Of a stretch of 64,000 nucleotides of DNA, positions 1 through 64,000 are shown piece after piece. The stretch comes from Corallococcus soli (GTDB taxonomy: Bacteria; Myxococcota; Myxococcia; Myxococcales; Myxococcaceae), in assembly GCF_014930455.1 (NCBI RefSeq), contig NZ_JAAIYO010000001.1, positions 310,001 through 374,000 on the forward strand, written 5' to 3'. The notes beneath the pieces were generated by a model. It was given only the letters and a program-made list of their open reading frames with translations. It did not search any database and was not told the DNA's origin. The position numbers were made by a program, and so were the translations under genes. Each line of letters opens with the position of its first letter. Positions within the stretch are counted from its first letter, which is position 1.

Positions 1-900
1 CTCCCGCCGTCCCTGCGCATCCCCGGGCGGCGACTTCATCGCGCGCAGGGGCTCCCAGAGCGAACAGGTGAGCCACAGCTCCTCGTCGGGCGAGAAGACG
101 GACGGCGTGGCCGGGTCGCGCAGCTTCGCCTCCACCCGCTGCGCGCGTTCCTTCGCCTCGCGCGAGATGCGCTCCACCAGCGCGGGGTCCGCCTGCACGT
201 GCTTCACCAGCGCGTCCAGCTCACCGGCCTCCGCCTTGCGCAGCGCCTCCGCCGCTTCAGGCGTCAGGGCCTCCGGCGCCATGCCGGCGATGAGCGCCTC
301 GTACTTGCGCACCACCTCCGCGTGCTTCTGGCTCCACTCGCGGAACTGCACGTCGAAGACGACGTCCAGCACCGGGTTGTCCTCCGGGCGCACCTTGCCC
401 GTCTTCTTCGCCGCCGTGGCCAGCAGCGCGCCCACGCACAGCGCCCGCCGCTCCTCTGGCGTGCGCCCGCTCCGGGCCGCCTGCGCGAGCAGCCCCGCGC
501 CCAGCTTCTCCTGGAAGCCGCGCGTGCCCAGCTCCCGCACCACGCCCACGCGCAGCCGGTCCCGGGCCTCCATCGCGTCCAGGCCTTCCTCCGCCGCCAG
601 CTTCGCCAGCGCCTGGCCCACGTGGTCGCTGAAGGCCTTGTCGTCGTAGCGCAGCCCCGGCTGGGGGCTCGCTCCGGCGAGCAGCACGCCCAGGTGCTCC
701 AGGGCGCCGGACAGGCGGGACACGTCCGCGTCGCCCAGCAGGGCCATGGCGCCCTCCAGGTCCTGCTTCAGCGGATGGGCGGGGGCGGCGGAAGGAGGCG
801 GCGCGGCTTTCGCGCGGTCCTCGGCGGCATGACAGGCCTTGTACTTCTTCCCGCTGCCACAGGGGCACGGGTCGTTGCGGCCGGGCTTGGAAGGGCTCAC
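1..900 (-). CDS. SEC-C metal-binding motif protein (C-terminal part beyond window)
   Basis: The N-terminus reads PGRNDPCPCGSGKKYKACH, a textbook SEC-C zinc-binding motif (CPCGSGKKYKxCH), here at the N-terminus rather than at the SecA-like C-terminus. After it comes a long, largely helical, charged region of about 270 residues that I do not recognise. The frame is open to base 1, so at least 300 codons are present and the 3' end lies outside the window. I chose the GTG at 898-900, just before the motif; another in-frame GTG at 907-909 adds three residues. Neither has a clear Shine-Dalgarno sequence. SEC-C is known as a small zinc-finger-like module found in SecA and in many uncharacterised proteins, so no specific function can be given. 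Confidence 0.75.
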   Translation of the reverse strand, partial: MSPSKPGRNDPCPCGSGKKYKACHAAEDRAKAAPPPSAAPAHPLKQDLEGAMALLGDADVSRLSGALEHLGVLLAGASPQPGLRYDDKAFSDHVGQALAKLAAEEGLDAMEARDRLRVGVVRELGTRGFQEKLGAGLLAQAARSGRTPEERRALCVGALLATAAKKTGKVRPEDNPVLDVVFDVQFREWSQKHAEVVRKYEALIAGMAPEALTPEAAEALRKAEAGELDALVKHVQADPALVERISREAKERAQRVEAKLRDPATPSVFSPDEELWLTCSLWEPLRAMKSPPGDAQGRRE

Positions 901-984
901 GGCCGGCACCGTAAGCGAAACGCCCGGGCCCTTCCACGAGGGAAGGGACCGGGCGTCCGGTGCTTCAGGATGAGCGGCTGCCGA

Positions 985-2175
985 CTACTGGGGCGAGAAG
1001 CCCAGCGTCAGGCCGAACACGTGCGCCGAACCGGAGTACGTCCCGGCGATGCCCGGCGCGGTGCTGTTCTTGTCCGCCAACGCGACGAACTGGTAGCCCA
1101 GGTCCGCGCGGAAGGGATTGAACGCATAGCCCACGCCCAGCGTGGCCTTGATGCGGTTCGCGTCCGGCAGGTCCGGCGTCAGCGTGTTGTTGGGGCTGGG
1201 CGACGGGTCGTACACGAAGCCCGCGCGCACGTTGAGCGCCTGCGTCACGCCGTACTCGGCGCCCAGGGAGTACTTCCACTTGGCGCGCCAGCGCTTCTGC
1301 AGCGGGTTGTCGATGGACGGATCCTCGAAGCGGATGGCCAGCTGCGAGAAGCTGGACCAGTCCACCCAGCTCGCGTCGAAGGCCAGCAGCAGCCGGTCCA
1401 TGGGCGAGTACGACAGGCCCGCCGTCACGGTGGACGGCAGCACGACGTCCGCCTTCGCGCTCTGGTCGCGCAGGCGGCTCTGGAACTCCACCGGCACGTT
1501 CTGGAAGTCCGCCTTGCCGTCGAAGGAGATGTCCACGGCGCTGCGGTAGTGCAGACCGAACCGCAGGTTCTCCAGCACCAGCGCCTGCACGCCGATGTTG
1601 AAGCCGGTGCCCCAGTCCGCGCCGCCCAGGTGGACGCTGCCCTCGCTGTTGACGAAGTCCAGGCCGCGCGTCAGCTCGATGGTGGCCCGGGCGATGTCCA
1701 GACCCACGCCGAAGCGGAAGCGCTCGTGGAGCTCATACGCGATGGTGGGGTTGATGTAGTACGTGGCCAGCGACGACTCGCTGCCGCGGAAGCGGCCGCT
1801 GAAGCCGTCTTCCCAGCGGCTGCGCGCGCCGTAGGGCGTGAACACGCCCACGCCCAGCGCCAGCTTCTGGAAGGGCTTGTACACGACGAACAGGTGGGGC
1901 GGAGGCGACAGGGTCGTCTTCTGCCCTTCCTGCACGCCACCCACCCGCTGGAACTGGATGTTGGGGAGGATGCCCGTGTCACCGATCGTGATGTCCAGCT
2001 TCTTCACGCCGATGATGTTGGCCGCGTTGTAATAGATGGCGCTGGAGTCCTCCAACGCCGCCGTGGCGGTGCCGCCCATACCGGTGGCACGCGCGCTGTG
2101 GGTGTCGATCTGGAAGCCCGCGGCCTGGCTCGTACCAGCCGCCAGCATCGCCACGAGGGAGAGTGTCTTTTTCAT
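985..2175 (-). CDS. FadL/OmpP1-family outer-membrane transport protein
   Basis: This 396-residue protein has a signal peptide (MKKTLSLVAMLAAGTSQA) followed by a mature N-terminus starting AGFQIDTHSARATGMGG. That matches the N-terminal hatch of FadL/TodX/OmpP1 channels, which let long-chain fatty acids and other hydrophobic compounds cross the outer membrane. The rest is alternating beta-strand with conserved family pieces (SAIYYNAA, SPPPHLFVVY, GVFTPYG) and ends in an aromatic strand near the C-terminus (FGLTLGFSPQ). Length is normal for the family. It starts only 29 bases after the lipase-like lipoprotein gene on the same strand, so the two are probably one operon: the lipase would release fatty acids outside and this channel would take them in. 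That coupling is inferred from the arrangement. Confidence 0.9.
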   Translation of the reverse strand: MKKTLSLVAMLAAGTSQAAGFQIDTHSARATGMGGTATAALEDSSAIYYNAANIIGVKKLDITIGDTGILPNIQFQRVGGVQEGQKTTLSPPPHLFVVYKPFQKLALGVGVFTPYGARSRWEDGFSGRFRGSESSLATYYINPTIAYELHERFRFGVGLDIARATIELTRGLDFVNSEGSVHLGGADWGTGFNIGVQALVLENLRFGLHYRSAVDISFDGKADFQNVPVEFQSRLRDQSAKADVVLPSTVTAGLSYSPMDRLLLAFDASWVDWSSFSQLAIRFEDPSIDNPLQKRWRAKWKYSLGAEYGVTQALNVRAGFVYDPSPSPNNTLTPDLPDANRIKATLGVGYAFNPFRADLGYQFVALADKNSTAPGIAGTYSGSAHVFGLTLGFSPQ

Positions 2176-2204
2176 GGGTGTGTGTGTCCTCTCTCAGGGG
2201 GCGA

Positions 2205-5174
2205 CTACGGCTGCGCCGCGACAGCGCCGGTGTCCAGGAACGTGATGACCTGATCCTGGGCCGCGTCGCGGATGGCGACGTTGACCCGCGGATCGCTCAG
2301 GAAGCCGTGACGCAGGTCCGGAGCCAGATCATCGGTGCTGTACTTGAACTGGTAGGAGGCCACGGTGCGGGGCGCGTCGGTGCGGTTGGCCGCGGCGATG
2401 ATGGCCTGCGTCGTGGGGTTCGGGATGACGCCGTCGCCTTCGATGTACTGGATGAAGGCGCGGTGGACGTTCGCGTCCGTGCCCGCCGCCGGCGTGTTCT
2501 CCAGGCCGTAGGCGTAGTTGCGCGGGTCCGCCGGGTCCAGGATGGTGCCCGCCAGGCTCATGAACGTGTCGAACGCCGGGAGGCCCGGGGTGATGCCCGC
2601 GGTGCCGAGCTGCTGGAGGAACGCGGTGCGCACGCCCGCGAAGCCGGGCGAGGTCAGCAGGATGCCGACCAGGTTGCCACCCGGGGTGTTGAGCGCCGCG
2701 CGGTGCACGCGGGGCGACGTGCCGGAGATGAGCGTGCCCAGGATGCCGCCGAGGCTCTGGCCCACGTAGTCCACCTGGGTGGCGTCGAGCTTGGCGCCGC
2801 CCACCTGCGTGAGGGCCGCGGACATCTCAGGGCTGGACAGCACGCGCTGGAACTGGGCGAAGTCCAGCACCGAGTGCCGGAAGTTGTCGCGCGTGGCGAA
2901 GAGGTTGCCCGGGTTCAGGATGTTCCAGCCGGAGATGGCCGGAGCGTTCGTCTGGGGGTTGAGCAGGAAGCTGCCACCCTCGCACTTCTTGTCCGCGAGG
3001 CAGCGGCCCTGGCCCTGGCTGGAGCAGAACAGGTCCGCGGGCGTGACGCCGCGGGAGGCGTCGTCACAGGCCAGGCGGGTGCTGTCCACGCGCGCCACGC
3101 AGCGGCCATAGGACTCCTTGGAGACGTCGGTCTCGCAGCGCTGGGCGCTGGGGTCGGCGCACGCGCCGCTGTCACCCGCGGGGTTCGCGGGAGGCAGGGC
3201 CGAGGCGGCGCCCACGCAGGTGGTGCGATCGCCGTGGAAGACGGTGTCCATGGACACGACCGCGTAGCCGGCGCCGGTCAGCTTGTTGGCGACGCCGAGC
3301 ACGTTGGTCCGGTTGCCCGTCAGGCCGTGGCCGAAGACCACCACCGGGTAGCCCGTGGCGGGCGCCGGGGTGGACGGCAGCAGCACCATGAAGGGGTAGC
3401 GCGTGGGGCGCACCTCCGACGGGTTCAGCGTGCCGCTGGGGCCCGTCAGCAGGAACGGCGTGTTGGCCTGCGCCTCGAAGGTGGCGCCGATGTTGTTGCT
3501 GGCCAGACCCGAGGCCGCCATCGCGCCCTTCACCTGCGACGTGGTGGGGACGACGAAGTTCGGCGCGTTCGGGTACGAGACGGCCGTGGGCAGCGCGTTG
3601 AGCTGGTTGAGCACGGACGTGGTGCTCTGGGTGGTGAAGCCCCAGCCCAGCGCGATCTGCGAGCGCTTCAGGCCCATGCCGCCCTTTTCCGGCGCCAGCG
3701 CCACCTTGTCGAAGAACGTCTTGAGCAGCAGGCGCCGCGGCTCCAGCTGCGCGGCGAGCGCGTCCGGCACGGAGGAGATCTGGCTCTTGCCGTTGGCGTA
3801 CACGGGGTTCGCCAGACGCAGCAGCGCGAAGGCGGTGGCCGGGGCGACCTTGCGGCCCTGGGTGTCCTTCAGCTCCGTGGTCAGCACCGCGCCGTACTCC
3901 GTGGCGCCGTCGAGCGGCGCCTTCGGGACGATCTGCAGCTGCTGGGGCACCGGGGCGACGCCCGTGGGGGCCACGCTGGTGCCGCAGTCACCGGTGTTGT
4001 TCACCAGGCAGACGGCCACGTCGGGCTTCGTGCCCTTGTCCAGGTTGGACAGCTTGGCGAACTTCACGCCCTCGGCGAGCGAGGCCGGGTCCACCTTGGG
4101 GGCCGCGGCATCACCGGGCCCGCGGAACTGCGTGCCGTCCAGCACGCCCTGCCCGTCGCCGTTCTCCGACACGATGGCGCCCGTGGTGGAGAAGCCGTCC
4201 AGGGTGTTGAGGCCCTGGAACAGCTGCTTCTGCAGGCCGTCCTGCGCGGGGATGGGGAAGTCCAGCCGCGCGGGCGTACCTTCCTTCGTGGCCGCGATGC
4301 GGATCAGGTCGTTGGGGAAGGGGATGATGGGCGCGGGCAGCCGGGCGGTGGGCGCCAGGCTGATGGTGGCCTCCGGCTGGTCGAGGATGGTGAAGGTCCA
4401 CAGCAGGACCACGTCCTCGCGCTTGATGCCCTTCTGCACCAGGCCTTCGATGAGCGGCGCGTAGCCGCGGCGCAGCTGCTCCAGCTGCTTCGCGCTGGCG
4501 ATCTGGTCTTCCAGGCGCTTGGCGGCGTCCGTCTCCGTGGAGGGGATGATCTCCGTGGCCGGCGCGCAGTCCGGCGCGGTCAGGTCCTCGCACGTCACCA
4601 GCGGCTTCACGGAGCTGACGAAGGACCACGTGGCCGAACCGATGATGGGGTGGCCCGCGGTCGTCTTCAGGCCGTTCTCACCGCCGATGAGCGCCACCGC
4701 GTAGCGGCCGCCCTTCGGCCACGCCGGCAGACCGGTGTTCGCGTCGACGGGCGGGATGAGGCTGATGAGGTCGGTCGTCTCGTTGTACGCGATGGTCGGC
4801 GAGACCGGCTTGGTCGCGATCGGCGTGCCCGCCTTCAGGTCGATGAAGATGACCGACTGGGGGCCCATCGAGGTGGGATCCAGGTCCTGCACCTTGGTCG
4901 TCGCCACCGCGGACGTCGGGAAGCCGTTGAGCGTGTTCAGGTACTCGCGCGTGAACTCCTGCTCCGCGGGAGACGCCGTCGGGTTGATGGGGGCGTTCAC
5001 CAGGCCCGTGGCCCGATTGATGGCCAGGTCGTTGGGTGAGGGAACGACGGCGGGCGTGCCCGAGGGATCGAACTCCGCGAGGCCAACGTTCGTATTCGGA
5101 GCGTCCTGCGCGATCTCGGGCGTGCAGGAAACGGCTCCCAGGGCCATGGCCCCAAGGAACAGCGATTTCTTCAT
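2205..5174 (-). CDS. VolA-like outer-membrane lipase/lysophospholipase lipoprotein
   Basis: This 989-residue protein starts at the ATG preceded by GGAGGGG. It has a lipoprotein-type signal (MKKSLFLGAMALGAVSC; alanine at -3 is slightly off the lipobox consensus). The N-terminal two thirds resemble the bacterial lipase N-terminal domain (FDPSGTPAVVPSPNDL, repeated later as PIIPFPNDLIRIAATKEG). The C-terminal third is an alpha/beta hydrolase with oxyanion loop VVFGHGLTGNRTN and nucleophile elbow VDYVGQSLGG (Ser807). Between them is a cysteine-rich insertion (about nine Cys) that could be a disulfide-stabilised lid. Vibrio VolA, a surface lysophospholipase encoded beside fadL, is the closest named relative I can think of. 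The same lipase-then-FadL order occurs here with a 29-base gap. Substrate is inferred; extracellular lipid or phospholipid is likely in a predatory, lipid-consuming bacterium. Confidence 0.8.
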   Translation of the reverse strand: MKKSLFLGAMALGAVSCTPEIAQDAPNTNVGLAEFDPSGTPAVVPSPNDLAINRATGLVNAPINPTASPAEQEFTREYLNTLNGFPTSAVATTKVQDLDPTSMGPQSVIFIDLKAGTPIATKPVSPTIAYNETTDLISLIPPVDANTGLPAWPKGGRYAVALIGGENGLKTTAGHPIIGSATWSFVSSVKPLVTCEDLTAPDCAPATEIIPSTETDAAKRLEDQIASAKQLEQLRRGYAPLIEGLVQKGIKREDVVLLWTFTILDQPEATISLAPTARLPAPIIPFPNDLIRIAATKEGTPARLDFPIPAQDGLQKQLFQGLNTLDGFSTTGAIVSENGDGQGVLDGTQFRGPGDAAAPKVDPASLAEGVKFAKLSNLDKGTKPDVAVCLVNNTGDCGTSVAPTGVAPVPQQLQIVPKAPLDGATEYGAVLTTELKDTQGRKVAPATAFALLRLANPVYANGKSQISSVPDALAAQLEPRRLLLKTFFDKVALAPEKGGMGLKRSQIALGWGFTTQSTTSVLNQLNALPTAVSYPNAPNFVVPTTSQVKGAMAASGLASNNIGATFEAQANTPFLLTGPSGTLNPSEVRPTRYPFMVLLPSTPAPATGYPVVVFGHGLTGNRTNVLGVANKLTGAGYAVVSMDTVFHGDRTTCVGAASALPPANPAGDSGACADPSAQRCETDVSKESYGRCVARVDSTRLACDDASRGVTPADLFCSSQGQGRCLADKKCEGGSFLLNPQTNAPAISGWNILNPGNLFATRDNFRHSVLDFAQFQRVLSSPEMSAALTQVGGAKLDATQVDYVGQSLGGILGTLISGTSPRVHRAALNTPGGNLVGILLTSPGFAGVRTAFLQQLGTAGITPGLPAFDTFMSLAGTILDPADPRNYAYGLENTPAAGTDANVHRAFIQYIEGDGVIPNPTTQAIIAAANRTDAPRTVASYQFKYSTDDLAPDLRHGFLSDPRVNVAIRDAAQDQVITFLDTGAVAAQP

Positions 5175-5375
5175 GGTGGGATTCCCCTCCAGCCAAGGTG
5201 TACTGCTGGAAACATCGCAGTGAGTAGCACGCCCTCTGTCCGTCACAAAGTGAGAGGGATTGACGCGATGAGTCAGATCTGGGGTGGTGCCATGCGCGTG
5301 GGAGTGGACGTCCCGCGCGGTGCGTGCGGGCGACAGGGCGTGACGCGCGCGCGAACGCGGTTACGCTGCGGCCCC

Positions 5376-5915
5376 ATGAAACGACTGCTGACTGTGTTGG
5401 CGATGACCGTGGCGTTGAGCGCGAGCGCGGAGGAGGCCGGGGGCCTGACGTGGAGTGCGCCCCCGGAGTGGACGGCCCAGCCCGCGCGGCCGATGCGCGC
5501 GGCCACCTACAAGGTGCCGGCGGCGAAGGGAGACGCGGAAGACGCGGAGCTGGCTGTCTTCTACTTCGGCGCGGGGCAGGGCGGCGCGGTGGACGCGAAC
5601 GTGAAGCGCTGGGTGTCGCAGTTCCAGAAGCCGGACGGCAAGCCGGTGGATCCGGACAAGGACGCGAAGACGAAGCAGGAGAAGGTGAACGGGATGCCCG
5701 TCACGACGGTGGAGGTGAAGGGCACGTACGCGGGGGGCGGCCCGATGATGGGACCGTCCACGCCCAAGCCGGGTTTCAAGCTGCGCGGCGCCATCGTGGA
5801 GGGGCCGGAGGGGGCGCTCTTCTATAAGCTCACCGGGCCGGAGAAGACGGTGAACGGGGCGGAGAAGGGCTTCCGCAAGCTGGTGGAGTCGGTGAAGCCG
5901 GCGGCGAAGAAGTAG
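5376..5915 (+). CDS. Exported protein of unknown function
   Basis: This encodes 179 residues with a cleavable signal peptide (MKRLLTVLAMTVALSASAEE). The mature part begins LTWSAPPEWTAQ and contains YKVPAAKGDAEDAELAVFYF and a VNGMPVTTVEVKGTY segment, ending in a lysine-rich tail. The pattern, a small periplasmic beta-sandwich-like protein with a repeated amphipathic strand order, is common in myxobacterial and other proteobacterial genomes, but I know of no assigned function. The ATG at 5376 was chosen because the signal peptide starts exactly there; longer in-frame extensions read as arginine-rich non-protein. It is divergent from the lipase operon across about 200 bases that must hold both promoters. 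Confidence 0.75.
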   Translation: MKRLLTVLAMTVALSASAEEAGGLTWSAPPEWTAQPARPMRAATYKVPAAKGDAEDAELAVFYFGAGQGGAVDANVKRWVSQFQKPDGKPVDPDKDAKTKQEKVNGMPVTTVEVKGTYAGGGPMMGPSTPKPGFKLRGAIVEGPEGALFYKLTGPEKTVNGAEKGFRKLVESVKPAAKK

Positions 5916-5994
5916 GGGGCCGGGGCTTCGGCAAGCGGATTGCTAAGGACCTCCCCGTACACGGCGCCCGAACGCCGAGCACCGGAGGCCTCAC

Positions 5995-6306
5995 GTGTCG
6001 ATGTGCCGCAGCCCTGAGTTCCTGACCTTCGTTTCCCGCGCCATCACCCTGTTCCCCGAGGACACCGTCCTGGGCGCGCTCCAGCAGATGTACCGCCACG
6101 GCGTGCAGGTGCTGCCCGTCGTGGAGGGCCGTGGCGGGGACCTGCTGGGCGAAGTCACCGAGGACGAGCTGCACCGCGTGGCGCGTCGCCGCCCGCTGGC
6201 GCGGCTGGCTGAAATTCTGACCGTCAAGGCGCTGGCCGCGCCGGAAGAAACGACCGTCGAGCCCGTGGCCCCGCTGCGGCTGGCGGCGGCGGGCTGGCTG
6301 CACTGA
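5995..6306 (+). CDS. Single CBS-domain protein
   Basis: This small protein of 103 residues has the pattern of a CBS module: TLFPEDTVLGALQQMYRHG, then VQVLPVVE and LLGEVTEDEL. A Bateman module normally has two CBS repeats; only one complete repeat and a short degenerate second half (TVKALAAPEETTVEPVAPL) are present, so it probably dimerises to make a ligand site. CBS domains usually sense adenine nucleotides, but no ligand can be told from sequence. The start is GTG at 5995, about seven bases after CCGGAGG, which fits a ribosome binding site; an ATG two codons later is possible. Confidence 0.75.
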   Translation: MSMCRSPEFLTFVSRAITLFPEDTVLGALQQMYRHGVQVLPVVEGRGGDLLGEVTEDELHRVARRRPLARLAEILTVKALAAPEETTVEPVAPLRLAAAGWLH

Positions 6307-6607
6307 AGGGAGGGGCCCCGCTCCTCGCGCGGCCACGGCGGAGCCCGTGGGCCTGGAGGGTGGGGCGGGCAGGGGGACACCCCCGCGCCGTGTCACTCGG
6401 ACGCCGGGGAGGGGAAGCCCTGGAGGCCGGAAGGCTGACCGGTGGTGGACACCTGCCCTTGCGCAATGTGCCGGCAGCGAACACCTCCGTGTGTGACTGG
6501 CGGCTGTCTGACGACTCGTACTGGCGGGCGGGCTGCAATCCCGGGAGGAGGTCAACAGCCTGTTAGCGGTGCTCACGGCTTTCCGCCGTGGGCGGAGGAG
6601 GCGGGTC
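6307..6607. other. Intergenic stretch with no gene found
   Basis: About 300 bases lie between the CBS gene and the nucleotidyltransferase gene. Open frames here have no ribosome binding site and look like chance GC-rich frames. The only clear signal is GGAGGAGGCGGG just before the ATG at 6608. A promoter for the downstream gene is expected here, but I saw no convincing -35/-10 pair. Confidence 0.4.
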
Positions 6608-7324
6608 ATGAAGGCAGTGGCGATCATCCTGGCGGCGGGGAAGTCCCGGCGGATGTCCCACCCCAAGGCGAACATCGAGCATGAGGGGGGCAGGAGCTTC
6701 CTTCAGTCGTTGGCGTCCACCTTTCTCAAGGCGGGGTGCGGGGTGTTGGGCGTGGTGGGCAGCGACGCGGCGATGGTGCGTGAACAGCACCCCTCGTTGA
6801 TGCTGGTGACGAGCGAGCACTGGGAGAAGAGCTTCCTGGCGTCGGTGAAGGTCGGCCTGGAGGCGGCGCTGCGGGAGGCCCGGGATTCGGATCCCGAAGG
6901 CACGGTCGCGGTGCTGGTGCACCCGGTGGACATGCCCGCGCTGCGCGTGAACACCGTCAAGTCCATGCTCAAGGAGATGGAGCGGGGGGACCCGAAGGGC
7001 GTCCTGGCCCTGCGGCCGGAGTACGAGAGCGCCAGGGGCTGGCCGCTGGTGCTCTCCCAGGCGGCGGCGGAGAAGCTGCTCCAGGCGGAGGGCGAGGACC
7101 TGGAGATGGCCCTCAAGGCGCTCAACCCGCGCCCGGTGAGCGTGAAGGACCCGGGCGTCATCGTGAACATCAACACGCCGGAGGCCTACGAGCGCGTCTT
7201 TGGCAAGGCGCCCATCCTGGCCCCTCCGCCCAAGCGGCGCGGCGTCAAGCGCGCGGGGGTCTCCAACGGCTCCGGGGCGGAGAGCGCGTCCCCGTCCTCC
7301 TACGCGGCGTCCCCGGAGGAGTAG
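6608..7324 (+). CDS. MobA-like NTP transferase domain protein
   Basis: This 238-residue protein begins MKAVAIILAAGKSRRMSHPK, the nucleotide-binding signature (LAAGxSxRMGxxK) of the MobA/MocA/GlmU-type nucleotidyltransferase fold. Later pieces fit the same fold: LVHPVDMPAL corresponds to the xDxP metal site, followed by a helix-rich C-terminal half (RGWPLVLS, GVIVNINTPEAY, the usual D-N-TPEDY position). The glycine after RM is a serine here. Family members move NMP groups onto cofactors or sugars (molybdopterin cytidylyl- or guanylyltransferase, sugar-phosphate transferases); the substrate cannot be assigned because no cofactor or sugar gene is nearby. The C-terminal 35 residues are a low-complexity Ser/Pro tail. 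The start has a strong GGAGGAGG site. Confidence 0.8.
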   Translation: MKAVAIILAAGKSRRMSHPKANIEHEGGRSFLQSLASTFLKAGCGVLGVVGSDAAMVREQHPSLMLVTSEHWEKSFLASVKVGLEAALREARDSDPEGTVAVLVHPVDMPALRVNTVKSMLKEMERGDPKGVLALRPEYESARGWPLVLSQAAAEKLLQAEGEDLEMALKALNPRPVSVKDPGVIVNINTPEAYERVFGKAPILAPPPKRRGVKRAGVSNGSGAESASPSSYAASPEE

Positions 7325-7341
7325 GCGGGCCTGGGGCTTGC

Positions 7342-7376
7342 CGGGGTTCGCGGGTGACGCGACCCCGGGAGTCTTT
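7342..7376 (+). terminator. Probable intrinsic terminator after the NTP transferase gene
   Basis: CGGGGTTCGCG pairs with CGCGACCCCG (one bulged T) around a five-base loop, followed by GGAGTCTTTT. It sits 17 bases after the stop codon and between convergent genes. Confidence 0.55.
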
Positions 7377-7394
7377 TCAGCCTTTCAGCCTTCT

Positions 7395-8246
7395 TCAGAA
7401 CGCGATGCCCAGGCCCAGGTAGGGGCCGGAGAAGGCGTCCTCGTGCACGACGCCATCCAGGCGGCCCGCGTCGTTGATGTACAGCGTGCGCCAGCCGCCG
7501 CGCAGGTTGAGGGCGCCCAGGTGCAGCGCGAGCCCGGCCTGCGCGTCCACCTGGCGGTGCGGGAAGGGCACCACCTGGATGCGCGCCTCCACATCCAGCG
7601 GTGACGGCCCGATGCACGCCTCCAGCGAGGCGGCGACGCTGGGGCCCACGAAGATGACGTCCGGGGCGTGCGCGCTGGCGATGCCGCCCTCGATGCGGAA
7701 GCGGCCGCGCTCGCTGGACCAGAGGGACGCGGTCAGGTGCGCGTCCAGCAGCGTCAGCCGGTCCACGTCCTGCGAGCCGTCGTCCGCCGACAGCGCGATG
7801 CCGGTGACGCGCGCGTTCATGCCCAGCCGCTGGCCATCCAGGCCCATGAAGAGGCCCAGCGCGCCGCCCGTCTCACCGAACATGTCGCCCTGCACGTTCA
7901 GGCGCACCATGGGCGGCATCGCCGCGGCGCGCACGCCGGGGCGCGCGTCCGCCCTGCGCGACGCGTGGTAGGCGGAGGGGCGGCTCATGAAGAGGAAGGA
8001 CACCCACGACAGGCGCGTGCGGCTGGGGCGCACGTTCGCTCGCACCGGGGCGTCCGAGGCGCGGCCGACGGGGCTCGCGCGGTGCGTGGAGCGGTCATCG
8101 TCGCTCCGGGAGTCCTTGTCCTTCTTGGAGTCGGAGGGCTTGGAGGCGGAGGGCTTCGAGCGCTTGCCGAAGCGGGCCTCGGCGGGCCCCGCCCCCAGCA
8201 GGACACCGACAGCGAGCGTGGCACACAACGTCTTCCAGAAGCCCAC
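7395..8246 (-). CDS. Predicted outer-membrane protein, paralogue of the next gene
   Basis: This 283-residue protein has a signal peptide (VGFWKTLCATLAVGVLLGAGPAEA) with mature start RFGKRSKPS, then a basic and acidic low-complexity linker (KPSDSKKDKDSRSDDDRS). The C-terminal 180 residues are beta-strand rich (VRLNVQGDMFGETGG, LGLFMGLDGQRLGMNARV) and end in GPYLGLGIAF, a barrel-type last strand with terminal Phe. It shares the ARFGK start, linker style and C-terminal half (ALHLGALNLRxGWR, DAGxxDGVxHxDxFxGPY) with the neighbour at 8429-9307, so the two arose by duplication. The GTG at 8246 follows GGAGGGG. No named family recognised. Confidence 0.75.
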   Translation of the reverse strand: MGFWKTLCATLAVGVLLGAGPAEARFGKRSKPSASKPSDSKKDKDSRSDDDRSTHRASPVGRASDAPVRANVRPSRTRLSWVSFLFMSRPSAYHASRRADARPGVRAAAMPPMVRLNVQGDMFGETGGALGLFMGLDGQRLGMNARVTGIALSADDGSQDVDRLTLLDAHLTASLWSSERGRFRIEGGIASAHAPDVIFVGPSVAASLEACIGPSPLDVEARIQVVPFPHRQVDAQAGLALHLGALNLRGGWRTLYINDAGRLDGVVHEDAFSGPYLGLGIAF

Positions 8247-8428
8247 GGCGAACCCCTCCTCTTCACCGACCCCCGAGAGGGGCCACGGCATCTGGACGCC
8301 TGCTCGCCCGGAATATTCAACCGCCATCACCCCACCGGGCGCCAGGGCCCCCGGGGCGCAGCCGCGTGTTCGCCAGGGGGCTGTGCTCCCCCGGACATCC
8401 GCGGGCCCCCAGGGCCCGGTTTCAGGCG

Positions 8429-9307
8429 CTAGAAGGAGAAGCCCGCGCCGGCGTAGGGGCCGGTGAAGCGGTCCACGTGCGCGACGCCGTCCACCAGGCC
8501 CGCGTCGTCCAGGATGAGCCCGCGCCAGCCCGCGCGCAGGTTGAGGGCGCCCAGGTGCAGCGCCACGCCCGCGCTCGCGTCCAGCTGCCGGTAGGGGGCG
8601 GGGGTGCCCTGCACGCGCACCTCCAGGTCCAGCGGGCCCACGAGGCAGGCCTCCAGGGAGGCGGCGAGGCTGGGCCCGGCGAGGAAGACGTCCGGCGCGC
8701 TGGCCATGCTGAAGCCGACCTCCGCGCGCAGCCGCATCCGGTCCGTGGACACGGCGGCCCAGGACAGGTGCGCCGCCATCAGGTGGATGACGTCCGTGCC
8801 CGGGGTGCCGTCGTCGGTGGGGAGCGTCAGCTTCGTGCCCTGGAAGGCGACGCCGAGCGTGCTCCCCTCGATGCCGAGGAAGACGTCCCCCGAGGTGCCA
8901 CCGCCCATGGCGCCGACGTTGAGGCCCAGGCGCACGTCGAGCGGCGCGCTGGGAGGGGACGGGGGCCTGCCGCGGACCGCCATGTCCGCCAGGTCCCGGG
9001 CCTCGCCGTCGCTCAGGGCGCTGGACGAATAGGTGGGCGCGTCGCCGTAGAGGTGCTGCGTGTAGGAGGGGCCTGACGTGTCGCAGCAGTCGTCGTCATC
9101 GTCGTCGTCCGCGGGCGGCGTGTACGAGGAGGCCTCGTGCGTGGAGCGGGGCGTGATGGGGCTCGCCGCGTGGACCCGGGAGTCCTTGTCGTCCTTGCTG
9201 TCGGAGGAGGGCGCGGACTTCTTGCCGAAGCGGGCCTCGGCGGCGGGAGCGGCCAGCAGCAGACCGACGACGAGTCCGGCGCACAGCGTGGGGCGCGAGG
9301 CAGACAC
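8429..9307 (-). CDS. Predicted outer-membrane protein, tandem paralogue
   Basis: The 292-residue protein has a signal peptide ending APAAEA and mature start RFGKKSAPSS. A low-complexity linker follows, which includes a run of seven aspartates directly followed by two cysteines (DDDDDDDCCDTSG). The C-terminal barrel-like half matches the protein at 7395-8246 and ends FTGPYAGAGFSF. The Asp run and adjacent Cys pair are absent from the paralogue and could bind metal, but that is a guess. I used the GTG at 9307, where the signal peptide begins; its ribosome site is weak (CTGGAG). The intergenic gap to the paralogue is about 180 bases and shows nothing notable. Confidence 0.72.
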   Translation of the reverse strand: MSASRPTLCAGLVVGLLLAAPAAEARFGKKSAPSSDSKDDKDSRVHAASPITPRSTHEASSYTPPADDDDDDDCCDTSGPSYTQHLYGDAPTYSSSALSDGEARDLADMAVRGRPPSPPSAPLDVRLGLNVGAMGGGTSGDVFLGIEGSTLGVAFQGTKLTLPTDDGTPGTDVIHLMAAHLSWAAVSTDRMRLRAEVGFSMASAPDVFLAGPSLAASLEACLVGPLDLEVRVQGTPAPYRQLDASAGVALHLGALNLRAGWRGLILDDAGLVDGVAHVDRFTGPYAGAGFSF

Positions 9308-9414
9308 GGGAAGCTCCAGGGCAGGGGATGGGAGTGGGCCCCTGGAGTGCCTGACGTGAAGCCGCGTGCGTTTATTCAAGGCCGTGCCGCGATTCGCGGC
9401 GCGCGGGCCCCCTT

Positions 9415-10281
9415 TCAGCGGCGGGCCATCTTCTTCGCCTTGGCCTTCGCGGCGCGCTTCACGGGGCGCGGTGGCGGCTCGGTGCTCGCCACGGCCACGC
9501 TCTGCGGCGTCACCGGCGTGGGGGACAGCCGCAGCGTGACGCGCCGGTTGAGGGCGCGGTTGGGAGGACTGTCGCCGGGGACCCTGGGGCGGTGCGCGGC
9601 GTGGCCGGTGGCGCTCAGGCGCGCCGGGTCCAGCTTCTCGCGCTCGCCCAGGTGGCGCACCACGGTGACGGCGCGCGCGGCGGACAGCTCCCAGGCGGTG
9701 GACGCGGGGGCGCCGGGCGCGGCCGGGAGCACTTCGTCCGTGTGGGCCTCCACCGCCACGCGGTGGTCCGCGAGTGCGCCCTGGAGCACGCCCGCGGACT
9801 GCTTCAGCAGGCGGGCCCCTTCGGGCGTGAGCTGCGTGCTCGCGGGGGCGAAGAGGAGCCGCTCGGACACCTCCATGCGCAGGGCGTCGTCCTCCAGGTC
9901 CAGCGACACGTCCCCGCCCGCGAGCGCGTCCTTCAGCGCCGCGCCCAGGGTCGCGAGCGCCGCCTCGCGCCGCATGTGCTGCGCCTCCGCGTTCCGGGCC
10001 TGGACCTGCGCGGCGGCGCCGCCCCACTCCGCGGCCTGCTGCTGGCGCTCCAGCGTGCGCAGCCGCCGCTCCATGGCTTGCCGCAGCGTCTGCAATTGCG
10101 CGACGTGGGCCTCGGATTCGGTGGCCTCGCGCTCCAGCTGCGCGGCGCGCGTCTCCAGCGCGTGGAGCGAGCGCGAGCCCAGCCAGGCGCCCGCGGAGGC
10201 CACCACCACCCCGACGGCCAGCAGCCCCCAGGGCAGCCACCGCCAGCGTCCACGCGCTGCTTCGGTCCGGGCGTCGTCCAT
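9415..10281 (-). CDS. OmpA/MotB-like peptidoglycan-binding membrane protein
   Basis: The 288-residue protein has one N-terminal membrane segment (WLPWGLLAVGVVVASAGAWLG) without a cleavage site, then about 100 residues of coiled coil rich in Glu, Gln and Arg (LETRAAQLEREATESEAHV). The C-terminal domain is OmpA/MotB-type: RLLFAPASTQLTPEGARLL, then VEAHTDE, SAARAVTVVRHL and NRALNRRVTLRLS. Key positions for binding diaminopimelate are partly kept (the D of HTDE and the NR...R region). It most likely anchors in the inner membrane and reaches the peptidoglycan. A basic tail of Lys/Ala/Arg ends it. The ATG at 10281 was chosen; longer frames add a non-membrane extension. Confidence 0.75.
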   Translation of the reverse strand: MDDARTEAARGRWRWLPWGLLAVGVVVASAGAWLGSRSLHALETRAAQLEREATESEAHVAQLQTLRQAMERRLRTLERQQQAAEWGGAAAQVQARNAEAQHMRREAALATLGAALKDALAGGDVSLDLEDDALRMEVSERLLFAPASTQLTPEGARLLKQSAGVLQGALADHRVAVEAHTDEVLPAAPGAPASTAWELSAARAVTVVRHLGEREKLDPARLSATGHAAHRPRVPGDSPPNRALNRRVTLRLSPTPVTPQSVAVASTEPPPRPVKRAAKAKAKKMARR

Positions 10282-10371
10282 GGCCCGCAAGGGTAACGGC
10301 GCCCCCGGGGGGGACGGCAAGGTGGGCCCCGTGCGAAACCCCACGCCCGCCCGCTTCGGCCGGGCGCCGCG

Positions 10372-12969
10372 TCAGGCCGGGGCCGCTCCGGACGGTTTCT
10401 TCCACCGGGGCAGGCGCAGCACGAAGCGCGAGCCGGGCCCGCCCTCCGGCGGGGACTCCACGGACAGGTCGCCTCCGTGCGCGCGCGCGAGCTGGCGCGA
10501 GATGTAGAGGCCCAGGCCCATGCTGGCGCGCGAGTGCTGGCCGGTGGCGCGGGCGAAGCGCTCGAAGATGCGCTCGCGCGCTTCAGGGGGGATGCCAGGG
10601 CCCCAGTCCCGCACGGCGATGAGGGCCTGGTCCCCGTCGCGCTCCACGTACAGCTCCACCGGCAGGCCCGGGGCGTACTTCATCGCGTTGGTGAGCAGGT
10701 TCATCAGCACCTGCTCCACGCGGGGCCGGTCCGCCATGGCCACCACGGGCGCGTCCGCGTGCACCACCGCCACGCAGCCCGCGGTGGCCAGCGCCTCTTC
10801 CATCCGCGTCACCAGCGCGTGCACCAGCGAGGACAGCTCCACCGCGCCCAGCTCCAGCGCCATCTGCCCGGTGCCCAGCCGCGCCACGTCGAACAGGTGC
10901 GCCACCAGCCGCGTCAGCCGGTCCGCCTGACGCAGGGCCCCCGCCAGCCCCTGGCCCAGCCGCTCCGCCTCCTCCGACGGCTGCTTGTCCAGCGTGCGCT
11001 GGAGGGACGCCAGCTGCAGGTGCAGCGCGGACAGGGGCGTGCGCAGCTCGTGCGTCGCCACCGCCACGAATTCGTCGCGCGCGGCCACGGCCTGCTCCGC
11101 CTGCCGGTACAGCCGGGCGTTGTCCACCGCGAGCGCGGCGCGCCACGCCAGGTCCTCCAGCGACGCCAGGTCGCGCCTGCTGAAGCGCCGCGTGGGGGAG
11201 CAGGACGCGGCGCTGATGATGCCCAGCGTGCGCCCCCGCGCCGTCAGCGGGACGACCATCACCGAGTGGGGCTGCAGCTGCTCCAGGATGGCCCGGTGCT
11301 CCGCGTTGACCGCGAAGCGCTGCAGCGCCTTTTCGTCCACCTCCGCCACCAGCTCCGAGCGGCCCGACTCCAGCACCCGGCGCAGCGTCGTGTTCGCGCC
11401 GGGTGGGGGCGCGAACGCCATGGACTTCTCCAGCTGGGCCTGGAGGACGGCGTCACGGGCCTGGCGCTCCACGCGCTCCAGGTGCTGGCCGTCCGTGGCC
11501 AGCATGTCCACCAGGCAGTAGTCCGCCAGCTGGGCCACCACCAGCTCCGCCACGTTGCGCACCGTGGTGCGCCAGTCCAGGGACGTGGACAGCCGCGTGG
11601 TCGCCTCCGTGAGGAAGCGCAGGTGCTTCTCCATGCGGCGCTGTTCGGTGACCTCGCGCACGATGCCGCCCACGCCCAGCAGCTCCGAGCCGGAGCGCAC
11701 GGGGAAGTACGTGGCCAGGAAGGTGCGCGGCTCCGGGCCGCCGACGTACTCCACCGGGTCGTCCACCACGGCCTCTTCCGTCGCCAGCACGCGGCCCAGC
11801 AGGTCCTCGATGGGCGCGCCCGCCGGGCCCATCAGCTCGCGGGGCGTGCGGCCCAGGTGCTGCTCCAGGGGGATGCCGTTGTTCTCCGCGACGACGCTGT
11901 TGACCCGCACGTAGCGCAGGCCCGGGTCGACGAAGCCCATGCCCACCGGCGACGCGGCGAGGAAGGACTCCAGCAGCGCGGCGGTCGCGTCGCGCTCGCG
12001 CAGGGCGCTGCGCGCCTCGCGGTACAGCCGGGCGCTCTCCACCGCCAGCGCGGCCCGGCGCGCGAACTCCGTGGCGTACGCCAGGTCGCGCCGGGTGTAG
12101 CGCCGTCCGGGGGACGCGGAGACGAGGTTGATGAGGCCGAAGCGGCGCTCGCCCACCGCCAGGGGCAGCAGCATGGCGGAGTGCGGCTCCAGCGCCTCCA
12201 GCAGGCGCCGGTGCTCGGGCGTGCGCGCCAGCAGGTCCAGCTCCTCTCGGGTGACGTCGGCCACGAGCACGGGCCGGCCCTGCGCGAACACGCGGGCCAG
12301 CGGCGTGTCCGAACCGGACTCCGGCGGGAAGGGCATCAGCTGGTCGAGCAGCCCCTGCTTGCGCGGATCCTTCGCGGTGACGACCAGCCGGTGCAGGTCG
12401 CCGTCGGTGTCCAGCACGTCCACCATGCAGTAGTCGGCCCACTCCAGCGTGGCCAGCCGCGCCACCGCCTTGAGCGTCGTCTCCCAGTCCAGGGATTCGG
12501 CGAGGAGGCGGCTGGCCTCGCTGACGAAGAACTCCGCGCGCTCGGTGGCCTTGCGCTCGGTGATGTCCACGTTGACGGTCACCGCGCCCAGCAGGTCGCC
12601 GTCCTCCGTGTAGAGCGGCGCGGAGGAGTTGAGGATGGTGCGCCGCACGCCCGCGCGCCCGACGACGTCCACCTCCTCGTTGGAGATGGTCTTCCCGGTG
12701 CGCAGCGTGCGCGCCAGGGCCCACTCCTCGCCCCGCAGGCGCCGGCCGCTGCCGGGCCAGTACGCCTCGAAGAGGCCGTAGCGCTCCAGGCCCATCTCCT
12801 CCAGGGCGGGCGCCCCCCACAGCGCGCTCGCGGCGGCGTTGGCCGCGAGCAGGCGTCCCGCCGTGTCCACGATGATCACCCCCACCGGCAGCAGCTGCAT
12901 CACGGTGCGCAGCCACTCGTGCCGCACGGGGGTGGACTCCCCCAGGAAGGTGCCGGTCGGCTCGGACAT
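10372..12969 (-). CDS. PAS-GAF-PAS-GAF sensor histidine kinase
   Basis: This 865-residue soluble kinase has no membrane segment. Order: PAS (about 15-125, VGVIIVDTAGRLLAANAAAS), GAF (about 150-320), PAS (about 330-440), GAF (about 455-620), HisKA (ATHELRTPLSALHLQL, phospho-acceptor His) and HATPase with N box (LMNLLTNAMKY), G1 (VRDWGPGIP) and G2 (GLGLYISRQLARAHGG). The two GAF blocks match each other at several points (SLDWxTT, ADYCxVDxL, LExLxPHSxM, RRDLA, ALAVxxARLYR), showing an internal duplication of the PAS-GAF unit. No response-regulator gene is adjacent, so it is an orphan kinase. Start: the MSEPTGT ATG, with a G-rich site upstream. Confidence 0.9.
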   Translation of the reverse strand: MSEPTGTFLGESTPVRHEWLRTVMQLLPVGVIIVDTAGRLLAANAAASALWGAPALEEMGLERYGLFEAYWPGSGRRLRGEEWALARTLRTGKTISNEEVDVVGRAGVRRTILNSSAPLYTEDGDLLGAVTVNVDITERKATERAEFFVSEASRLLAESLDWETTLKAVARLATLEWADYCMVDVLDTDGDLHRLVVTAKDPRKQGLLDQLMPFPPESGSDTPLARVFAQGRPVLVADVTREELDLLARTPEHRRLLEALEPHSAMLLPLAVGERRFGLINLVSASPGRRYTRRDLAYATEFARRAALAVESARLYREARSALRERDATAALLESFLAASPVGMGFVDPGLRYVRVNSVVAENNGIPLEQHLGRTPRELMGPAGAPIEDLLGRVLATEEAVVDDPVEYVGGPEPRTFLATYFPVRSGSELLGVGGIVREVTEQRRMEKHLRFLTEATTRLSTSLDWRTTVRNVAELVVAQLADYCLVDMLATDGQHLERVERQARDAVLQAQLEKSMAFAPPPGANTTLRRVLESGRSELVAEVDEKALQRFAVNAEHRAILEQLQPHSVMVVPLTARGRTLGIISAASCSPTRRFSRRDLASLEDLAWRAALAVDNARLYRQAEQAVAARDEFVAVATHELRTPLSALHLQLASLQRTLDKQPSEEAERLGQGLAGALRQADRLTRLVAHLFDVARLGTGQMALELGAVELSSLVHALVTRMEEALATAGCVAVVHADAPVVAMADRPRVEQVLMNLLTNAMKYAPGLPVELYVERDGDQALIAVRDWGPGIPPEARERIFERFARATGQHSRASMGLGLYISRQLARAHGGDLSVESPPEGGPGSRFVLRLPRWKKPSGAAPA

Positions 12970-13139
12970 GGGCGCGGCCCCCCCTTTCCCCCGTGGGAGG
13001 TTCTTAGGGTGGGTGTGCGAGGGGCCCCAGACCACCCGACCCCGGTACGAGCCGGCTTTCCGGGAGTTGGCACGCCTGTCCGCCCGGCGGTGGGGGAAGG
13101 GGCTTGATTCGGGGCGCCCGACGGGGCGTCATTGGAGGG

Positions 13140-13988
13140 ATGGCGATCAAGTGCGTGGTGCTGGATTTCGATGGGACCTTCACGGATGTGCTGGCGGAGG
13201 GCGCGCCCTTCCTGACGCACTTCCAGCAGGCGCTGTACCGGGTGCTGGGACAGGACGCGGCGGCCGCCTGGGATGAAGAGGTGGCCGCGCTGCATGAGGG
13301 CGTGGATCAATACGGCTGGGAGGTGGGCGGCCGCATCGTGGCGCCGGCCACGGCGGACCCCTACCTGACGGCCACGTGCACCGCGCACCGGCTGCTCCGG
13401 CGCTTCAGCGGGGCGCAGGACGAGGCCGCGCGCACGGACACGGTGCAGACGCTGTACCGGGACGCGTACCGGCACTCGGCCACGGCCTTCAAGGAGGAGG
13501 CGAAGGAGGTGCTGGAGGCGCTGCTCGCCACGGGCCTGCCCGTCAACGTGGTGACCAACGCGCACACGGAGCTGGTGGAGGCGAAGCTCACCCGGCTGGC
13601 GCCCAAGGGCCGCGAGCGGCTGACGGTGTTCGGCGACGCGCGCAAGTTCACGCTGGAGGACGCGGAGCCGAAGGACGCGCGCTTCGACGCGCTGCCCGAA
13701 GCGCTGACGCTGGACGGGGTGCTGGGCCGGCCGGTGTACCTGCGGCGCGGGCGCTACTTCGCCGCGCTCCAGCGCATCTGGGACGCCACGCACTCGGGCC
13801 CGGAGTCCACGCTGGTCGCGGGCGACATCTACGAGCTGGACCTGGCGATGCCCGCCGCGCTGGGCGCGCACGTCCAGCTGGTGGAGCGCGCCAACGTGCT
13901 GCCCTACGAGCGCGCGGCGGTGGAGCGCCTGGGCGCGCGCGGCGGCGTGGACAAGAGCCTGCGCGCCATCCTGCCCCGGCTGCGCTGA
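13140..13988 (+). CDS. HAD-family hydrolase
   Basis: This 282-residue protein opens MAIKCVVLDFDGTFTDV, motif I of the haloacid dehalogenase superfamily (DxDGT, with the two catalytic aspartates). A helical cap follows. Motif II is LPVNVVTNAH, and motif IV is LVAGDIYELDLAMPAALGAH, where acidic residues bind magnesium. It probably hydrolyses a phosphate ester, but the substrate is unknown. The ATG at 13140 has GGAGGG almost touching it, which is too close for a normal site; a TTG at 13104 with GGGGAAGGGG upstream would add 12 residues. I kept 13140 because the HAD fold starts there. It converges on atpA across a shared terminator. Confidence 0.82.
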   Translation: MAIKCVVLDFDGTFTDVLAEGAPFLTHFQQALYRVLGQDAAAAWDEEVAALHEGVDQYGWEVGGRIVAPATADPYLTATCTAHRLLRRFSGAQDEAARTDTVQTLYRDAYRHSATAFKEEAKEVLEALLATGLPVNVVTNAHTELVEAKLTRLAPKGRERLTVFGDARKFTLEDAEPKDARFDALPEALTLDGVLGRPVYLRRGRYFAALQRIWDATHSGPESTLVAGDIYELDLAMPAALGAHVQLVERANVLPYERAAVERLGARGGVDKSLRAILPRLR

Positions 13989-14024
13989 GGCGCCGTGCCG
14001 CCGTGAGCGCGGCGCAAACGAAAA

Positions 14025-14055
14025 GCCCCGCCTCCCCGTGAAGGGAGGGCGGGGC
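14025..14055. terminator. Hairpin terminator between HAD gene and atpA
   Basis: GCCCCGCCTCCC pairs with GGGAGGGCGGGGC (one bulged base). On the + strand it is preceded by GAAAA, which gives a U-run for transcripts coming from atpA on the opposite strand. It can serve both convergent genes. Confidence 0.6.
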
Positions 14056-14119
14056 CGTCCGCACTGCACCGCGCGTGGGGCGCGAAACCCTTGAGCTCCG
14101 CCTGGAGCTCCGGCGACGC

Positions 14120-15667
<1,548 letters not shown>

Positions 15668-15922
15668 GAGCGTCTTGCGTCCTTGCGGAGGGGGCGGCCG
15701 GAAACGGGGAGGGCCGCCACGAATCTTGATGTACCGGGTGGCCCCCTATCACGCTCCCAGGCCCCATCGCAACGCGCACGCCGCCCGCCGTATGCCGCCC
15801 CCAAGTCCCCCGTTATCGGGGCCGTTAGCGGACCCTGACCGGTCGTTGGAACCCGAGCCAATCCGGCCTCCCAGCCCCCGTCCCGGCAGGCCACCCGGAA
15901 GGCCGCCCGGACGTCTGGAGGC

Positions 15923-17416
15923 TCAGGAGCCGGCCGACGGGGGACCGCCCGCCCGGGGCAGCCACACGATGAAGCGGGTGCCGTCCGTCGCCCCCGACTC
16001 CACGGAGATGCGCCCCCCGTGGGCCAGGGCGATCTGCCGGGCGATGTAGAGCGACAGCCCCAGGCCGTCCCCGTCGCTGGCCCCGGACGACGCCCGGCGC
16101 CGGAAGGGCTCGAAGAGGGTGGCGTGGTTCTCCGGAGGCACCCTGCGACCCGGGTCGTGCACCAGGAGCGTGACGCCGTCGCCCTGGCCCTGGAGCTGGA
16201 GCGCCACCGCCGCCGTGGCCGGCCCGTGATGCAGCGCGTGGCCCAGCAGCGTGTCCACCAGCTGGGTGAGCCGCCCTGCGTCCCAGGTGCCCCGCAGGTC
16301 GCCCAGCGCGGTGAGGCGCAGGTCCCGCCCGGGGTGGGCCTGACGCTGCGTCTCCAGCACCTGCTCCACCACCTGTCCCAGGTGCACCGGCGAGGCCTGC
16401 AGCGGCAGGCCTCCGGACAGCCGGGCCCGGGTGAAGTCCAGCAGCTGGTGGATCATCCGCTCCACCCGGCGCACCCCCACGCCCACCCGCCCGACCTGCT
16501 CCGTCAGGGCCTCCGGCAGTGACGGAGCGTGTTGGAGGGCGAGCACGTCGCGCTGGAGGGCCTGGAGCGGGACCTTGAGGTCATGGCCCACCACGCCCAG
16601 GAACTGCTCGCGGAAGTGCTCCATGCGCGCCAGGCGCTCCTCGGAGGACTTGCGGCTGCTGACGTCCCACACCGCCGCCAGCCGCACCGCGCGGCCCTGG
16701 TAGGTGGCCGGGCGCCCCATGACCTCCACGGGGATGCGCCGGCCGTCGCGGTGGACGATGGCCACCTCGTACGGGGCCTCCACGCCGCGCTCCATCGCGT
16801 CGCGCGCGGGGGCGCGGAACTCCGGGGCCACGCAGTCGATGACGCTGCGGCCGATCAGCTCCGCCGTCTCGTAGTGCCCCAGCAGGCGCGCCAGCCCCGG
16901 GCTGATGTCCAGGAAGTGCCCCCGGTCGTGGAAGAAGTACCCGTCACAGGAGATCTCCACGATGCTGCGCATGTGCTCCTCGCTCGCGCGCAGCGCCGCC
17001 TCCTCGCGCAGGCGCGCGGACGTGTCGCGCAGGAGCAGCAGCACCCCCGCCGACGACGGGGCCGCCGGCAGCGCGCTCACCGTCAGGTGACGCAGCGTGC
17101 CCACCTCCCCGAAGCGCCCCGACACCAGCTCCTCCACCACCCGCTCGCCCGACTGCGCCCGGCCCAGCAGCGGCGACAGCGACGGCGCGAGCCCCGGCCA
17201 TGCCTCCGCCAGCAGTCGCCCCACGCAGAGCGCCACGGGCCGCCCGCCCAGGGACGTCAGCAGGTCGTTCATCCAGAGCAGACGGGAGTCCGCGCCCACC
17301 AGCGCCACCCCCCAACCCGGCGCGTTCAGCAGCGCACTCAGGAAGGGCCAGCACTCCTCGGGAATCCCTGCGGACGGAAGGGCTCCGGGAAGCCGGTGGA
17401 ACACGGGCTGCGGCAT
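15923..17416 (-). CDS. PAS-domain sensor histidine kinase lying between atpH and atpA
   Basis: The 497-residue kinase has two PAS-like domains (GVALVGADSRLLWMNDLL; MRSIVEISCDGYFFHDRG with a PAC ending AVRLAAVWDVSSRK). HisKA follows (LGVVGHDLKVPLQALQRD, His phospho-acceptor), then a HATPase with G1 (VHDPGRRVP) and G2 (GLGLSLYIARQIALAHGG). The N box is unusual: where N-x-x-x-N is expected it reads LVDTLLGHALHHG, so the usual Mg-binding asparagines appear replaced. This may be a reduced or atypical kinase. No transmembrane segment. The ATG at 17416 (MPQPVFH) was preferred over one 63 bases upstream; neither has a strong ribosome site. It is not a known part of ATP synthase and has no adjacent regulator. 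Confidence 0.85.
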   Translation of the reverse strand: MPQPVFHRLPGALPSAGIPEECWPFLSALLNAPGWGVALVGADSRLLWMNDLLTSLGGRPVALCVGRLLAEAWPGLAPSLSPLLGRAQSGERVVEELVSGRFGEVGTLRHLTVSALPAAPSSAGVLLLLRDTSARLREEAALRASEEHMRSIVEISCDGYFFHDRGHFLDISPGLARLLGHYETAELIGRSVIDCVAPEFRAPARDAMERGVEAPYEVAIVHRDGRRIPVEVMGRPATYQGRAVRLAAVWDVSSRKSSEERLARMEHFREQFLGVVGHDLKVPLQALQRDVLALQHAPSLPEALTEQVGRVGVGVRRVERMIHQLLDFTRARLSGGLPLQASPVHLGQVVEQVLETQRQAHPGRDLRLTALGDLRGTWDAGRLTQLVDTLLGHALHHGPATAAVALQLQGQGDGVTLLVHDPGRRVPPENHATLFEPFRRRASSGASDGDGLGLSLYIARQIALAHGGRISVESGATDGTRFIVWLPRAGGPPSAGS

Positions 17417-17521
17417 GGGCGGGTCGTCTCGGAAAACGCGGGGTTGTCCGCGTTGACCCAAAGTATACCCATTCCCCATGCCAGCGGGAAATACAGGTTT
17501 GACTAGGACTACGGGGCAACA

Positions 17522-17544
17522 CGGCCAACCTGGGAGGTTGGCCG
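17522..17544 (-). terminator. Hairpin directly after atpH
   Basis: CGGCCAACC and GGTTGGCCG form a perfect nine-base stem with a five-base loop, 19 bases beyond the atpH stop. There is no U-run, so it may act as a weak or Rho-assisted terminator or as RNA 3'-end protection. It suggests atpH and the kinase gene are not one simple transcript. Confidence 0.5.
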
Positions 17545-17563
17545 TTGGAAGCAGGAAGTCAGG

Positions 17564-18106
17564 CTACTTCAGCTCGCGGCGCATCTGCTCCAACTGGGAG
17601 CGCAGGGTGCCGTCGTAGAGGGTGCCGCCGACCTGGGCGGACACGCCGCCGAGCACGGAGGGGTCCACGCGGGTCTCCAGCACGACGTTGCGCTGGGTGA
17701 GCTGCTGGAGCGACTGCTGGAGGCGGGTGACGGCGTCGGCGGACAGGGGCGCGGCGCTGGTGACCTGACCCCGGACGCGGCCCGCGCGGGCGTCCGCCAT
17801 GTCGCGGTAGAGCCGGGCGATGTCGGGCAGGTAGCCCAGGCGGTTCCTGTCCACCAGCAGCCGCAGCGCGTTGGAGAGCGCGGGGTCCGCGGGGGAGGGC
17901 AGCGCCAGGAGCACGGCCTCCACCACTTGGCTGCGCTGGGCGCGGCTGTAGGCGGGGTTGAGCAGCACGTCCGACAGTTCGGGGCTGTGCCCGACCACGT
18001 CGGCGAAGGCGTTGAGCTGCTCCGCGACCAGGTCGGTGCGGTTGCCTTCCGCTGCGACGTCGAGGATGGCGCGGGCGTAGCGGCGGGCGATGGAGACGTT
18101 CACCAT
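17564..18106 (-). CDS. atpH: F1F0 ATP synthase subunit delta
   Basis: This 180-residue protein begins MVNVSIARRYARAILDVA, the family N-terminus (IARRYAxALF-type). It continues with the helical domain (LLNPAYSRAQRSQVVEAV, LLVDRNRLGYLPDIARLY) and ends VLGGVSAQVGGTLYDGTLRSQLEQM, the canonical C-terminal signature (GG...VGxxxxDxSxxxxLxxL). Delta links the F1 head to the peripheral stalk. atpF/atpE/atpB are not in this window. A second gene starts 208 bases away on the opposite strand, so a divergent promoter region lies between. The ATG at 18106 is where the family begins. Confidence 0.95.
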   Translation of the reverse strand: MVNVSIARRYARAILDVAAEGNRTDLVAEQLNAFADVVGHSPELSDVLLNPAYSRAQRSQVVEAVLLALPSPADPALSNALRLLVDRNRLGYLPDIARLYRDMADARAGRVRGQVTSAAPLSADAVTRLQQSLQQLTQRNVVLETRVDPSVLGGVSAQVGGTLYDGTLRSQLEQMRRELK

Positions 18107-18314
18107 GACGCTGGCGCCCTTAGCATGGGGCGTCCCCCACGGCAATCCCGCCGAAAATCCCGCGCCCCGTGGCCGCAAGGCCCCTTCCGGGGTCTGCTTC
18201 ATGAAACGCCGGAGGGGCCCCGAAAGGCAGCCTGGCGCTCGCAAGGTGACGGCCGGGTAGCAAGAGGGCTTGGCGGAATGGGGGGTGGGCCCGTAGCGTG
18301 GGCCTCCTCGCCCC

Positions 18315-20141
18315 ATGCAAGAACCCGTCATCGGCATCGACCTGGGCACTACCAACAGCGTCGTGGCGACCGTGGAAGACGGACGTCCGCGCCTCATCCC
18401 CTCACGTGCGGGAGGTCGCCTCACGCCCTCCGTCGTGGGCCTCACCCGCGCGGGCGACCGGCTGGTGGGGCAGGCGGCCCAGGCGCTGGCGGAGGAACAA
18501 CCCGACGCGGTGGTGTGGGCCACCAAGCGCTTCCTCGGGCGCCGGTACACGCCGGAGCTGGTGCAGCAGGCGAAGTCGGTGGTGCCCTACCCCCTGGTGG
18601 CCGGCCCCTCCGGCGACGTGCGCGTGAAGCTGGCGGGCCGGGTGCTGCCCACCACGCAGGTGTCCGCCTTCATCCTGGGCGAGCTGCGCCTGGACGCGCA
18701 GGCCCACTTCGGCCGCGACGTGCGCAAGTGCGTCATCACGGTTCCGGCCAACTTCGACGACAACCAGCGCCAGGCCACGCGCGAGGCGGCGAGCATCGCG
18801 GGGCTGGAGGTGGTGCGGCTGGTCAACGAGCCCACCGCGGCGGCGCTGGCGTACGGCCTGTCGCGCGGCTTCGAGGGCAGCGCGCTGGTGTTCGACCTGG
18901 GCGGCGGCACCTTCGACGTGTCCATCCTGGACGTGAAGGCGGGCGTCTTCGAGGTGAAGGCCACGGGCGGCGACCACGCGCTCGGGGGCGAGGACTTCGA
19001 CCAGCGAATCGTCCAGTGGCTGCTGGCGCAGGTGGAGGACGCCTTCCAGGACGCGGTGTCCAAGGACGCGCAGTCGCTGCGCCGGCTGAAGGTGGCGGCG
19101 GAGGCGGCCAAGCGCGAGCTCACCGAAAGGGACGAGGCCAGCATCACCGTGTCCGGCCTGGGCGACCACGCCTCGGGCGGGAAGCGCTTCACGGAGATCA
19201 ACACCGCGCTCACGCGCAGCTTCTTTGAAACCCTCTCCGAGCCCCTGTCGCGCCGCTGCCTGGAGGTCTGCAAGAGCGTGATGGCGGAGGCGAAGATGGA
19301 TCCGCGCTCGGTGGACGTGGTGCTGCTGGTGGGCGGCATGACGCGCGTGCCGCTGGTGCGCCGGCTGGTGGCGGACTTCTTCGGCCGCGCGCCGTCCACG
19401 GACGTGCACCCGGACGAAGCGGTGGCGCTGGGCGCCGCGGTGCAGGCGGACGAACTCTTGCGGCAGTCCGGGCAGGCGCTGCTGCTGGACGTGGCCAGCC
19501 AGAGCCTGGGCGTGGGCGTGATGGGCGGGCGCGTGAAGCGCCTCATCCCCCGCAACACGGGCGTGCCGGTGGTGGCGCGCGACATCTTCTTCCCGGGCAC
19601 CTCCGGCCAGGCCGAGGCGCGCATCCCCGTGTACCAGGGGGAGAGCGAGTTCCAGGATGAGAACCACAAGCTGGGCGAGGTGGTCCTCAAGAACCTGCAC
19701 GTCGCCGCGCGCGGGGAGACGCCCCTGGAGGTCGTCTTTGAATTGTCCGGCGAGGGCACGCTGTCCGTGAAGGCCACCGACCTGACCTCCGGCAACATGG
19801 AGGTGGTCCGCCTGGAGGCCCGCGCCGGCCTGCCGCAGGGCGAGGCGGAGAAGCTGGGCCAGGAGCAGATGAACTACGCCCAGGCCCAGGGCGTGGTGGA
19901 CGCGCGCAAGGCAGAGGAGACCTTCCGCAAGCTGCTGGAGCGCGGGGAGAAGCTGGCGCGCCTGCTCCAGAAGAGCGCGAAGGAGAACCCCAGCCCGGAG
20001 GCCGAGTCCGCCGTGGGCACCGTGCAGCAGCTGCTGGTGGGCGGCAAGGACGCGCTGGCGGCCGGGGACGCGGCGCAGTGCGCCCAGATTGCTCGCCAGC
20101 TCACGAAGCTTCTGTCCGGTCGCGCGGAACCCCGGAGCTGA
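18315..20141 (+). CDS. Hsp70/DnaK-family chaperone paralogue
   Basis: This 608-residue protein has the full Hsp70 ATPase domain: phosphate 1 motif VIGIDLGTTNSVVATVEDG (residues 5-23), KRFLGRRYTPE, VITVPANFDDNQRQATREAA, NEPTAAALAYG, phosphate 2 VFDLGGGTFDVSILDV and adenosine motif LLVGGMTRVPLVRRLV. A substrate-binding domain follows (SLGVGVMGGRVKRLIPRNTGVPV) with a short helical lid. It lacks the long DnaK C-terminal tail ending EEVD-like, and the lid is shortened, so it is a paralogue, not the housekeeping DnaK. No dnaJ or grpE is adjacent. Myxobacteria carry many such copies, some with roles in social motility or development; which one this is cannot be told. Confidence 0.9.
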   Translation: MQEPVIGIDLGTTNSVVATVEDGRPRLIPSRAGGRLTPSVVGLTRAGDRLVGQAAQALAEEQPDAVVWATKRFLGRRYTPELVQQAKSVVPYPLVAGPSGDVRVKLAGRVLPTTQVSAFILGELRLDAQAHFGRDVRKCVITVPANFDDNQRQATREAASIAGLEVVRLVNEPTAAALAYGLSRGFEGSALVFDLGGGTFDVSILDVKAGVFEVKATGGDHALGGEDFDQRIVQWLLAQVEDAFQDAVSKDAQSLRRLKVAAEAAKRELTERDEASITVSGLGDHASGGKRFTEINTALTRSFFETLSEPLSRRCLEVCKSVMAEAKMDPRSVDVVLLVGGMTRVPLVRRLVADFFGRAPSTDVHPDEAVALGAAVQADELLRQSGQALLLDVASQSLGVGVMGGRVKRLIPRNTGVPVVARDIFFPGTSGQAEARIPVYQGESEFQDENHKLGEVVLKNLHVAARGETPLEVVFELSGEGTLSVKATDLTSGNMEVVRLEARAGLPQGEAEKLGQEQMNYAQAQGVVDARKAEETFRKLLERGEKLARLLQKSAKENPSPEAESAVGTVQQLLVGGKDALAAGDAAQCAQIARQLTKLLSGRAEPRS

Positions 20142-20233
20142 GCCCCCGTGGACGTGGCGGAAGGCGTCCACCAGCGCACGTTGACGCGCCGGGTGCGTGG
20201 TGACTTTCCTGGAGTCCGCCTATCTCCGGAGTC

Positions 20234-21406
20234 ATGACGACCCCCGGATTTTCTCCCCGCCCGAGAGACCTGGTCTTCGTGGTGGACGACTCGCGGACGG
20301 CGCGGGACGTGGTGCGGCTGCACCTGTCGCGCATGGGCTGCGACGTGGTGGCCCTGGAGGGGGCGGAGGCGTGCCTCGCGGAGCTCCAGCAGCGGGTACC
20401 GGCGCTCATCCTGATGGACCTGCACCTGGAGAAGCTCCAGGGGGATGAGGCGTGCCGCGCGGTGAAGGCGCACGCGGCCGGGCGCAACGTGCCGGTGGTG
20501 ATGTTCACCGCCGCGGACGAACCCCATGAGGTGATGCACTGCGGGCGCGCGGGCGCGGACGACTTCCTGCCCAAGCCCGTGTGCCAGGAGGCGCTGGCGG
20601 CGAAGGTGGCCGCGGTGAGGGCGTCGCGGGAGCGCGTCTGGACGGGCCCTCCGCGCGGGCGCGGCGTGCTGCTGGTGGAGGGTGGCCGCTTCCTGCACAC
20701 CTTCCTGGGCGGGGCGCTGGAGCACGAGGGGCTGCACGTGCTCTACGCCAAGGACCTGGAGGACGCGGGGGCGCAGGCGGCGGCCCACGGCGACCGGCTG
20801 GATGGCTTCGTGGTGGACGTGTCGCGGCTGCCGCGCGAGGCCCTGGCCCTGGCCGCGCGCATCCGGGAGCTGTACCCGCGCAAGCCGCTGGTGCTGATGT
20901 CGCGCGTGGAGGAGTCGCCGGACGTGCTCGCCCGCGCGCTGGAGCTGTGCGGCGCGCCGCTCCTGGAGAAGCGCCACCTGGGCGCGGACGAGCTGCTGGG
21001 GCGGGTGCTCGCGCGCCTGGCGCCGAACACCGTGCCGCTGCGGGCCGCGGAGCGCGTGCCCTTCTTCACCGTGGTGGAGTTCTCCACGGCGGGCGGGCCC
21101 ACGCTCAGCGGCTTCAGCCACGACGCCAGCCCCCAGGGCCTCTTCGTGCGCACGCTCACGCCCGCGCGCGAGGGCGCCCGGCTGTCCCTGCGGCTGGTGA
21201 TGGCCGGCCAGCGCACCCCGTGCGAGGCGCAGGCGGTGGTGGCGTGGTCCAACCCGCCCGGCCCCGGCAGCGCCTTCCGCTCGCAGACGGGCATGGGCCT
21301 CAAGCTGGAGGGCATGGACGCGCAGCTCCAGCAGCGCTTCGTGCGCTTCGTGCCGCAGACCCTCGGTTTTCCCACCGCCGGCCCGGCGCGCGCCTCAGGT
21401 TTCTGA
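20234..21406 (+). CDS. REC-REC-PilZ response regulator
   Basis: This 390-residue protein has an N-terminal receiver (FVVDDSRTARDVVRLHL, phospho-acceptor Asp in LILMDLHLEKLQGDE, Lys in FLPKPV). A second receiver-like domain (GVLLVEGGRFLHTFL; VVDVSRLP) lacks the paired N-terminal acids, and its lysine is in a different context, so it is probably not phosphorylated. The C-terminal domain resembles the myxobacterial PilZ subfamily: SHDASPQGLFV matches DxSxxG, but the upstream RxxxR c-di-GMP motif is not evident. The protein could pass a phosphorylation signal to a PilZ output, with c-di-GMP binding uncertain. Just downstream of the Hsp70 gene on the same strand (about 90 bases). Confidence 0.82.
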   Translation: MTTPGFSPRPRDLVFVVDDSRTARDVVRLHLSRMGCDVVALEGAEACLAELQQRVPALILMDLHLEKLQGDEACRAVKAHAAGRNVPVVMFTAADEPHEVMHCGRAGADDFLPKPVCQEALAAKVAAVRASRERVWTGPPRGRGVLLVEGGRFLHTFLGGALEHEGLHVLYAKDLEDAGAQAAAHGDRLDGFVVDVSRLPREALALAARIRELYPRKPLVLMSRVEESPDVLARALELCGAPLLEKRHLGADELLGRVLARLAPNTVPLRAAERVPFFTVVEFSTAGGPTLSGFSHDASPQGLFVRTLTPAREGARLSLRLVMAGQRTPCEAQAVVAWSNPPGPGSAFRSQTGMGLKLEGMDAQLQQRFVRFVPQTLGFPTAGPARASGF

Positions 21407-21533
21407 GAGCGGAGGCCCCCCTGCGGGGCCCCGCAACCCCTGGCAATCCCTGGCCGTCACCCGGGGATTCCTCCCTGGCACGGGCGTGGCAGTGCCCCGG
21501 CCCCGCGAAGCTTTCGAGGGAGGGACCCAAGGC

Positions 21534-23684
21534 ATGCACTGGACGCGTTTCGGAGGAGTGGGGCTCACGCTGCTGGCGGTGGGCTGTGGCGACGGCGACA
21601 AGGGTCCCCCGGATGGGCTGGCCAACGAACCCGTGCAGCAGGCGCTGCGGCTGGAGGAGTTCGCCGCGTGCGAGGACCTGGAGCAGTACATCGAGGACAC
21701 CGCGTCCAAGCACATGCGCACGAGCCTGGAGCAGCAGCGGCCCGGCTTCTGGGACAGGTTCGGCCGCAACCGGGGCGTGGACATGGGCAGTCCTCCTCCC
21801 ATGGCGGAGGGGGACGCCTCGTCGGGCGGTGGCAGCCCGTCGCCTTCCCAGGGCCCCAAGGACTCCACCGGCACGAACAACCAGGTGGAGGGCGTGCACG
21901 AGTCGGACTTCGTGCAGAACGACGGCACGCGCATCTTCGTGCTGTCGGGCAAGCGCCTCTACGCGCACCGCTCGTGGCCCGCGGAGCAGTTGACGCTGGC
22001 GGGCTCGCTGGAGGTGGAGGGCTGGCCCCGGGAGATGCTGCTGGATGAGCACCAGCGGCTGGTCATCATCTCGCAGGTGCGCCTGGGCCTGCCGGGCCGT
22101 CCGGCCGGCGGAGGTATCTACGTGGGCGACGGCGCGCCGATGCCGATGATCGACTGCTCAGGCTCCGGCTTCGGCTGTGGCTACTACGCGGCCGACAGCA
22201 CCAAGGTCACGACGGTGGACGTGTCGGACGTGGCCAACCCCACGGTGGTGGATCAGGTGTACCTGCCGGGCCTCTTCACGCAGGCGCGCCGCGTGGACAG
22301 CTCCGTGCGCCTGGTGCTGTCGGATGCGTTCCGCTGGCCGGCGGGCGTGCGGTCCTGGGTGAACTACACGGAGGAGCTCTACAAGGACGAGGACAAGCTG
22401 GATGACGCCATCGACGCGCAGATTGCCCACAACGAGAAGCTGATCCGCGCGAACACGCTGGACCAGTGGCTGCCCGCGGGCAGGCGCGTGGACGCGGCGG
22501 GCGTGACGACGGCGTTGCCGGTGTCGTGCGGTGACTTCTACCGGAGCAACGCGCCGTCCGCGCTGGGCTTCGTGACGGTGGCCTCAATGGACCTGGACGC
22601 GCAGGCGGCGGCGCCGGGGCGCACCAGCCTGGTGGCGGAGCCGGGCACGGTGTACGCGTCCAAGGACTCGCTCTACCTGACGCATTCGCACTCGTGGTGG
22701 TGGCCGGAGCCGGGGCAGAAGGACTTCACCTACGTGCACAAGTTCGACACCCGTCAGCCGGGCCGCGCGGTGTACGCGGGCTCCGGCACGGTGGAGGGCG
22801 TGCCCGTCAACCAGTTCGCCCTGGACGAACACGAAGGCGTGCTGCGGCTGGCCACGACCGTCACCACGCGCCTGCCGGAGGAGAAGAACCAGGACTGGTG
22901 GTGGGGGCGCACGACGACGGCGAGCCGCGTGACGACGATGGGCATGAAGGACGGGCGGCTCAAGGAGCTGGGCCGCAGCGCGGACCTGGCCGAAGGGGAG
23001 CGCATCTACAGCGCGCGCTTCGTGGGCACGCGCGGCTACATCGTCACCTTCCTCCAGGTGGACCCGCTCTTCACCTTCGACCTGAGCGACCCGGCCAACC
23101 CGCGCAAGGTGGGTGAGCTGAAGGTGCCCGGCTTCTCCACGTACCTGCACCCGGTGGGTGACCACCACCTGCTGACGATGGGCGTGCACGTGGACCCGAA
23201 CGGCGGCTGCTGCGGGGAGCGTTCGCTGAAGCTGTCGCTCTTCGACGTCAGCGACATGGCGAACCCGAAGGAGGCCTTCACGCAGCTGGTGGGCACCGCC
23301 TACGGCTGGAGCGAGGCCGTCTACGAGCACAAGGCCTTCAACTACTTCCCGGCCAAGGGCCTGGTCGCCATCCCCTTCACGGACTACACCCCCCGCGGCT
23401 ACAGCGGGAACGACTACTGGAGTGGCTTCCGCACGGAGCTGCGCGTGTTCCGCGTGGACCTGGCGGCGGGCATCTCCCCGGTGGGCGCCGTGAGCATGAC
23501 GGACATGTACCAGCAGGCGCAGACGCCGGACTGGAGCTGGTACTACACGCCGGACGTGCGCCGCAGCGTGATGGCGGACGACTACGTGTACGCCATCAGC
23601 GACGCGGGGGTGCGCGTGGCGAAGCTGGGCAACCTCCAGGCGCCGCTGGTCACGACGCGCTTCACCAAGGTCGTCAACCCCTGA
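21534..23684 (+). CDS. Beta-propeller lipoprotein (Beta_propel family)
   Basis: This 716-residue protein starts at an ATG following GAGGGAGGG. It has a lipoprotein signal (LTLLAVGCGDGD) and then a Gly/Ser-rich linker. The rest matches the secreted C-terminal beta-propeller family distantly related to WD40: STGTNNQVEGVHESDFVQNDGTRIFVLSG, VDVSDVANPTVVDQVYLPG, ARFVGTRGYIVTF, FDLSDPANPRKVGELKVPGFSTYLHP and SLFDVSDMANPKEAFTQLVG. (Each quoted piece is a fragment of a separate blade.) Homologues are secreted or membrane-anchored with no clear role. Full-length by eye, with unusually many Trp residues (SHSWWWPEP, QDWWWGR). No operon partner is evident. Confidence 0.82.
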   Translation: MHWTRFGGVGLTLLAVGCGDGDKGPPDGLANEPVQQALRLEEFAACEDLEQYIEDTASKHMRTSLEQQRPGFWDRFGRNRGVDMGSPPPMAEGDASSGGGSPSPSQGPKDSTGTNNQVEGVHESDFVQNDGTRIFVLSGKRLYAHRSWPAEQLTLAGSLEVEGWPREMLLDEHQRLVIISQVRLGLPGRPAGGGIYVGDGAPMPMIDCSGSGFGCGYYAADSTKVTTVDVSDVANPTVVDQVYLPGLFTQARRVDSSVRLVLSDAFRWPAGVRSWVNYTEELYKDEDKLDDAIDAQIAHNEKLIRANTLDQWLPAGRRVDAAGVTTALPVSCGDFYRSNAPSALGFVTVASMDLDAQAAAPGRTSLVAEPGTVYASKDSLYLTHSHSWWWPEPGQKDFTYVHKFDTRQPGRAVYAGSGTVEGVPVNQFALDEHEGVLRLATTVTTRLPEEKNQDWWWGRTTTASRVTTMGMKDGRLKELGRSADLAEGERIYSARFVGTRGYIVTFLQVDPLFTFDLSDPANPRKVGELKVPGFSTYLHPVGDHHLLTMGVHVDPNGGCCGERSLKLSLFDVSDMANPKEAFTQLVGTAYGWSEAVYEHKAFNYFPAKGLVAIPFTDYTPRGYSGNDYWSGFRTELRVFRVDLAAGISPVGAVSMTDMYQQAQTPDWSWYYTPDVRRSVMADDYVYAISDAGVRVAKLGNLQAPLVTTRFTKVVNP

Positions 23685-23781
23685 GGTCCTGACGGGGCAG
23701 GAGGGCGGTCAGGCGGGGAGGGGAGGCGCGTCCATCGTTCGGGCAGCGCAATCCCCTCCCGAAGAGGCTATAGGCCCGCCC

Positions 23782-25185
23782 ATGTCGCCCGAAGCCCCGG
23801 AGTCGTCCGTGTCGTCGTCCCACTCGGTCCGCAACCGGGGGGAGCTGCGCGCCCTGCTCGCGCTGGCGCTGCCCCTGTGCATCGCGCAGGCGGGCCAGTC
23901 GCTCATGGGCCTGGTCGACACGCTCATCGTCGGCCGGGCCGGCACGTCCGCGCTGGCGGCGGTGGGCCTGAGCCACAGCCTGTTCTTCGCCGTCAGCAGC
24001 TTCGGCATGGGGCTGATGATGGGCGTGGACCCGCTGGTGTCGCAGGCCATTGGCGCGCGCAACCCGGTGCGCGCGCGCAACGTGCTGTGGCAGGGCGTGT
24101 GGCTGTCCGCGTTCGTGGGGCTGGTGCTGTGGGCGGTGCTCATCACCGTCCCGTCGGCCCTGCCGTGGGTGGGCGTGGCGGAGGAGCAGATCGTCCAGGT
24201 GCGCGCGTTCCTGCACTTCCGCGCGCCCAGCCTGCCGCTGATGCTCATCTTCCTCACGGTGCGCGCGTACCTCCAGGCCATCGGGAAGCCCCGGCCGCTG
24301 GTGGTGTCCACCGTGGCGGCCAACGTCCTGAACCTCATGATGGTGCCGCTGTTCGTCTTCGGCGGCGCGTCCCTGCCCGCGTGGACGGGCCCCCTGGCGC
24401 TCGTGCCGGCGATGGGCGCGGCGGGCGCGGCGCTGTCCACGCTGCTGTGCACGGGCATGGAGGTGCTCATCGTGGCGCGGTCGGTGCGCGGGATTCCCGT
24501 GCCGGGGACGCCGTCCCTGCGGCCGGTGCTGGCGGACCAGCTGCGCGCGTTCCGGGTGGGGCTGCCCATTGGCCTGCACATCGCGGCGGAGGTGGGCGTC
24601 TTCGCGCTGGCGGGCGTGCTGGCCGCGCGGCTGGGCCCGGCGAGCGTGGGCGCGCATCAGATCGCCATCTCCTTCGCGAGCCTCACCTTCACCATGGCGC
24701 TGGGCATCGGCAACGCGGGCAGCGTGCGGGTGGGCTGGGCGGTGGGGGCGCATGACACGCCGCAGGCGCGCAGGAGCGGGCTGATGGCCTTCGCCATCGG
24801 CACGGTGGTGATGTCCGTGGGCGGGCTCGTCTTCGCGCTGTTCCCGGGGGGGCTCGCGAGGCTCGCGGGCGCGCCGCCGGAGGTGCTGCCGCTGCTGCTG
24901 CCGCTCCTGATGGTGAGCGCCATCTTCCAGGTGTTCGACGGCGTGCAGGGCGTGGGCGCGGGCGTGCTCCGGGGCGCGGGCCACACGCGCTTCACCTTCC
25001 TGGCGAACATCGTGGGCCACTACGCCGTGGGCCTGCCCCTGACGCTGCTCCTGGGCTTCGGCCTGGGCATGGGCGTGCTGGGCATCTGGTGGGGCCTGTG
25101 CGCGGGCCTCATCTTCGTGGCCATGGCCGTGTTCTGGCGCTTCTGGCGCGTGAGCGCGGGCACGCTGCGGCCCCTGGAGAACTGA
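23782..25185 (+). CDS. MATE-family multidrug/cation efflux transporter
   Basis: This 467-residue membrane protein has twelve predicted membrane segments. MATE hallmarks in the first half are LALPLCIAQAGQSLMGLVDTLIVG, GMGLMMGVDPLVSQAIGARN and VNVLN-like AANVLNLMMVPLFVFGG. The internal pseudo-repeat in the second half starts FRVGLPIGLHIAAEVGVFA and ends with FDGVQGVGAGVLRGAGHTRFTF and GIWWGLCAGL. MATE pumps exchange Na+ or H+ for drugs or metabolites across the inner membrane; the substrate is not predictable. It stands alone between a lipoprotein gene and a convergent esterase gene. Confidence 0.9.
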   Translation: MSPEAPESSVSSSHSVRNRGELRALLALALPLCIAQAGQSLMGLVDTLIVGRAGTSALAAVGLSHSLFFAVSSFGMGLMMGVDPLVSQAIGARNPVRARNVLWQGVWLSAFVGLVLWAVLITVPSALPWVGVAEEQIVQVRAFLHFRAPSLPLMLIFLTVRAYLQAIGKPRPLVVSTVAANVLNLMMVPLFVFGGASLPAWTGPLALVPAMGAAGAALSTLLCTGMEVLIVARSVRGIPVPGTPSLRPVLADQLRAFRVGLPIGLHIAAEVGVFALAGVLAARLGPASVGAHQIAISFASLTFTMALGIGNAGSVRVGWAVGAHDTPQARRSGLMAFAIGTVVMSVGGLVFALFPGGLARLAGAPPEVLPLLLPLLMVSAIFQVFDGVQGVGAGVLRGAGHTRFTFLANIVGHYAVGLPLTLLLGFGLGMGVLGIWWGLCAGLIFVAMAVFWRFWRVSAGTLRPLEN

Positions 25186-25207
25186 GGCGTCCAGGAGTCG
25201 CGGTGGC

Positions 25208-25921
25208 TCAGGCCGGCAGGTAGTGGCGGATCATCTGCCGCCACACGGGCCAGTCGTGGGTGCCGCCGTCCCAGATGGACAGGTCGTTGCGGATGTCCTT
25301 CTGCCAGAGCAGCTTGGACAGGTGCTCGTTGGAGGGGCGGCAGAAGTCGTGCTCGCCCACGGCCAGGGTCATCTCCACGCGGCGCAGGGCGTTGAGGCGC
25401 GCGGCGTCGTGCAGGCCGGGCAGCCAATGGGGCGCGGTGTGGAAGTACACCTGTTCGTCGTGGTGGCCGTCCAGGAAGTCGTCCGTCTCGAACTTGCCGC
25501 CCAGGGAGATGAGGCGCTGGAAGACGTGCGGGTGGCGCAGGCCCACATTGTACGTGTGGAAGCCGCCCAGGCTGCACCCGGCCAGCGTGAGCCGCCCTCC
25601 GGAGGCGCGGCCGCGCACCAGCGGGACGGCTTCGCTGACCAGGTAGTCCTCCCACTGGGCATGGCGGGCCACGCGCACGGCCGGGGCGACGTGCTTGTTG
25701 TACCAGGACTCCTCGTCCACGGAGTCCACGCACAGCACGACGTAGCGGCCCGCGGAGATGCCGTCCGCGAGCGCGCCGATGAGGCCGAAGTCCTCGGCCT
25801 GGTAGAAGCGGCCCTTGCTGGTGGGGACCAGGATGATGGGCTCGCCCGAGTGCCCGTACAGCAGCACCTCCATGTCCCGGTTCAGCCGCTGGCTGTACCA
25901 GCGGTGGTATTCGCGGTTCAT
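25208..25921 (-). CDS. Putative esterase, alpha/beta hydrolase (esterase D-like)
   Basis: The 237-residue protein starts at MNREYHRW with AAGGTGA upstream. It follows the pattern of the putative esterase family (esterase D, enterochelin esterase type): MEVLLYGHSGEPIILVPTSKGRFYQAEDF, then nucleophile elbow LAGCSLGGFHTYN (Ser in GCSLGG), TLAVGEHDFC with the acidic residue, and DGGTHDWPVWRQM with the catalytic His. No signal peptide, so it is cytoplasmic. Homologues are annotated only as esterases. It lies next to a second alpha/beta hydrolase on the same strand, 62 bases upstream; they may be co-transcribed. Confidence 0.8.
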   Translation of the reverse strand: MNREYHRWYSQRLNRDMEVLLYGHSGEPIILVPTSKGRFYQAEDFGLIGALADGISAGRYVVLCVDSVDEESWYNKHVAPAVRVARHAQWEDYLVSEAVPLVRGRASGGRLTLAGCSLGGFHTYNVGLRHPHVFQRLISLGGKFETDDFLDGHHDEQVYFHTAPHWLPGLHDAARLNALRRVEMTLAVGEHDFCRPSNEHLSKLLWQKDIRNDLSIWDGGTHDWPVWRQMIRHYLPA

Positions 25922-25983
25922 GCCCGTCACCTTAACCGGCGCGTCCGCGACGCAAGCGCGGCGGGCGCCTGGACGCGCGCCGG

Positions 25984-26712
25984 TCAGCCGGCAGTGAACA
26001 CCTGCCGGGTGGGCTCCCCACCCCTCCACGGCGTGAGAAAGGCGTCCGCCTCCCGGGCGATGGTCTCCAGGGAGGCGGTCAGCTCGTGGCCGTCATCCAC
26101 CTCCACCAGCCGGACGTGGCGCTTGCCCTGTGCCCATTCGCGCGAGTAGCGCACGTCGCAGGTGTCGTCCCGGCGACCGTGGACGATGAGGGTGGGCACG
26201 CGCACGTCGGGCCAGACGCCCAGGCGGGCGTCCATGGCCTGGGCCTCCTCCACGATGCCGTGGTGCACGCGGGTGCGGCGCTTCTCCGCGTGGTCGTCCG
26301 TTTCGAGGAAGCCCGTGCGCTCCCAGTGGGCCCAGGCTTCCGCGCCCATGCGGCGCTGGAGCTGCTCCACGAAGTGGAACGCGGGGGCGAGCAGCACCAG
26401 GGCCCCCACGCGGGCATCCCGCTCCGCGGAGCGCGCGGCGACGAGCCCGCCCAGGCTGGAGCCGATGAGCACCGCGCGGGCGTTGTCCTGGGGAGGGCCC
26501 AGCGCGTCGCGCACGGTGTCGAGCATGGCGCTCAGGCCCAGGCGCTCCATGGACGGCACGCGCAGGTTGAGGCGCTCCAGGTGGATGCCCTGCTTCGCCC
26601 AGTGCGCGTCCAGCCAGACGCCCTTGGTGGAGGCGGGGCCGGACGCGAAGCCGTGCAGGTACAGCCAGCGGGGACCTGGGGGGGACAGGGGAGGCGCGTT
26701 CATGGCGCGCAC
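25984..26712 (-). CDS. Alpha/beta hydrolase (YqiA-like)
   Basis: The 242-residue protein begins PRWLYLHGFASGPASTKG, typical of small YqiA/YcfP-type alpha/beta hydrolases (LYLHGFxSSPxSxK). The nucleophile motif is VLIGSSLGGLVAA, the acid is in VHGRRDDTCDV and the His in VDDGHELTAS. Esterase or thioesterase activity on an unknown substrate is likely. Two starts are possible: GTG at 26712 (four bases after GGGGG) or ATG at 26703; the difference is three residues. It starts just 10 bases after the stop of the barrel-like protein gene on the same strand, so the pair is probably an operon. Confidence 0.8.
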   Translation of the reverse strand: MRAMNAPPLSPPGPRWLYLHGFASGPASTKGVWLDAHWAKQGIHLERLNLRVPSMERLGLSAMLDTVRDALGPPQDNARAVLIGSSLGGLVAARSAERDARVGALVLLAPAFHFVEQLQRRMGAEAWAHWERTGFLETDDHAEKRRTRVHHGIVEEAQAMDARLGVWPDVRVPTLIVHGRRDDTCDVRYSREWAQGKRHVRLVEVDDGHELTASLETIAREADAFLTPWRGGEPTRQVFTAG

Positions 26713-26722
26713 TGTACCCCCA

Positions 26723-27322
26723 TCAAAACCGCAGCACGGGGCCGGCGGTGATGCTCTGGAGGGGTTTGGCGCAGGCGCTGTTGTCCGTGTCCGCGTCCTT
26801 CGTGAACTTCAGGTCGCAGAACTGGAGGGCGGTGGCGACGGACACGCCCCAGTGGTCGCCGAACCAGCCGTCCAGGCCCACGCGGAAGGCCATGCTGGTG
26901 ACGTCGAAGTCCTCGCGGCGCAGCTGCCCCAGGCTGTTGGGGGTGAAGGGCTTCGCCCAGCTCTTGGCCAGCCGCGCCCCCAGCCACGGCGTCACCGGCT
27001 TGTCGCCGAGGAAGCGCAGGCGGGCCTCGATGCCCACGGCGGTGTAGTCCAACTGCACGCGGCTGAGCTGGGACGGGTTCTGGGCCTGCGCGAACTGCTG
27101 CCCCCAGGTCTGCGTCGTTTCAAAGACGGCGCCCAGGGACAGGCCGGGCGGCGTCTCCACGCCCAGCCACGCCTGCAACGTGGGGCCCTTGGCGCGCCAG
27201 TCGCTGAAATGGTCCAGGGTGACCCCCGCGCCCAGCGAGGCGTAGCCATGCCACCCGCCCGCAACCGCTGGCCCCGCTGCCAGCACGCCCACCAGCGCCA
27301 GCCACTTCCACTTCGTTTCCAT
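26723..27322 (-). CDS. Exported barrel-like protein of unknown function
   Basis: The 199-residue protein starts METKWKWLALVGVLAAGPAVAGG, a signal peptide ending AVA-GG. The remainder is amphipathic beta-strands (WHGYASLGAGVTLDHF, LQAWLGVETPPGLSLGAVF, IEARLRFLGDKPVTPWLGARL) ending SITAGPVLRF, with a terminal Phe as in outer-membrane barrels. A pair of Cys (FCDLKF, SACAKP) may form a disulfide. No family recognised. It is divergent from the moxR gene over 124 bases. Confidence 0.65.
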   Translation of the reverse strand: METKWKWLALVGVLAAGPAVAGGWHGYASLGAGVTLDHFSDWRAKGPTLQAWLGVETPPGLSLGAVFETTQTWGQQFAQAQNPSQLSRVQLDYTAVGIEARLRFLGDKPVTPWLGARLAKSWAKPFTPNSLGQLRREDFDVTSMAFRVGLDGWFGDHWGVSVATALQFCDLKFTKDADTDNSACAKPLQSITAGPVLRF

Positions 27323-27446
27323 CGCGCCACTGTATGCCGGCCCGGCGGCGGGGACAGGCCTGCCCGGTCGCCCGGGTGTCGTCGCGCCTGAAGGCAGCGA
27401 GGAGGCTGGCTTCGCGGAGGGCGGGGGGCCGGCTAGGCTTGGGCGC

Positions 27447-28604
27447 ATGTCCGGTTCTTTTGAAGTCGCGGCGGCCACCGTCCGCGACGCCCTCACCGAC
27501 GCGGGTCGGGGGCTGGTGGAGCGCGAGGCGATGGTGGAGCTGGTGGCGCTGTCGGCGGTGGCGGGCGAGCACCTGCTCGTCATCGGCCCGCCGGGCACGG
27601 CGAAGAGCGAGGCGGTGCGCAGGACGGCGCGCGCGCTGGGCGGCTCCTACTTCGAATACCTGCTGGGGCGCTTCACGGAGCCGTCCGAAATCTTCGGGCC
27701 GGTGGACCTGCGCAAGCTGCGCGAGGGCGTGGTGGAGACGGAGACGTCCGGCATGCTGCCGGAGGCAGAGGTGGCCTTCCTGGACGAGGTGTTCCTGGGC
27801 TCCACCGCCATCCTCAACACGCTGCTGGGCCTGCTCAACGAGCGCACCTTCCGGCGCGGGCACACGCGCAAGCAGGTGCCGCTGCGAATCTGCGTGGGCG
27901 CGTCCAACGCGCTGCCGGAGGACGACGCGCTGGCCGCCTTCTCCGACCGCTTCCTGGCGCGCATCTTCGTGGAGCCCGTGCCCGACTCGCGGCTGGAGGA
28001 GCTGCTGACGGGCGGCGCGTCGCTGTGGCAGGACGCGGTGCCGCGCGTGGCGTCGTTGGACGCGCTCGACGTGGTGGCGGGCGTGGCACGGGGCGCGGAC
28101 CTGGGGCCGGTGCGGCCGCACCTGGCGCAGGCGCTGCGGACGCTGCGGAGCGCGGGCATTGGCCTGTCGGACCGCCGGGCGGTGAAGGTGCAGCGGCTGG
28201 TGGCGGCGGCGGCGGCGCTGGCGGGACGCACCACGCCAGGCGTGGCGGACCTGTGGCCCCTCATCTACGCGGTGCCCACGAAGGAGGCGCAGGCGCTCGC
28301 GCGGGACGTGCTGCGCGACGTGCTGGCCGCGTCGGAGAACACGGCGCTGCCGGCCGCGGCGCTGGAGGCGAGCGCGGGGCCGCTGGCGCGGGCCCAGCGC
28401 ATCGCGCAGGCGGGACAGGTGCTGCTGGAGACGCGGCCTCCAGATGAGGACGCGGACGCGCTGACCGCGTGGCGGCTCAAGCTGGAGGGCGTGGCGCGGG
28501 AGATGGACGCGGGCTTCGCGCCGGAGGCACTGCCGGACGCGTTGCGCGCGCTGCGCGGTGAGGTGGCGGCGGTGCTGGGCGACGCGGCGTCGCGGGCCGC
28601 GTGA
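27447..28604 (+). CDS. MoxR-family AAA+ ATPase, first gene of a bpX ternary system
   Basis: This 385-residue AAA+ protein carries Walker A GPPGTAKS (47-54), the MoxR-type stretch YFEYLLGRFTEPSEIFGPVD, Walker B VAFLDEVFLGSTA (109-121), sensor 1 in ICVGASNALPED and the arginine-finger region FSDRFLARIFVEP. A C-terminal lid follows (GLSDRRAVKVQRLVAAAAAL). MoxR proteins act as chaperones or remodelling motors, usually with a vWA partner. Here the likely partners are the genes at 30841-36214: bpX5-like, vWA-propeller and bpX6-like. The gap of 2.2 kb to them is filled by unrelated opposite-strand genes that begin 19 bases after this stop codon, which points to an insertion. Start ATG has no strong ribosome site. 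Confidence 0.88.
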   Translation: MSGSFEVAAATVRDALTDAGRGLVEREAMVELVALSAVAGEHLLVIGPPGTAKSEAVRRTARALGGSYFEYLLGRFTEPSEIFGPVDLRKLREGVVETETSGMLPEAEVAFLDEVFLGSTAILNTLLGLLNERTFRRGHTRKQVPLRICVGASNALPEDDALAAFSDRFLARIFVEPVPDSRLEELLTGGASLWQDAVPRVASLDALDVVAGVARGADLGPVRPHLAQALRTLRSAGIGLSDRRAVKVQRLVAAAAALAGRTTPGVADLWPLIYAVPTKEAQALARDVLRDVLAASENTALPAAALEASAGPLARAQRIAQAGQVLLETRPPDEDADALTAWRLKLEGVAREMDAGFAPEALPDALRALRGEVAAVLGDAASRAA

Positions 28605-28623
28605 AGCCCCCAGCGGTGGCTGA

Positions 28624-29121
28624 CTACCGGAACCCGTCGACGATGTAGACGCCCGAGCCGGAGAACTCCATGGTGGCCATTCCGGGCTTGGAGTCCTTCA
28701 TCTTGCGCAGCTGCCCCTTCGAGCTTCGGGCGACCGCGCACAGGGGAAGCCTTTCGCGGTCGGGCGGCTTGGCCTCGTAGTACCGGATGACGACCTGGGT
28801 TCCGCCCGTCCAGATGCGGCCGTACATCAGCGTGCCGGGATACAGCGGTCCCAGGCTGTTGTTCAACTCGCTCTCGATGGGTCCTTCGCGCAGGTACACG
28901 GGACTGGTGTCTGCTTGATTGACATCGAATTCCATCGTCGCGCCATCGGACACCTGCAACCCCAGGATGCGCATCGCTTTCAAGGCTTCTTCCGAGCAGG
29001 CTTCGGGCTCTGGGGTTCCGTCGGAGCGCACGGAGACATTGCCAGGAGCAGTGGTCGCACAACCGGCGAGGAAGCCCAGCAGCAGGAGAGAGCAGGAGCG
29101 AATCACGAGGGAAGGAACCAT
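28624..29121 (-). CDS. Lipoprotein of unknown function in the accessory cassette
   Basis: This 165-residue protein has a lipoprotein signal (CSLLLLGFLAGCATT, lipobox LAGC) and then a Thr/Ser/Gly linker. The body (SEEALKAMRILGLQVSDG, PGTLMYGRIWTGGTQVVIRYYEAK, SGVYIVDGF) is beta-rich and not a named family. It follows the DUF2381 gene by 12 bases on the same strand, so they form an operon. Base composition is lower in G+C than the surroundings. Such lipoprotein plus DUF2381 pairs are common in myxobacteria; I do not know their job. The start ATG has no clear ribosome site; an internal GTG at VIRSCS is possible. Confidence 0.72.
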   Translation of the reverse strand: MVPSLVIRSCSLLLLGFLAGCATTAPGNVSVRSDGTPEPEACSEEALKAMRILGLQVSDGATMEFDVNQADTSPVYLREGPIESELNNSLGPLYPGTLMYGRIWTGGTQVVIRYYEAKPPDRERLPLCAVARSSKGQLRKMKDSKPGMATMEFSGSGVYIVDGFR

Positions 29122-29133
29122 GGGTGATGGGGT

Positions 29134-30048
29134 CTACTTGTGCGGGCCTGTCTCTTCCACCACGACCAATGCTTCTCTGAGACCGTCGTGACGGAAGAGT
29201 TCCAGGACGAGTTTTTCAGAGCCCTTCTTGAAGTCGAAGGTGCTCAGGTCGGCGACCACTGCGATGGTGCCCGAAGCACCTGGGACGATTTCCGTCTGAT
29301 TCATCCGCAGCGCGAAGGGCCAGGCCTTTCCATTGGATTCGACGGACAGTCGGGCTTCCCCCAGACGCCAGGGGGTTTTCGACGTCTGGTTGGTGATCTG
29401 GAAGACGACGGCCGTCTTGCTGGGATGGATGTACCCGAGGATCTTCACCGTCCCGGTGTCGCAGGTGAACCGCCAGGAATGGAATTGACGGAAGGGCGTC
29501 ATCGTCACGGCGCCCTGGGCCAGGAGCGCGGCGAGCGCGTGGTCCACGGACGTCTCTTCCTGGCGGAAGCGTTCGTTCTCTTCAAGGAGTCGCCGCTCCC
29601 GGACGCGTGAATCCGACAGGCGTGAACGCACGGCTCCAGGGCTCTCGCTGTCGCGAAAGACATTGACCTGTTGATCCACCTGGCCGTCTTCCCGGGCGGT
29701 GAGCGCGAAGGGGACCTCCGTCCCATCCTGGAGCGTCACCCGGAGCAGGAGCGCGTCCTCGGGCAGCAGGCCCTGCCGGGGCATCAGCAGCACGGACCTC
29801 CCACCCGACAGGACGGGTTCGAAGCGCCCTTCCCAGCCCAGCAACCCGGTCCGGGCCGGGTCCACGTCCTGTTCAAAGCGCAGCACCGTGGCGATGCGCG
29901 AGCCCACGCGGATGCGGGGCACTTCCTGCTGCGGGTCGTCCGACAGGTAGACGTTCCGCACCAGCGGCTGTCGCTCCTGGGCGGTCGCCACCGTGGCCGT
30001 CAGGAGCAGGCCCAGGAACAGGCTGTCGAGGCGCTTCCTCATGGGCAT
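29134..30048 (-). CDS. DUF2381-family protein (myxobacterial paralogous family)
   Basis: This 304-residue protein has a signal peptide (RKRLDSLFLGLLLTATVATAQE). It shows family features of the large Myxococcus paralogous set (DUF2381): VRNVYLSDDPQQEVPRIRV at the start of the mature chain, TVLRFEQDVDP, RSVLLMPRQGLLPEDALLLRVTLQDGTEVPFAL, then a coiled-coil-like acidic stretch (SRVRERRLLEENERFRQ) and a C-terminal half with GYIHPSKTAVVFQITNQTS. Length fits the family. Members usually sit near Ser/Thr kinase genes or lipoprotein genes; the function is unknown. ATG at 30048 was used; another at 30042 is six bases in. Codon use is visibly less GC-biased than neighbours. Confidence 0.8.
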   Translation of the reverse strand: MPMRKRLDSLFLGLLLTATVATAQERQPLVRNVYLSDDPQQEVPRIRVGSRIATVLRFEQDVDPARTGLLGWEGRFEPVLSGGRSVLLMPRQGLLPEDALLLRVTLQDGTEVPFALTAREDGQVDQQVNVFRDSESPGAVRSRLSDSRVRERRLLEENERFRQEETSVDHALAALLAQGAVTMTPFRQFHSWRFTCDTGTVKILGYIHPSKTAVVFQITNQTSKTPWRLGEARLSVESNGKAWPFALRMNQTEIVPGASGTIAVVADLSTFDFKKGSEKLVLELFRHDGLREALVVVEETGPHK

Positions 30049-30050
30049 GG

Positions 30051-30094
30051 CAACCTAGCAGGTTCTCATGATTGGCAACTACCTTTCGAGGTAG
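30051..30094 (-). promoter_or_regulatory. Two short inverted repeats upstream of the DUF2381 gene
   Basis: AACCT-AGC-AGGTT (30051-30063) lies over the ribosome-binding region of the DUF2381 gene. CTACCT-TTCG-AGGTAG (30079-30094) lies 16 bases further upstream. The second could be a terminator or RNA stem closing the DUSAM transcript; the first could be an operator or hide the ribosome site. No U-run follows either. Confidence 0.35.
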
Positions 30095-30177
30095 GTGGCC
30101 CGCGAAGGAATGCACTGGATCCGCAGGGTCTCGGGTCATCTGGAGACGTGCTGAATCCAATGCGCACACGACAGCGC

Positions 30178-30558
30178 TCAAACGTCGTCTGGCGCGTCGA
30201 CAGCGTCCATGACCGCACGCAGTTGGTCGCGATAGAGCGGCACGACTTCGGCGGCCAGTGCCTCTTCCAAGGCCCGCCTGGCTCCCGCGATGTCCCCTGC
30301 GGCCTTCAGTGCATCCGACGCCTTGAAGGCCCGGCCCAGACGATAGGAGCCCTCACGGGTCCTGCGGTGGATCTCCCGCACCAGGGCCGCGGTTCCAGCG
30401 GGTGTGGTCAGTGACTGCTGTGCGTCGGTTTCACTCAACGCGACCTGGGGGGCCATGCGCAGCAACAGCGCGCGCAGCTCTTCGTCGGGCGCCAGTTCGG
30501 AGCCCTGCGCGAGCCCGAGGCCTAGATCAATCACCCTTCGCCAGTCGTTTGGATCCAT
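30178..30558 (-). CDS. DUSAM-domain protein
   Basis: The 126-residue protein starts MDPNDWRRVIDLGLGLAQG and carries the DUSAM pattern: LRALLLRMAPQVALSETDAQ, LVREIHRRTREGSYRLGRA, AGDIAGARRALEEALAAEVVPLYR. The domain is restricted to Myxococcus, Stigmatella and relatives and is helical; no biochemical role is known to me. It begins three bases before the stop codon of a Cys-rich toxin-like remnant on the same strand, an arrangement typical of a small gene downstream of a polymorphic toxin. A protective or regulatory role for DUSAM is an inference only. Confidence 0.78.
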   Translation of the reverse strand: MDPNDWRRVIDLGLGLAQGSELAPDEELRALLLRMAPQVALSETDAQQSLTTPAGTAALVREIHRRTREGSYRLGRAFKASDALKAAGDIAGARRALEEALAAEVVPLYRDQLRAVMDAVDAPDDV

Positions 30559-30560
30559 GG

Positions 30561-30698
30561 CTACTTGACCTTGGGGCCGCACATGTCGAAGGGCCACTGC
30601 CGCTGACCCTGGCAGTGCTTCATGCAAGCGTCACAGTCGCCTCGCCACCTGGGCTTGATGGCGTTCTGGCATCGCGTGGACGGGGCGACGTGCACGCA
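30561..30698 (-). pseudogene. C-terminal remnant of a Cys-rich toxin-like protein
   Basis: Reading the minus strand, 45 codons lie between a TGA (30699-30701) and the stop TAG (30561-30563). They include CQNAIKPRWRGDCDACMKHC and then GQRQWPFDMCGPKVK. Spaced Cys pairs followed by a W-P-F/W-P motif and a last Cys look like the tails of myxobacterial polymorphic-toxin-like proteins, as I remember them. No N-terminal part, start signal or ribosome site is present upstream, so most of the original gene is gone. A GTG at 30695 could start a 44-codon peptide but has no site. It abuts the DUSAM gene. Confidence 0.5.
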
Positions 30699-30840
30699 TC
30701 ATTCACGGCTGGATATCACCTCTTGTTCTCCGGGACCCTGGAGGCGCTCTGCGCCGTATCCGCCCTGGGCCGGAGCTGACTAGACTGCCGGGGTCGTCCC
30801 TGGCGCGGTGTCGCCCGGGCCTGGGAAGAAGCTGGGAGTC

Positions 30841-31311
30841 ATGAGGCCGCCACCAGAGCCGGAGCGCGTCGTCGCGGGCCTTCCCGTGCGCTGGCGCCCC
30901 AGGGCCCTGCCCCTGGAGCCTGTCGCCGTCGTGGGCGTGGGCGCGGTGGCGCGGGCGCTGGGAGCTCGGGCCGCTCGGGCGGACGACGCGACGCTGGCGA
31001 ACTGGCGCGGGGTCGCGGGCCCGGACGTGCTCGTGCTCCTGGGCGAAGGCCCGTCGCTGCCGTGGGTGGAGGGCGTGGTCTACCTGGGACGGGATCCGCT
31101 GGCCCCCGCGCTCCTGCTGCCGTGCGCGCTGGAGCCCGAGGTGGCCGTGCCCCTGTTGGAGCGCGCGCTGCTCGCGGGGCAGGGGGATGCTCCGCTCGCG
31201 GTGCTGCCGGCCTCCGGGCTGCTCGTTCCGGTGGGCGCGGCCCAGCCCGTCGTGCGCGCTTCGCTGGTGGCGTGGCTGGCGCCCGTGGATGGGCCGGAGG
31301 CTCCGCCATGA
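30841..31311 (+). CDS. bpX5-like protein of the MoxR-vWA-propeller system
   Basis: This 156-residue protein (ATG at 30841; a GTG at 30808 would add 11 residues) is hydrophobic and beta/alpha mixed: PVRWRPRALPLEPVAVVGVG, LVLLGEGPSLPWVEGVVYLGRD and ALLLPCALEPEVAVPLLERAL. It has no signal peptide or membrane helix. Its stop codon overlaps the next start (ATGA), so translation is coupled. By size, position and sequence feel it fits the bpX5 component of the MoxR-vWA-beta-propeller ternary systems; that identification is from memory and not certain. It probably recruits or regulates the ATPase complex. Confidence 0.55.
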   Translation: MRPPPEPERVVAGLPVRWRPRALPLEPVAVVGVGAVARALGARAARADDATLANWRGVAGPDVLVLLGEGPSLPWVEGVVYLGRDPLAPALLLPCALEPEVAVPLLERALLAGQGDAPLAVLPASGLLVPVGAAQPVVRASLVAWLAPVDGPEAPP

Positions 31312-33116
31312 CCTCGCTGCCCCCCGTGCTCCGCCCGTGGGCGGCGCAGCTGTCCCTCTTCCCGGAGGACCTCGCGCTCCAGTTGGGGCCCTTCGTGGCG
31401 CGGCTGTCCGTGGCGCTGGGCGGGCTGCGGCCTCGCGGCGAGGCGGAGGGCGGAGAGCCGCAGGGCTATGACGGGCTCAGTCGCCGGGGCCCCTTCGAGC
31501 GCCTGCTCGTCAGCGAGTGGCTGTGGGCGCTGGAGGCTCCCGACGAGCTGGTGCGCCGCGCGGCGTTCGGTGAGCTGTCCTTCCTCAAGCCCGCCTTCCG
31601 CCAACCGCGAGGCGCCCGGCGCACGGTGGTGCTGCTGGACGCGGGACCGGATCAACTGGGGCTGCCGCGCATCGCGCACCTGGCGCTGCTCGTCGTCCTC
31701 TCACGCCGCGCCGAAGCCGCGGGCGCCGCGTTCACCTGGGCCGTGCTCCAGTCCTCGCCCCGCTCCGACACGCACACGGGCCTCGACGTCCCGTCGATCC
31801 TGAAGTGGCTGGAGGCCCGCTCCCTCGAACCAGCCTCCGCGCAACACCTGGCCGCGTGGCGCGAGGCGCTGGGCCTCCAGCCGTCGCCCGAGGATGCGTG
31901 GCTGGTGGGCGCACCCCGCCTGTCCCGGCTCGCTGGCGCGGAGGGCCTGTCCCGCGTGGAGGTGACCGAACCGATGGAGCCCGGCGCGCACCGCCTCACG
32001 GTGGACGTGCGGCCCGTGGCGCGGGTCGCCCGGTCGGTGGTGCTGGAGCTGCCTCCGCCGGATGACTGCGTCCGCCTGCTGCGCAACCCGTTCGAGCGAC
32101 GGGCCGTGACGCCTGTGTGGACGCACAAGGACCGGCGCCTCGTCGGCTTTGGCTTCTCCGGCGATGGACGGCGCATCCTGCTGCACCACGCGGACGGCAG
32201 CGTCGCGGCGATGGCGGTGCCCCACTCGCCTCGCGCCACCGTGCCCAAGCCCCGGCGCATCCAGGTCCCTGGAGGGCAGCGCGTCCTCGCGGCGGGTTGG
32301 CGGTACTCGGGCGGGCTGTTGGTGCTGGCACGCCAGGGCAACGACTACGTGATGCACGGGCAGGTGCGCACGCCGGAGGGATTCCGGAAGGTGCGCTACC
32401 ACGCGCTGTCGGAGGCGGACCGGCCGGAGCTGCCTCCCGGCGCGCAGCCCTCGCTCCTCGTGAGCTGGGTGGCTCCGCGGGGCGAGGAGTTCCTCTGGCT
32501 GAAGGACGCCCAGGGGCGGCTGTTCCTGCTGCCCCCGCTGCGCCAGGAGACGGTTCAGCCGCTCACCCCGGTGGAGGTGAAGGTCTCCGCGCTGGCCGAG
32601 GTGCGGTCCAGACCCGTCTACGTCACCCGCCCCCAGGCTGGCGGAACGGGGCGCTCGATCATCGCGCGGCTGGGGGTGCTGGGGGAGGCGGAGCCCCAGT
32701 TGACCCCGCTCAACGCCCGGAGCGGTGAGGCGTACTTCGGCTACTCACCCTCCGGAGCCCATCCCGACGCGGGGTTGCTCGCGGTGCGCCACTCCGAGCA
32801 CGTCTGGAAGTTGTTCCTGGACACGGGCATGACGCCCATCACCGTCCCCGAGCAGTTCCGCGTGGTGGGCGCGGTGCAGCCGCCGGCCCCGTCCCTTCCG
32901 GGCGTGGTGGCGTTGGATCCGGACCTGCGCACGTTCCACTTCTTCTCGCAGCACGAGCCCCGGACCCTGGTGGCCGCGACGGACGACGTGGTGCAGGTCG
33001 CGGCGAGCCATGGACAGCCCGTGTTCGGGTGGCTGACGAAGGCGGGCGAGCTGGTGTTGTGGGACCTGATGGAGCAGGCCGTCCTCTACCGCGCCGTCCC
33101 GGAGGCCACGCCATGA
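31308..33116 (+). CDS. Degenerate vWA plus beta-propeller protein (ternary system)
   Basis: This 602-residue cytoplasmic protein overlaps both neighbours (ATGA at each end). Residues about 60-250 look like a vWA-type Rossmann fold (RRTVVLLDAGPDQLGLPRIAHLALLVVLSRR). The MIDAS DxSxS is replaced by D111-A-G-P-D, with no serine, so metal binding is doubtful. From about 280 on there are repeated beta-propeller blades: RRLVGFGFSGDGRRILLHHADG, QRVLAAGWRYSGGLLVLARQG, EEFLWLKDAQGRLFLLPPL, GVVALDPDLRTFHFFSQHEP, QPVFGWLTKAGELVLWDL. The domain order suits the vWA-propeller partner of MoxR in the bpX systems. It is flanked by the bpX5-like and bpX6-like genes. Confidence 0.65.
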   Translation: MTSLPPVLRPWAAQLSLFPEDLALQLGPFVARLSVALGGLRPRGEAEGGEPQGYDGLSRRGPFERLLVSEWLWALEAPDELVRRAAFGELSFLKPAFRQPRGARRTVVLLDAGPDQLGLPRIAHLALLVVLSRRAEAAGAAFTWAVLQSSPRSDTHTGLDVPSILKWLEARSLEPASAQHLAAWREALGLQPSPEDAWLVGAPRLSRLAGAEGLSRVEVTEPMEPGAHRLTVDVRPVARVARSVVLELPPPDDCVRLLRNPFERRAVTPVWTHKDRRLVGFGFSGDGRRILLHHADGSVAAMAVPHSPRATVPKPRRIQVPGGQRVLAAGWRYSGGLLVLARQGNDYVMHGQVRTPEGFRKVRYHALSEADRPELPPGAQPSLLVSWVAPRGEEFLWLKDAQGRLFLLPPLRQETVQPLTPVEVKVSALAEVRSRPVYVTRPQAGGTGRSIIARLGVLGEAEPQLTPLNARSGEAYFGYSPSGAHPDAGLLAVRHSEHVWKLFLDTGMTPITVPEQFRVVGAVQPPAPSLPGVVALDPDLRTFHFFSQHEPRTLVAATDDVVQVAASHGQPVFGWLTKAGELVLWDLMEQAVLYRAVPEATP

Positions 33117-36100
33117 GCGCCGGGGCGCGGACGCTGCGTCCCCGGGCCCACGTGCACCGGGGGACGGTGGTGGCGGTGGCCTACTGGTTCCATTCCGGCA
33201 CGCTGGGCGTGACGGAGGCCCGCCGCCGCATGCTGGCCGCGTGGGCGCCCGGGGCCACCGCCTGGGTGATGGCGGGAGGCTACCTGCTGCGGCTGGCGAC
33301 GCCTCGTCAGGTGGCCGTGGAGGCCGCGCCCGGGCTGCCCCTGGTGTTGGAGTCCGGCGTGCTCACCAGCGCGCCGCTGACCGCGAAGGAGCGCCAGCGA
33401 TTGGCGCCACCGCCGGGAGCCATCGTGCTGGTGCTCGCGGGGGTGGCGCGGGTGCTCGTGCCGGGCGAGCCGCGTCAGGTGGATCCGGGCACCTGGCTGG
33501 ACGTGTCCGGCTGGCAGCGCGTCGCGGTGAAGGGGCTGGGCGCGCCGCCACCGGCCATGCGGCACGCGCTGGCCCCCGTGCCTCCGCCCACACGGGAGTC
33601 GTTCGGACCGGGTGTGCCCGCGCTCGCGCCCGAGGCGCAGCGGATGCTGGCGCGCATGGAGGGAAGGGAAGTTGTCGTCGCGCGGCGACAGGGCCTGCTC
33701 TCGCGCCTGCGACACGCGTTCGGTGGCCGCTCCGAGGCGGCTCCGGGAAGCGCGATGACGGTGGGCCGTGCGGGCTTCTTCTCCCGCATGCGAGCCGCGC
33801 TCTTCCCGGGCGCGTCGGCCCCTGCCGCCCAGGCCCCTGACTCCCAGACATCGGGCGCAACGCCAGCATGGTGGCGCCGCCTCTTCGGCCAAAGCCCTGC
33901 ACGGGAAGGCCTGACTCGTGTTGATCAAGGCACGTCATCCGCCACGCCCGCGAGCCCCGGCTGGTTCGCGCGGCTCCTGTCTGGACTGCGCGGAAGCGGC
34001 GCCCCCGCGGATCCGCACGCCTCGCCGTCCGCCACTCCGAACGCGCGGCAGGGTGTCTCCTCGCCGCTGATGCGGGCCCTTCGCTCGTGGTTGCGTGCCT
34101 TGGGCGGAGCCCCGCGTGATGCAGGCGGCGGCCTGGGTCCGGGCGGCGCGCCCTCCCCGCGGGCTCCATCCCCTCCCTCCGGTCCCGGTGCGCTCGCGCG
34201 GATGAAGTCGTGGATGCTGGAGAACACGCCGCTGGGGCGCCTCATGCTCCAGCGCAAGAGCGACTACCTGCGCCACCTGCTGGACCTGTTCGAGCAGGGA
34301 AACGTCGACGAAGCGCTGCGCCACGCGATTCCCCTCGGCAAGGACCCCGACGCGCAGGCCCAGCTCGCCCTGGGGCTGCCGGCGCGGCGCGAGGAGCTCC
34401 GCATCCAGCCCCAGCGCGGCGGTGGGGCCCAGCAGGTATTCGGTGGCGGCGCGGTGTTCGACACCCTGCGCCAGCGCTACCGCGACCTCTTCCGCCGGCT
34501 GGAGCGCGAGGGCCGCATCGACGAGGCGGCCTTCGTCCTGGCGGAGCTGCTCAACGCGACGGAAGAAGCGGTGTCCTTCCTGGAGCGCCATGGTCGCCTG
34601 CGGCTGGCCGCGGAGCTGGCCGAGGGGCGCGACCTGCCCGCGGGCCTCGTCGTGCGCCAGTGGTTGCTGGCGAAGGACGTGGCGCGGGCGGTGGCCATCG
34701 CGCGCAGGGGCGGGGCGTTCTCGGACGCGGTGCTGCGCCTGGAGAAGTCCCATCCGCGCGAAGCCGAGGCGCTGCGGCTCTTGTGGGCGGACTCGCTCGC
34801 GGAGGCCGGAGACTGGGCGCGCGCGGTGGAGGCCGTGTGGCCCGTGACTTCCGCGCGCCACCTGGCGAAGGCGTGGGTGGAGCGGGGCGTGCGGGCCGGC
34901 GGCGCGAGCGGCGCGAAGCTGCTCGTGCATCAGGCGCTCGGCTTTCCGGAGGGCTTCGCCGCCGCGCGCGCAAACATCGAAGCGCTGCTGGAGGACGAAG
35001 CCCCCGAGCGCGCTCCGGAGCGCTTCGCCTTCGCCACGGAGCTGCTGCGCCAGGAGCCGTCGGACGCGCAGGCCGCGCTGCTCACCCCCACGGTGCGCGC
35101 GCTGCTGCGCGACCGCGCCCGGGACCTCACCGTGCCGCTGGACGCGCTCATCAAGCGCCTGCGCAACCTGAAGGAACCCGCGATGGCCGCGCTGCGCGCG
35201 GACCTGAGCCTGCCCGCGGAGCCGGTCCTTCGCGCGTGGTCGGAGGCCTCCGCCTCGGAGCGGACCCCCATCCAGGTGCGACGGGACAGGAACGACGCGG
35301 GCGCCCACGCGGTGCATGACGCGGTGGTGCTCCCGGGCCGGCGCGTGCTGCTCGCGCTGGGCGAGGCGGGGGCGCGGCTGGTGGGCCCGGACGGGAGGAC
35401 GCTGGCCTGGTTCGACGTGCCGGCGTTCTCGCTGGTGCTCTCCTCGCAGGGAAACCGGGCCCTCGCGCTCGCCCGGCGGGGCGACGTGTGGCGCCTGTCG
35501 CGGCTGGACCTGGTGGAGCGCCGGGCCTCGCGCTGGTGCGACGCGGAGCTGGGCGCGTGGGCCCCCACGTATGACGGGGACCGCTGGTTCATCGCCGTGC
35601 GCGACACCGTGGTGATGGTGGACGCGCTGGCCCAGGACCTGCGCTCGCTCTGGCGGGTGCCCCAGGTGGGGGGCACGGTGCTGGAGCTGGCCGCCGACGC
35701 GCGGCACCTGTCCTTCCTCGTCCTGCACCTCACCGGGGAGGAGGAGTTCGAGCGCCTGGAGCGCTGGGGCTACGACCTGGAGGGCGGCCCGACCCTGCGC
35801 CAGCGCGCGAGCCTGCCGGGCCTGTCCCGCAGGCCGGACATCCACGCGCTCACGCCCGACGGTGAGGCGGCGGCGGCGCGGCGGGACGCCGCCGAGGACG
35901 AGGCGCTGGCGCCATGGCCCTTCCTCCCGTCGTTCGTCGGACGGCGCGGCCATCCGCTGCCCTCGGGGGCCCCGTCATGCGTGGGCGTGGTGCTCTCCCA
36001 GGGGTGGAGCGCGGCGCGGTTCACCCAGGACGCCTCCCACACGGTCAACCTGCGCGACCTCGCCGGACACCTGCGCGGGGCCTTCCTCTTCTCCGGCGTC

Positions 36101-36214
36101 CCACCCCAGGTCGTGCGGCTCACCGACGACTGGTGTCTGGTCCACGACCTGCTCGGCCGCGTGGTCTGGGTGGACCTGCACTCCGGCGCGGTCCACGCCG
36201 TGCCGGTGGAGTGA
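33113..36214 (+). CDS. bpX6-like protein of the MoxR-vWA-propeller system
   Basis: This 1033-residue protein begins in an ATGA overlap with the previous stop. Layout: an N-terminal globular domain (about 1-150, HRGTVVAVAYWFHSGTLG), a Pro/Ala/Ser linker (about 160-365) carrying six short aromatic-basic helices, an alpha-solenoid-like helical middle (about 380-690, LFEQGNVDEALRHAIPLG, EREGRIDEAAFVLAELL, AVAIARRGGAFSDAV) and a C-terminal propeller (about 705-1033, RRVLLALGEAGARLVGPDGR, DRWFIAVRDTVVMVDALA, DWCLVHDLLGRVVWVDLHSG). This matches what I recall of bpX6 proteins, the largest component of the ternary systems. No signal peptide. It ends 15 bases before a convergent response-regulator gene. 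Confidence 0.65.
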   Translation: MSAGARTLRPRAHVHRGTVVAVAYWFHSGTLGVTEARRRMLAAWAPGATAWVMAGGYLLRLATPRQVAVEAAPGLPLVLESGVLTSAPLTAKERQRLAPPPGAIVLVLAGVARVLVPGEPRQVDPGTWLDVSGWQRVAVKGLGAPPPAMRHALAPVPPPTRESFGPGVPALAPEAQRMLARMEGREVVVARRQGLLSRLRHAFGGRSEAAPGSAMTVGRAGFFSRMRAALFPGASAPAAQAPDSQTSGATPAWWRRLFGQSPAREGLTRVDQGTSSATPASPGWFARLLSGLRGSGAPADPHASPSATPNARQGVSSPLMRALRSWLRALGGAPRDAGGGLGPGGAPSPRAPSPPSGPGALARMKSWMLENTPLGRLMLQRKSDYLRHLLDLFEQGNVDEALRHAIPLGKDPDAQAQLALGLPARREELRIQPQRGGGAQQVFGGGAVFDTLRQRYRDLFRRLEREGRIDEAAFVLAELLNATEEAVSFLERHGRLRLAAELAEGRDLPAGLVVRQWLLAKDVARAVAIARRGGAFSDAVLRLEKSHPREAEALRLLWADSLAEAGDWARAVEAVWPVTSARHLAKAWVERGVRAGGASGAKLLVHQALGFPEGFAAARANIEALLEDEAPERAPERFAFATELLRQEPSDAQAALLTPTVRALLRDRARDLTVPLDALIKRLRNLKEPAMAALRADLSLPAEPVLRAWSEASASERTPIQVRRDRNDAGAHAVHDAVVLPGRRVLLALGEAGARLVGPDGRTLAWFDVPAFSLVLSSQGNRALALARRGDVWRLSRLDLVERRASRWCDAELGAWAPTYDGDRWFIAVRDTVVMVDALAQDLRSLWRVPQVGGTVLELAADARHLSFLVLHLTGEEEFERLERWGYDLEGGPTLRQRASLPGLSRRPDIHALTPDGEAAAARRDAAEDEALAPWPFLPSFVGRRGHPLPSGAPSCVGVVLSQGWSAARFTQDASHTVNLRDLAGHLRGAFLFSGVPPQVVRLTDDWCLVHDLLGRVVWVDLHSGAVHAVPVE
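33692..34222 (+). repeat. Six spaced aromatic-basic helix motifs in the bpX6-like linker
   Basis: Within residues 194-370 the motifs are LLSRLRHAF, FFSRMRAALF, AWWRRLFGQ, WFARLLSGL, LMRALRSWLRAL and LARMKSWML. They are separated by 20-30 residue Pro/Ser/Ala spacers. The DNA is not repetitive, so the motif is conserved at the protein level only. Confidence 0.5.
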
Positions 36215-36229
36215 GCGCGCGGGCTGGCG

Positions 36230-36910
36230 TCAGGCGCAGCGCAGGTGGCTGGGGACGATGACGATGCTCGCGGTCAGCGCGCACGCGGCGTCGTCCACCT
36301 CCAGCACCACCCGCACGCCCTCCACCGTCACCAGCAGCGAGGGCTGCTCGCTGTGCAGCGCCATCAGCCAGGACGACGCCAGGGGCAGCTCCGTGGCCGC
36401 CAGCTCCGCGGCGCGCAGCAGGTGCACGCGCACCGCGTGGCGGATGGCGTCCGGCAGCGCATGCAGCGAGTAGAGCGATTCATCCGGCAGCCGCAGCGTG
36501 TACGGCAGGCGCGGCGGCTCCGGCTTCCGAGGGGGCAGCTCCCGCAGCCGCTCCGTCAGGTCCGACACCAGCGTCTCCGGCCGCACCGGCTTGCGCAGGA
36601 AGCCCACCACCCCGCCCAGGGACACCTCCGGTGGACCGCTGGCGCTGGACATCATCATCACCGACAGGTGCCGCAGCCGCGCGTCCGTGCGCAGCCGCCC
36701 GTACAGCTCCCACCCGTCCACGCGGGGCAGCATCAAGTCCAACAGGACCAGGTCCGGGTGCTGGGCCCGCGGCCGGTGGCGCAGCCAGTTCAACGCCTCC
36801 GCGCCGTCCGACACGAGCGACACCACGAAGCCCGCTTCGCGCGCCGCCCGACCCACGCCTTCCCGCCACGTCTGGTCATCCTCGACGAGCAGCAGGTGGT
36901 GGATGCCCAT
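36230..36910 (-). CDS. Response regulator, REC domain with unrecognised C-terminal region
   Basis: This 226-residue protein has a receiver domain with N-terminal acids (LLLVEDDQTWREG), the phospho-acceptor Asp in LVLLDLMLPRVDGWELY, Ser in MMMSSASG and the conserved Lys in FLRKPVRPE. The remaining 100 residues (LRLPDESLYSLHALPDAIRHAV, LEVDDAACALTASIVIVP) are not a DNA-binding domain I recognise. ATG at 36910 follows AAGG; a GTG six bases upstream is possible. Neighbours are a convergent bpX6-like gene and a divergent small gene, so no kinase partner is adjacent; the kinase at 37464 is half a kilobase away on the other strand. Confidence 0.83.
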   Translation of the reverse strand: MGIHHLLLVEDDQTWREGVGRAAREAGFVVSLVSDGAEALNWLRHRPRAQHPDLVLLDLMLPRVDGWELYGRLRTDARLRHLSVMMMSSASGPPEVSLGGVVGFLRKPVRPETLVSDLTERLRELPPRKPEPPRLPYTLRLPDESLYSLHALPDAIRHAVRVHLLRAAELAATELPLASSWLMALHSEQPSLLVTVEGVRVVLEVDDAACALTASIVIVPSHLRCA

Positions 36911-37100
36911 GGTCACCTTGATTCGACCCGCTTTCCCTTGGGTTCTTGAAGCCGACCCGGGTCAAACGGGTCCCCCAGCGTTGCCTGCCCGACACTGGGC
37001 GGGGAGGACTGTTCCCGCCGGACGCTCTGCTCCCCTTCTTGAAAATGACCGTCACGCTGTCTTGTTGCAGGCAGGGTGCAATGCACACCCTGGGGCCGCC

Positions 37101-37361
37101 ATGGCCTACCGTTTCCAGCTTGAACCGCAGGTGGTGCGCACGCTCAGTGCGTGTCCGACAGGGGTGCGCACGCGGCTCCAGGAAGAACTGGGCGCGCTCG
37201 CCAGCCTGATGCCGGGGAGGCCGGTGCCGCTGCCGGCGCGGGAGGGGGCGGCGGTGCTCGCCTGCGGCTTCCAGGTGCGCTACCGGCTGGAGCCCGGGGA
37301 GGGCCTGCTGCGGCTGACCACCCTCCAGCCGCTCGGGGTGGTCCCTCCCCCTCCTGTGTGA
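37101..37361 (+). CDS. Orphan RelE/ParE-fold small protein
   Basis: The 86-residue protein MAYRFQLEPQVVRTLSAC... has the order helix-helix-strands (RLQEELGALASLMPGR, AAVLACGFQVRYRLEPGEGLLRLTTLQPL) of the RelE/ParE toxin fold, especially the core VRYRLEPGEGLLRLTTL. There is no antitoxin gene on either side, so it may be a domesticated orphan. Catalytic residues cannot be pinned down. The gene has no strong ribosome site, and the 190 bases upstream include TTGAAA at about 37039, possibly a -35 element without a clear -10. Confidence 0.55.
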   Translation: MAYRFQLEPQVVRTLSACPTGVRTRLQEELGALASLMPGRPVPLPAREGAAVLACGFQVRYRLEPGEGLLRLTTLQPLGVVPPPPV

Positions 37362-37463
37362 CCGGAGCCCCACACGGTCCTTGTCGGGGCGGTGGCCGGG
37401 CGCCTAAGTCGGGGAAGCCCCTCCGCGGGTTTTCTCCTCCCGCCCACCGCGAGCCTGCGCACC

Positions 37464-39377
37464 GTGTCCCACCAGCCCCTGGCCGATTTCCTCTTCCAGT
37501 CCCGGAACGTCCTCCAGGACGCGTGGATCCACGAAGCCCCGGGCTCTGGGGACGTCTTCGCCCGCGTGCTGGACGCGGTGGCGGCCCGGATGGCGAACCC
37601 GGGGGCCCTGGTCTCCGACGAGTTCGCGCGCGAGGCGGCGGTGCTCGTGCGCGGCCCGGACGGACGTCCCGTGGTGTCGGGCTTCCGGCGGCTGCGGCGC
37701 ACGGTGCTGCGGCTGTGGCGTGAACAGACCGGCGAGGACGCGGCGCCGGACGTGGCGGAGCGCTTCCACCAGGCCGTGGACGCGGTGGAGGCCGCGGCGC
37801 TGGAGGCGTACGTCCAGGGGCGCCTGACCGAGGCGCGGGACGCGCAGGCCGCGTCCGGGACGCAGGCCGGTCCGGAGGAGTCCGGGCCGCGCCGCTGGGA
37901 GGACATCTTCACGCACCTGGGCGTGGGCGTGGGCGTGATGGAGGCGGAGGACAGCACGCTCGTGGCGGCGAACCCCGCGCTCGCGCGCATGCACGGCCAG
38001 CCCGCCGAGGCGCTCAAGGGCCTGCGGCTGGAGGAGCTGGTGGCGCCCGAGTCCCGGGGGGCGCTGCCCCGGCACATGGCGGCCGCCAGCTCCAAGCCGT
38101 CGCACGAATACGAAGCGCTGCACCTGCGCCGCGACGGCAGCCGCTTCCCCGCCTTCGTGCACGTCACGTCCCTGCGCGACGCCACCGGCCGCCGCGTGGG
38201 CCGCGCCGCCACGGTGCTGGACATCACCCAGCGGCGCCAGGCGGAGACCGAGCGGCAGCGGCTGCTGGCCACCATTGAAGCGGAGCGCTCGCGGCTGTCG
38301 GCGGTGTTGGACCAGCTGCCCGCGGGCGTGCTCATCGCGGAGGCCCCCAGCGGCCGGCTGCTGCTGGGCAACCGCGCGCTGGAGTCGCTGCTGGGTCAGC
38401 CCTTCCGGCCTGCCTCCAGCCTGGCGGACTACGACGCGGCCCACCAGATGTTCGGCGCGGACAGCCAGCTGCTGCCGGACGACGCATGGCCCATGGCGCG
38501 CGCGCTGCGCACCGGGGAGACGCGCACGGCGGAGCCCTTCCAGGTGCGGCGGCCGGACGGCACCACCGCGCACCTGCTGGGCTCCAGCGCGCCCGTGCGG
38601 GACTCCGCGGGCCACATCGTCGCGGGGGTCGTCACCCTGGTGGACGTCACCGAGCGCCGGCGCGCGGAGGAGGCGGCGCGCGAGGCGGCGCTGTTCGGCG
38701 AGCGGTTCATCGCCATCGTCAGCCACGACCTGCGCAACCCCCTCAACGCCATCCAGCTGTCCGCGACGAAGCTGCTGCACGGCGACGCGCTCCCGGAGCG
38801 CGACCGCAAGGCGGTGTCCCGCATCGCCCGCTCCGGCGAGCGGATGGCGCGGATGATCTCCGAGCTGCTGGACTTCACCCGCAGCCGGCTGGGCGGCGGC
38901 ATCCCCATCGAGCGGGTGCCCGGTGACGTGCGCGCGGTGGTGCGCCAGGCGGTGGACGAGCTGGAGGCCGCGTGGCCGGAGCGCACGCTCACGCTCCAGG
39001 TGGGCACCGGCCGCTTCGACGGCGCCTGGGACGCGGACCGGCTGCTCCAGGTGGTGAGCAACCTGGGGGGCAACGCGCTCCAGTACAGCCCGCCGGACTC
39101 GCCGGTCCGCTTCACGCTGACGGACCAGGGAGAAGGGGTGTCGCTGGAGGTGCAGAACAGCGGCACGCCCATCCCGCCGGACGTGCTGCCCCACCTGTTC
39201 AACCCCTTCCGGCGCGGCGGCGGCGGCAACACGCACGGCGGCCTGGGCCTGGGGCTCTACATCGTCGAACAGGTGGTGAAGGGCCACGGCGGGCGCATCG
39301 AGGTGCGCTCCCGCGCTCCGGAGGGCACCGTGTTCCGCGTGCTGCTGCCGCGCGGCGCCAACCCTCCGGCGCCCTAG
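37464..39377 (+). CDS. PAS-domain sensor histidine kinase overlapping a response regulator gene
   Basis: The 637-residue soluble kinase has an N-terminal helical sensor (FLFQSRNVLQDAWIHEAP, LVSDEFAREAAVLVRGPDG) resembling RsbR-like or other input bundles. A PAS follows (HLGVGVGVMEAEDSTLVAANPALARM) and another PAS (VLDQLPAGVLIAEAPSGRLLL). HisKA (FIAIVSHDLRNPLNAIQLSA, His acceptor) and HATPase (VVSNLGGNALQYSP, EVQNSGTPIPP, GLGLGLYIVEQVVKGHGG) complete it. GTG at 37464 was used; a further GTG at 37392 extends by 24 residues. Its last four bases overlap the last four bases of the response-regulator gene on the other strand. Confidence 0.88.
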   Translation: MSHQPLADFLFQSRNVLQDAWIHEAPGSGDVFARVLDAVAARMANPGALVSDEFAREAAVLVRGPDGRPVVSGFRRLRRTVLRLWREQTGEDAAPDVAERFHQAVDAVEAAALEAYVQGRLTEARDAQAASGTQAGPEESGPRRWEDIFTHLGVGVGVMEAEDSTLVAANPALARMHGQPAEALKGLRLEELVAPESRGALPRHMAAASSKPSHEYEALHLRRDGSRFPAFVHVTSLRDATGRRVGRAATVLDITQRRQAETERQRLLATIEAERSRLSAVLDQLPAGVLIAEAPSGRLLLGNRALESLLGQPFRPASSLADYDAAHQMFGADSQLLPDDAWPMARALRTGETRTAEPFQVRRPDGTTAHLLGSSAPVRDSAGHIVAGVVTLVDVTERRRAEEAAREAALFGERFIAIVSHDLRNPLNAIQLSATKLLHGDALPERDRKAVSRIARSGERMARMISELLDFTRSRLGGGIPIERVPGDVRAVVRQAVDELEAAWPERTLTLQVGTGRFDGAWDADRLLQVVSNLGGNALQYSPPDSPVRFTLTDQGEGVSLEVQNSGTPIPPDVLPHLFNPFRRGGGGNTHGGLGLGLYIVEQVVKGHGGRIEVRSRAPEGTVFRVLLPRGANPPAP

Positions 39378-39754
39378 TAGGCGGCGGCTAATTCGGACTG
39401 CGAGCGAAAGGGCTCCAGCGCCCGCATCAGGTCATCCAGGTCCAGCGGCTTCGGGATGGAGGCCCGGATGCCCTGGGGGACCGGCCGCGTGGCCCCCGCG
39501 CCCGACACGACGATGACGGGCAGGTTCTTCAGGCGCGGCTCCTTCTGGAGTCGCTCCATCAGCTCCCAGCCGCTCATCACCGGCATCATCAGGTCCAGCA
39601 GCATCACGTCCGGCAGGGGCTGGCGCCGCAGGCGCTCCCACGCGTGGAGGCCATTGCCGGCGACCTCCACGGCGAAGCCCTCCAGCGTGAGGAACTCCTC
39701 CAGCATCTCCCGGCTGTCGACATGGTCTTCCACGAGCAGGATGAGGCTTCGCAT
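39374..39754 (-). CDS. Stand-alone response regulator (REC only)
   Basis: The 126-residue protein is a single receiver: LILLVEDHVDSREMLEEFL, Asp acceptor in VMLLDLMMPVMSGWELME, VIVVSGAGA with conserved Ser and Lys in SIPKPLDLDDL. No output domain, so it works by protein contact or as part of a relay. It is convergent with, and overlaps by four bases, the kinase gene at 37464; a phosphotransfer pair is plausible. ATG at 39754 was chosen since the family motif starts right after it. The 243 bases upstream contain no gene I can support. Confidence 0.88.
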   Translation of the reverse strand: MRSLILLVEDHVDSREMLEEFLTLEGFAVEVAGNGLHAWERLRRQPLPDVMLLDLMMPVMSGWELMERLQKEPRLKNLPVIVVSGAGATRPVPQGIRASIPKPLDLDDLMRALEPFRSQSELAAAY

Positions 39755-39997
39755 GGCGCCCCCAGCCTCCTCCCGTCCGAGCCCGCGCGGAAAGTCCCCG
39801 TGTCCAGGGAACGTCCAACCCTGGACGGAAGCACTGCCCAGTGTGGGGCCGGTGGCACTCGCGGTGCCTTCCGGGGCAGGGGGACCGGAGGGACCCAGGG
39901 GGGCGGCGGAAACGAGGATGGGGCCTCCCCCCACCACGCTGTCGAAGCGCGGAAGGCGAAGGCCCCACCGGGTGCATCAGGCGCGAAAGGCGGCGGC

Positions 39998-40708
39998 TCA
40001 GCCCTTGTAGTGGTGCACGGACATGATGGGGTAGTTCATGGACGTCATGCTGATGCGCTGAGAGCCATCCGAGTTCACGTTGTTGGAGCCGATGAACTGG
40101 GCCTTGCCGTCCTTCCAGCCCGCGAACATCACGACATGCTGGCCGCTGCCCACCTTCATGGAGACGACGTCGCCCGGCTTCGCGTCCTTCAGGTCCACGC
40201 GCTGGAAGTTCGGATCCTTGTCCAGGTTCGCCTGGAGGGTCATCACGGAGGCGCTGTGCTGGCTGTCCTTGATCTGCCCCGCCTGCTCCAGGCACGCGGA
40301 GACGAAGTTGGCGCAGTTCACGTCGTTGGGGACCCAGTCCTCCATGTCCGCGCCCACGCCGCTGCCTTCCATCTTCAGCGAGCCGGCGTTCTTGCCCAGG
40401 TGCGACTGGGCAATCTCGAACGGGCTGCCACCGGGGCCGCGAGAGGCCGGGCCCGCGCCGCCCGCGGGCGCCGTCACGTTGCCCGAGCCGCTGGAGCCGC
40501 TGGAGCCACCAGAAGCCTGGGTGCCGCCGCTGCCGGAGGTGCCGGGCTCGAAGGTGTCCTTGGAGCCGGGGATGTTCAGGCTCTTGCCCGTGTAGATGAG
40601 GTTCTTGTCCTTGATGTCCGGGTTGGCCTTCATCAGGTCGCCAACGCTGGTGTTGTAGCGCTTGGCCAGGGCCGAAAGGGTGTCGCCAGACTGGATGCGG
40701 TAGCTCAT
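39998..40708 (-). CDS. LysM plus NlpC/CHAP-like cysteine-peptidase protein
   Basis: The 236-residue protein opens with a LysM domain (YRIQSGDTLSALAKRYNTSV...NLIYTGKSLNIP) that binds peptidoglycan glycan chains, then a Gly/Ser/Thr linker, then a papain-like hydrolase domain. The probable catalytic Cys is in DVNCANFVSACLEQAG and the His in GQHVVMFAGW, with the polar residue after it (FIGSNN). CHAP/NlpC enzymes cut peptide cross-links. There is no signal peptide, so release would need lysis, a leaderless route or a dedicated exporter. A GGAG site precedes the ATG. Could be a lysin or effector; function is inferred. Confidence 0.72.
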   Translation of the reverse strand: MSYRIQSGDTLSALAKRYNTSVGDLMKANPDIKDKNLIYTGKSLNIPGSKDTFEPGTSGSGGTQASGGSSGSSGSGNVTAPAGGAGPASRGPGGSPFEIAQSHLGKNAGSLKMEGSGVGADMEDWVPNDVNCANFVSACLEQAGQIKDSQHSASVMTLQANLDKDPNFQRVDLKDAKPGDVVSMKVGSGQHVVMFAGWKDGKAQFIGSNNVNSDGSQRISMTSMNYPIMSVHHYKG

Positions 40709-41041
40709 GTGGGGGGGCTCCGGTTGGGAGCAGTGACCCGACCGCGGTCACCGGCTGCGATTGATTCCATTCTCGCCATTCAAGAACCCGGGTTGCGTCC
40801 TCCACCTGCTTTTCCCTGAAAGCACGCACATGGAGGGGAAGAGCACACCCACGGTGGAATCCCCGCCACGAAAGGACTGGAAGGCGGTGGCTTTTCCGCC
40901 CCGGATGGACTCCGGAGCGGATGTCGCGGCGCGCAATTTCCCGGGATTTGTGAGGGGCCCGGGAGGGCGTGCTGTCGGGCCGGGGATGGGGGGCGTGCGG
41001 GCCGCTTGAACCGGGTGGGAGGCCCTGCGCATGGTGGTGGT
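40709..41041. other. Intergenic region with an inverted repeat before the LysM gene
   Basis: This 333-base divergent region contains GTGACC-N7-GGTCAC (40733-40751), 25 bases upstream of the LysM start and therefore near where a promoter would sit. It also has a locally AT-richer stretch (GATTGATTCCATTCTCGCCATTCAAGA). No small gene was supportable. The inverted repeat could be an operator, but it is short enough to occur by chance. Confidence 0.35.
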
Positions 41042-42145
41042 GTGACGACCATTGCTCATCCCGACTTCACGGCGGCGCGGTTTGGCGACTTCCCGGACGC
41101 GCGCTTCCAGCCGGCGCCCGCGGACGGCGTCCTGCCCGAGGGCTTCTTCACCACGACGAACCTGCCCACCTACGTGCGGGTGGACGGCCGGTGGCGGATG
41201 CCGCGCGAGCCGCGCATGGACGGGGCGCTGGTGCTGGACGCGCAAGGGGAGCTGTGGGTGCGCGAGGGCCGGCGGGTGAAGGCGGGCGAGCGCGTGGTGG
41301 TGGGGCTGGCGGAGGACGGCCGCGACGGCGTGTTCGTGAACATGGCGTACCTGGCGGAGGGCGGGGACGGCGAGTTCAAGTTCATGACGAGCGAGGTGTC
41401 GCGTGAGAAGCCCATCGACTACGCGCACATGGCGCGGCTGTTGGTGGAGGAGCGCGAGCGGGGCGGCTATCCCATCTGGGTGACGGGGCCGGCGCTGGTG
41501 CACTCGCGGGCGCGCGCGGACATGACGTGGTTCGTGACGAACGGCTTCGTGGGGGCGCTGCTCGCGGGCAACGCGGTGGCGGTGCACGACATCGAAGCGT
41601 CCATCTTCGGCACCACGCTGGGGATGAGCGGCGCGGGCGAGGCGACGTCCGGCGGCCACGGGCTGCACATGCGGGCCATCAACCGGGTGCGGCAGGCGGG
41701 CTCCATCGCGAAGGCGGTGGAGGCGGGCATCATCACCAACGGCATCATGCATGCGTGCGTGGTGAACAAGGTGCCCTTCGTGCTGACGGGCTCCATCCGG
41801 GATGACGGCCCGTTGCCGGACGTGGTGACGGACAACCTGGCGGCGCAGGACGCGATGCGCCGGCACGCGGTGAAGGCGACGATGGCGGTGCTCATCGCCA
41901 CGGCGCTGCACGCCATCGCGACGGGGAACATGCTGCCGGCGTTCGTGGTGGAGCAGGACGGGGCGCTGCGGGAGCTGCCCACCATCTGCGTGGACTCGTC
42001 CGAGTTCGTGGTGAGCAAGCTGAAGGACCGCGGCACGCATCAGGCGTTCGGCGTGGTGACCAACGCGCAGGACTTCATGCACATCCTGCGGCTGTACGTG
42101 GAGCGCGAGCTGGCGGCGCGAGCGCTGCCTCCGAAGCCGGTGTAG
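41042..42145 (+). CDS. TIGR00300/ornithine-cyclodeaminase-like protein
   Basis: This 367-residue protein matches the family first described from archaea and linked to ornithine cyclodeaminase or LOR/SDH-type enzymes: HPDFTAARFGDFPDARFQPAP, FFTTTNLPTYVRVDG, FKFMTSEVSREKPIDY. The NAD-binding part is VTGPALVHSRARADMTWF, GFVGALLAGNAVAVHDIEAS and FGTTLGMSGAGEATSGG-HGLHMRAINRVR. Homologues convert ornithine to proline and ammonia, or form the C-terminal half of two-domain ArgZ/AgrE. Here the N-terminal dihydrolase half is missing. GTG at 41042 is the start used; no ribosome site is obvious. Substrate is inferred from family. Confidence 0.7.
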   Translation: MTTIAHPDFTAARFGDFPDARFQPAPADGVLPEGFFTTTNLPTYVRVDGRWRMPREPRMDGALVLDAQGELWVREGRRVKAGERVVVGLAEDGRDGVFVNMAYLAEGGDGEFKFMTSEVSREKPIDYAHMARLLVEERERGGYPIWVTGPALVHSRARADMTWFVTNGFVGALLAGNAVAVHDIEASIFGTTLGMSGAGEATSGGHGLHMRAINRVRQAGSIAKAVEAGIITNGIMHACVVNKVPFVLTGSIRDDGPLPDVVTDNLAAQDAMRRHAVKATMAVLIATALHAIATGNMLPAFVVEQDGALRELPTICVDSSEFVVSKLKDRGTHQAFGVVTNAQDFMHILRLYVERELAARALPPKPV

Positions 42146-42150
42146 CCCCT

Positions 42151-43803
42151 TCAGCGCTGGCTGACGGCGGAGGTGGGTTTCCACTCCGCGCGGGACAGGC
42201 CGCCTTCGGTGCCGAAGAAGGCGGAGTCACCTTCCGGAAGCACCGCGTACACGCGCGGATCCGCCAGCCGGGGCAGGGCGTGCACCGCGCCGGTGCCCGC
42301 GTCGAAGTACGAAGCGCCGAGCAGCGTGCCCACCAGCGCCCCGCCGGGCACGAGCGCGGCGGAGACGATGGCCGGGGAAGGCAGGCCGGCCGTGGTGCGC
42401 ACGCGCGTCCACTTCACGCCGTCGAAGTAGCTGAAGCCGTCCTGGCAGGTGCCCGCGATGGCGCGTCCCTCCGCGTCGGTGGACAGCGCCGTCACCCAGT
42501 TGTCGGTGAGGTCGCGACCGTCATGGAAGCGCTGCCAGCGCTCGCCGTCCCAGCGCAGGAGGCCGCGGTCCTCGCTGCCCATCCACAGGAAGCGGCCGGA
42601 GCCCTCCGCGACGGACGGGTGTTCGCTCCAGCCCTCGGGGAGGGCCAGGCGCTTCATCAGCGACAGGGGAGCGCTGCCCGGAGTGACGACGGAGACGCCG
42701 CGTCCATCCACGAGCGCCACCCCGTCCAGCGCCCGCGAAGCGCCGAGCACGGACAGCTTCCCCAGGGCCACGGGGTTGCGGCCGCCGTAGGCCATCTGCG
42801 TCCACGTCTTCCCGTCATGGAAGCCCAGGCCGTACGTGGTGGCGACGTAGAGGTTCTGTCCGTCGCTGGTGATGCCCAGCACCTGGTTGCTGGGAAGCGA
42901 GGGCGTGCGGAAGGTCTGCCACCGGCCGTCATCCCGCTGCCAGCAGGCGCCCCGGTCGAAGGTGCCCACGACGAGCCGGCCCTTGTGCCGGGCGAGCGCG
43001 GTGATGTGATTGCCACAGAGCTGCCCGGTGGGCGTCACGCGGCGCCAGCCCTTCGCCTCACGAAGGAAGACGCCCGCGGCGTGGGTGCCCGCCCAGTCAC
43101 CGTTCAACACGGTGGCGCCAGCGGGAACGCTCGCCGCGTCCTCGGAGGCGCCCCACGCGCGCACGTCGCCGTGGCTGCCCACGACGCTCACGCCGTGCTC
43201 CGTGACGGTGAAGGACAACGGCCCCGTGGGCACGGAGCCCACCGCCGCGAGCCGCCCACGCGAGTCGATGGAGAACGCGCCCTCGCTGGTGCCCACGTCC
43301 ACGCCGTCGCGCGTGTCGGAGAGGTAGCGCACCGGCCCCGGCAGCGCCCACGAGCGCGAGGTGCCCAGCTCGAACAGGCGGCCCTCGGCGGTGCCGGCGA
43401 ACCGGGGCGAGAACGCGGTGTACGCGGTGCCCGGCACCAGCACGGCGGCCAGTGACTCCAACCGGCTCACGTAGTCCGGCGTGCTCGCGTCCTCGGCGGC
43501 GGGCAGCGCCTGCCAGCGCACGTCCATCACGGGCGTCACCTGGAAGTCCGCGTCCAGCGACACGAGCCCTTCATCGGTGGCCACGAAGAGCCGGTCACCG
43601 GTGGACTCCAGCGCGCGGCAGAAGTGGCTGGGGAGGCCGTCCTCGACGGTGAGCACGCGCACGGAGCGGCCGGCGGGCGTGAACACCTCCAGCCCGCCTT
43701 CGGTGCATGCGACGACGTGGCCCCCGAAGGGCTCCACGTCGTGCACGGTCTCGGTGTTGGTGACGGTGGCCGCGAGGGCCAGGGCAGTGAGGGCGGAGAG
43801 CAT
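42151..43803 (-). CDS. Exported beta-propeller protein (two-component-regulator-propeller-like)
   Basis: This 550-residue protein has a signal peptide (MLSALTALALAATVTNT) and repeats of the reg-propeller type: VLTVEDGLPSHFCRAL, DGLPSH-like and LPSNQVLGITSDGQNLYVATTYGLG, DLTDNWVTALSTDAEGRAIAG, TTAGLPSPAIVSAALVPGGALVGT. Such blades are common in the sensor halves of hybrid kinases, but no kinase or output domain is present here, so it is a stand-alone periplasmic propeller. It converges with the TIGR00300 gene (five-base gap). Start is the ATG at 43803, following GAGGG; GTG at 43806 is adjacent. Confidence 0.75.
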   Translation of the reverse strand: MLSALTALALAATVTNTETVHDVEPFGGHVVACTEGGLEVFTPAGRSVRVLTVEDGLPSHFCRALESTGDRLFVATDEGLVSLDADFQVTPVMDVRWQALPAAEDASTPDYVSRLESLAAVLVPGTAYTAFSPRFAGTAEGRLFELGTSRSWALPGPVRYLSDTRDGVDVGTSEGAFSIDSRGRLAAVGSVPTGPLSFTVTEHGVSVVGSHGDVRAWGASEDAASVPAGATVLNGDWAGTHAAGVFLREAKGWRRVTPTGQLCGNHITALARHKGRLVVGTFDRGACWQRDDGRWQTFRTPSLPSNQVLGITSDGQNLYVATTYGLGFHDGKTWTQMAYGGRNPVALGKLSVLGASRALDGVALVDGRGVSVVTPGSAPLSLMKRLALPEGWSEHPSVAEGSGRFLWMGSEDRGLLRWDGERWQRFHDGRDLTDNWVTALSTDAEGRAIAGTCQDGFSYFDGVKWTRVRTTAGLPSPAIVSAALVPGGALVGTLLGASYFDAGTGAVHALPRLADPRVYAVLPEGDSAFFGTEGGLSRAEWKPTSAVSQR

Positions 43804-43948
43804 CACGCCCGACCCTCAATGCGAACCCCGGGCCAGCCCCACTGCCCCTGGCTCCCGGGCAGTGGCCTCCGGGTGTGTCTCCCGACGACCACACCCGTGC
43901 GGCCCCAGGCCAGCGGAGGCGGCCCGGGGCGTCCACGGTGGGAGCGGA

Positions 43949-45766
43949 CTAGAACGACTCTTCCGGCACGTCCATCAGGTCCAGGTTGCCGTGCTCCACC
44001 ATGCGCGCGGCGTGGGCGATGCCGGGCAGCACCTCGTGGCAGAACCACCGGGCGCTGGCCACCTTGCCGCCATAGAACGCCTTGTCGCCGGGGTTGGACT
44101 TCATCCGGTCCAGCGCGACGGCGGCGTGGCGCACCAGCAGCCAGCCGATGACCACCTCCGCCACGGCGGCCAGCACGCGGTTGCCCTGGAAGCCGACGTG
44201 GTAGACGGACTCGCCCAGCTTGCCCATCAGCGTGCCGAGCATCGTCTCCAACTGCCCCAGCGCCTCCGCCAGCGCGGCGCGCTCGTTCTTCAGCTCCGGG
44301 CCGCCCTCCTCGCCCTCGGCCGTCTCGCGGATGCGCGACAGCAGCCCCTGGAGCGTCGCTCCGCCATCCCGCGCGACCTTGCGCATCAGCAGGTCCAACG
44401 CCTGGATGTGCGTGGTGCCCTCGTAGAGCGAGTCGATCTTCTGGTCCCGGATGTACTGCTCCACCGGGTAGTCCGTCAGGTAGCCCGAACCGCCGTGCAC
44501 CTGGAGCGACAGCGACAGCAGCTCGTACGCCTTCTCCGAACAGTAGCCCTTCACCAGCGGCAGCAGCATGTCGTTGAGCACGTCCGCTTCGCCCGCCGCG
44601 GTGGAGCGGTGGCCGCCCTGGATCTCCACCTGGTCCTGCGCGGACGCGGTGAACAGACACAGCGCGCGCATGCCCTCCGCGTGCGCCTTCTGCGCCATCA
44701 GCATGCGGCGCACGTCCGGGTGCTGGAGGATGGTGACGCGCGGCGCGGACTTGTCGCGCGCCTTGGCCAGGTCGCTGCCCTGCACGCGGTCCTTCGCGAA
44801 CGACAGCGCGCGGAAGTAGCCCGCGGACAGCGCGGCCATGGACTTGAGGCCCACCGCCATGCGCGCGTTCTCGATGATGTGGAACATCTGCCGGATGCCG
44901 TCGTGCACCTCGCCCAGCAGCAGGCCGCGCGTGGGCTTGCCGTCGCCGAACGTCAGCTCGCAGGTGACGGACCCCTTCAGGCCCATCTTCTTCTCCAGCT
45001 TGGTGCACACCACGTTGTTGTGCTCACCCATGCTGCCGTCCTCGTTCACCCAGTACTTGGGGACGACGAACAGCGACAGGCCCTTGGTGCCCGGCGCGGC
45101 GCCTTCCGGACGCGCGAGCACCATGTGGATGATGTTCTCCGCGATGTCCGACTCGCCGTTGGTGATGAAGCGCTTGACGCCTTCGATCTCCCACAGGTCG
45201 CCGTCCACGTGCCGCGCCTTCGTGCGGGCGGCGCCCACGTCGCTGCCGGCGTCGGGCTCGGTGAGCACCATGGAGCCGCTCCAGTTGCGCTCCATCATCT
45301 TCGCCAGGAAGCGCTTCTTCTGCGACTCCGTGCCCAGCCGCTCGATGATGCGCACCAGCAGGTTGCCCAGCGTGAAGAAGGCCAGGGAGGGGTTGCTGCC
45401 CAGCAGCAGCTCGAACGCGGCCCAGCCCAGCGACGGCGGGGCCCCCATGCCGCCCAGGTGCGGCGGCTGCTCCAGCAGGTGCATGCCCGCGTCGTAGAAG
45501 GAGCCCATCGCCGCCTTGAGGCCGGGGGGCAGCTTCACCTCGCCGTTGATCAACTGGGGAGGGTTGTGCTCGGACTCGTCGAAGCTCTTCGCCAGTTCCT
45601 CCGTGCACAGCTTGGAGAAGGCCTCCAGCGTCTGCCGGGCCGTCGCCTCGTCCAGGTCCCCGAAGGGCGCCTTGCCCAGCGACGTGCGGCCGATGTCCAG
45701 GAACTCGAAGAGGTTGAACTCAATATCGCGCAGGTTGGGCGTGTAGTGCAGGGACGACGACGACAT
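43949..45766 (-). CDS. Acyl-CoA dehydrogenase (extended family member)
   Basis: The 605-residue flavoprotein has the fold order of long acyl-CoA dehydrogenases with an extended N- and C-terminal helical region (AidB/FadE5-type length). Conserved parts: WSGSMVLTEPDAGSDVGAA (FAD contact), KRFITNGESDIAENI, FHIIENARMAVGLKSMA, LSLQVHGGSGYLTDYPVEQY and the catalytic base in IDSLYEGTTHIQALDLLMRK (Glu in YEGTT). It oxidises a fatty acyl-CoA in beta-oxidation, probably long chain, but chain length is not determinable. A hairpin lies upstream, at 45800-45825. Confidence 0.92.
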   Translation of the reverse strand: MSSSSLHYTPNLRDIEFNLFEFLDIGRTSLGKAPFGDLDEATARQTLEAFSKLCTEELAKSFDESEHNPPQLINGEVKLPPGLKAAMGSFYDAGMHLLEQPPHLGGMGAPPSLGWAAFELLLGSNPSLAFFTLGNLLVRIIERLGTESQKKRFLAKMMERNWSGSMVLTEPDAGSDVGAARTKARHVDGDLWEIEGVKRFITNGESDIAENIIHMVLARPEGAAPGTKGLSLFVVPKYWVNEDGSMGEHNNVVCTKLEKKMGLKGSVTCELTFGDGKPTRGLLLGEVHDGIRQMFHIIENARMAVGLKSMAALSAGYFRALSFAKDRVQGSDLAKARDKSAPRVTILQHPDVRRMLMAQKAHAEGMRALCLFTASAQDQVEIQGGHRSTAAGEADVLNDMLLPLVKGYCSEKAYELLSLSLQVHGGSGYLTDYPVEQYIRDQKIDSLYEGTTHIQALDLLMRKVARDGGATLQGLLSRIRETAEGEEGGPELKNERAALAEALGQLETMLGTLMGKLGESVYHVGFQGNRVLAAVAEVVIGWLLVRHAAVALDRMKSNPGDKAFYGGKVASARWFCHEVLPGIAHAARMVEHGNLDLMDVPEESF

Positions 45767-45799
45767 CGGCGGACTCCTCAGGGTCGGCGCTGAGAACAG

Positions 45800-45825
45800 G
45801 CCCGCGCCAGGACTCCGGCGCGGGC
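45800..45825 (-). terminator. Strong hairpin between VIT-vWA gene and acyl-CoA dehydrogenase
   Basis: GCCCGCGCC and GGCGCGGGC form a perfect nine-base stem with an eight-base loop. On the minus strand it follows the VIT-vWA gene stop by 41 bases and is followed by CTGTTCTC, a poor U-tract. It may also fold in the leader of the dehydrogenase mRNA. Confidence 0.45.
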
Positions 45826-45865
45826 ACGGACGGGACCGTGAGGGTATCCGAGATTGATTCAGGGG

Positions 45866-48382
45866 TCAGTCGCGCCGGGAGTGGATGACGCGCAGCGTCT
45901 CACGTCGCTCGAAGCGGTTGCCGGCCGCGTCACGCGCGACGAACACCAGCTCATGCGTTCCGGCCGGGGTGCCTTCCGGGACGACGAGCGACGTGGTGAA
46001 GCGCAGGCCGTCCTCGGACGTGAGCTGGTGCTGCTCCTCGCCGAACAGCTCGCCGTACACGCTGACCTCCTTCGTGGTCTCCACCGCGTCCACGTCCAGC
46101 GTCACGGTGTCCCCGGGGGCAAGCTCGCGCTGGGAGAGGGCGACCTCGAAGTCGTTGCCCTGGGAGTCCAGGCGGTAGCGCACCTCGCTGCGCTGCACCC
46201 GGCCGTCCGCCAGCTCCGAGATGAGGAACACCGTGTAGTAGCCATCCGCGACACCCAGGGGCACGAGGAACCGGCCGCGCCAGGCGCCGGACACCGCGTC
46301 GAACGTGAGCGGCTTCACGAGGCCGAAGGGGAAGTAGGCCGTCACGCGGCGGGCGTCGCGCGGGGCGCGCACGGAGATGATGGGGTCGCCCGGGGGGATC
46401 TCCTCGCGGCTCAGGGAGCCTTCGAGCATGCCGTCGGGGAGCTGCACGGGGACCAGCTCCTTCACCGTCTCGCCGTTGGGGGCGGTGCGCGCCACCTGCT
46501 CCACCGCGACGAAGGACGTGAAGCGGCTCATCAGGTGGTACTCGAGCGCGGTGTCCGTGATGCCCTTCACGATGTCGGGCGTCTCACCGCGGTAGCCCTG
46601 CACGGTGAGCTCCTCGATGCGCTGGCGGGCCCAGAGGCTCTTGAGGGCGTCGTGCTCAGGGGCCACTTCGGGGAAGTGCACCGGCACGTCGAAGTGGCGG
46701 AGCTGACCGCGCACGCGGCCGGAGATGCGAAGCAGGCCGTCCCCGGTGCCGGTGAACTTGCCCACGAGGAACAGCGGCTGGCCGGCGAAGAGGTCCGGCA
46801 CGCGCTTCGGGTACACGTCCGTGACGGGCAGACCTTCGGTGTCCACGACGAGGGAGGTGAGGACGGGGCCGCGCATGCGCTGCTCGAACTCGCGGGCGAC
46901 CTCCTCTTCCGGGCGGTGGAGGTTGACGAAGGTGGAGGCGCCCCGACCAAGCTCTCCCATCTTCGCGATGAGGTAGCGGTTCACGCTGTTGCCGACACCG
47001 GCGGAGAAGATGCGCGTCTCTTCGCGCAGGTGGGTCTGGAGCGTGTTGAGCACGAAGTCATCCCCGCCGATGAGGCCGTCGGTCATGAAGAGCACCATGC
47101 GCAGGCGGGCCGGGTCGTTGGCGGGCACCATGGCTTCCTGCGCGGCGATGCGCACGTCGGTGCCGCCACCGCCCCAGAAGCTTTCGACGTAGGGCAGGGC
47201 GCTCTGGATGTTCTCCGGCGTGGCGGGGACGGCGCCAGGCGCGAACTTGGTGACCTGCGTGTCGAAGTTGAGGACCTGGAAGGTGTCCTCCGGCATCAGG
47301 TGGTTGAGCACCTCCTTCGTGATGGCCTTGGACTTCTCGATGGCGAGGCCGGACTGCGAGCAGGACGTGTCCAGGACCATGTACAGCTCGCGGGGGGTGA
47401 TCTCCTTCTCGGTGGGGGCGAGCTGCGGGTTGAGCATCACCATGAAGTAGCCGTGGTCCGCGCCGGGGTCGCGGTGCATGAGGACGGCGGGGCGGATGAG
47501 CGCGTCGGCGACGACGTACTCCAGCGTGAAGTCCTTGTTGGGGATGCGGTCGTCGCGGCCCAGGCTGACGGTGGCGCGGGACTGGCGCTCCCGCGTCACC
47601 TCCACGCGGTGGGAGGTGGAGCGCAGCGAGTGCACCGGGAGGCCCGCGTCCAGGCGCACGGTGAGCTGGATGTCATGGCCGCTGCGCACGTCGGCGGGGA
47701 GCACGGGGGGCGTGATGCGGCTGGCGTCGGGGACGGTGGTGGTGTCCGGCGAGGTGCCTTCGCCCTGGCGCGTGGCGAGCGGCTCACCGCCGATGAAGCG
47801 GGGGCCGACGACCATGGGGAAGGTGAAGCGGTAGGTGCCCGCGTCGTAGGTGAGGCGCTCCACATAGTGGATCCGCACGCGGATGGTTTCGCCAGGGAGG
47901 ATGTTGGCGACGGACTGGGTGAAGACGTTGGGGCGCTCCTGGTCGAGCAGCGCGGCCGTCTTGCCCTCGGCCTTGGCGCGCTCGTAGGTGTCGCGGGCCT
48001 GCTCGCGCGTCTGGATGACGCCTTGGATGACGCGGGCGCCGACGTGCAGCTCCATGCCGTCCACCGCGGCCAGCTCCGGCAGCGGGAAGACGTAGAGCGC
48101 TTCAAGGGGCGCGGCGTAGGGGTTCTCGAACACCTGCGTCACGGTGACGGAGGCGAGGAAGCCGCTGACCTCCGCGTCCACCTGCGTGTGCTTGAGGCTG
48201 AAGGTGCGCGGCGCGGTGTCCGGGCACCCGGTGTCCTGGGCCTGCTGACGCAGCAGCGCCACGAGCGTGCCCTGGGACACGGCGCCCTGGCTGACGGGGG
48301 ACGCCGGGGGAGGGCACGGGGTTTGAGCGAAGGCCGGGAGGGCCAGCAGACAGACGAAGAGCGTGGCGAGCGTGACTCGCAT
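45866..48382 (-). CDS. VIT and vWA domain protein
   Basis: The 838-residue protein has a signal peptide (MRVTLATLFVCLLALPAFAQ). It then has a VIT domain (HTQVDAEVSGFLASVTVTQVFENPYAAPLEALYVFPLPELAAVDGM-type, quoted in parts: VTQVFENPYAAPLEALYVFP, TREQARDTYERAKAEGKTAA, RPNVFTQSVANILPGE) and a vWA domain with an intact MIDAS (LYMVLDTSCSQSG, DxSxS present; FWGGGGTDV; RMVLFMTDG). This is the inter-alpha-trypsin-inhibitor heavy-chain layout. The C-terminal 250 residues are beta-rich. Function in bacteria is unclear; likely secreted or periplasmic metal-dependent adhesion. ATG at 48382 chosen for its signal peptide. Confidence 0.87.
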   Translation of the reverse strand: MRVTLATLFVCLLALPAFAQTPCPPPASPVSQGAVSQGTLVALLRQQAQDTGCPDTAPRTFSLKHTQVDAEVSGFLASVTVTQVFENPYAAPLEALYVFPLPELAAVDGMELHVGARVIQGVIQTREQARDTYERAKAEGKTAALLDQERPNVFTQSVANILPGETIRVRIHYVERLTYDAGTYRFTFPMVVGPRFIGGEPLATRQGEGTSPDTTTVPDASRITPPVLPADVRSGHDIQLTVRLDAGLPVHSLRSTSHRVEVTRERQSRATVSLGRDDRIPNKDFTLEYVVADALIRPAVLMHRDPGADHGYFMVMLNPQLAPTEKEITPRELYMVLDTSCSQSGLAIEKSKAITKEVLNHLMPEDTFQVLNFDTQVTKFAPGAVPATPENIQSALPYVESFWGGGGTDVRIAAQEAMVPANDPARLRMVLFMTDGLIGGDDFVLNTLQTHLREETRIFSAGVGNSVNRYLIAKMGELGRGASTFVNLHRPEEEVAREFEQRMRGPVLTSLVVDTEGLPVTDVYPKRVPDLFAGQPLFLVGKFTGTGDGLLRISGRVRGQLRHFDVPVHFPEVAPEHDALKSLWARQRIEELTVQGYRGETPDIVKGITDTALEYHLMSRFTSFVAVEQVARTAPNGETVKELVPVQLPDGMLEGSLSREEIPPGDPIISVRAPRDARRVTAYFPFGLVKPLTFDAVSGAWRGRFLVPLGVADGYYTVFLISELADGRVQRSEVRYRLDSQGNDFEVALSQRELAPGDTVTLDVDAVETTKEVSVYGELFGEEQHQLTSEDGLRFTTSLVVPEGTPAGTHELVFVARDAAGNRFERRETLRVIHSRRD

Positions 48383-48555
48383 GGACGGGGCCTTGGGTTT
48401 CAGGGTGTGCCGGAGGGACATTGCAGCCCGTGGGCCAACCCCAGACGCCCTGGAAACCCCTCGGAAGGACGGGGGGTGTGGGCCGCTCGGAGACACTTCG
48501 CGTGCATCACCGTGGCCGTCCGGCCACACCCCGGGAGGGACACCCGCCCCCTGCG

Positions 48556-49185
48556 TCAACCGCGCGGCAGGGAGGGCGCGGTGCGCTTCCACGCCTCCAG
48601 TTCCTGCACGCGCCCGAGCCAGGTCCGGAGGTTCGCGTAGTCCGAGATGGGCAGGCGCGCCGGACCCGCGAGGGCGAACGACGCGGCCAGGGAGAGGTCC
48701 GCGAGCGTCAGGCGCTCCTGCGCGACCCACGTCCTGCCCGCGAGGTGCGCGTCCAGGAGCTGCGCGTTCTGCGCGACGAGCGCCTCGCCCCGCGCGACCT
48801 CGGCGGGATCAGCCGGCCCGCGCCCCGTCTGCGCCTTCACGAAGTTCTCGAAGACCAGGATGGTGTTCGCCGGGGCCATGTGGGCCGAGCACCAGAAGAG
48901 CCAGCGGCTCACATCCGCGCGGCCGCGCGCATCCGTCGGGAGCAGGGTCTGTCCCGGTGTCTTCTCGGTCAGGTACTGCATGATGGCGCGTGACTCCCAG
49001 AGCAGGAAGCCGTCGTCATCGAGGACTGGGACGCGCCCGTTGGGGTTGAGCTTCAGGTGCGGCGCCCCGCGCTGCTCGCCCTTGGGCAGGTCGACCACGA
49101 TGCGCTCGAGGGGCACGTCGAGGTGGGCGGCCACGAGCAGCACGCGGCGCGAGTTTCCGGACAGGGGATGGAAGTAGAGCTTCAT
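48556..49185 (-). CDS. Glutathione S-transferase family protein
   Basis: The 209-residue protein has the thioredoxin-like N-terminal domain (MKLYFHPLSGNSRRVLLVAA, LNPNGRVPVLDDDGFLLWESRAIMQYL: the cis-Pro is in VPVL and the ESxAI glutathione-gamma-Glu site is present) and a helical C-terminal domain with the family motif LTLADLSLAAS. The ribosome site CAGGAGGA precedes the ATG. No detoxification partner is nearby, so the substrate is unknown. A divergent or downstream link to the slipin gene is not evident. Confidence 0.88.
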   Translation of the reverse strand: MKLYFHPLSGNSRRVLLVAAHLDVPLERIVVDLPKGEQRGAPHLKLNPNGRVPVLDDDGFLLWESRAIMQYLTEKTPGQTLLPTDARGRADVSRWLFWCSAHMAPANTILVFENFVKAQTGRGPADPAEVARGEALVAQNAQLLDAHLAGRTWVAQERLTLADLSLAASFALAGPARLPISDYANLRTWLGRVQELEAWKRTAPSLPRG

Positions 49186-49311
49186 GACAGTCCTCCTGGA
49201 CCGCATCGGGTGGATGGGCACAACCTGCCCGCCCGCTGTGACAGGGGAATGTCAGGTATTGTCTGGCGCGGACGATTGTCCGGCGCCTCCGCACCCGTGA
49301 CGGACGCACGA

Positions 49312-49346
49312 AGGCCCCCGGACCCGTGCTTCCGGTCCGAGGGCCT
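49312..49346 (-). terminator. Hairpin terminator after the slipin gene
   Basis: AGGCCCCCGGACC pairs with GGTCCGAGGGCCT (one mismatch) around a nine-base loop, 16 bases after the slipin stop codon on the minus strand. The U-tract after it is weak. Confidence 0.55.
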
Positions 49347-49362
49347 CCACGGTGCAGGTGCA

Positions 49363-50487
49363 TCACCCGCCCTTGAGCTGGAGCGTGGGCACCGCGCCCT
49401 CGCCCAGCACCAGGTGGACCTGCCCCACCTTGGACGCGAGGTCCTTGTACGCCTCCAGCTCCTTGAGCCGCACCAGGAGCGGGTTCTCCGCCAGCACCTT
49501 CGCCGTCTGCGCCATGGACCGCGTGGCCGCCGTCTCCTCGCGGCGCGTGATGACGTTGGCCTCCGCCTCCTTCTGCGCCTGGATGACCCGGTTGAGCAGC
49601 TCCTTCATCTCACCCGGCAGCACCACGTCCTTGATGCCGAAGCGCAGCAGCTCCAGGCCCACGTTCTCCGCCCCCGCCTTCACCTGCGCGAACAGCGACT
49701 CCGCCACCGCCTCCCGCGACGCCAGCAGCTCATCCAGCGTGCGCGTGGCCACGGCCTCGCGCGACGCCAACTGCATCGCCAGGTACAGCACGTCGTCCGG
49801 CGCCCGCGACACCACCGACAGCCGGCGCGCGTCCGCCACGCGGAAGGCCGCGGAGAGGTTGAGCCGCAGCGACACGCGGTCCTTCGTCATCACCTCCTGG
49901 CCGGTGACGTGGAGCAGCCGCTCGCGCAGGTCGATGACCGCGAACTGCACCTTGTGCACCACCGTCCACGCCGCGTGACGGCCCGGGGGCAGGACGGCCT
50001 CCAGCACGCCGTCCACGTACCGCAGCGCCACGCTGCCTTCCGGAGCGATGCACTCCGTGTAGTCGGTGGAGGGGATGAGCGCGCGCACCTCGTCGCTGGG
50101 AGGTGACGTCACCACCCCGGACACGTCCACGCGCTCCACCTTCACGGTCGGCGTCTCGGGCCGACCGGTACGACCGGGCAGCCGCTGCGCCGTCCACACC
50201 TGGTGCTGACCCCGCTTCAGCCACTGCACCGGCTGGCCGTGATGGAAGAGGATGGCGCGCTCGTCCGCGCCCAGCTCCACCACCTGGAGGTCCTTCTCCG
50301 GCACCAACGCGAGCTTCGCCTCGTCCAGGCGGATCAGCGGCTGCTCAATCGAGACGCGCTCGAAGCGGACGTGCTGGAAGGGACGCACCACCCAGTGCCG
50401 ACCCGGCCCCAGGTACTGCTCCGCCCGCCCGTTCACCACGACGAACAGCCGCTCGTTCTGCGCCACTTCCACCCGACCGATGCTCAT
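49363..50487 (-). CDS. Slipin/SPFH-family (stomatin-like) protein
   Basis: The 374-residue protein matches the SPFH/Band 7 fold: GRVEVAQNERLFVVVNGRAEQYLGPGRHWV, then a second copy-like piece GVLEAVLPPGRHAAWTVVHKVQFAVIDLRERLLHVTGQEVMT (shown in parts), the strand TKDRVSLRLNLSAAFRVAD, and a C-terminal coiled coil (VIQAQKEAEANVITRREETAATRSMAQTAK). Slipins assemble on membranes as scaffolds; unlike most family members there is no obvious N-terminal membrane hairpin here. No NfeD gene is adjacent, which is the usual partner. The ATG at 50487 is near the end of a gene-poor region. Confidence 0.85.
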   Translation of the reverse strand: MSIGRVEVAQNERLFVVVNGRAEQYLGPGRHWVVRPFQHVRFERVSIEQPLIRLDEAKLALVPEKDLQVVELGADERAILFHHGQPVQWLKRGQHQVWTAQRLPGRTGRPETPTVKVERVDVSGVVTSPPSDEVRALIPSTDYTECIAPEGSVALRYVDGVLEAVLPPGRHAAWTVVHKVQFAVIDLRERLLHVTGQEVMTKDRVSLRLNLSAAFRVADARRLSVVSRAPDDVLYLAMQLASREAVATRTLDELLASREAVAESLFAQVKAGAENVGLELLRFGIKDVVLPGEMKELLNRVIQAQKEAEANVITRREETAATRSMAQTAKVLAENPLLVRLKELEAYKDLASKVGQVHLVLGEGAVPTLQLKGG

Positions 50488-50777
50488 GACACGTCACCCC
50501 TGTTGCCTCCCGCGAAGGGGAGGGTCCCGCGAAAAAGAAGAAAGGATCCGAACGAGAAGAAGAGACCCCGCCGCCCACGGGCGCTTCCCGCGGACAGACC
50601 GTCCAGCCCGCATCACGCCGCCCGCGCGTTCGCACCGGATGCCGGTCACGGACGGCGACCGGTGCACTCCGCGAGCCGCACGGAGGCATCCAGAGGCCCT
50701 GGCGACCGGCCAGGCTGCGACGAGGAGGAGGAAGAAGCGGTGGACCCGCGCTGACACCAGCGAAACGACGGGGTCTC
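50488..50777. other. Gene-free region between the slipin gene and the tRNA
   Basis: About 290 bases with no supportable gene; purine-rich AGAAGAAAGG and AGGAGGAGGAAGAAG tracts are present. It must contain the slipin promoter on the minus strand, but no confident -35/-10 was found. Confidence 0.35.
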
Positions 50778-50849
50778 CAGCGAACGAAGGAATCGAACCT
50801 TCGACACAGAGAGTTGGAGTCTCTTGCTCTACCAGTGAGCTAGTTCGGG
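50778..50849 (-). tRNA. tRNA-Trp(CCA)-like gene with a defective acceptor stem
   Basis: On the minus strand it reads: acceptor CCCGAAC, TA, D-arm GCTC-ACTGGTA-GAGC, anticodon arm AGAGA-CTCCAAC-TCTCT (anticodon CCA at 50815-50817), variable GTGTC, T-arm GAAGG-TTCGATT-CCTTC, acceptor 3' side GTTCGCT and discriminator G. The anticodon and T arms are perfect. The acceptor stem has only five pairs: the first two positions are C-C and C-U mismatches. No CCA is encoded. It does not resemble the usual myxobacterial tRNA-Trp that starts AGGGGC, so it may be a pseudogene, a phage-derived gene or a divergent extra copy. Confidence 0.6.
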
Positions 50850-51094
50850 TGATGTCCGGGTAAGGGACACCGTTCATGCACGCCTGTCGGTAGCGCGCGA
50901 CCGGTCGACCTTCGATGGCGGGGGAATGCGCGGAGGCGATGGCCTTGAAGTACGTCCAGCGCCCGTGCCCCGACGCAGAGCGCCGCTGCCTGGAACCGGA
51001 AGCCTCGGGCCAGCCCCGTGCACCCCCTGAAGCGCCGACGGGAGCACCAGACGCGGGGCGCGAAGAAGCCTGACAGGCCCTCCGCGAAAGAAGC
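50850..51094. other. Gene-free region after the methyltransferase gene
   Basis: 245 bases hold no supportable gene. Near the tRNA, TGTCC-N7-GGACA can form a short stem. Otherwise I see nothing beyond generic GC-rich sequence; the tRNA promoter would lie here. Confidence 0.3.
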
Positions 51095-51778
51095 TCAGCC
51101 CCGCGTCACGTACCACCAGCCGAACCACATGGTGCGCTCCTCCGCGAGCAGCTCCCAGCCGGGCGCGTGCAGGTAGAAGCCCGTGCGCAGCCCGGCGCCG
51201 TCCAGCGCGCGCGCCGTCTCCACCGAACTCCACAGGTGCAGCGTCACGTCCGTGTCCGCCGTGCGCACCTGGCGCGTGGCCTCTTCGTGCGCCTCCAGCC
51301 CGGGCCTGCGCTCCAGCACCGTGAAGAGCATCCGCCCTCCGGGCTTCAGCGCCTGGGCCAGGTGCCCCAGCACGCGCGGCAGGTCGTCACAGAAGTCCAG
51401 GCAGCCAATGGCCAGCGCCACGTCGAAGCGGCCCAGGTCCTCCGGCACCGGCTCCAGGTAGCTGTGCTCGCGCCACGTCCCCGCGGGGCGCGCGCGCTTC
51501 GCCAGCTCCAGCATCTCCGGCGCGAAGTCCAGGCCCACCACGTCCACGGACGCATCCAGGCCGCGCGTGTGCAGGGCGGGGCCGCAGCCCACGTCCAGCA
51601 CGCGCATCCCCGGGGCCACCGCGTCCGCGAGGAAGCGCTCCACGCGGTCGCCGTAGCGGTGCAGCGCGGGGTAGAGCACCTCGTAGGCGGAGGCGATCTC
51701 CCCGTACACCCTCGCGACGGCGGATCCACCGTGCCCCACGTCAGGCCCCGGTGCTCCGCCGTCCGTTTCGTCCGCCAT
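51095..51778 (-). CDS. Class I SAM-dependent methyltransferase
   Basis: The 227-residue protein has the Rossmann-type motif I GMRVLDVGCGPALHTRGL, motif II VVGLDFAPEMLELA (acidic residue binding the ribose), motif III-like FDVALAIGCLDFCDDL and the post-motif LKPGGRMLFTVLE. It looks like a small-molecule or lipid methyltransferase; the acceptor is unknown. The ATG at 51778 is eight bases after GAGGG. It starts 41 bases downstream of glgX on the same strand, so it may be co-transcribed with it, though no functional tie to glycogen is known. Confidence 0.82.
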   Translation of the reverse strand: MADETDGGAPGPDVGHGGSAVARVYGEIASAYEVLYPALHRYGDRVERFLADAVAPGMRVLDVGCGPALHTRGLDASVDVVGLDFAPEMLELAKRARPAGTWREHSYLEPVPEDLGRFDVALAIGCLDFCDDLPRVLGHLAQALKPGGRMLFTVLERRPGLEAHEEATRQVRTADTDVTLHLWSSVETARALDGAGLRTGFYLHAPGWELLAEERTMWFGWWYVTRG

Positions 51779-51819
51779 GCCGCGCACCCTCGCTCACGCG
51801 GCCGGTGCGCCGCAAGCCA

Positions 51820-53964
<2,145 letters not shown>

Positions 53965-54101
53965 GGCTATCACTCGATTCCGTGGGGAAAATGCGGACGG
54001 AATCTGGGTGCGACCGCGCGCCGCGGCAAGACGTGGGGGCTTCCCGACTGTCCACCGGGCGGCGCTTCGTCAAGCCGTATGGGGTGAAACCACCCCTCCC
54101 T

Positions 54102-55373
54102 TCAGGCCGCCACGGCGTGGTCCAGCGAGCGCCAGGTGCCCAGGGCCCAGTCCTGCTCCTCGGGATCATCGAAGCTGACGACGCACAGGGCGCGGCGGGT
54201 GCCGGAGCGGCACAGGGCCGTCAGCCGGCACTCCCCGGGCCCGACGTGGAGCGACGCGCGTCCGCTGACGCGGGCCCCGTGGTGCTCCAGCTCCAGGGCC
54301 CGGTGCTCCGGGCTGGTGGGCGCCAGCTGCTCCTCCGCCGAGTCCTCCAGGGGCAGCACGCGCACGGTGCGGCGATGGTCGCGCGCCACCCAGCTGCCGT
54401 CGCCCAGGCGCGCCTCCGCCAGGGAGCCGGGGATGCGGATCTCCCAGCCCTCGGGGAGCGCCACCTGCACGGAGCCCCGCCGGTAGCCGATGGAGGGCCC
54501 GGAGCCGGGCGACTCCAGGGCCTGGCGGTGGACCTCCTCGGCCAGCGTCCCGCCCACGCCCAGGTAGCCGAGCACCTCCTGCCACTCGCGCCACGGGTAG
54601 GGGAGCGTGGGGTCCTCGCGCCACGCCTGCTCCAGCAGCCGGGCCACGTCGCGCAGGCGCAGGCGCTCCTCGTCCAGGAGGGGGGCGCGCCAGACGACGT
54701 CCGTCCACAGCCGGCACAGGGCGCGGTTGAAGCGCACGCGCGCGTCCAGGCCGGGGCTCCACCAGGGGAACACGTCCGTGCCCTGGCGCGGGTCGTCCAT
54801 CACGGCGCGCAGCCAGCGCTCGTCGCGGGGGCCCATGGGCGTGAGCAGCGCGCCCGGGTGCTGGAAGGTGTGGCCGAAGCGCATGGACAGCGCGAAGCCG
54901 GAGTTGCCCATGCTGCGCATGAGCACCACCTGGCCCACCGACTGCTGCAGCCACGTCAACATGTGCCCCTCCACGGGGGCCGGGTCGCCGGAGTGGAAGT
55001 AGCCCGTCGCATCGCCCACGCCCAGGTCCTCGTCGGGCGGGGCCCAGCTGACGCCGTGCGCGTCGCCCAGCGACTTGAGCAAGTCGCACAGGAAGAGGTG
55101 GTAGCCGGGGCCCACGGCGCTGGTCTCCGCGGACACGACGATGCGCTCCTGCGTGGCGGCCAGCAGCGACACCTCGCCCGCGGCGGGGTGCAGGCGCAGG
55201 CGCAGCACGGGGGCCCCCTGGGGGCCCTCCTCGATGCGCGCGCCCTCCTCCAGCAGGTCTCCCACGGCCTGCTGGACCCAGGCCAACACCCGCTCCAGCC
55301 AGGGCGTGGCGGCCTCCGGGAAGGCGGAGAGCGGGTCGGTTGCTCCTCGTCGGCCTGCCAGCAACAGCTTCAT
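54102..55373 (-). CDS. Cytoplasmic protein of unknown function
   Basis: The 423-residue protein begins MKLLLAGRRGATDPLSAF and has no signal peptide or membrane segment. I do not recognise a family. Visible stretches: LFLCDLLKSLGDAHGVSWAP, GYFHSGDPAPVEGHMLTWLQ, FALSMRFGHTFQHPGALLTP, RFNRALCRLWTDVVWRAPLL, then a C-terminal beta-rich half (RRGSVQVALPEGWEIRIPGS) that could be a small carbohydrate- or protein-binding module. It lies upstream of glgX on the same strand with a 137-base gap, so shared function is possible but unproven. Start ATG was chosen by position; upstream extensions are arginine-rich. Confidence 0.6.
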   Translation of the reverse strand: MKLLLAGRRGATDPLSAFPEAATPWLERVLAWVQQAVGDLLEEGARIEEGPQGAPVLRLRLHPAAGEVSLLAATQERIVVSAETSAVGPGYHLFLCDLLKSLGDAHGVSWAPPDEDLGVGDATGYFHSGDPAPVEGHMLTWLQQSVGQVVLMRSMGNSGFALSMRFGHTFQHPGALLTPMGPRDERWLRAVMDDPRQGTDVFPWWSPGLDARVRFNRALCRLWTDVVWRAPLLDEERLRLRDVARLLEQAWREDPTLPYPWREWQEVLGYLGVGGTLAEEVHRQALESPGSGPSIGYRRGSVQVALPEGWEIRIPGSLAEARLGDGSWVARDHRRTVRVLPLEDSAEEQLAPTSPEHRALELEHHGARVSGRASLHVGPGECRLTALCRSGTRRALCVVSFDDPEEQDWALGTWRSLDHAVAA

Positions 55374-55656
55374 GCGTCGTGCGCCTTCGGTTCGGGTGGG
55401 GACCGCTGCCAGCACCTCCTTGGATAAGCCCCCCAGGGCTCCCTGTCATCCCGGGATGCCCGCCGCCGTTGGGCCTCACCCTCGTCCAGGGCCCGTGCCG
55501 GGGCGGCAGGAGGGGGGCCAGGGGGGAGGGCCCCCGGTGGCCCAGGCGGGGCGCGCGAACGACAGCGTCCGCCCCGGCCGGGGCTCCCCTCCCTGCCGGC
55601 ATGCGGAAACCCCGGACACGCCCCACTGTTGAAGTGATTGAAAGGAGGCGTTCATC

Positions 55657-55875
55657 ATGAGTGACAAGGACGTGCTGCACATTCCGTTGGAAGGGTTGCC
55701 TCCCGTGCCGGAGCGCCAGGCGGGGACGGAGGAGGAGGAGCGCGAGCGCACCACGCCTCCCATCCTCAATCCCGACGGTGGCCCTGGCGACGGCCCGGGT
55801 GTGTCACACAACAACCCCCGCATCATCGAGCCCGTGAGCACCCCCCGCCCGTACCCGGGCGTGAGCGTGACCTGA
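55657..55875 (+). CDS. Small hypothetical protein with strong ribosome site
   Basis: The 72-residue protein (MSDKDVLHIPLEGLPPVPER...) is acidic and proline-rich, with no hydrophobic core. It is probably intrinsically disordered. The AAAGGAGG site seven bases before the ATG and a following hairpin terminator are strong signs of a real gene. No homologue is recognised. Confidence 0.65.
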   Translation: MSDKDVLHIPLEGLPPVPERQAGTEEEERERTTPPILNPDGGPGDGPGVSHNNPRIIEPVSTPRPYPGVSVT

Positions 55876-55900
55876 GGTTCGCGGGCCTTTGTCTTCCGGA

Positions 55901-55933
55901 CCCCCGCTGACGCCTCGCGCGTCGGCGGGGGTT
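55901..55933 (+). terminator. Intrinsic terminator after the small gene
   Basis: CCCCCGCTGACGC pairs with GCGTCGGCGGGGG (one G-T pair) around a five-base loop, followed by TTGTCGCTT. It sits 26 bases after the stop codon. Confidence 0.6.
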
Positions 55934-55970
55934 GTCGCTTGCGCGAAGCCTCCGCCCGCAGGAACGCACG

Positions 55971-56003
55971 AAGCGCCCGCGACCTGGGAGGTCACGGGCG
56001 CTT
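55971..56003 (-). terminator. Hairpin terminator for the lipoprotein gene
   Basis: AAGCGCCCGCGACC pairs with GGTCACGGGCGCTT (one mismatch) around TGGGA. On the minus strand it follows the lipoprotein gene by about 50 bases. Confidence 0.55.
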
Positions 56004-56052
56004 CCAGATGCGACCCGGGCCGCCGTGGGTTTCACGGCGGCCGTGGAGGGCC

Positions 56053-56631
56053 TTAGCGGGTGGTGCCGTTGTTGGGCGACAGGGTGCCCGTCGAGTCCGG
56101 CGCCGGCGTGTTCATGTTGCCCTTGGGCGCGTTCGGGTCGAGCGTGGAGTCCTGGGGCAGGCTGCCGTCCTCGGGCATGACGCTGTCGTCCGGGGTCATG
56201 CCGGAGCCGCCCGTGCCCGGCTCGGTCATCTCGCCGTCGTGCACGCCCGGCTCACCCTCGCTGGTGCCCGCGCCGCCGGTCCCCGGTTCGAGGCTGTCGT
56301 CGCTGGCGGGCGGCAGCGTGGAGTCATCCGTCATGCCGGAGCCGCCGGTGTCCATGTCCGGAGGCGACGTCTGCGAGTCGGGCGACGTGCTGCCCGTGTC
56401 GTAGCCGGAGCCGCCGCTGTTGGGCGGCGTGGTGGTGCCCGTGCCCGACGTGTCCGTGCCGGTGCCGGTGGTGCCGGTGCCCGTGGAGTCCGTGCCCATA
56501 CTGGAGTCGGAGGCGGGCGTCGTTTCCGTGCCGCGCGTCGCGGACTGATCCGACTTACAGCCCGTGCCGAGCGCCAGCGCGCCCACCAGCACCGCCGCCA
56601 CCGTCAGCTGCTTCTTCAGGAAGCTCTTCAT
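56053..56631 (-). CDS. Low-complexity lipoprotein (Gly/Ser/Thr/Asp-rich)
   Basis: The 192-residue protein has a lipoprotein signal (MKSFLKKQLTVAAVLVGALALGTGCKSDQ, lipobox GTGC). After the Cys the sequence is almost wholly G, S, T, D, P and E with short repeats (GTGTTGTGTDTSGTGTT, PGTGGSGMT-like, DDSxxPxxGSLPQDSTLDPN). It has no fold I recognise and is probably disordered, sitting on the outer membrane. The AAGGGGA ribosome site supports the start. A terminator lies downstream. Lipoproteins of this composition may act as flexible surface tethers; that is a guess. Confidence 0.7.
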   Translation of the reverse strand: MKSFLKKQLTVAAVLVGALALGTGCKSDQSATRGTETTPASDSSMGTDSTGTGTTGTGTDTSGTGTTTPPNSGGSGYDTGSTSPDSQTSPPDMDTGGSGMTDDSTLPPASDDSLEPGTGGAGTSEGEPGVHDGEMTEPGTGGSGMTPDDSVMPEDGSLPQDSTLDPNAPKGNMNTPAPDSTGTLSPNNGTTR

Positions 56632-56782
56632 GGGATTCCCCTTGGATGGAGTCAGACTGCTTGTTTGAAAGGTCCCGACTGCCTGCTGGACCGAAAGTGA
56701 GCAGGCCCGGGGGTGTGTGCAGGGGTGGCTCCTCCGCCTGCCTGCTCGGGGAACGGCAGGGACGGGTGGGGTTGCGCGGTTG

Positions 56783-56796
56783 CATTCGCGCGAATG
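56783..56796. promoter_or_regulatory. Perfect 14-base palindrome upstream of the lipoprotein gene
   Basis: CATTCGCGCGAATG is perfectly self-complementary and lies about 150 bases upstream of the lipoprotein start, within the 232-base gap after the Pro/Gly-rich gene. It could be an operator for a dimeric regulator, with the longer context TGCATTCGCGCGAATGTGCA nearly symmetric too. Confidence 0.35.
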
Positions 56797-56863
56797 TGCA
56801 TTGGAGGGCACGCCCCCTGGCCCGCCGGACGTTGCCTGGGGACCTTCGCGGGAAGGGGAGCCT

Positions 56864-57598
56864 TCAGCGCCCGGTGCTGGGGTCCACGACGGAGCCTCCG
56901 CCAGGCGGTGTCACGGAGTTGCTGGACGTGTTGGTGTCTGGCGTCAACGTGGTGCCCGCCGCTCCGGGTGTGGGCGTGAGGCCCGGGCTGGGAGGCAGCA
57001 CCGCGCCGGAGCCGCTGACCGTGTTGCCCGTCCCCGGTGCTGTCGCGCTGCCCATGTCGGGGGGCAGCACCGCGCCGGAGCCGCTGACCGTGTTGCCCAG
57101 GCCGGGAGAGGGCATGCCGCCGCCCGTGCCGGGGGGGAGCGCGCCGCCCGTACCGGGGGGGAGCGCGCCGCCCGTGCCGGGTGCGGCCATGCTGCCCGTG
57201 CCGGGGGTGAACGCGCCGCTCGTGCCAGGGGCGGAGGTGCCGGGAGGCAGCACCGCGCCGGAGCCGGTGAAGCCGTCCTGCTGGGCGCCGGTGACGGACG
57301 GCGGCGCGGTGTACGGCTGGGGCAGCACCGCGCCCGTGCCGCTGCCTCCGGTGCCGCCGCTCATGTCGACCCCCGGGTCGCCGTAGGTGCGCGTGGAGAC
57401 GGGGTCCGTGACGCTCCCGGCTGGCGCGGCGGGCATGCTGCCAGCGGGGGCTCCGGGGTTCGGCTGTCCGCTGGTGATGGCGCCCGCGGAGTTGGGGTCC
57501 ACCTGCGCCAGCAACACGGGGGACTCGGTGTCACCGCGGGCGGAGCCGAGCGCCACCGCGCAGGCCGCCATCCCCATCCACATCCATCGCCGAGACAT
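56864..57598 (-). CDS. Exported Pro/Gly/Thr-rich repeat protein
   Basis: The 244-residue protein begins MSRRWMWMGMAACAVALGSARG, a signal peptide, and is then low-complexity with short repeats: PGTGGALPP twice in tandem, NTVSGSGAVLPP twice and FTGSGAVLPPGTS once. No catalytic domain. The ribosome site GGAAGGAG supports the ATG at 57598. It follows the RND transporter gene by 47 bases on the same strand, so it may be co-transcribed. As with the neighbouring lipoprotein, a surface or periplasmic disordered role is possible but unproven. Confidence 0.68.
   Translation of the reverse strand: MSRRWMWMGMAACAVALGSARGDTESPVLLAQVDPNSAGAITSGQPNPGAPAGSMPAAPAGSVTDPVSTRTYGDPGVDMSGGTGGSGTGAVLPQPYTAPPSVTGAQQDGFTGSGAVLPPGTSAPGTSGAFTPGTGSMAAPGTGGALPPGTGGALPPGTGGGMPSPGLGNTVSGSGAVLPPDMGSATAPGTGNTVSGSGAVLPPSPGLTPTPGAAGTTLTPDTNTSSNSVTPPGGGSVVDPSTGR
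56994..57181. repeat. In-frame repeats in the Pro/Gly-rich gene
   Basis: A 36-base block is exact at 56994-57029 and 57063-57098, spaced 69 bases (23 codons); a further partial copy starts near 57244. A 24-base unit (8 codons, encoding PPGTGGAL-type) occurs at 57119-57142 and 57143-57166, differing by one base, with a partial third copy to 57181. Confidence 0.7.
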
Positions 57599-57645
57599 GT
57601 CCCGCTCCTTCCGCGTGCTCGGCCGGGCGGACGACGCCTCGGCCT

Positions 57646-60171
57646 TCAGCTGGCGGGCGTGGGCCGGTGAGGACCTTGCCCTCCATCCACGAGGTGCTCA
57701 CGCCGCGAGGAGGACGGAACCGCACGGCGGCGCCGCTTGCGTTCGGAGAGCAGCAGCAGCAAGGCGGGGAAGGTCACCAGCATGATGAGCAGGTTCATGC
57801 CGAAGCCCAGGTTCGCCAGGGTGCCAATCGAGTTGAGGCCAGGGTGGTCCGCGAGGAACAGCGCGCCAAAGCCCACCGCGCTCGTGAGCAGGCCGCCGCA
57901 GATGGCCTTGCCCGTCTCCGAGTACACCCGCACGAAGTCGCTCCCTGGAGACGCCAGCCGGGTGACGAGGTGCACGCCCGCGTCCACCGTCGTCCCGATG
58001 AGCACCGGGATGACCATGATGTTCAGGTAGTTGAACTCCACGTTCACGAGCGGCATCAATCCCAACAGCGCGAAGAGCGACACCACGGTGGGCGTCAGGC
58101 ACAGGAGCGCGGTGCGCAGCCCGCCCAACGCGATCCACATCGCCAGCAGCACCGCGAGTGTCGTGCCCAGCAGGATGTACGGCGCTTCGTGTGACACCAG
58201 GTCCAGGATGTCCGCGAGCACCAGCGATTCGCCGGCCACCACCGCCGCCTGGCCATCCGGCAGCCTCACCCCGCGCACCTCCTTCGCCAGCTTGCGCATG
58301 GCCTGCCCGTCGGACTGGTCCACGGAGGGATACACCACCACGAAGCCCTGGCCGTTCTGCCCGCGTCCCTCGAACTGCTGGCGCACGCCCGGCGGCAGGT
58401 CCTTCGCGGTGAACGGTGGGGCCGCCACCTGCCGGCGCAGCTCCGTCAGCCGCTCCCGCTGCGGCGCGGTGAGCTGTCCTTCGGGCACGGCCTCCAGCCG
58501 CTTCGCCAGGTCCTTCAGGATGACCTGCTTGCGGGCCTGCTCCGGGGGCACAAGGCTCCCGAGCGACGCGACGAAGTCCACCTTGGAGTCCGCGCCCAGC
58601 CGCTGCTTGCGCTCCTGCAGCTCCTTGACGACCGCGGCCTCCTCTTCGCGGGAGTCGGTCAGCACCACCACGGGCATCTGCGAATAGCCGATGATCTGGT
58701 TGACGGCGCGGTCCAGGACGAACGAGCCCAGGCTCTCATCCTCCAGCGAGGACACGTTGTAGTCGAACCGCAGGCGCGGCATCTGGGTGACCAGCCCCGC
58801 GACGATGAGCGCGGACACCAGCGTGAGCACCCCGCGCCGCCGCATGATGACGCGGCCCAGCGGCGCCTCGACCGTCGCCGTGGAGGCCTTGCGTGGCTTC
58901 CAGCCGTGGCGGGCCGCCAGGCCCAGCACCGCCGGCATCACCAGCACGTAGGCCAGGATGAGCACCAGCATGCCCAGGCCCGCGATGACGCCGAACTCGC
59001 GGAACGCCTGGAGGCGGGAGGTGCCCAGCACGAAGAAGGTGATCGCCGCCACCAGCGCGGACACCAGCGCCGCGCCGCCCGTGTGGGTGAAGGCTTCGCG
59101 CGTGGCCTCCTCCGACGCCATCCCCTCGCCGCGCAGGTTCAGGTAGCGCCCCAGCAGGTGGATGCCGTGCTCCACGCCCAGGCCGCCCAGGATGGCGCCC
59201 AGGAACGCCGTCAGGAGGTTCACCTGACCGTATGCCACGCCCACCAGGCCATACGTCCACGCGAGGCCCGCACCCACCGGCGCCAGCACCAGCCCCACCG
59301 CAGGCATGCTGCGGAAGTGCAGGAACAGGTACAGCAGCACCAGCACCCCGGCCACCGACGACGCCACCGCCACGTCGCGGGTGATCTGCTCCTGGAGGTC
59401 CAGCTTCTTCTGGAACGTGCCGGTGATCTCCGTGTGGAAGTCGGGCCCGTACCTGGACAGGTCCTGCTGCTTCAGCACGCCCTGCACCTCGTCGACGATC
59501 TTCCGCGAGAAGGTCAGGTCCGAGGACGACGTCTCCGGCTTGGCCAGCACCACCACGCGGCGCGCGGCGGGGTCCAGGTAGTACTCGTTCGGGTTGTTGG
59601 ACAGGCGCGTCACCGCGCCCCCGCCGTACTTCTCCTCCAGGTCGGAGAAGTCCAGGGAGGGGGCCGGGTCGTCCTCCAGCGACACGAAGAGCGGGTTGGC
59701 GTGCTGGCGCTCCCAGGTGAGGCGCGCGTCGATGCGGCGCTCCACCTCCTTCAAATCTTCTGGCGACAGGAAGTAGAGCGCATGGTCGCTGAAGAAGCGG
59801 CTGGGGCGGGTGATCTCCACGTAGCGGATGCCCGGCAGGGCCTCCAGCCTGGGCGCCAGGTCCTCCGCGAAGCGCTTGAGCTGTTCGGGATCCGCGTCCT
59901 CACCGACGACCACCACCCACCCCAGCGCCCCGAAGCGCTCCTCCTGGGTCTTGATGGCCTGCACGCTCCCGAAGGACTCCGGCAGCAGGTCCGCCAGGTT
60001 GGCGTTGAGGGTCAGGTTCCGGGCGCACAGCAGGCCCACGCCGGACAGCAGCAGGGCGCAGAGCAGGGCGACGACGGGGCGACGGTGGTTGTGCGCGGCG
60101 AGTGCACCCAGCGTGCGTTCCACCCGGTGCATCCACGACCGCTCGGCTGGCGAAGATGGGTCCCTGGGCAT
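57646..60171 (-). CDS. RND/MMPL-family (HAE3-type) transporter
   Basis: The 841-residue inner-membrane protein has two repeats of the RND fold with about twelve membrane segments. TM1 is VVALLCALLLSGVGLLCARN, followed by the conserved LTLNANLADLLPESF. The first cluster has VGVAYGQVNLLTAFLGAI and GGLGVEHGIHLLGRYL, and the second repeat has FNYLNIMVIPVLIGTTVDAG and HPGLNSIGTLANLGFGMN. It belongs to the hydrophobe/amphiphile (MMPL, hopanoid-type) side of RND, so a lipid or hydrophobic cargo is likely. No membrane-fusion protein or TolC gene is nearby. ATG at 60171 was used; 60132 (MHRVERTL) is possible. It is divergent from a paralogue at 60578. Confidence 0.85.
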   Translation of the reverse strand: MPRDPSSPAERSWMHRVERTLGALAAHNHRRPVVALLCALLLSGVGLLCARNLTLNANLADLLPESFGSVQAIKTQEERFGALGWVVVVGEDADPEQLKRFAEDLAPRLEALPGIRYVEITRPSRFFSDHALYFLSPEDLKEVERRIDARLTWERQHANPLFVSLEDDPAPSLDFSDLEEKYGGGAVTRLSNNPNEYYLDPAARRVVVLAKPETSSSDLTFSRKIVDEVQGVLKQQDLSRYGPDFHTEITGTFQKKLDLQEQITRDVAVASSVAGVLVLLYLFLHFRSMPAVGLVLAPVGAGLAWTYGLVGVAYGQVNLLTAFLGAILGGLGVEHGIHLLGRYLNLRGEGMASEEATREAFTHTGGAALVSALVAAITFFVLGTSRLQAFREFGVIAGLGMLVLILAYVLVMPAVLGLAARHGWKPRKASTATVEAPLGRVIMRRRGVLTLVSALIVAGLVTQMPRLRFDYNVSSLEDESLGSFVLDRAVNQIIGYSQMPVVVLTDSREEEAAVVKELQERKQRLGADSKVDFVASLGSLVPPEQARKQVILKDLAKRLEAVPEGQLTAPQRERLTELRRQVAAPPFTAKDLPPGVRQQFEGRGQNGQGFVVVYPSVDQSDGQAMRKLAKEVRGVRLPDGQAAVVAGESLVLADILDLVSHEAPYILLGTTLAVLLAMWIALGGLRTALLCLTPTVVSLFALLGLMPLVNVEFNYLNIMVIPVLIGTTVDAGVHLVTRLASPGSDFVRVYSETGKAICGGLLTSAVGFGALFLADHPGLNSIGTLANLGFGMNLLIMLVTFPALLLLLSERKRRRRAVPSSSRREHLVDGGQGPHRPTPAS

Positions 60172-60577
60172 CACCGTGGGCGCCCGTGGCCTGGAGTCCG
60201 GCACCCGCCGGCCGTGGGTCACATGGCGGCATCCCCTCCATGGGGCGCCTGCGTCCTGGCAGGGCCCGTGTCCGAGCAAAAGCTGGCCATGCCATGGACC
60301 TCCGGCACGAAGGCACGAGGGCCGGGCTCGCCCGGCCGCCGGTGACCGGGAGAGGCGCGGGCCGGCGGACGCCTGGACGCCGCCGGGGGTGGTGGATCCA
60401 CTGGCGGCCCGCCCGCCGGGACTGCATACCTGCGTGTTTGTTTCAGCGGCGCCCTCTTCCCCACCCTTCCCCGCGGCCAGGGGAGGCCCCGGGGCGACGC
60501 CTGGACGCACCGGGGTCCGGGGCATATACGCGGGAGCGGCCCGGTTTGGCCGGGCTCACGATGAGGACGTCACATCC
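60172..60577. other. Divergent promoter region between the two RND paralogues
   Basis: About 400 bases separate the start codons of two divergent paralogues. Open frames run through it, but they have no ribosome sites and read as chance. I could not place a -35/-10 box on either side. It must contain two promoters, possibly shared by a regulator. Confidence 0.4.
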
Positions 60578-63076
60578 ATGAGCGAGAAGCGGTGGTCCGA
60601 GCGGTTCGAGGCGGCGATGGGCTCCCTGGCGGCCCGTGGCCACCGGCGGCCCTGGGTGGCGCTGGTGGTGGCGCTGTTGCTGACGGGCATGGGCACCTTC
60701 TTCGCCCGGAACCTGACGCTCAACGCGGACCTGGTGAACCTGCTGCCCAGGACGTTCCAGTCCGTGCAGGACCTGGAGAAGCTGCGCACGCGCTTTGGCG
60801 GCATGGGCAACGTCGTGGTGGCCGGCATCGGCGCGGAGCCGGAGCAGCTCAAGCAGTTCGTGGACGACCTGGCGCCCAAGCTGGGCACCCTGTCGGAGAT
60901 CCGCTTCGTCAACGCGCAGCGGCCCAGCAAGTTCCTGGAAGAGCACGCGCTCTACTACGTGGACCTGCCGGACCTGAGGATCATCCAGGACCGCATCGAC
61001 GCGCGCTTCGCGTGGGAGAAGGAGCAGGCCAACCCGCTCTTCGTGCGCCTGGAGGAGTCACCGCCCCCGTCGCTGGACTTCTCCGACATCGAAAAGAAGT
61101 ACACCGGGGGCGCCAACCAGCGCCTGTCGGGGTCGGACCAGGGCGGTGAGACCTACTACCTGGATCCGCAGGAGCGCATGGTGGTGATGCTCCTCAAGGC
61201 GAAGGGCAGCTCCGCGGACCTGGGCTACTCCAAGAAGGTCATCGCGCAGGTGGAGGACTACCTGTCCAAGCAGGACCTGTCCAAGTACGGGCCCGGCTTC
61301 CGCACGGAGATCACCGGCACCTTCAAGAAGAAGATCGACCAGCAGGGCGTCATCACCGGCGACCTGGCGCGCGCGTCGTCGCTGGCCCTGGTGCTGCTCG
61401 TGGTCTACCTGGCGTTCCACTTCCGCAGCGCGCTGGCGGTGGGGCTCACCATGGTCCCGGTGGCCGTGGGCCTCATGTGGACCTACGGCTTCGTGGGCGT
61501 GGCGTACGGGCAGGTGAACCTGCTGACGGGCTTCCTCGCCGCGGTGCTGGGCGGCCTGGGCGTGGAGCACGGCATCCACCTCTTGGGGCGCTGGGGGACG
61601 CTGCGCTCGGAGGGGATGACGTCGGAGGAGGCGGTGCGCGAGGCGTTCAGCCACACGGGCTTCTCCACGCTCATCTCCGCGCTGGTGGCGGCGCTCACGT
61701 TCCTGAGCCTGTCGCTGTCGGAGTTCCGGGCGTTCCACGAGTTCGGCATCATCGCGGCGGTGGGCATGCTGGTGAGCGTGAGCTCCTACCTGCTCATCCT
61801 CCCGGCGCTGCTGGGGCTGGTGTCGAAGCTGGGCTGGAGGCCGCGCATGCACCAGGCGCAGTCGGGGCCCATGGCGGTGATGGCGCGCTTCCTGCCCCGC
61901 CGCTACCGCGCGGTGGCGCTGGTGCTGGGCGTGGCGCTGGTGGGGCTCATCAGCCAGGCGTACCGGGTGACGTTCAACTACGACTCCACGAAGCTGGATG
62001 ACGTGTCGCTGCCGAGCGTGCGGCTGGACCGCCGCATCGACCACATCCTCGGGTACTCGGCGACGCCGGTGGTGGTGCTGACGGACAAGGAGGGCCAGGA
62101 GCGGGAGGTGGTGGGCCAGCTCCAGGCGCGCAAGCAGCAGTACGGCAAGGACTCCACCGTCGACTTCGTGGGGGCGCTGGAGGACCTGGTGCCCGCGCAG
62201 CAGCAGGAGAAGCAGGCGCTGCTCCAGTCCATCCACAAGAAGCTGTCGCGCATCGACCCGGAGAAGGTGGCCAAGGACACACGCGCCAGCCTGGTGCGCG
62301 CGCTGCGGATGTCGGAGGCGAAGCCGTTCGTGCGCGAGGACCTGCCCGTGGGCCTGCGCCGCCAGTTCGAGCCCGCGCCCGGCCAGAAGGGCGGCGTGGT
62401 CCTGGTCTACGCGAACGTGAGCCTGTCGGACGGTCAGGGCACGCGGCGCTTCGCGAAGGAGGTGCGCAACCTCCAGCTGTCGGATGGCAGCCAGGTGTCC
62501 GCGGCGGGCGAGGCGCTCATCCTGGCGGACATCCTGGACATGGTGGCCAAGGAGAGCCCGCGCATCCTGGTGGCCGCGGTGCTCAGCGTGTTCTTCGCGA
62601 TGTGGATGACGCTGGGCAGCCTGCGCAACGCGGTCATCTGCATGATGCCCACGCTCCTGTCCATCGCGGCGCTGGTGGGCCTGATGTCCATCCTGGGGTT
62701 GCAGTTCAACTACCTGAACGTCGTGGTCATCCCGGTGCTCATCGGCACCACGGTGGACGCGGGCGTGCACCTCATCGAGCGGCTGGGGGAGCGGGGCGCG
62801 GACTTCGTCGCGGTGTACGCGGAGACGGGGCGCGCCATCACGGGCGGTCTGCTCACGAGCGCCATCGGCTTCCTGGCGCTGGTGTTCGCCAAGCACCCGG
62901 GCCTGAACTCCATTGGCGATCTGGCCAACCTGGGCTTCGCGGTGAACATGGTCGTCGTGCTGGTGGGCTTCCCGGCGCTGCTGCTGCTGGTGGACCGCTG
63001 GCGCAACAAGCACGGCACGACGCCCACCGCGACGGCGGGGGACGAAGCCCCGCAGCGGCCCGCGCCGGAGAGCTGA
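60578..63076 (+). CDS. RND/MMPL-family (HAE3-type) transporter, divergent paralogue
   Basis: The 832-residue protein begins MSEKRWSERFEAAMGSLAAR with GAGGACG upstream and has the same architecture as its neighbour: TM1 near WVALVVALLLTGMGTFFARN, then LTLNADLVNLLPRTF, VGVAYGQVNLLTGFLAAV and GGLGVEHGIHLLGRWG, and in the second half VVIPVLIGTTVDAGVHLIER and HPGLNSIGDLANLGFAVN. Many blocks are identical or nearly so to the divergent gene, so the pair arose by duplication. Each likely works as a trimer moving hydrophobic compounds; cargo unknown. A perfect terminator follows the gene. Confidence 0.87.
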   Translation: MSEKRWSERFEAAMGSLAARGHRRPWVALVVALLLTGMGTFFARNLTLNADLVNLLPRTFQSVQDLEKLRTRFGGMGNVVVAGIGAEPEQLKQFVDDLAPKLGTLSEIRFVNAQRPSKFLEEHALYYVDLPDLRIIQDRIDARFAWEKEQANPLFVRLEESPPPSLDFSDIEKKYTGGANQRLSGSDQGGETYYLDPQERMVVMLLKAKGSSADLGYSKKVIAQVEDYLSKQDLSKYGPGFRTEITGTFKKKIDQQGVITGDLARASSLALVLLVVYLAFHFRSALAVGLTMVPVAVGLMWTYGFVGVAYGQVNLLTGFLAAVLGGLGVEHGIHLLGRWGTLRSEGMTSEEAVREAFSHTGFSTLISALVAALTFLSLSLSEFRAFHEFGIIAAVGMLVSVSSYLLILPALLGLVSKLGWRPRMHQAQSGPMAVMARFLPRRYRAVALVLGVALVGLISQAYRVTFNYDSTKLDDVSLPSVRLDRRIDHILGYSATPVVVLTDKEGQEREVVGQLQARKQQYGKDSTVDFVGALEDLVPAQQQEKQALLQSIHKKLSRIDPEKVAKDTRASLVRALRMSEAKPFVREDLPVGLRRQFEPAPGQKGGVVLVYANVSLSDGQGTRRFAKEVRNLQLSDGSQVSAAGEALILADILDMVAKESPRILVAAVLSVFFAMWMTLGSLRNAVICMMPTLLSIAALVGLMSILGLQFNYLNVVVIPVLIGTTVDAGVHLIERLGERGADFVAVYAETGRAITGGLLTSAIGFLALVFAKHPGLNSIGDLANLGFAVNMVVVLVGFPALLLLVDRWRNKHGTTPTATAGDEAPQRPAPES

Positions 63077-63101
63077 GCCCGCGCGAGACGTGATGGTGTG
63101 A

Positions 63102-63134
63102 AGAGGCCCCGGCTCCCAAGCCGGGGCCTCTTTC
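63102..63134 (+). terminator. Intrinsic terminator after the second RND gene
   Basis: AGAGGCCCCGGCT and AGCCGGGGCCTCT form a perfect 13-base stem with a four-base loop, followed by TTTCATT. It lies 25 bases after the stop codon. Confidence 0.85.
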
Positions 63135-63202
63135 ATTGCCGGCCGGAGCGCGGGCGCGGGGCCACACGGGCGCGGGTACGTGATTTGCTAAGGCATGCCG
63201 TC

Positions 63203-63829
63203 ATGGCCATGACGCGACCGCTCGCTGTCCTCCTCTCCCTTTGCTGTGCGACCGCGATGGCGGAGGCGCCGAAGAAGCCGGCCCCCCCTCCGAAGCCCAG
63301 GGCCGCCGTGTCCTGCGCCAGCGCTCCCCTGTTCCAACGCTATGCGCGGCTGGGGTGGGTGGAGGCGCTCCCGGATGGCCGGGTGCGCCTGTCGGTGGCG
63401 CTGGATGCGCACGGCGCCGACTGCGGCACGGGGGACTGCTACTTCACGACCGTGAAGGCGCTGTTCCGCTTCTCAGGCGATGGCGGATGCCGCGTGCAGG
63501 ACGTCGACGTGTGGTCGCAGGAGGAGGTCCACTGCGAGCTGAAGGACCGGCCCCAGGAGCCACCTGGCAAGCCTCGGCAGGAGGTCTTCGTCCCCAAGGG
63601 CGCCACGAACCTGTCGGACCCAAAGCTGACGAAGCTCACCCTGCGCACGCGCAAGGGCGACCGGGCGTTCGTCATCCTCCAGGAGAACCTCTTCCTCTTC
63701 GAGGACGTGAAGCCGGGCGCGCCGCTCCACACGACGCTCCCGAGTGATGACGACGATGAGTCCGAGTGCTGCTGGGGCGCGTCCATCGCGAGCTCCCACT
63801 TCCTGCCCCTGTACGAGGACGGGAAGTAG
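63203..63829 (+). CDS. Exported protein of unknown function
   Basis: The 208-residue protein has a signal peptide (MAMTRPLAVLLSLCCATAMAEA) and then a Lys/Pro-rich linker. The body is beta-rich with six or more Cys (VSCASAPLF, GADCGTGDCYFTTV, GGCRVQDVDV, VHCELKD, ECCWGA), suggesting disulfides in the periplasm or outside. Near its end an acidic run is followed by a Cys pair (DDDDESECCW), resembling the Asp run and Cys pair in the protein at 8429-9307. No family recognised. An ATG two codons downstream is an alternative start. Confidence 0.65.
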   Translation: MAMTRPLAVLLSLCCATAMAEAPKKPAPPPKPRAAVSCASAPLFQRYARLGWVEALPDGRVRLSVALDAHGADCGTGDCYFTTVKALFRFSGDGGCRVQDVDVWSQEEVHCELKDRPQEPPGKPRQEVFVPKGATNLSDPKLTKLTLRTRKGDRAFVILQENLFLFEDVKPGAPLHTTLPSDDDDESECCWGASIASSHFLPLYEDGK

Positions 63830-63838
63830 CCCGCGTCC

Positions 63839-64000
63839 CTACGCGGCCTGCTCCGGCACGCCCGTCCACGCGGCCACGAAGTCCGCCAGGCCCCGCAGCT
63901 GCCGGTCATTGAGCGTCGCCTGCCACCGCGCGTGGCGCACCGCCCGGTACGCCTCCGGCGCATCCCAGCCGCGCGCCACCATCACCGCCAGGCCCATCAG
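63839..64000 (-). CDS. C-terminal part of an unidentified protein
   Basis: Only the last 53 codons are in the window: they include MVARGWDAPEAYRAVRHARW and NDRQLRGLADFVAAWTG and end EQAA. The tail is helical and slightly resembles the last helices of small dual-specificity-phosphatase-like proteins, but the catalytic part is outside, so no function can be given. Reading stays open to base 64000. It converges on the exported protein gene with a nine-base gap. Confidence 0.55.
   Translation of the reverse strand: MMGLAVMVARGWDAPEAYRAVRHARWQATLNDRQLRGLADFVAAWTGVPEQAA

Follow-up and report, generated by a model that had tools for sequence, protein, structure and literature searches.

A lipase gene beside fadL is already known from Vibrio, where fadL is encoded next to volA, the gene of a surface lysophospholipase. 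VolA is surface exposed in Vibrio and likewise when made in E. coli (PMC5500766). In Myxococcus xanthus, MXAN7037 is annotated as OmpA, MXAN7039 as a putative lipoprotein, MXAN7040 as FadL and MXAN7041 as a cyclic nucleotide-binding protein (PMC3222651, PMC5131308). Purified M. xanthus outer membrane yielded 34 peptides of MXAN7039, second in the table to Oar (40), and 13 of MXAN7040; both proteins also appear in a biotinylation study of whole cells and vesicles, and MXAN7039 is listed as an outer-membrane beta-barrel (PMC3222651). A mutant in MXAN7040 does not incorporate alkynyl-palmitate, and its development and lipid bodies are normal (PMC4048283). The lipase Q1CWS1 and the FadL protein Q1CWS0 were both detected in M. 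xanthus grown with suberin (PMC5158114); Q1CWS0 is MXAN_7040 (PMC6627406), and from the neighbouring accession we infer that Q1CWS1 is MXAN_7039. Our literature search, which covered few subscription papers, found no paper joining VolA and Myxococcus.

The lipase and FadL genes of the window

The window, the whole stretch of 64,000 nucleotides of Corallococcus soli DNA analysed here, was said in a preliminary description to encode a large lipase-like lipoprotein followed 29 bases later by a FadL-type channel. The open reading frames, the lipobox and a match to PF03349 all agree with this arrangement (Table 1), and both genes lie on the minus strand, on which that description was silent. The lipase frame opens with ATG downstream of an RBS-like GGAGGGG. 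In a consensus scan, the minus strand of the 29-nt gap gave no terminator-like site, promoter and terminator scans being uninformative in DNA this rich in GC. Directly downstream of fadL, from position 1 to about 905 on the minus strand, is a gene for a SEC-C motif protein that runs past the window edge and does not adjoin the lipase–FadL pair in M. xanthus. Elsewhere on the minus strand, the frames at 7395-8330 and 8429-10405 resemble each other in an N-terminal stretch that is ARFGK-S/K-rich and in the C-terminal half (LHLGALNLR-GWR). They look like tandem paralogous secreted proteins, and a Pfam search with the first of them gave no match.

Table 1. Coordinates of the lipase–FadL pair and its parts in the window
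Feature	Position	Strand	Description and basis
Lipase/phospholipase-like outer-membrane lipoprotein gene	2205..5174	minus	989 aa; ORF, TIGR03502, AF2 model
FadL-type long-chain fatty-acid outer-membrane channel gene	985..2175	minus	396 aa; PF03349, PDB FadL matches
Intergenic gap, 29 nt	2176..2204	minus	purine-rich RBS-like site ahead of fadL; sequence
Lipoprotein signal peptide and lipobox	5124..5174	minus	Cys17 is +1, Thr +2, Gln +7; motif scan
N-terminal module 1, Ig-like	4377..5063	minus	residues about 38-266; module HMM, self-BLAST, fold
N-terminal module 2	3615..4343	minus	residues about 278-520; PF12262 E 3.5e-4, module HMM
Alpha/beta-hydrolase catalytic domain	2223..3536	minus	residues about 547-984; Foldseek, VIA
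Cys-rich insert inside hydrolase domain	2982..3218	minus	8 Cys, residues 653-731; sequence and Cys columns
Nucleophile Ser807 (GQSLG)	2754..2756	minus	kept in 70/71 relatives (alignment)
Catalytic acid Asp914	2433..2435	minus	kept in 69/71 relatives (alignment)
Catalytic His956	2307..2309	minus	kept in 71/71 relatives (alignment)

The lipase carries the GxSxG nucleophile, Asp and His that mark the VolA/Pla-1 family. A Ser807 elbow and an oxyanion loop had been named beforehand, and both were recovered: Ser807 falls within GQSLG (805-809), and an oxyanion-type HG is found at 616-617. In an AlphaFold2 model of the protein (pLDDT 92.4, pTM 0.88), the catalytic domain matches the alpha/beta-hydrolase fold of PDB hydrolases (VIA Z 22.9 over residues 563-983; Foldseek E 7e-10), and acetyl-xylan and feruloyl esterases are among its best fold matches. 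By sequence, a PDB search with the lipase and a tblastn search of a plasmid collection returned no match. The two N-terminal modules are copies of one module (self-BLAST E 4e-4; module HMM), the second of which is the counterpart of the one Lipase_bact_N module found in VolA-type proteins. In structure they resemble Ig-like domains only modestly (Z at best about 8, over 99 residues), and relatives show Pfam Big_5 matches. The Cys columns of the insert are conserved across the Myxococcota rows of the alignment. The myxobacterial lipase is a variant form, with the N-terminal Ig-like module doubled and a Cys-rich insert in the hydrolase.

The lipobox, LGAMALGAVSC, fits a PROSITE PS51257-style pattern in a motif scan, and the lipoprotein signal with its lipobox is kept in most of the Myxococcota relatives examined. 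Lipoprotein sorting in M. xanthus sends proteins with Lys at +2 to the inner membrane and those with Ala at +7 to the extracellular matrix (PMC3222651); with Thr and Gln at these positions, the window lipase is expected in the outer membrane under the same rules.

The channel scores 218.7 bits against PF03349 (OmpP1/FadL/TodX; cut-off 29.7, E 1.2e-64, positions 2-417 of 421) and matches solved FadL proteins in the PDB. Against NF007988, the FadL equivalog of the E. coli type, it reaches 108.9 bits, below the cut-off of 585. A PF03349 search of the whole genome (9.4 Mb) gave this match alone, and the paired FadL is the only FadL in 14 of the 16 genomes of the genus (13 with one match, and one with a single FadL in two frames). 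At locus L005, the FadL partner is split across two frames (4415-5410 and 4938-5390 of G007:C279), through either an assembly error or a recent frameshift.

Family placement and conservation of the pairing

The locus had been likened to volA-fadL of Vibrio, and a search for VolA similarity did return a match to NCBIfam TIGR03502 (VolA/Pla-1; E 6.4e-35). The relationship holds, but the 120.5 bits lie below the curated cut-off of 383.9, which makes the protein a relative of VolA and not VolA itself. The M. xanthus orthologue scores 139.4. Within its own tree, relatives from Sulfurimonas (395) and Aquimonas (441) do pass the cut-off; we therefore place the window lipase, by its sequence, as a VolA homologue on a separate myxobacterial branch. 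PF12262 (Lipase_bact_N) gives 20.5 bits on the window lipase (E 3.5e-4; cut-off 22.3) and 34.3 on a three-module relative (L103), which passes. A search of the genome with PF12262 found no match, the module being too divergent. In the lipase tree, the window protein groups with Corallococcus, nearest to that of C. terminator (86% identity). A single module (about 690 aa) is usual in members from other phyla, against two in those from Myxococcota and three or four in those from some myxobacterial MAGs; four tandem N-terminal modules were seen in L110, L111, L112 and L031 (open frames of about 1430-1620 aa).

In Myxococcota, weaker TIGR03502-like matches, scoring about 80-130 bits against the first profile, were considered as family members and set aside as a different subfamily; they had no FadL in the short stretches read. 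A record titled Comamonas sp. KCTC 72670 (L092) carries a Myxococcus-type lipase–FadL pair that groups inside Myxococcus, and this record looks mislabelled or contaminated.

That lipase and FadL form a two-gene unit is borne out by the strong conservation of their adjacency among relatives. FadL lies directly downstream of the lipase at all 27 untruncated close-relative loci. A draw of 146 Myxococcota genomes held 84 strong lipase genes, and FadL is immediately downstream of 79 of them (77 by coordinates and two, L078 and L081, by reading the locus). The remaining five are all second copies, spread over five genomes of a single genus, each of which also has a FadL-paired copy. All five have lost the nucleophile Ser to Gly and have an altered oxyanion HG, and their sequences suggest that they are probably pseudo-lipases serving another purpose, such as lipid binding. 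Second copies with these changes and no adjacent FadL were seen at L165-L169 (regions of G148, G126, G154, G137 and G151) and at L116.

A cross-phylum scan of one named genome per species yielded 75 evaluable loci, with an adjacent FadL at 58 (50 downstream, 5 upstream and 3 divergent). The upstream arrangement belongs to Granulosicoccaceae, whose loci form one clade (starred) in the lipase and FadL trees alike, and the divergent arrangement to Campylobacterota and a gammaproteobacterium. The other 17 loci have none, and active-looking relatives in other phyla often go without an adjacent FadL, so adjacency is not obligatory. We also rejected the assumption that adjacency means the same everywhere, as many members from Gammaproteobacteria have an intact triad and no adjacent FadL. 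Across 30 paired loci, which were selected for having FadL and are informative on other neighbours only, lipase and FadL are the sole neighbour families common to all; any further frames that recur either shadow the pair on the antisense strand or are confined to close relatives.

The two genes also co-occur at the level of genomes. FadL is present in all 101 lipase-positive Myxococcota genomes, and the lipase is absent from all 13 FadL-negative ones (Fisher p 6e-8, with no correction for kinship or genome size). Both genes are absent from four genomes of one same-family genus (9.5-12.3 Mb, at least 98% complete). Anaeromyxobacter carries the pair as well, as do relatives from Acidobacteriota and from sulfur-oxidising Campylobacterota.

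Proposed function and alternative readings

We consider it probable that the two genes make up an operon for a lipid-scavenging unit, in which a surface lipase hydrolyses external lipids and feeds FadL. Since many related bacteria keep the two genes side by side, their products most likely cut fatty acids from external lipids and feed them into the cell. Under this proposal, the two genes would be co-transcribed as one operon, and the lipoprotein would be carried to the outer membrane and face outward, its hydrolase domain held out on the two Ig-like modules. There it would hydrolyse acyl esters of external lipids, whether phospholipids, lysophospholipids, acylglycerols or lipid polymers. The freed long-chain fatty acids would be handed over to the neighbouring FadL barrel, enter through it and go into beta-oxidation or membrane synthesis. 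Our analysis provides the gene structure, the intact triad, the hydrolase fold, the lipobox, the conservation of the pair, the co-occurrence and the loss of Ser in unpaired Myxococcota copies. The outer-membrane location of both proteins and the palmitate-uptake role of FadL come from published work on the orthologues, of which the M. xanthus lipase, on indirect evidence, is in the outer membrane and probably at the surface. More tentatively, lipase and FadL may form an obligate enzyme–channel complex in myxobacteria, docked by the Ig-like modules and passing fatty acids directly into the barrel. Catalysis would then no longer be selected in a lipase copy parted from FadL, as may be the case in the five Ser-to-Gly copies.

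Unrelated functions of two chance neighbours are highly improbable, given the adjacency of 79 of 84 genes, its three arrangements, the lack of any other gene common to all pairs and the joint absence from genomes. The preliminary description went further than scavenging and read the pair as a machine of a predatory myxobacterium that strips prey lipids at the cell surface. The host group is predatory, and the phospholipid of prey would be a rich substrate. Yet the pair is carried by Anaeromyxobacter, which is not known to be predatory, and by further lineages (Acidobacteriota and Campylobacterota) not known for predation, whereas the same-family genus with large genomes has neither gene. Moreover, a published list has the FadL orthologue MXAN_7040 as down-regulated when M. 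xanthus is co-cultured with Sinorhizobium, from which the authors proposed another uptake process (PMC9548883). The predation-specific reading is weakly supported, and a pair specialised to strip the membranes of killed prey seems unlikely to us; the pair does not look dedicated to eating prey.

We give somewhat less credence still to a lipase that faces the periplasm. FadL would then import lysolipids or acylglycerols for hydrolysis by a lipoprotein anchored to the outer membrane on its periplasmic side, or the lipoprotein would clear lysophospholipids from the cell's own outer membrane. A periplasmic orientation is frequent among outer-membrane lipoproteins, and vegetatively growing cells express the FadL orthologue, which prey does not induce. 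This orientation is at odds with the exposure of VolA on Vibrio and E. coli cells (PMC5500766), with the presence of the M. xanthus orthologue in the whole-cell biotinylation and vesicle set (PMC3222651) and of a lipase taken to be this orthologue in culture supernatant (PMC5158114), and with the disulphide-rich insert in the lipase. Slightly less probable again is a depolymerase that feeds FadL from plant or microbial lipid polymers such as suberin, cutin or polyesters. The detection of both M. xanthus orthologues in suberin cultures would fit such a role, but growth of M. xanthus on suberin was not sustained (PMC5158114); the acetyl-xylan and feruloyl esterases among the best fold matches would also fit it, but these matches are generic across the superfamily.

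The lipid-scavenging reading links an abundant, poorly annotated outer-membrane lipoprotein of myxobacteria to a fatty-acid uptake channel. By this reading, the main FadL route in Corallococcus, and perhaps the only one, would be lipase-fed uptake. The coupling of lipase and FadL is directly testable, since an M. xanthus fadL mutant with a phenotype exists.

Comparison with known systems

The M. xanthus pair MXAN_7039/MXAN_7040, identified by synteny, is orthologous to that of the window (48% and 62% identity), with gene order and close spacing retained. In M. xanthus (L090), OmpA, a small ORF, the lipase (6578-9754) and FadL come in this order, and a cyclic-nucleotide-binding gene follows on the opposite strand, which fits the published annotations of MXAN7037, MXAN7039, MXAN7040 and MXAN7041. 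A second FadL-like gene, MXAN_6116, is reported from M. xanthus (PMC9548883), whereas only one was found in the window genome. Unlike the listing of MXAN_7039 as a beta-barrel, the model of its window orthologue is a hydrolase lipoprotein with no barrel.

Pla-1/cef-type lipases of Gammaproteobacteria and Campylobacterota (for example L138 and L146) share the family tree and the catalytic motifs of the window lipase, and one of them (L138) has an adjacent, divergent FadL. They differ from it in having a single module and a length of about 690-730 aa, mostly no Cys-rich insert and, in many cases, no adjacent FadL.

The window lipase resembles VolA of Vibrio cholerae (VCA0863), a surface lysophospholipase, in being a lipoprotein that joins a Lipase_bact_N-type module to an alpha/beta hydrolase. 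The pair as a whole resembles VolA-fadL, where FadL is encoded alongside and a hand-over from lipase to FadL has been proposed. It departs from VolA in its low TIGR03502 score (only 120.5 bits against the cut-off of 383.9), its two N-terminal modules instead of one, its Cys-rich insert and its length of about 990 aa. Details that appear to be new are the doubling of the modules, the spread across phyla, the genomes with a single FadL and the unpaired copies that are dead, and a VolA-type lipase beside FadL spans several phyla and is not just a Vibrio trait.
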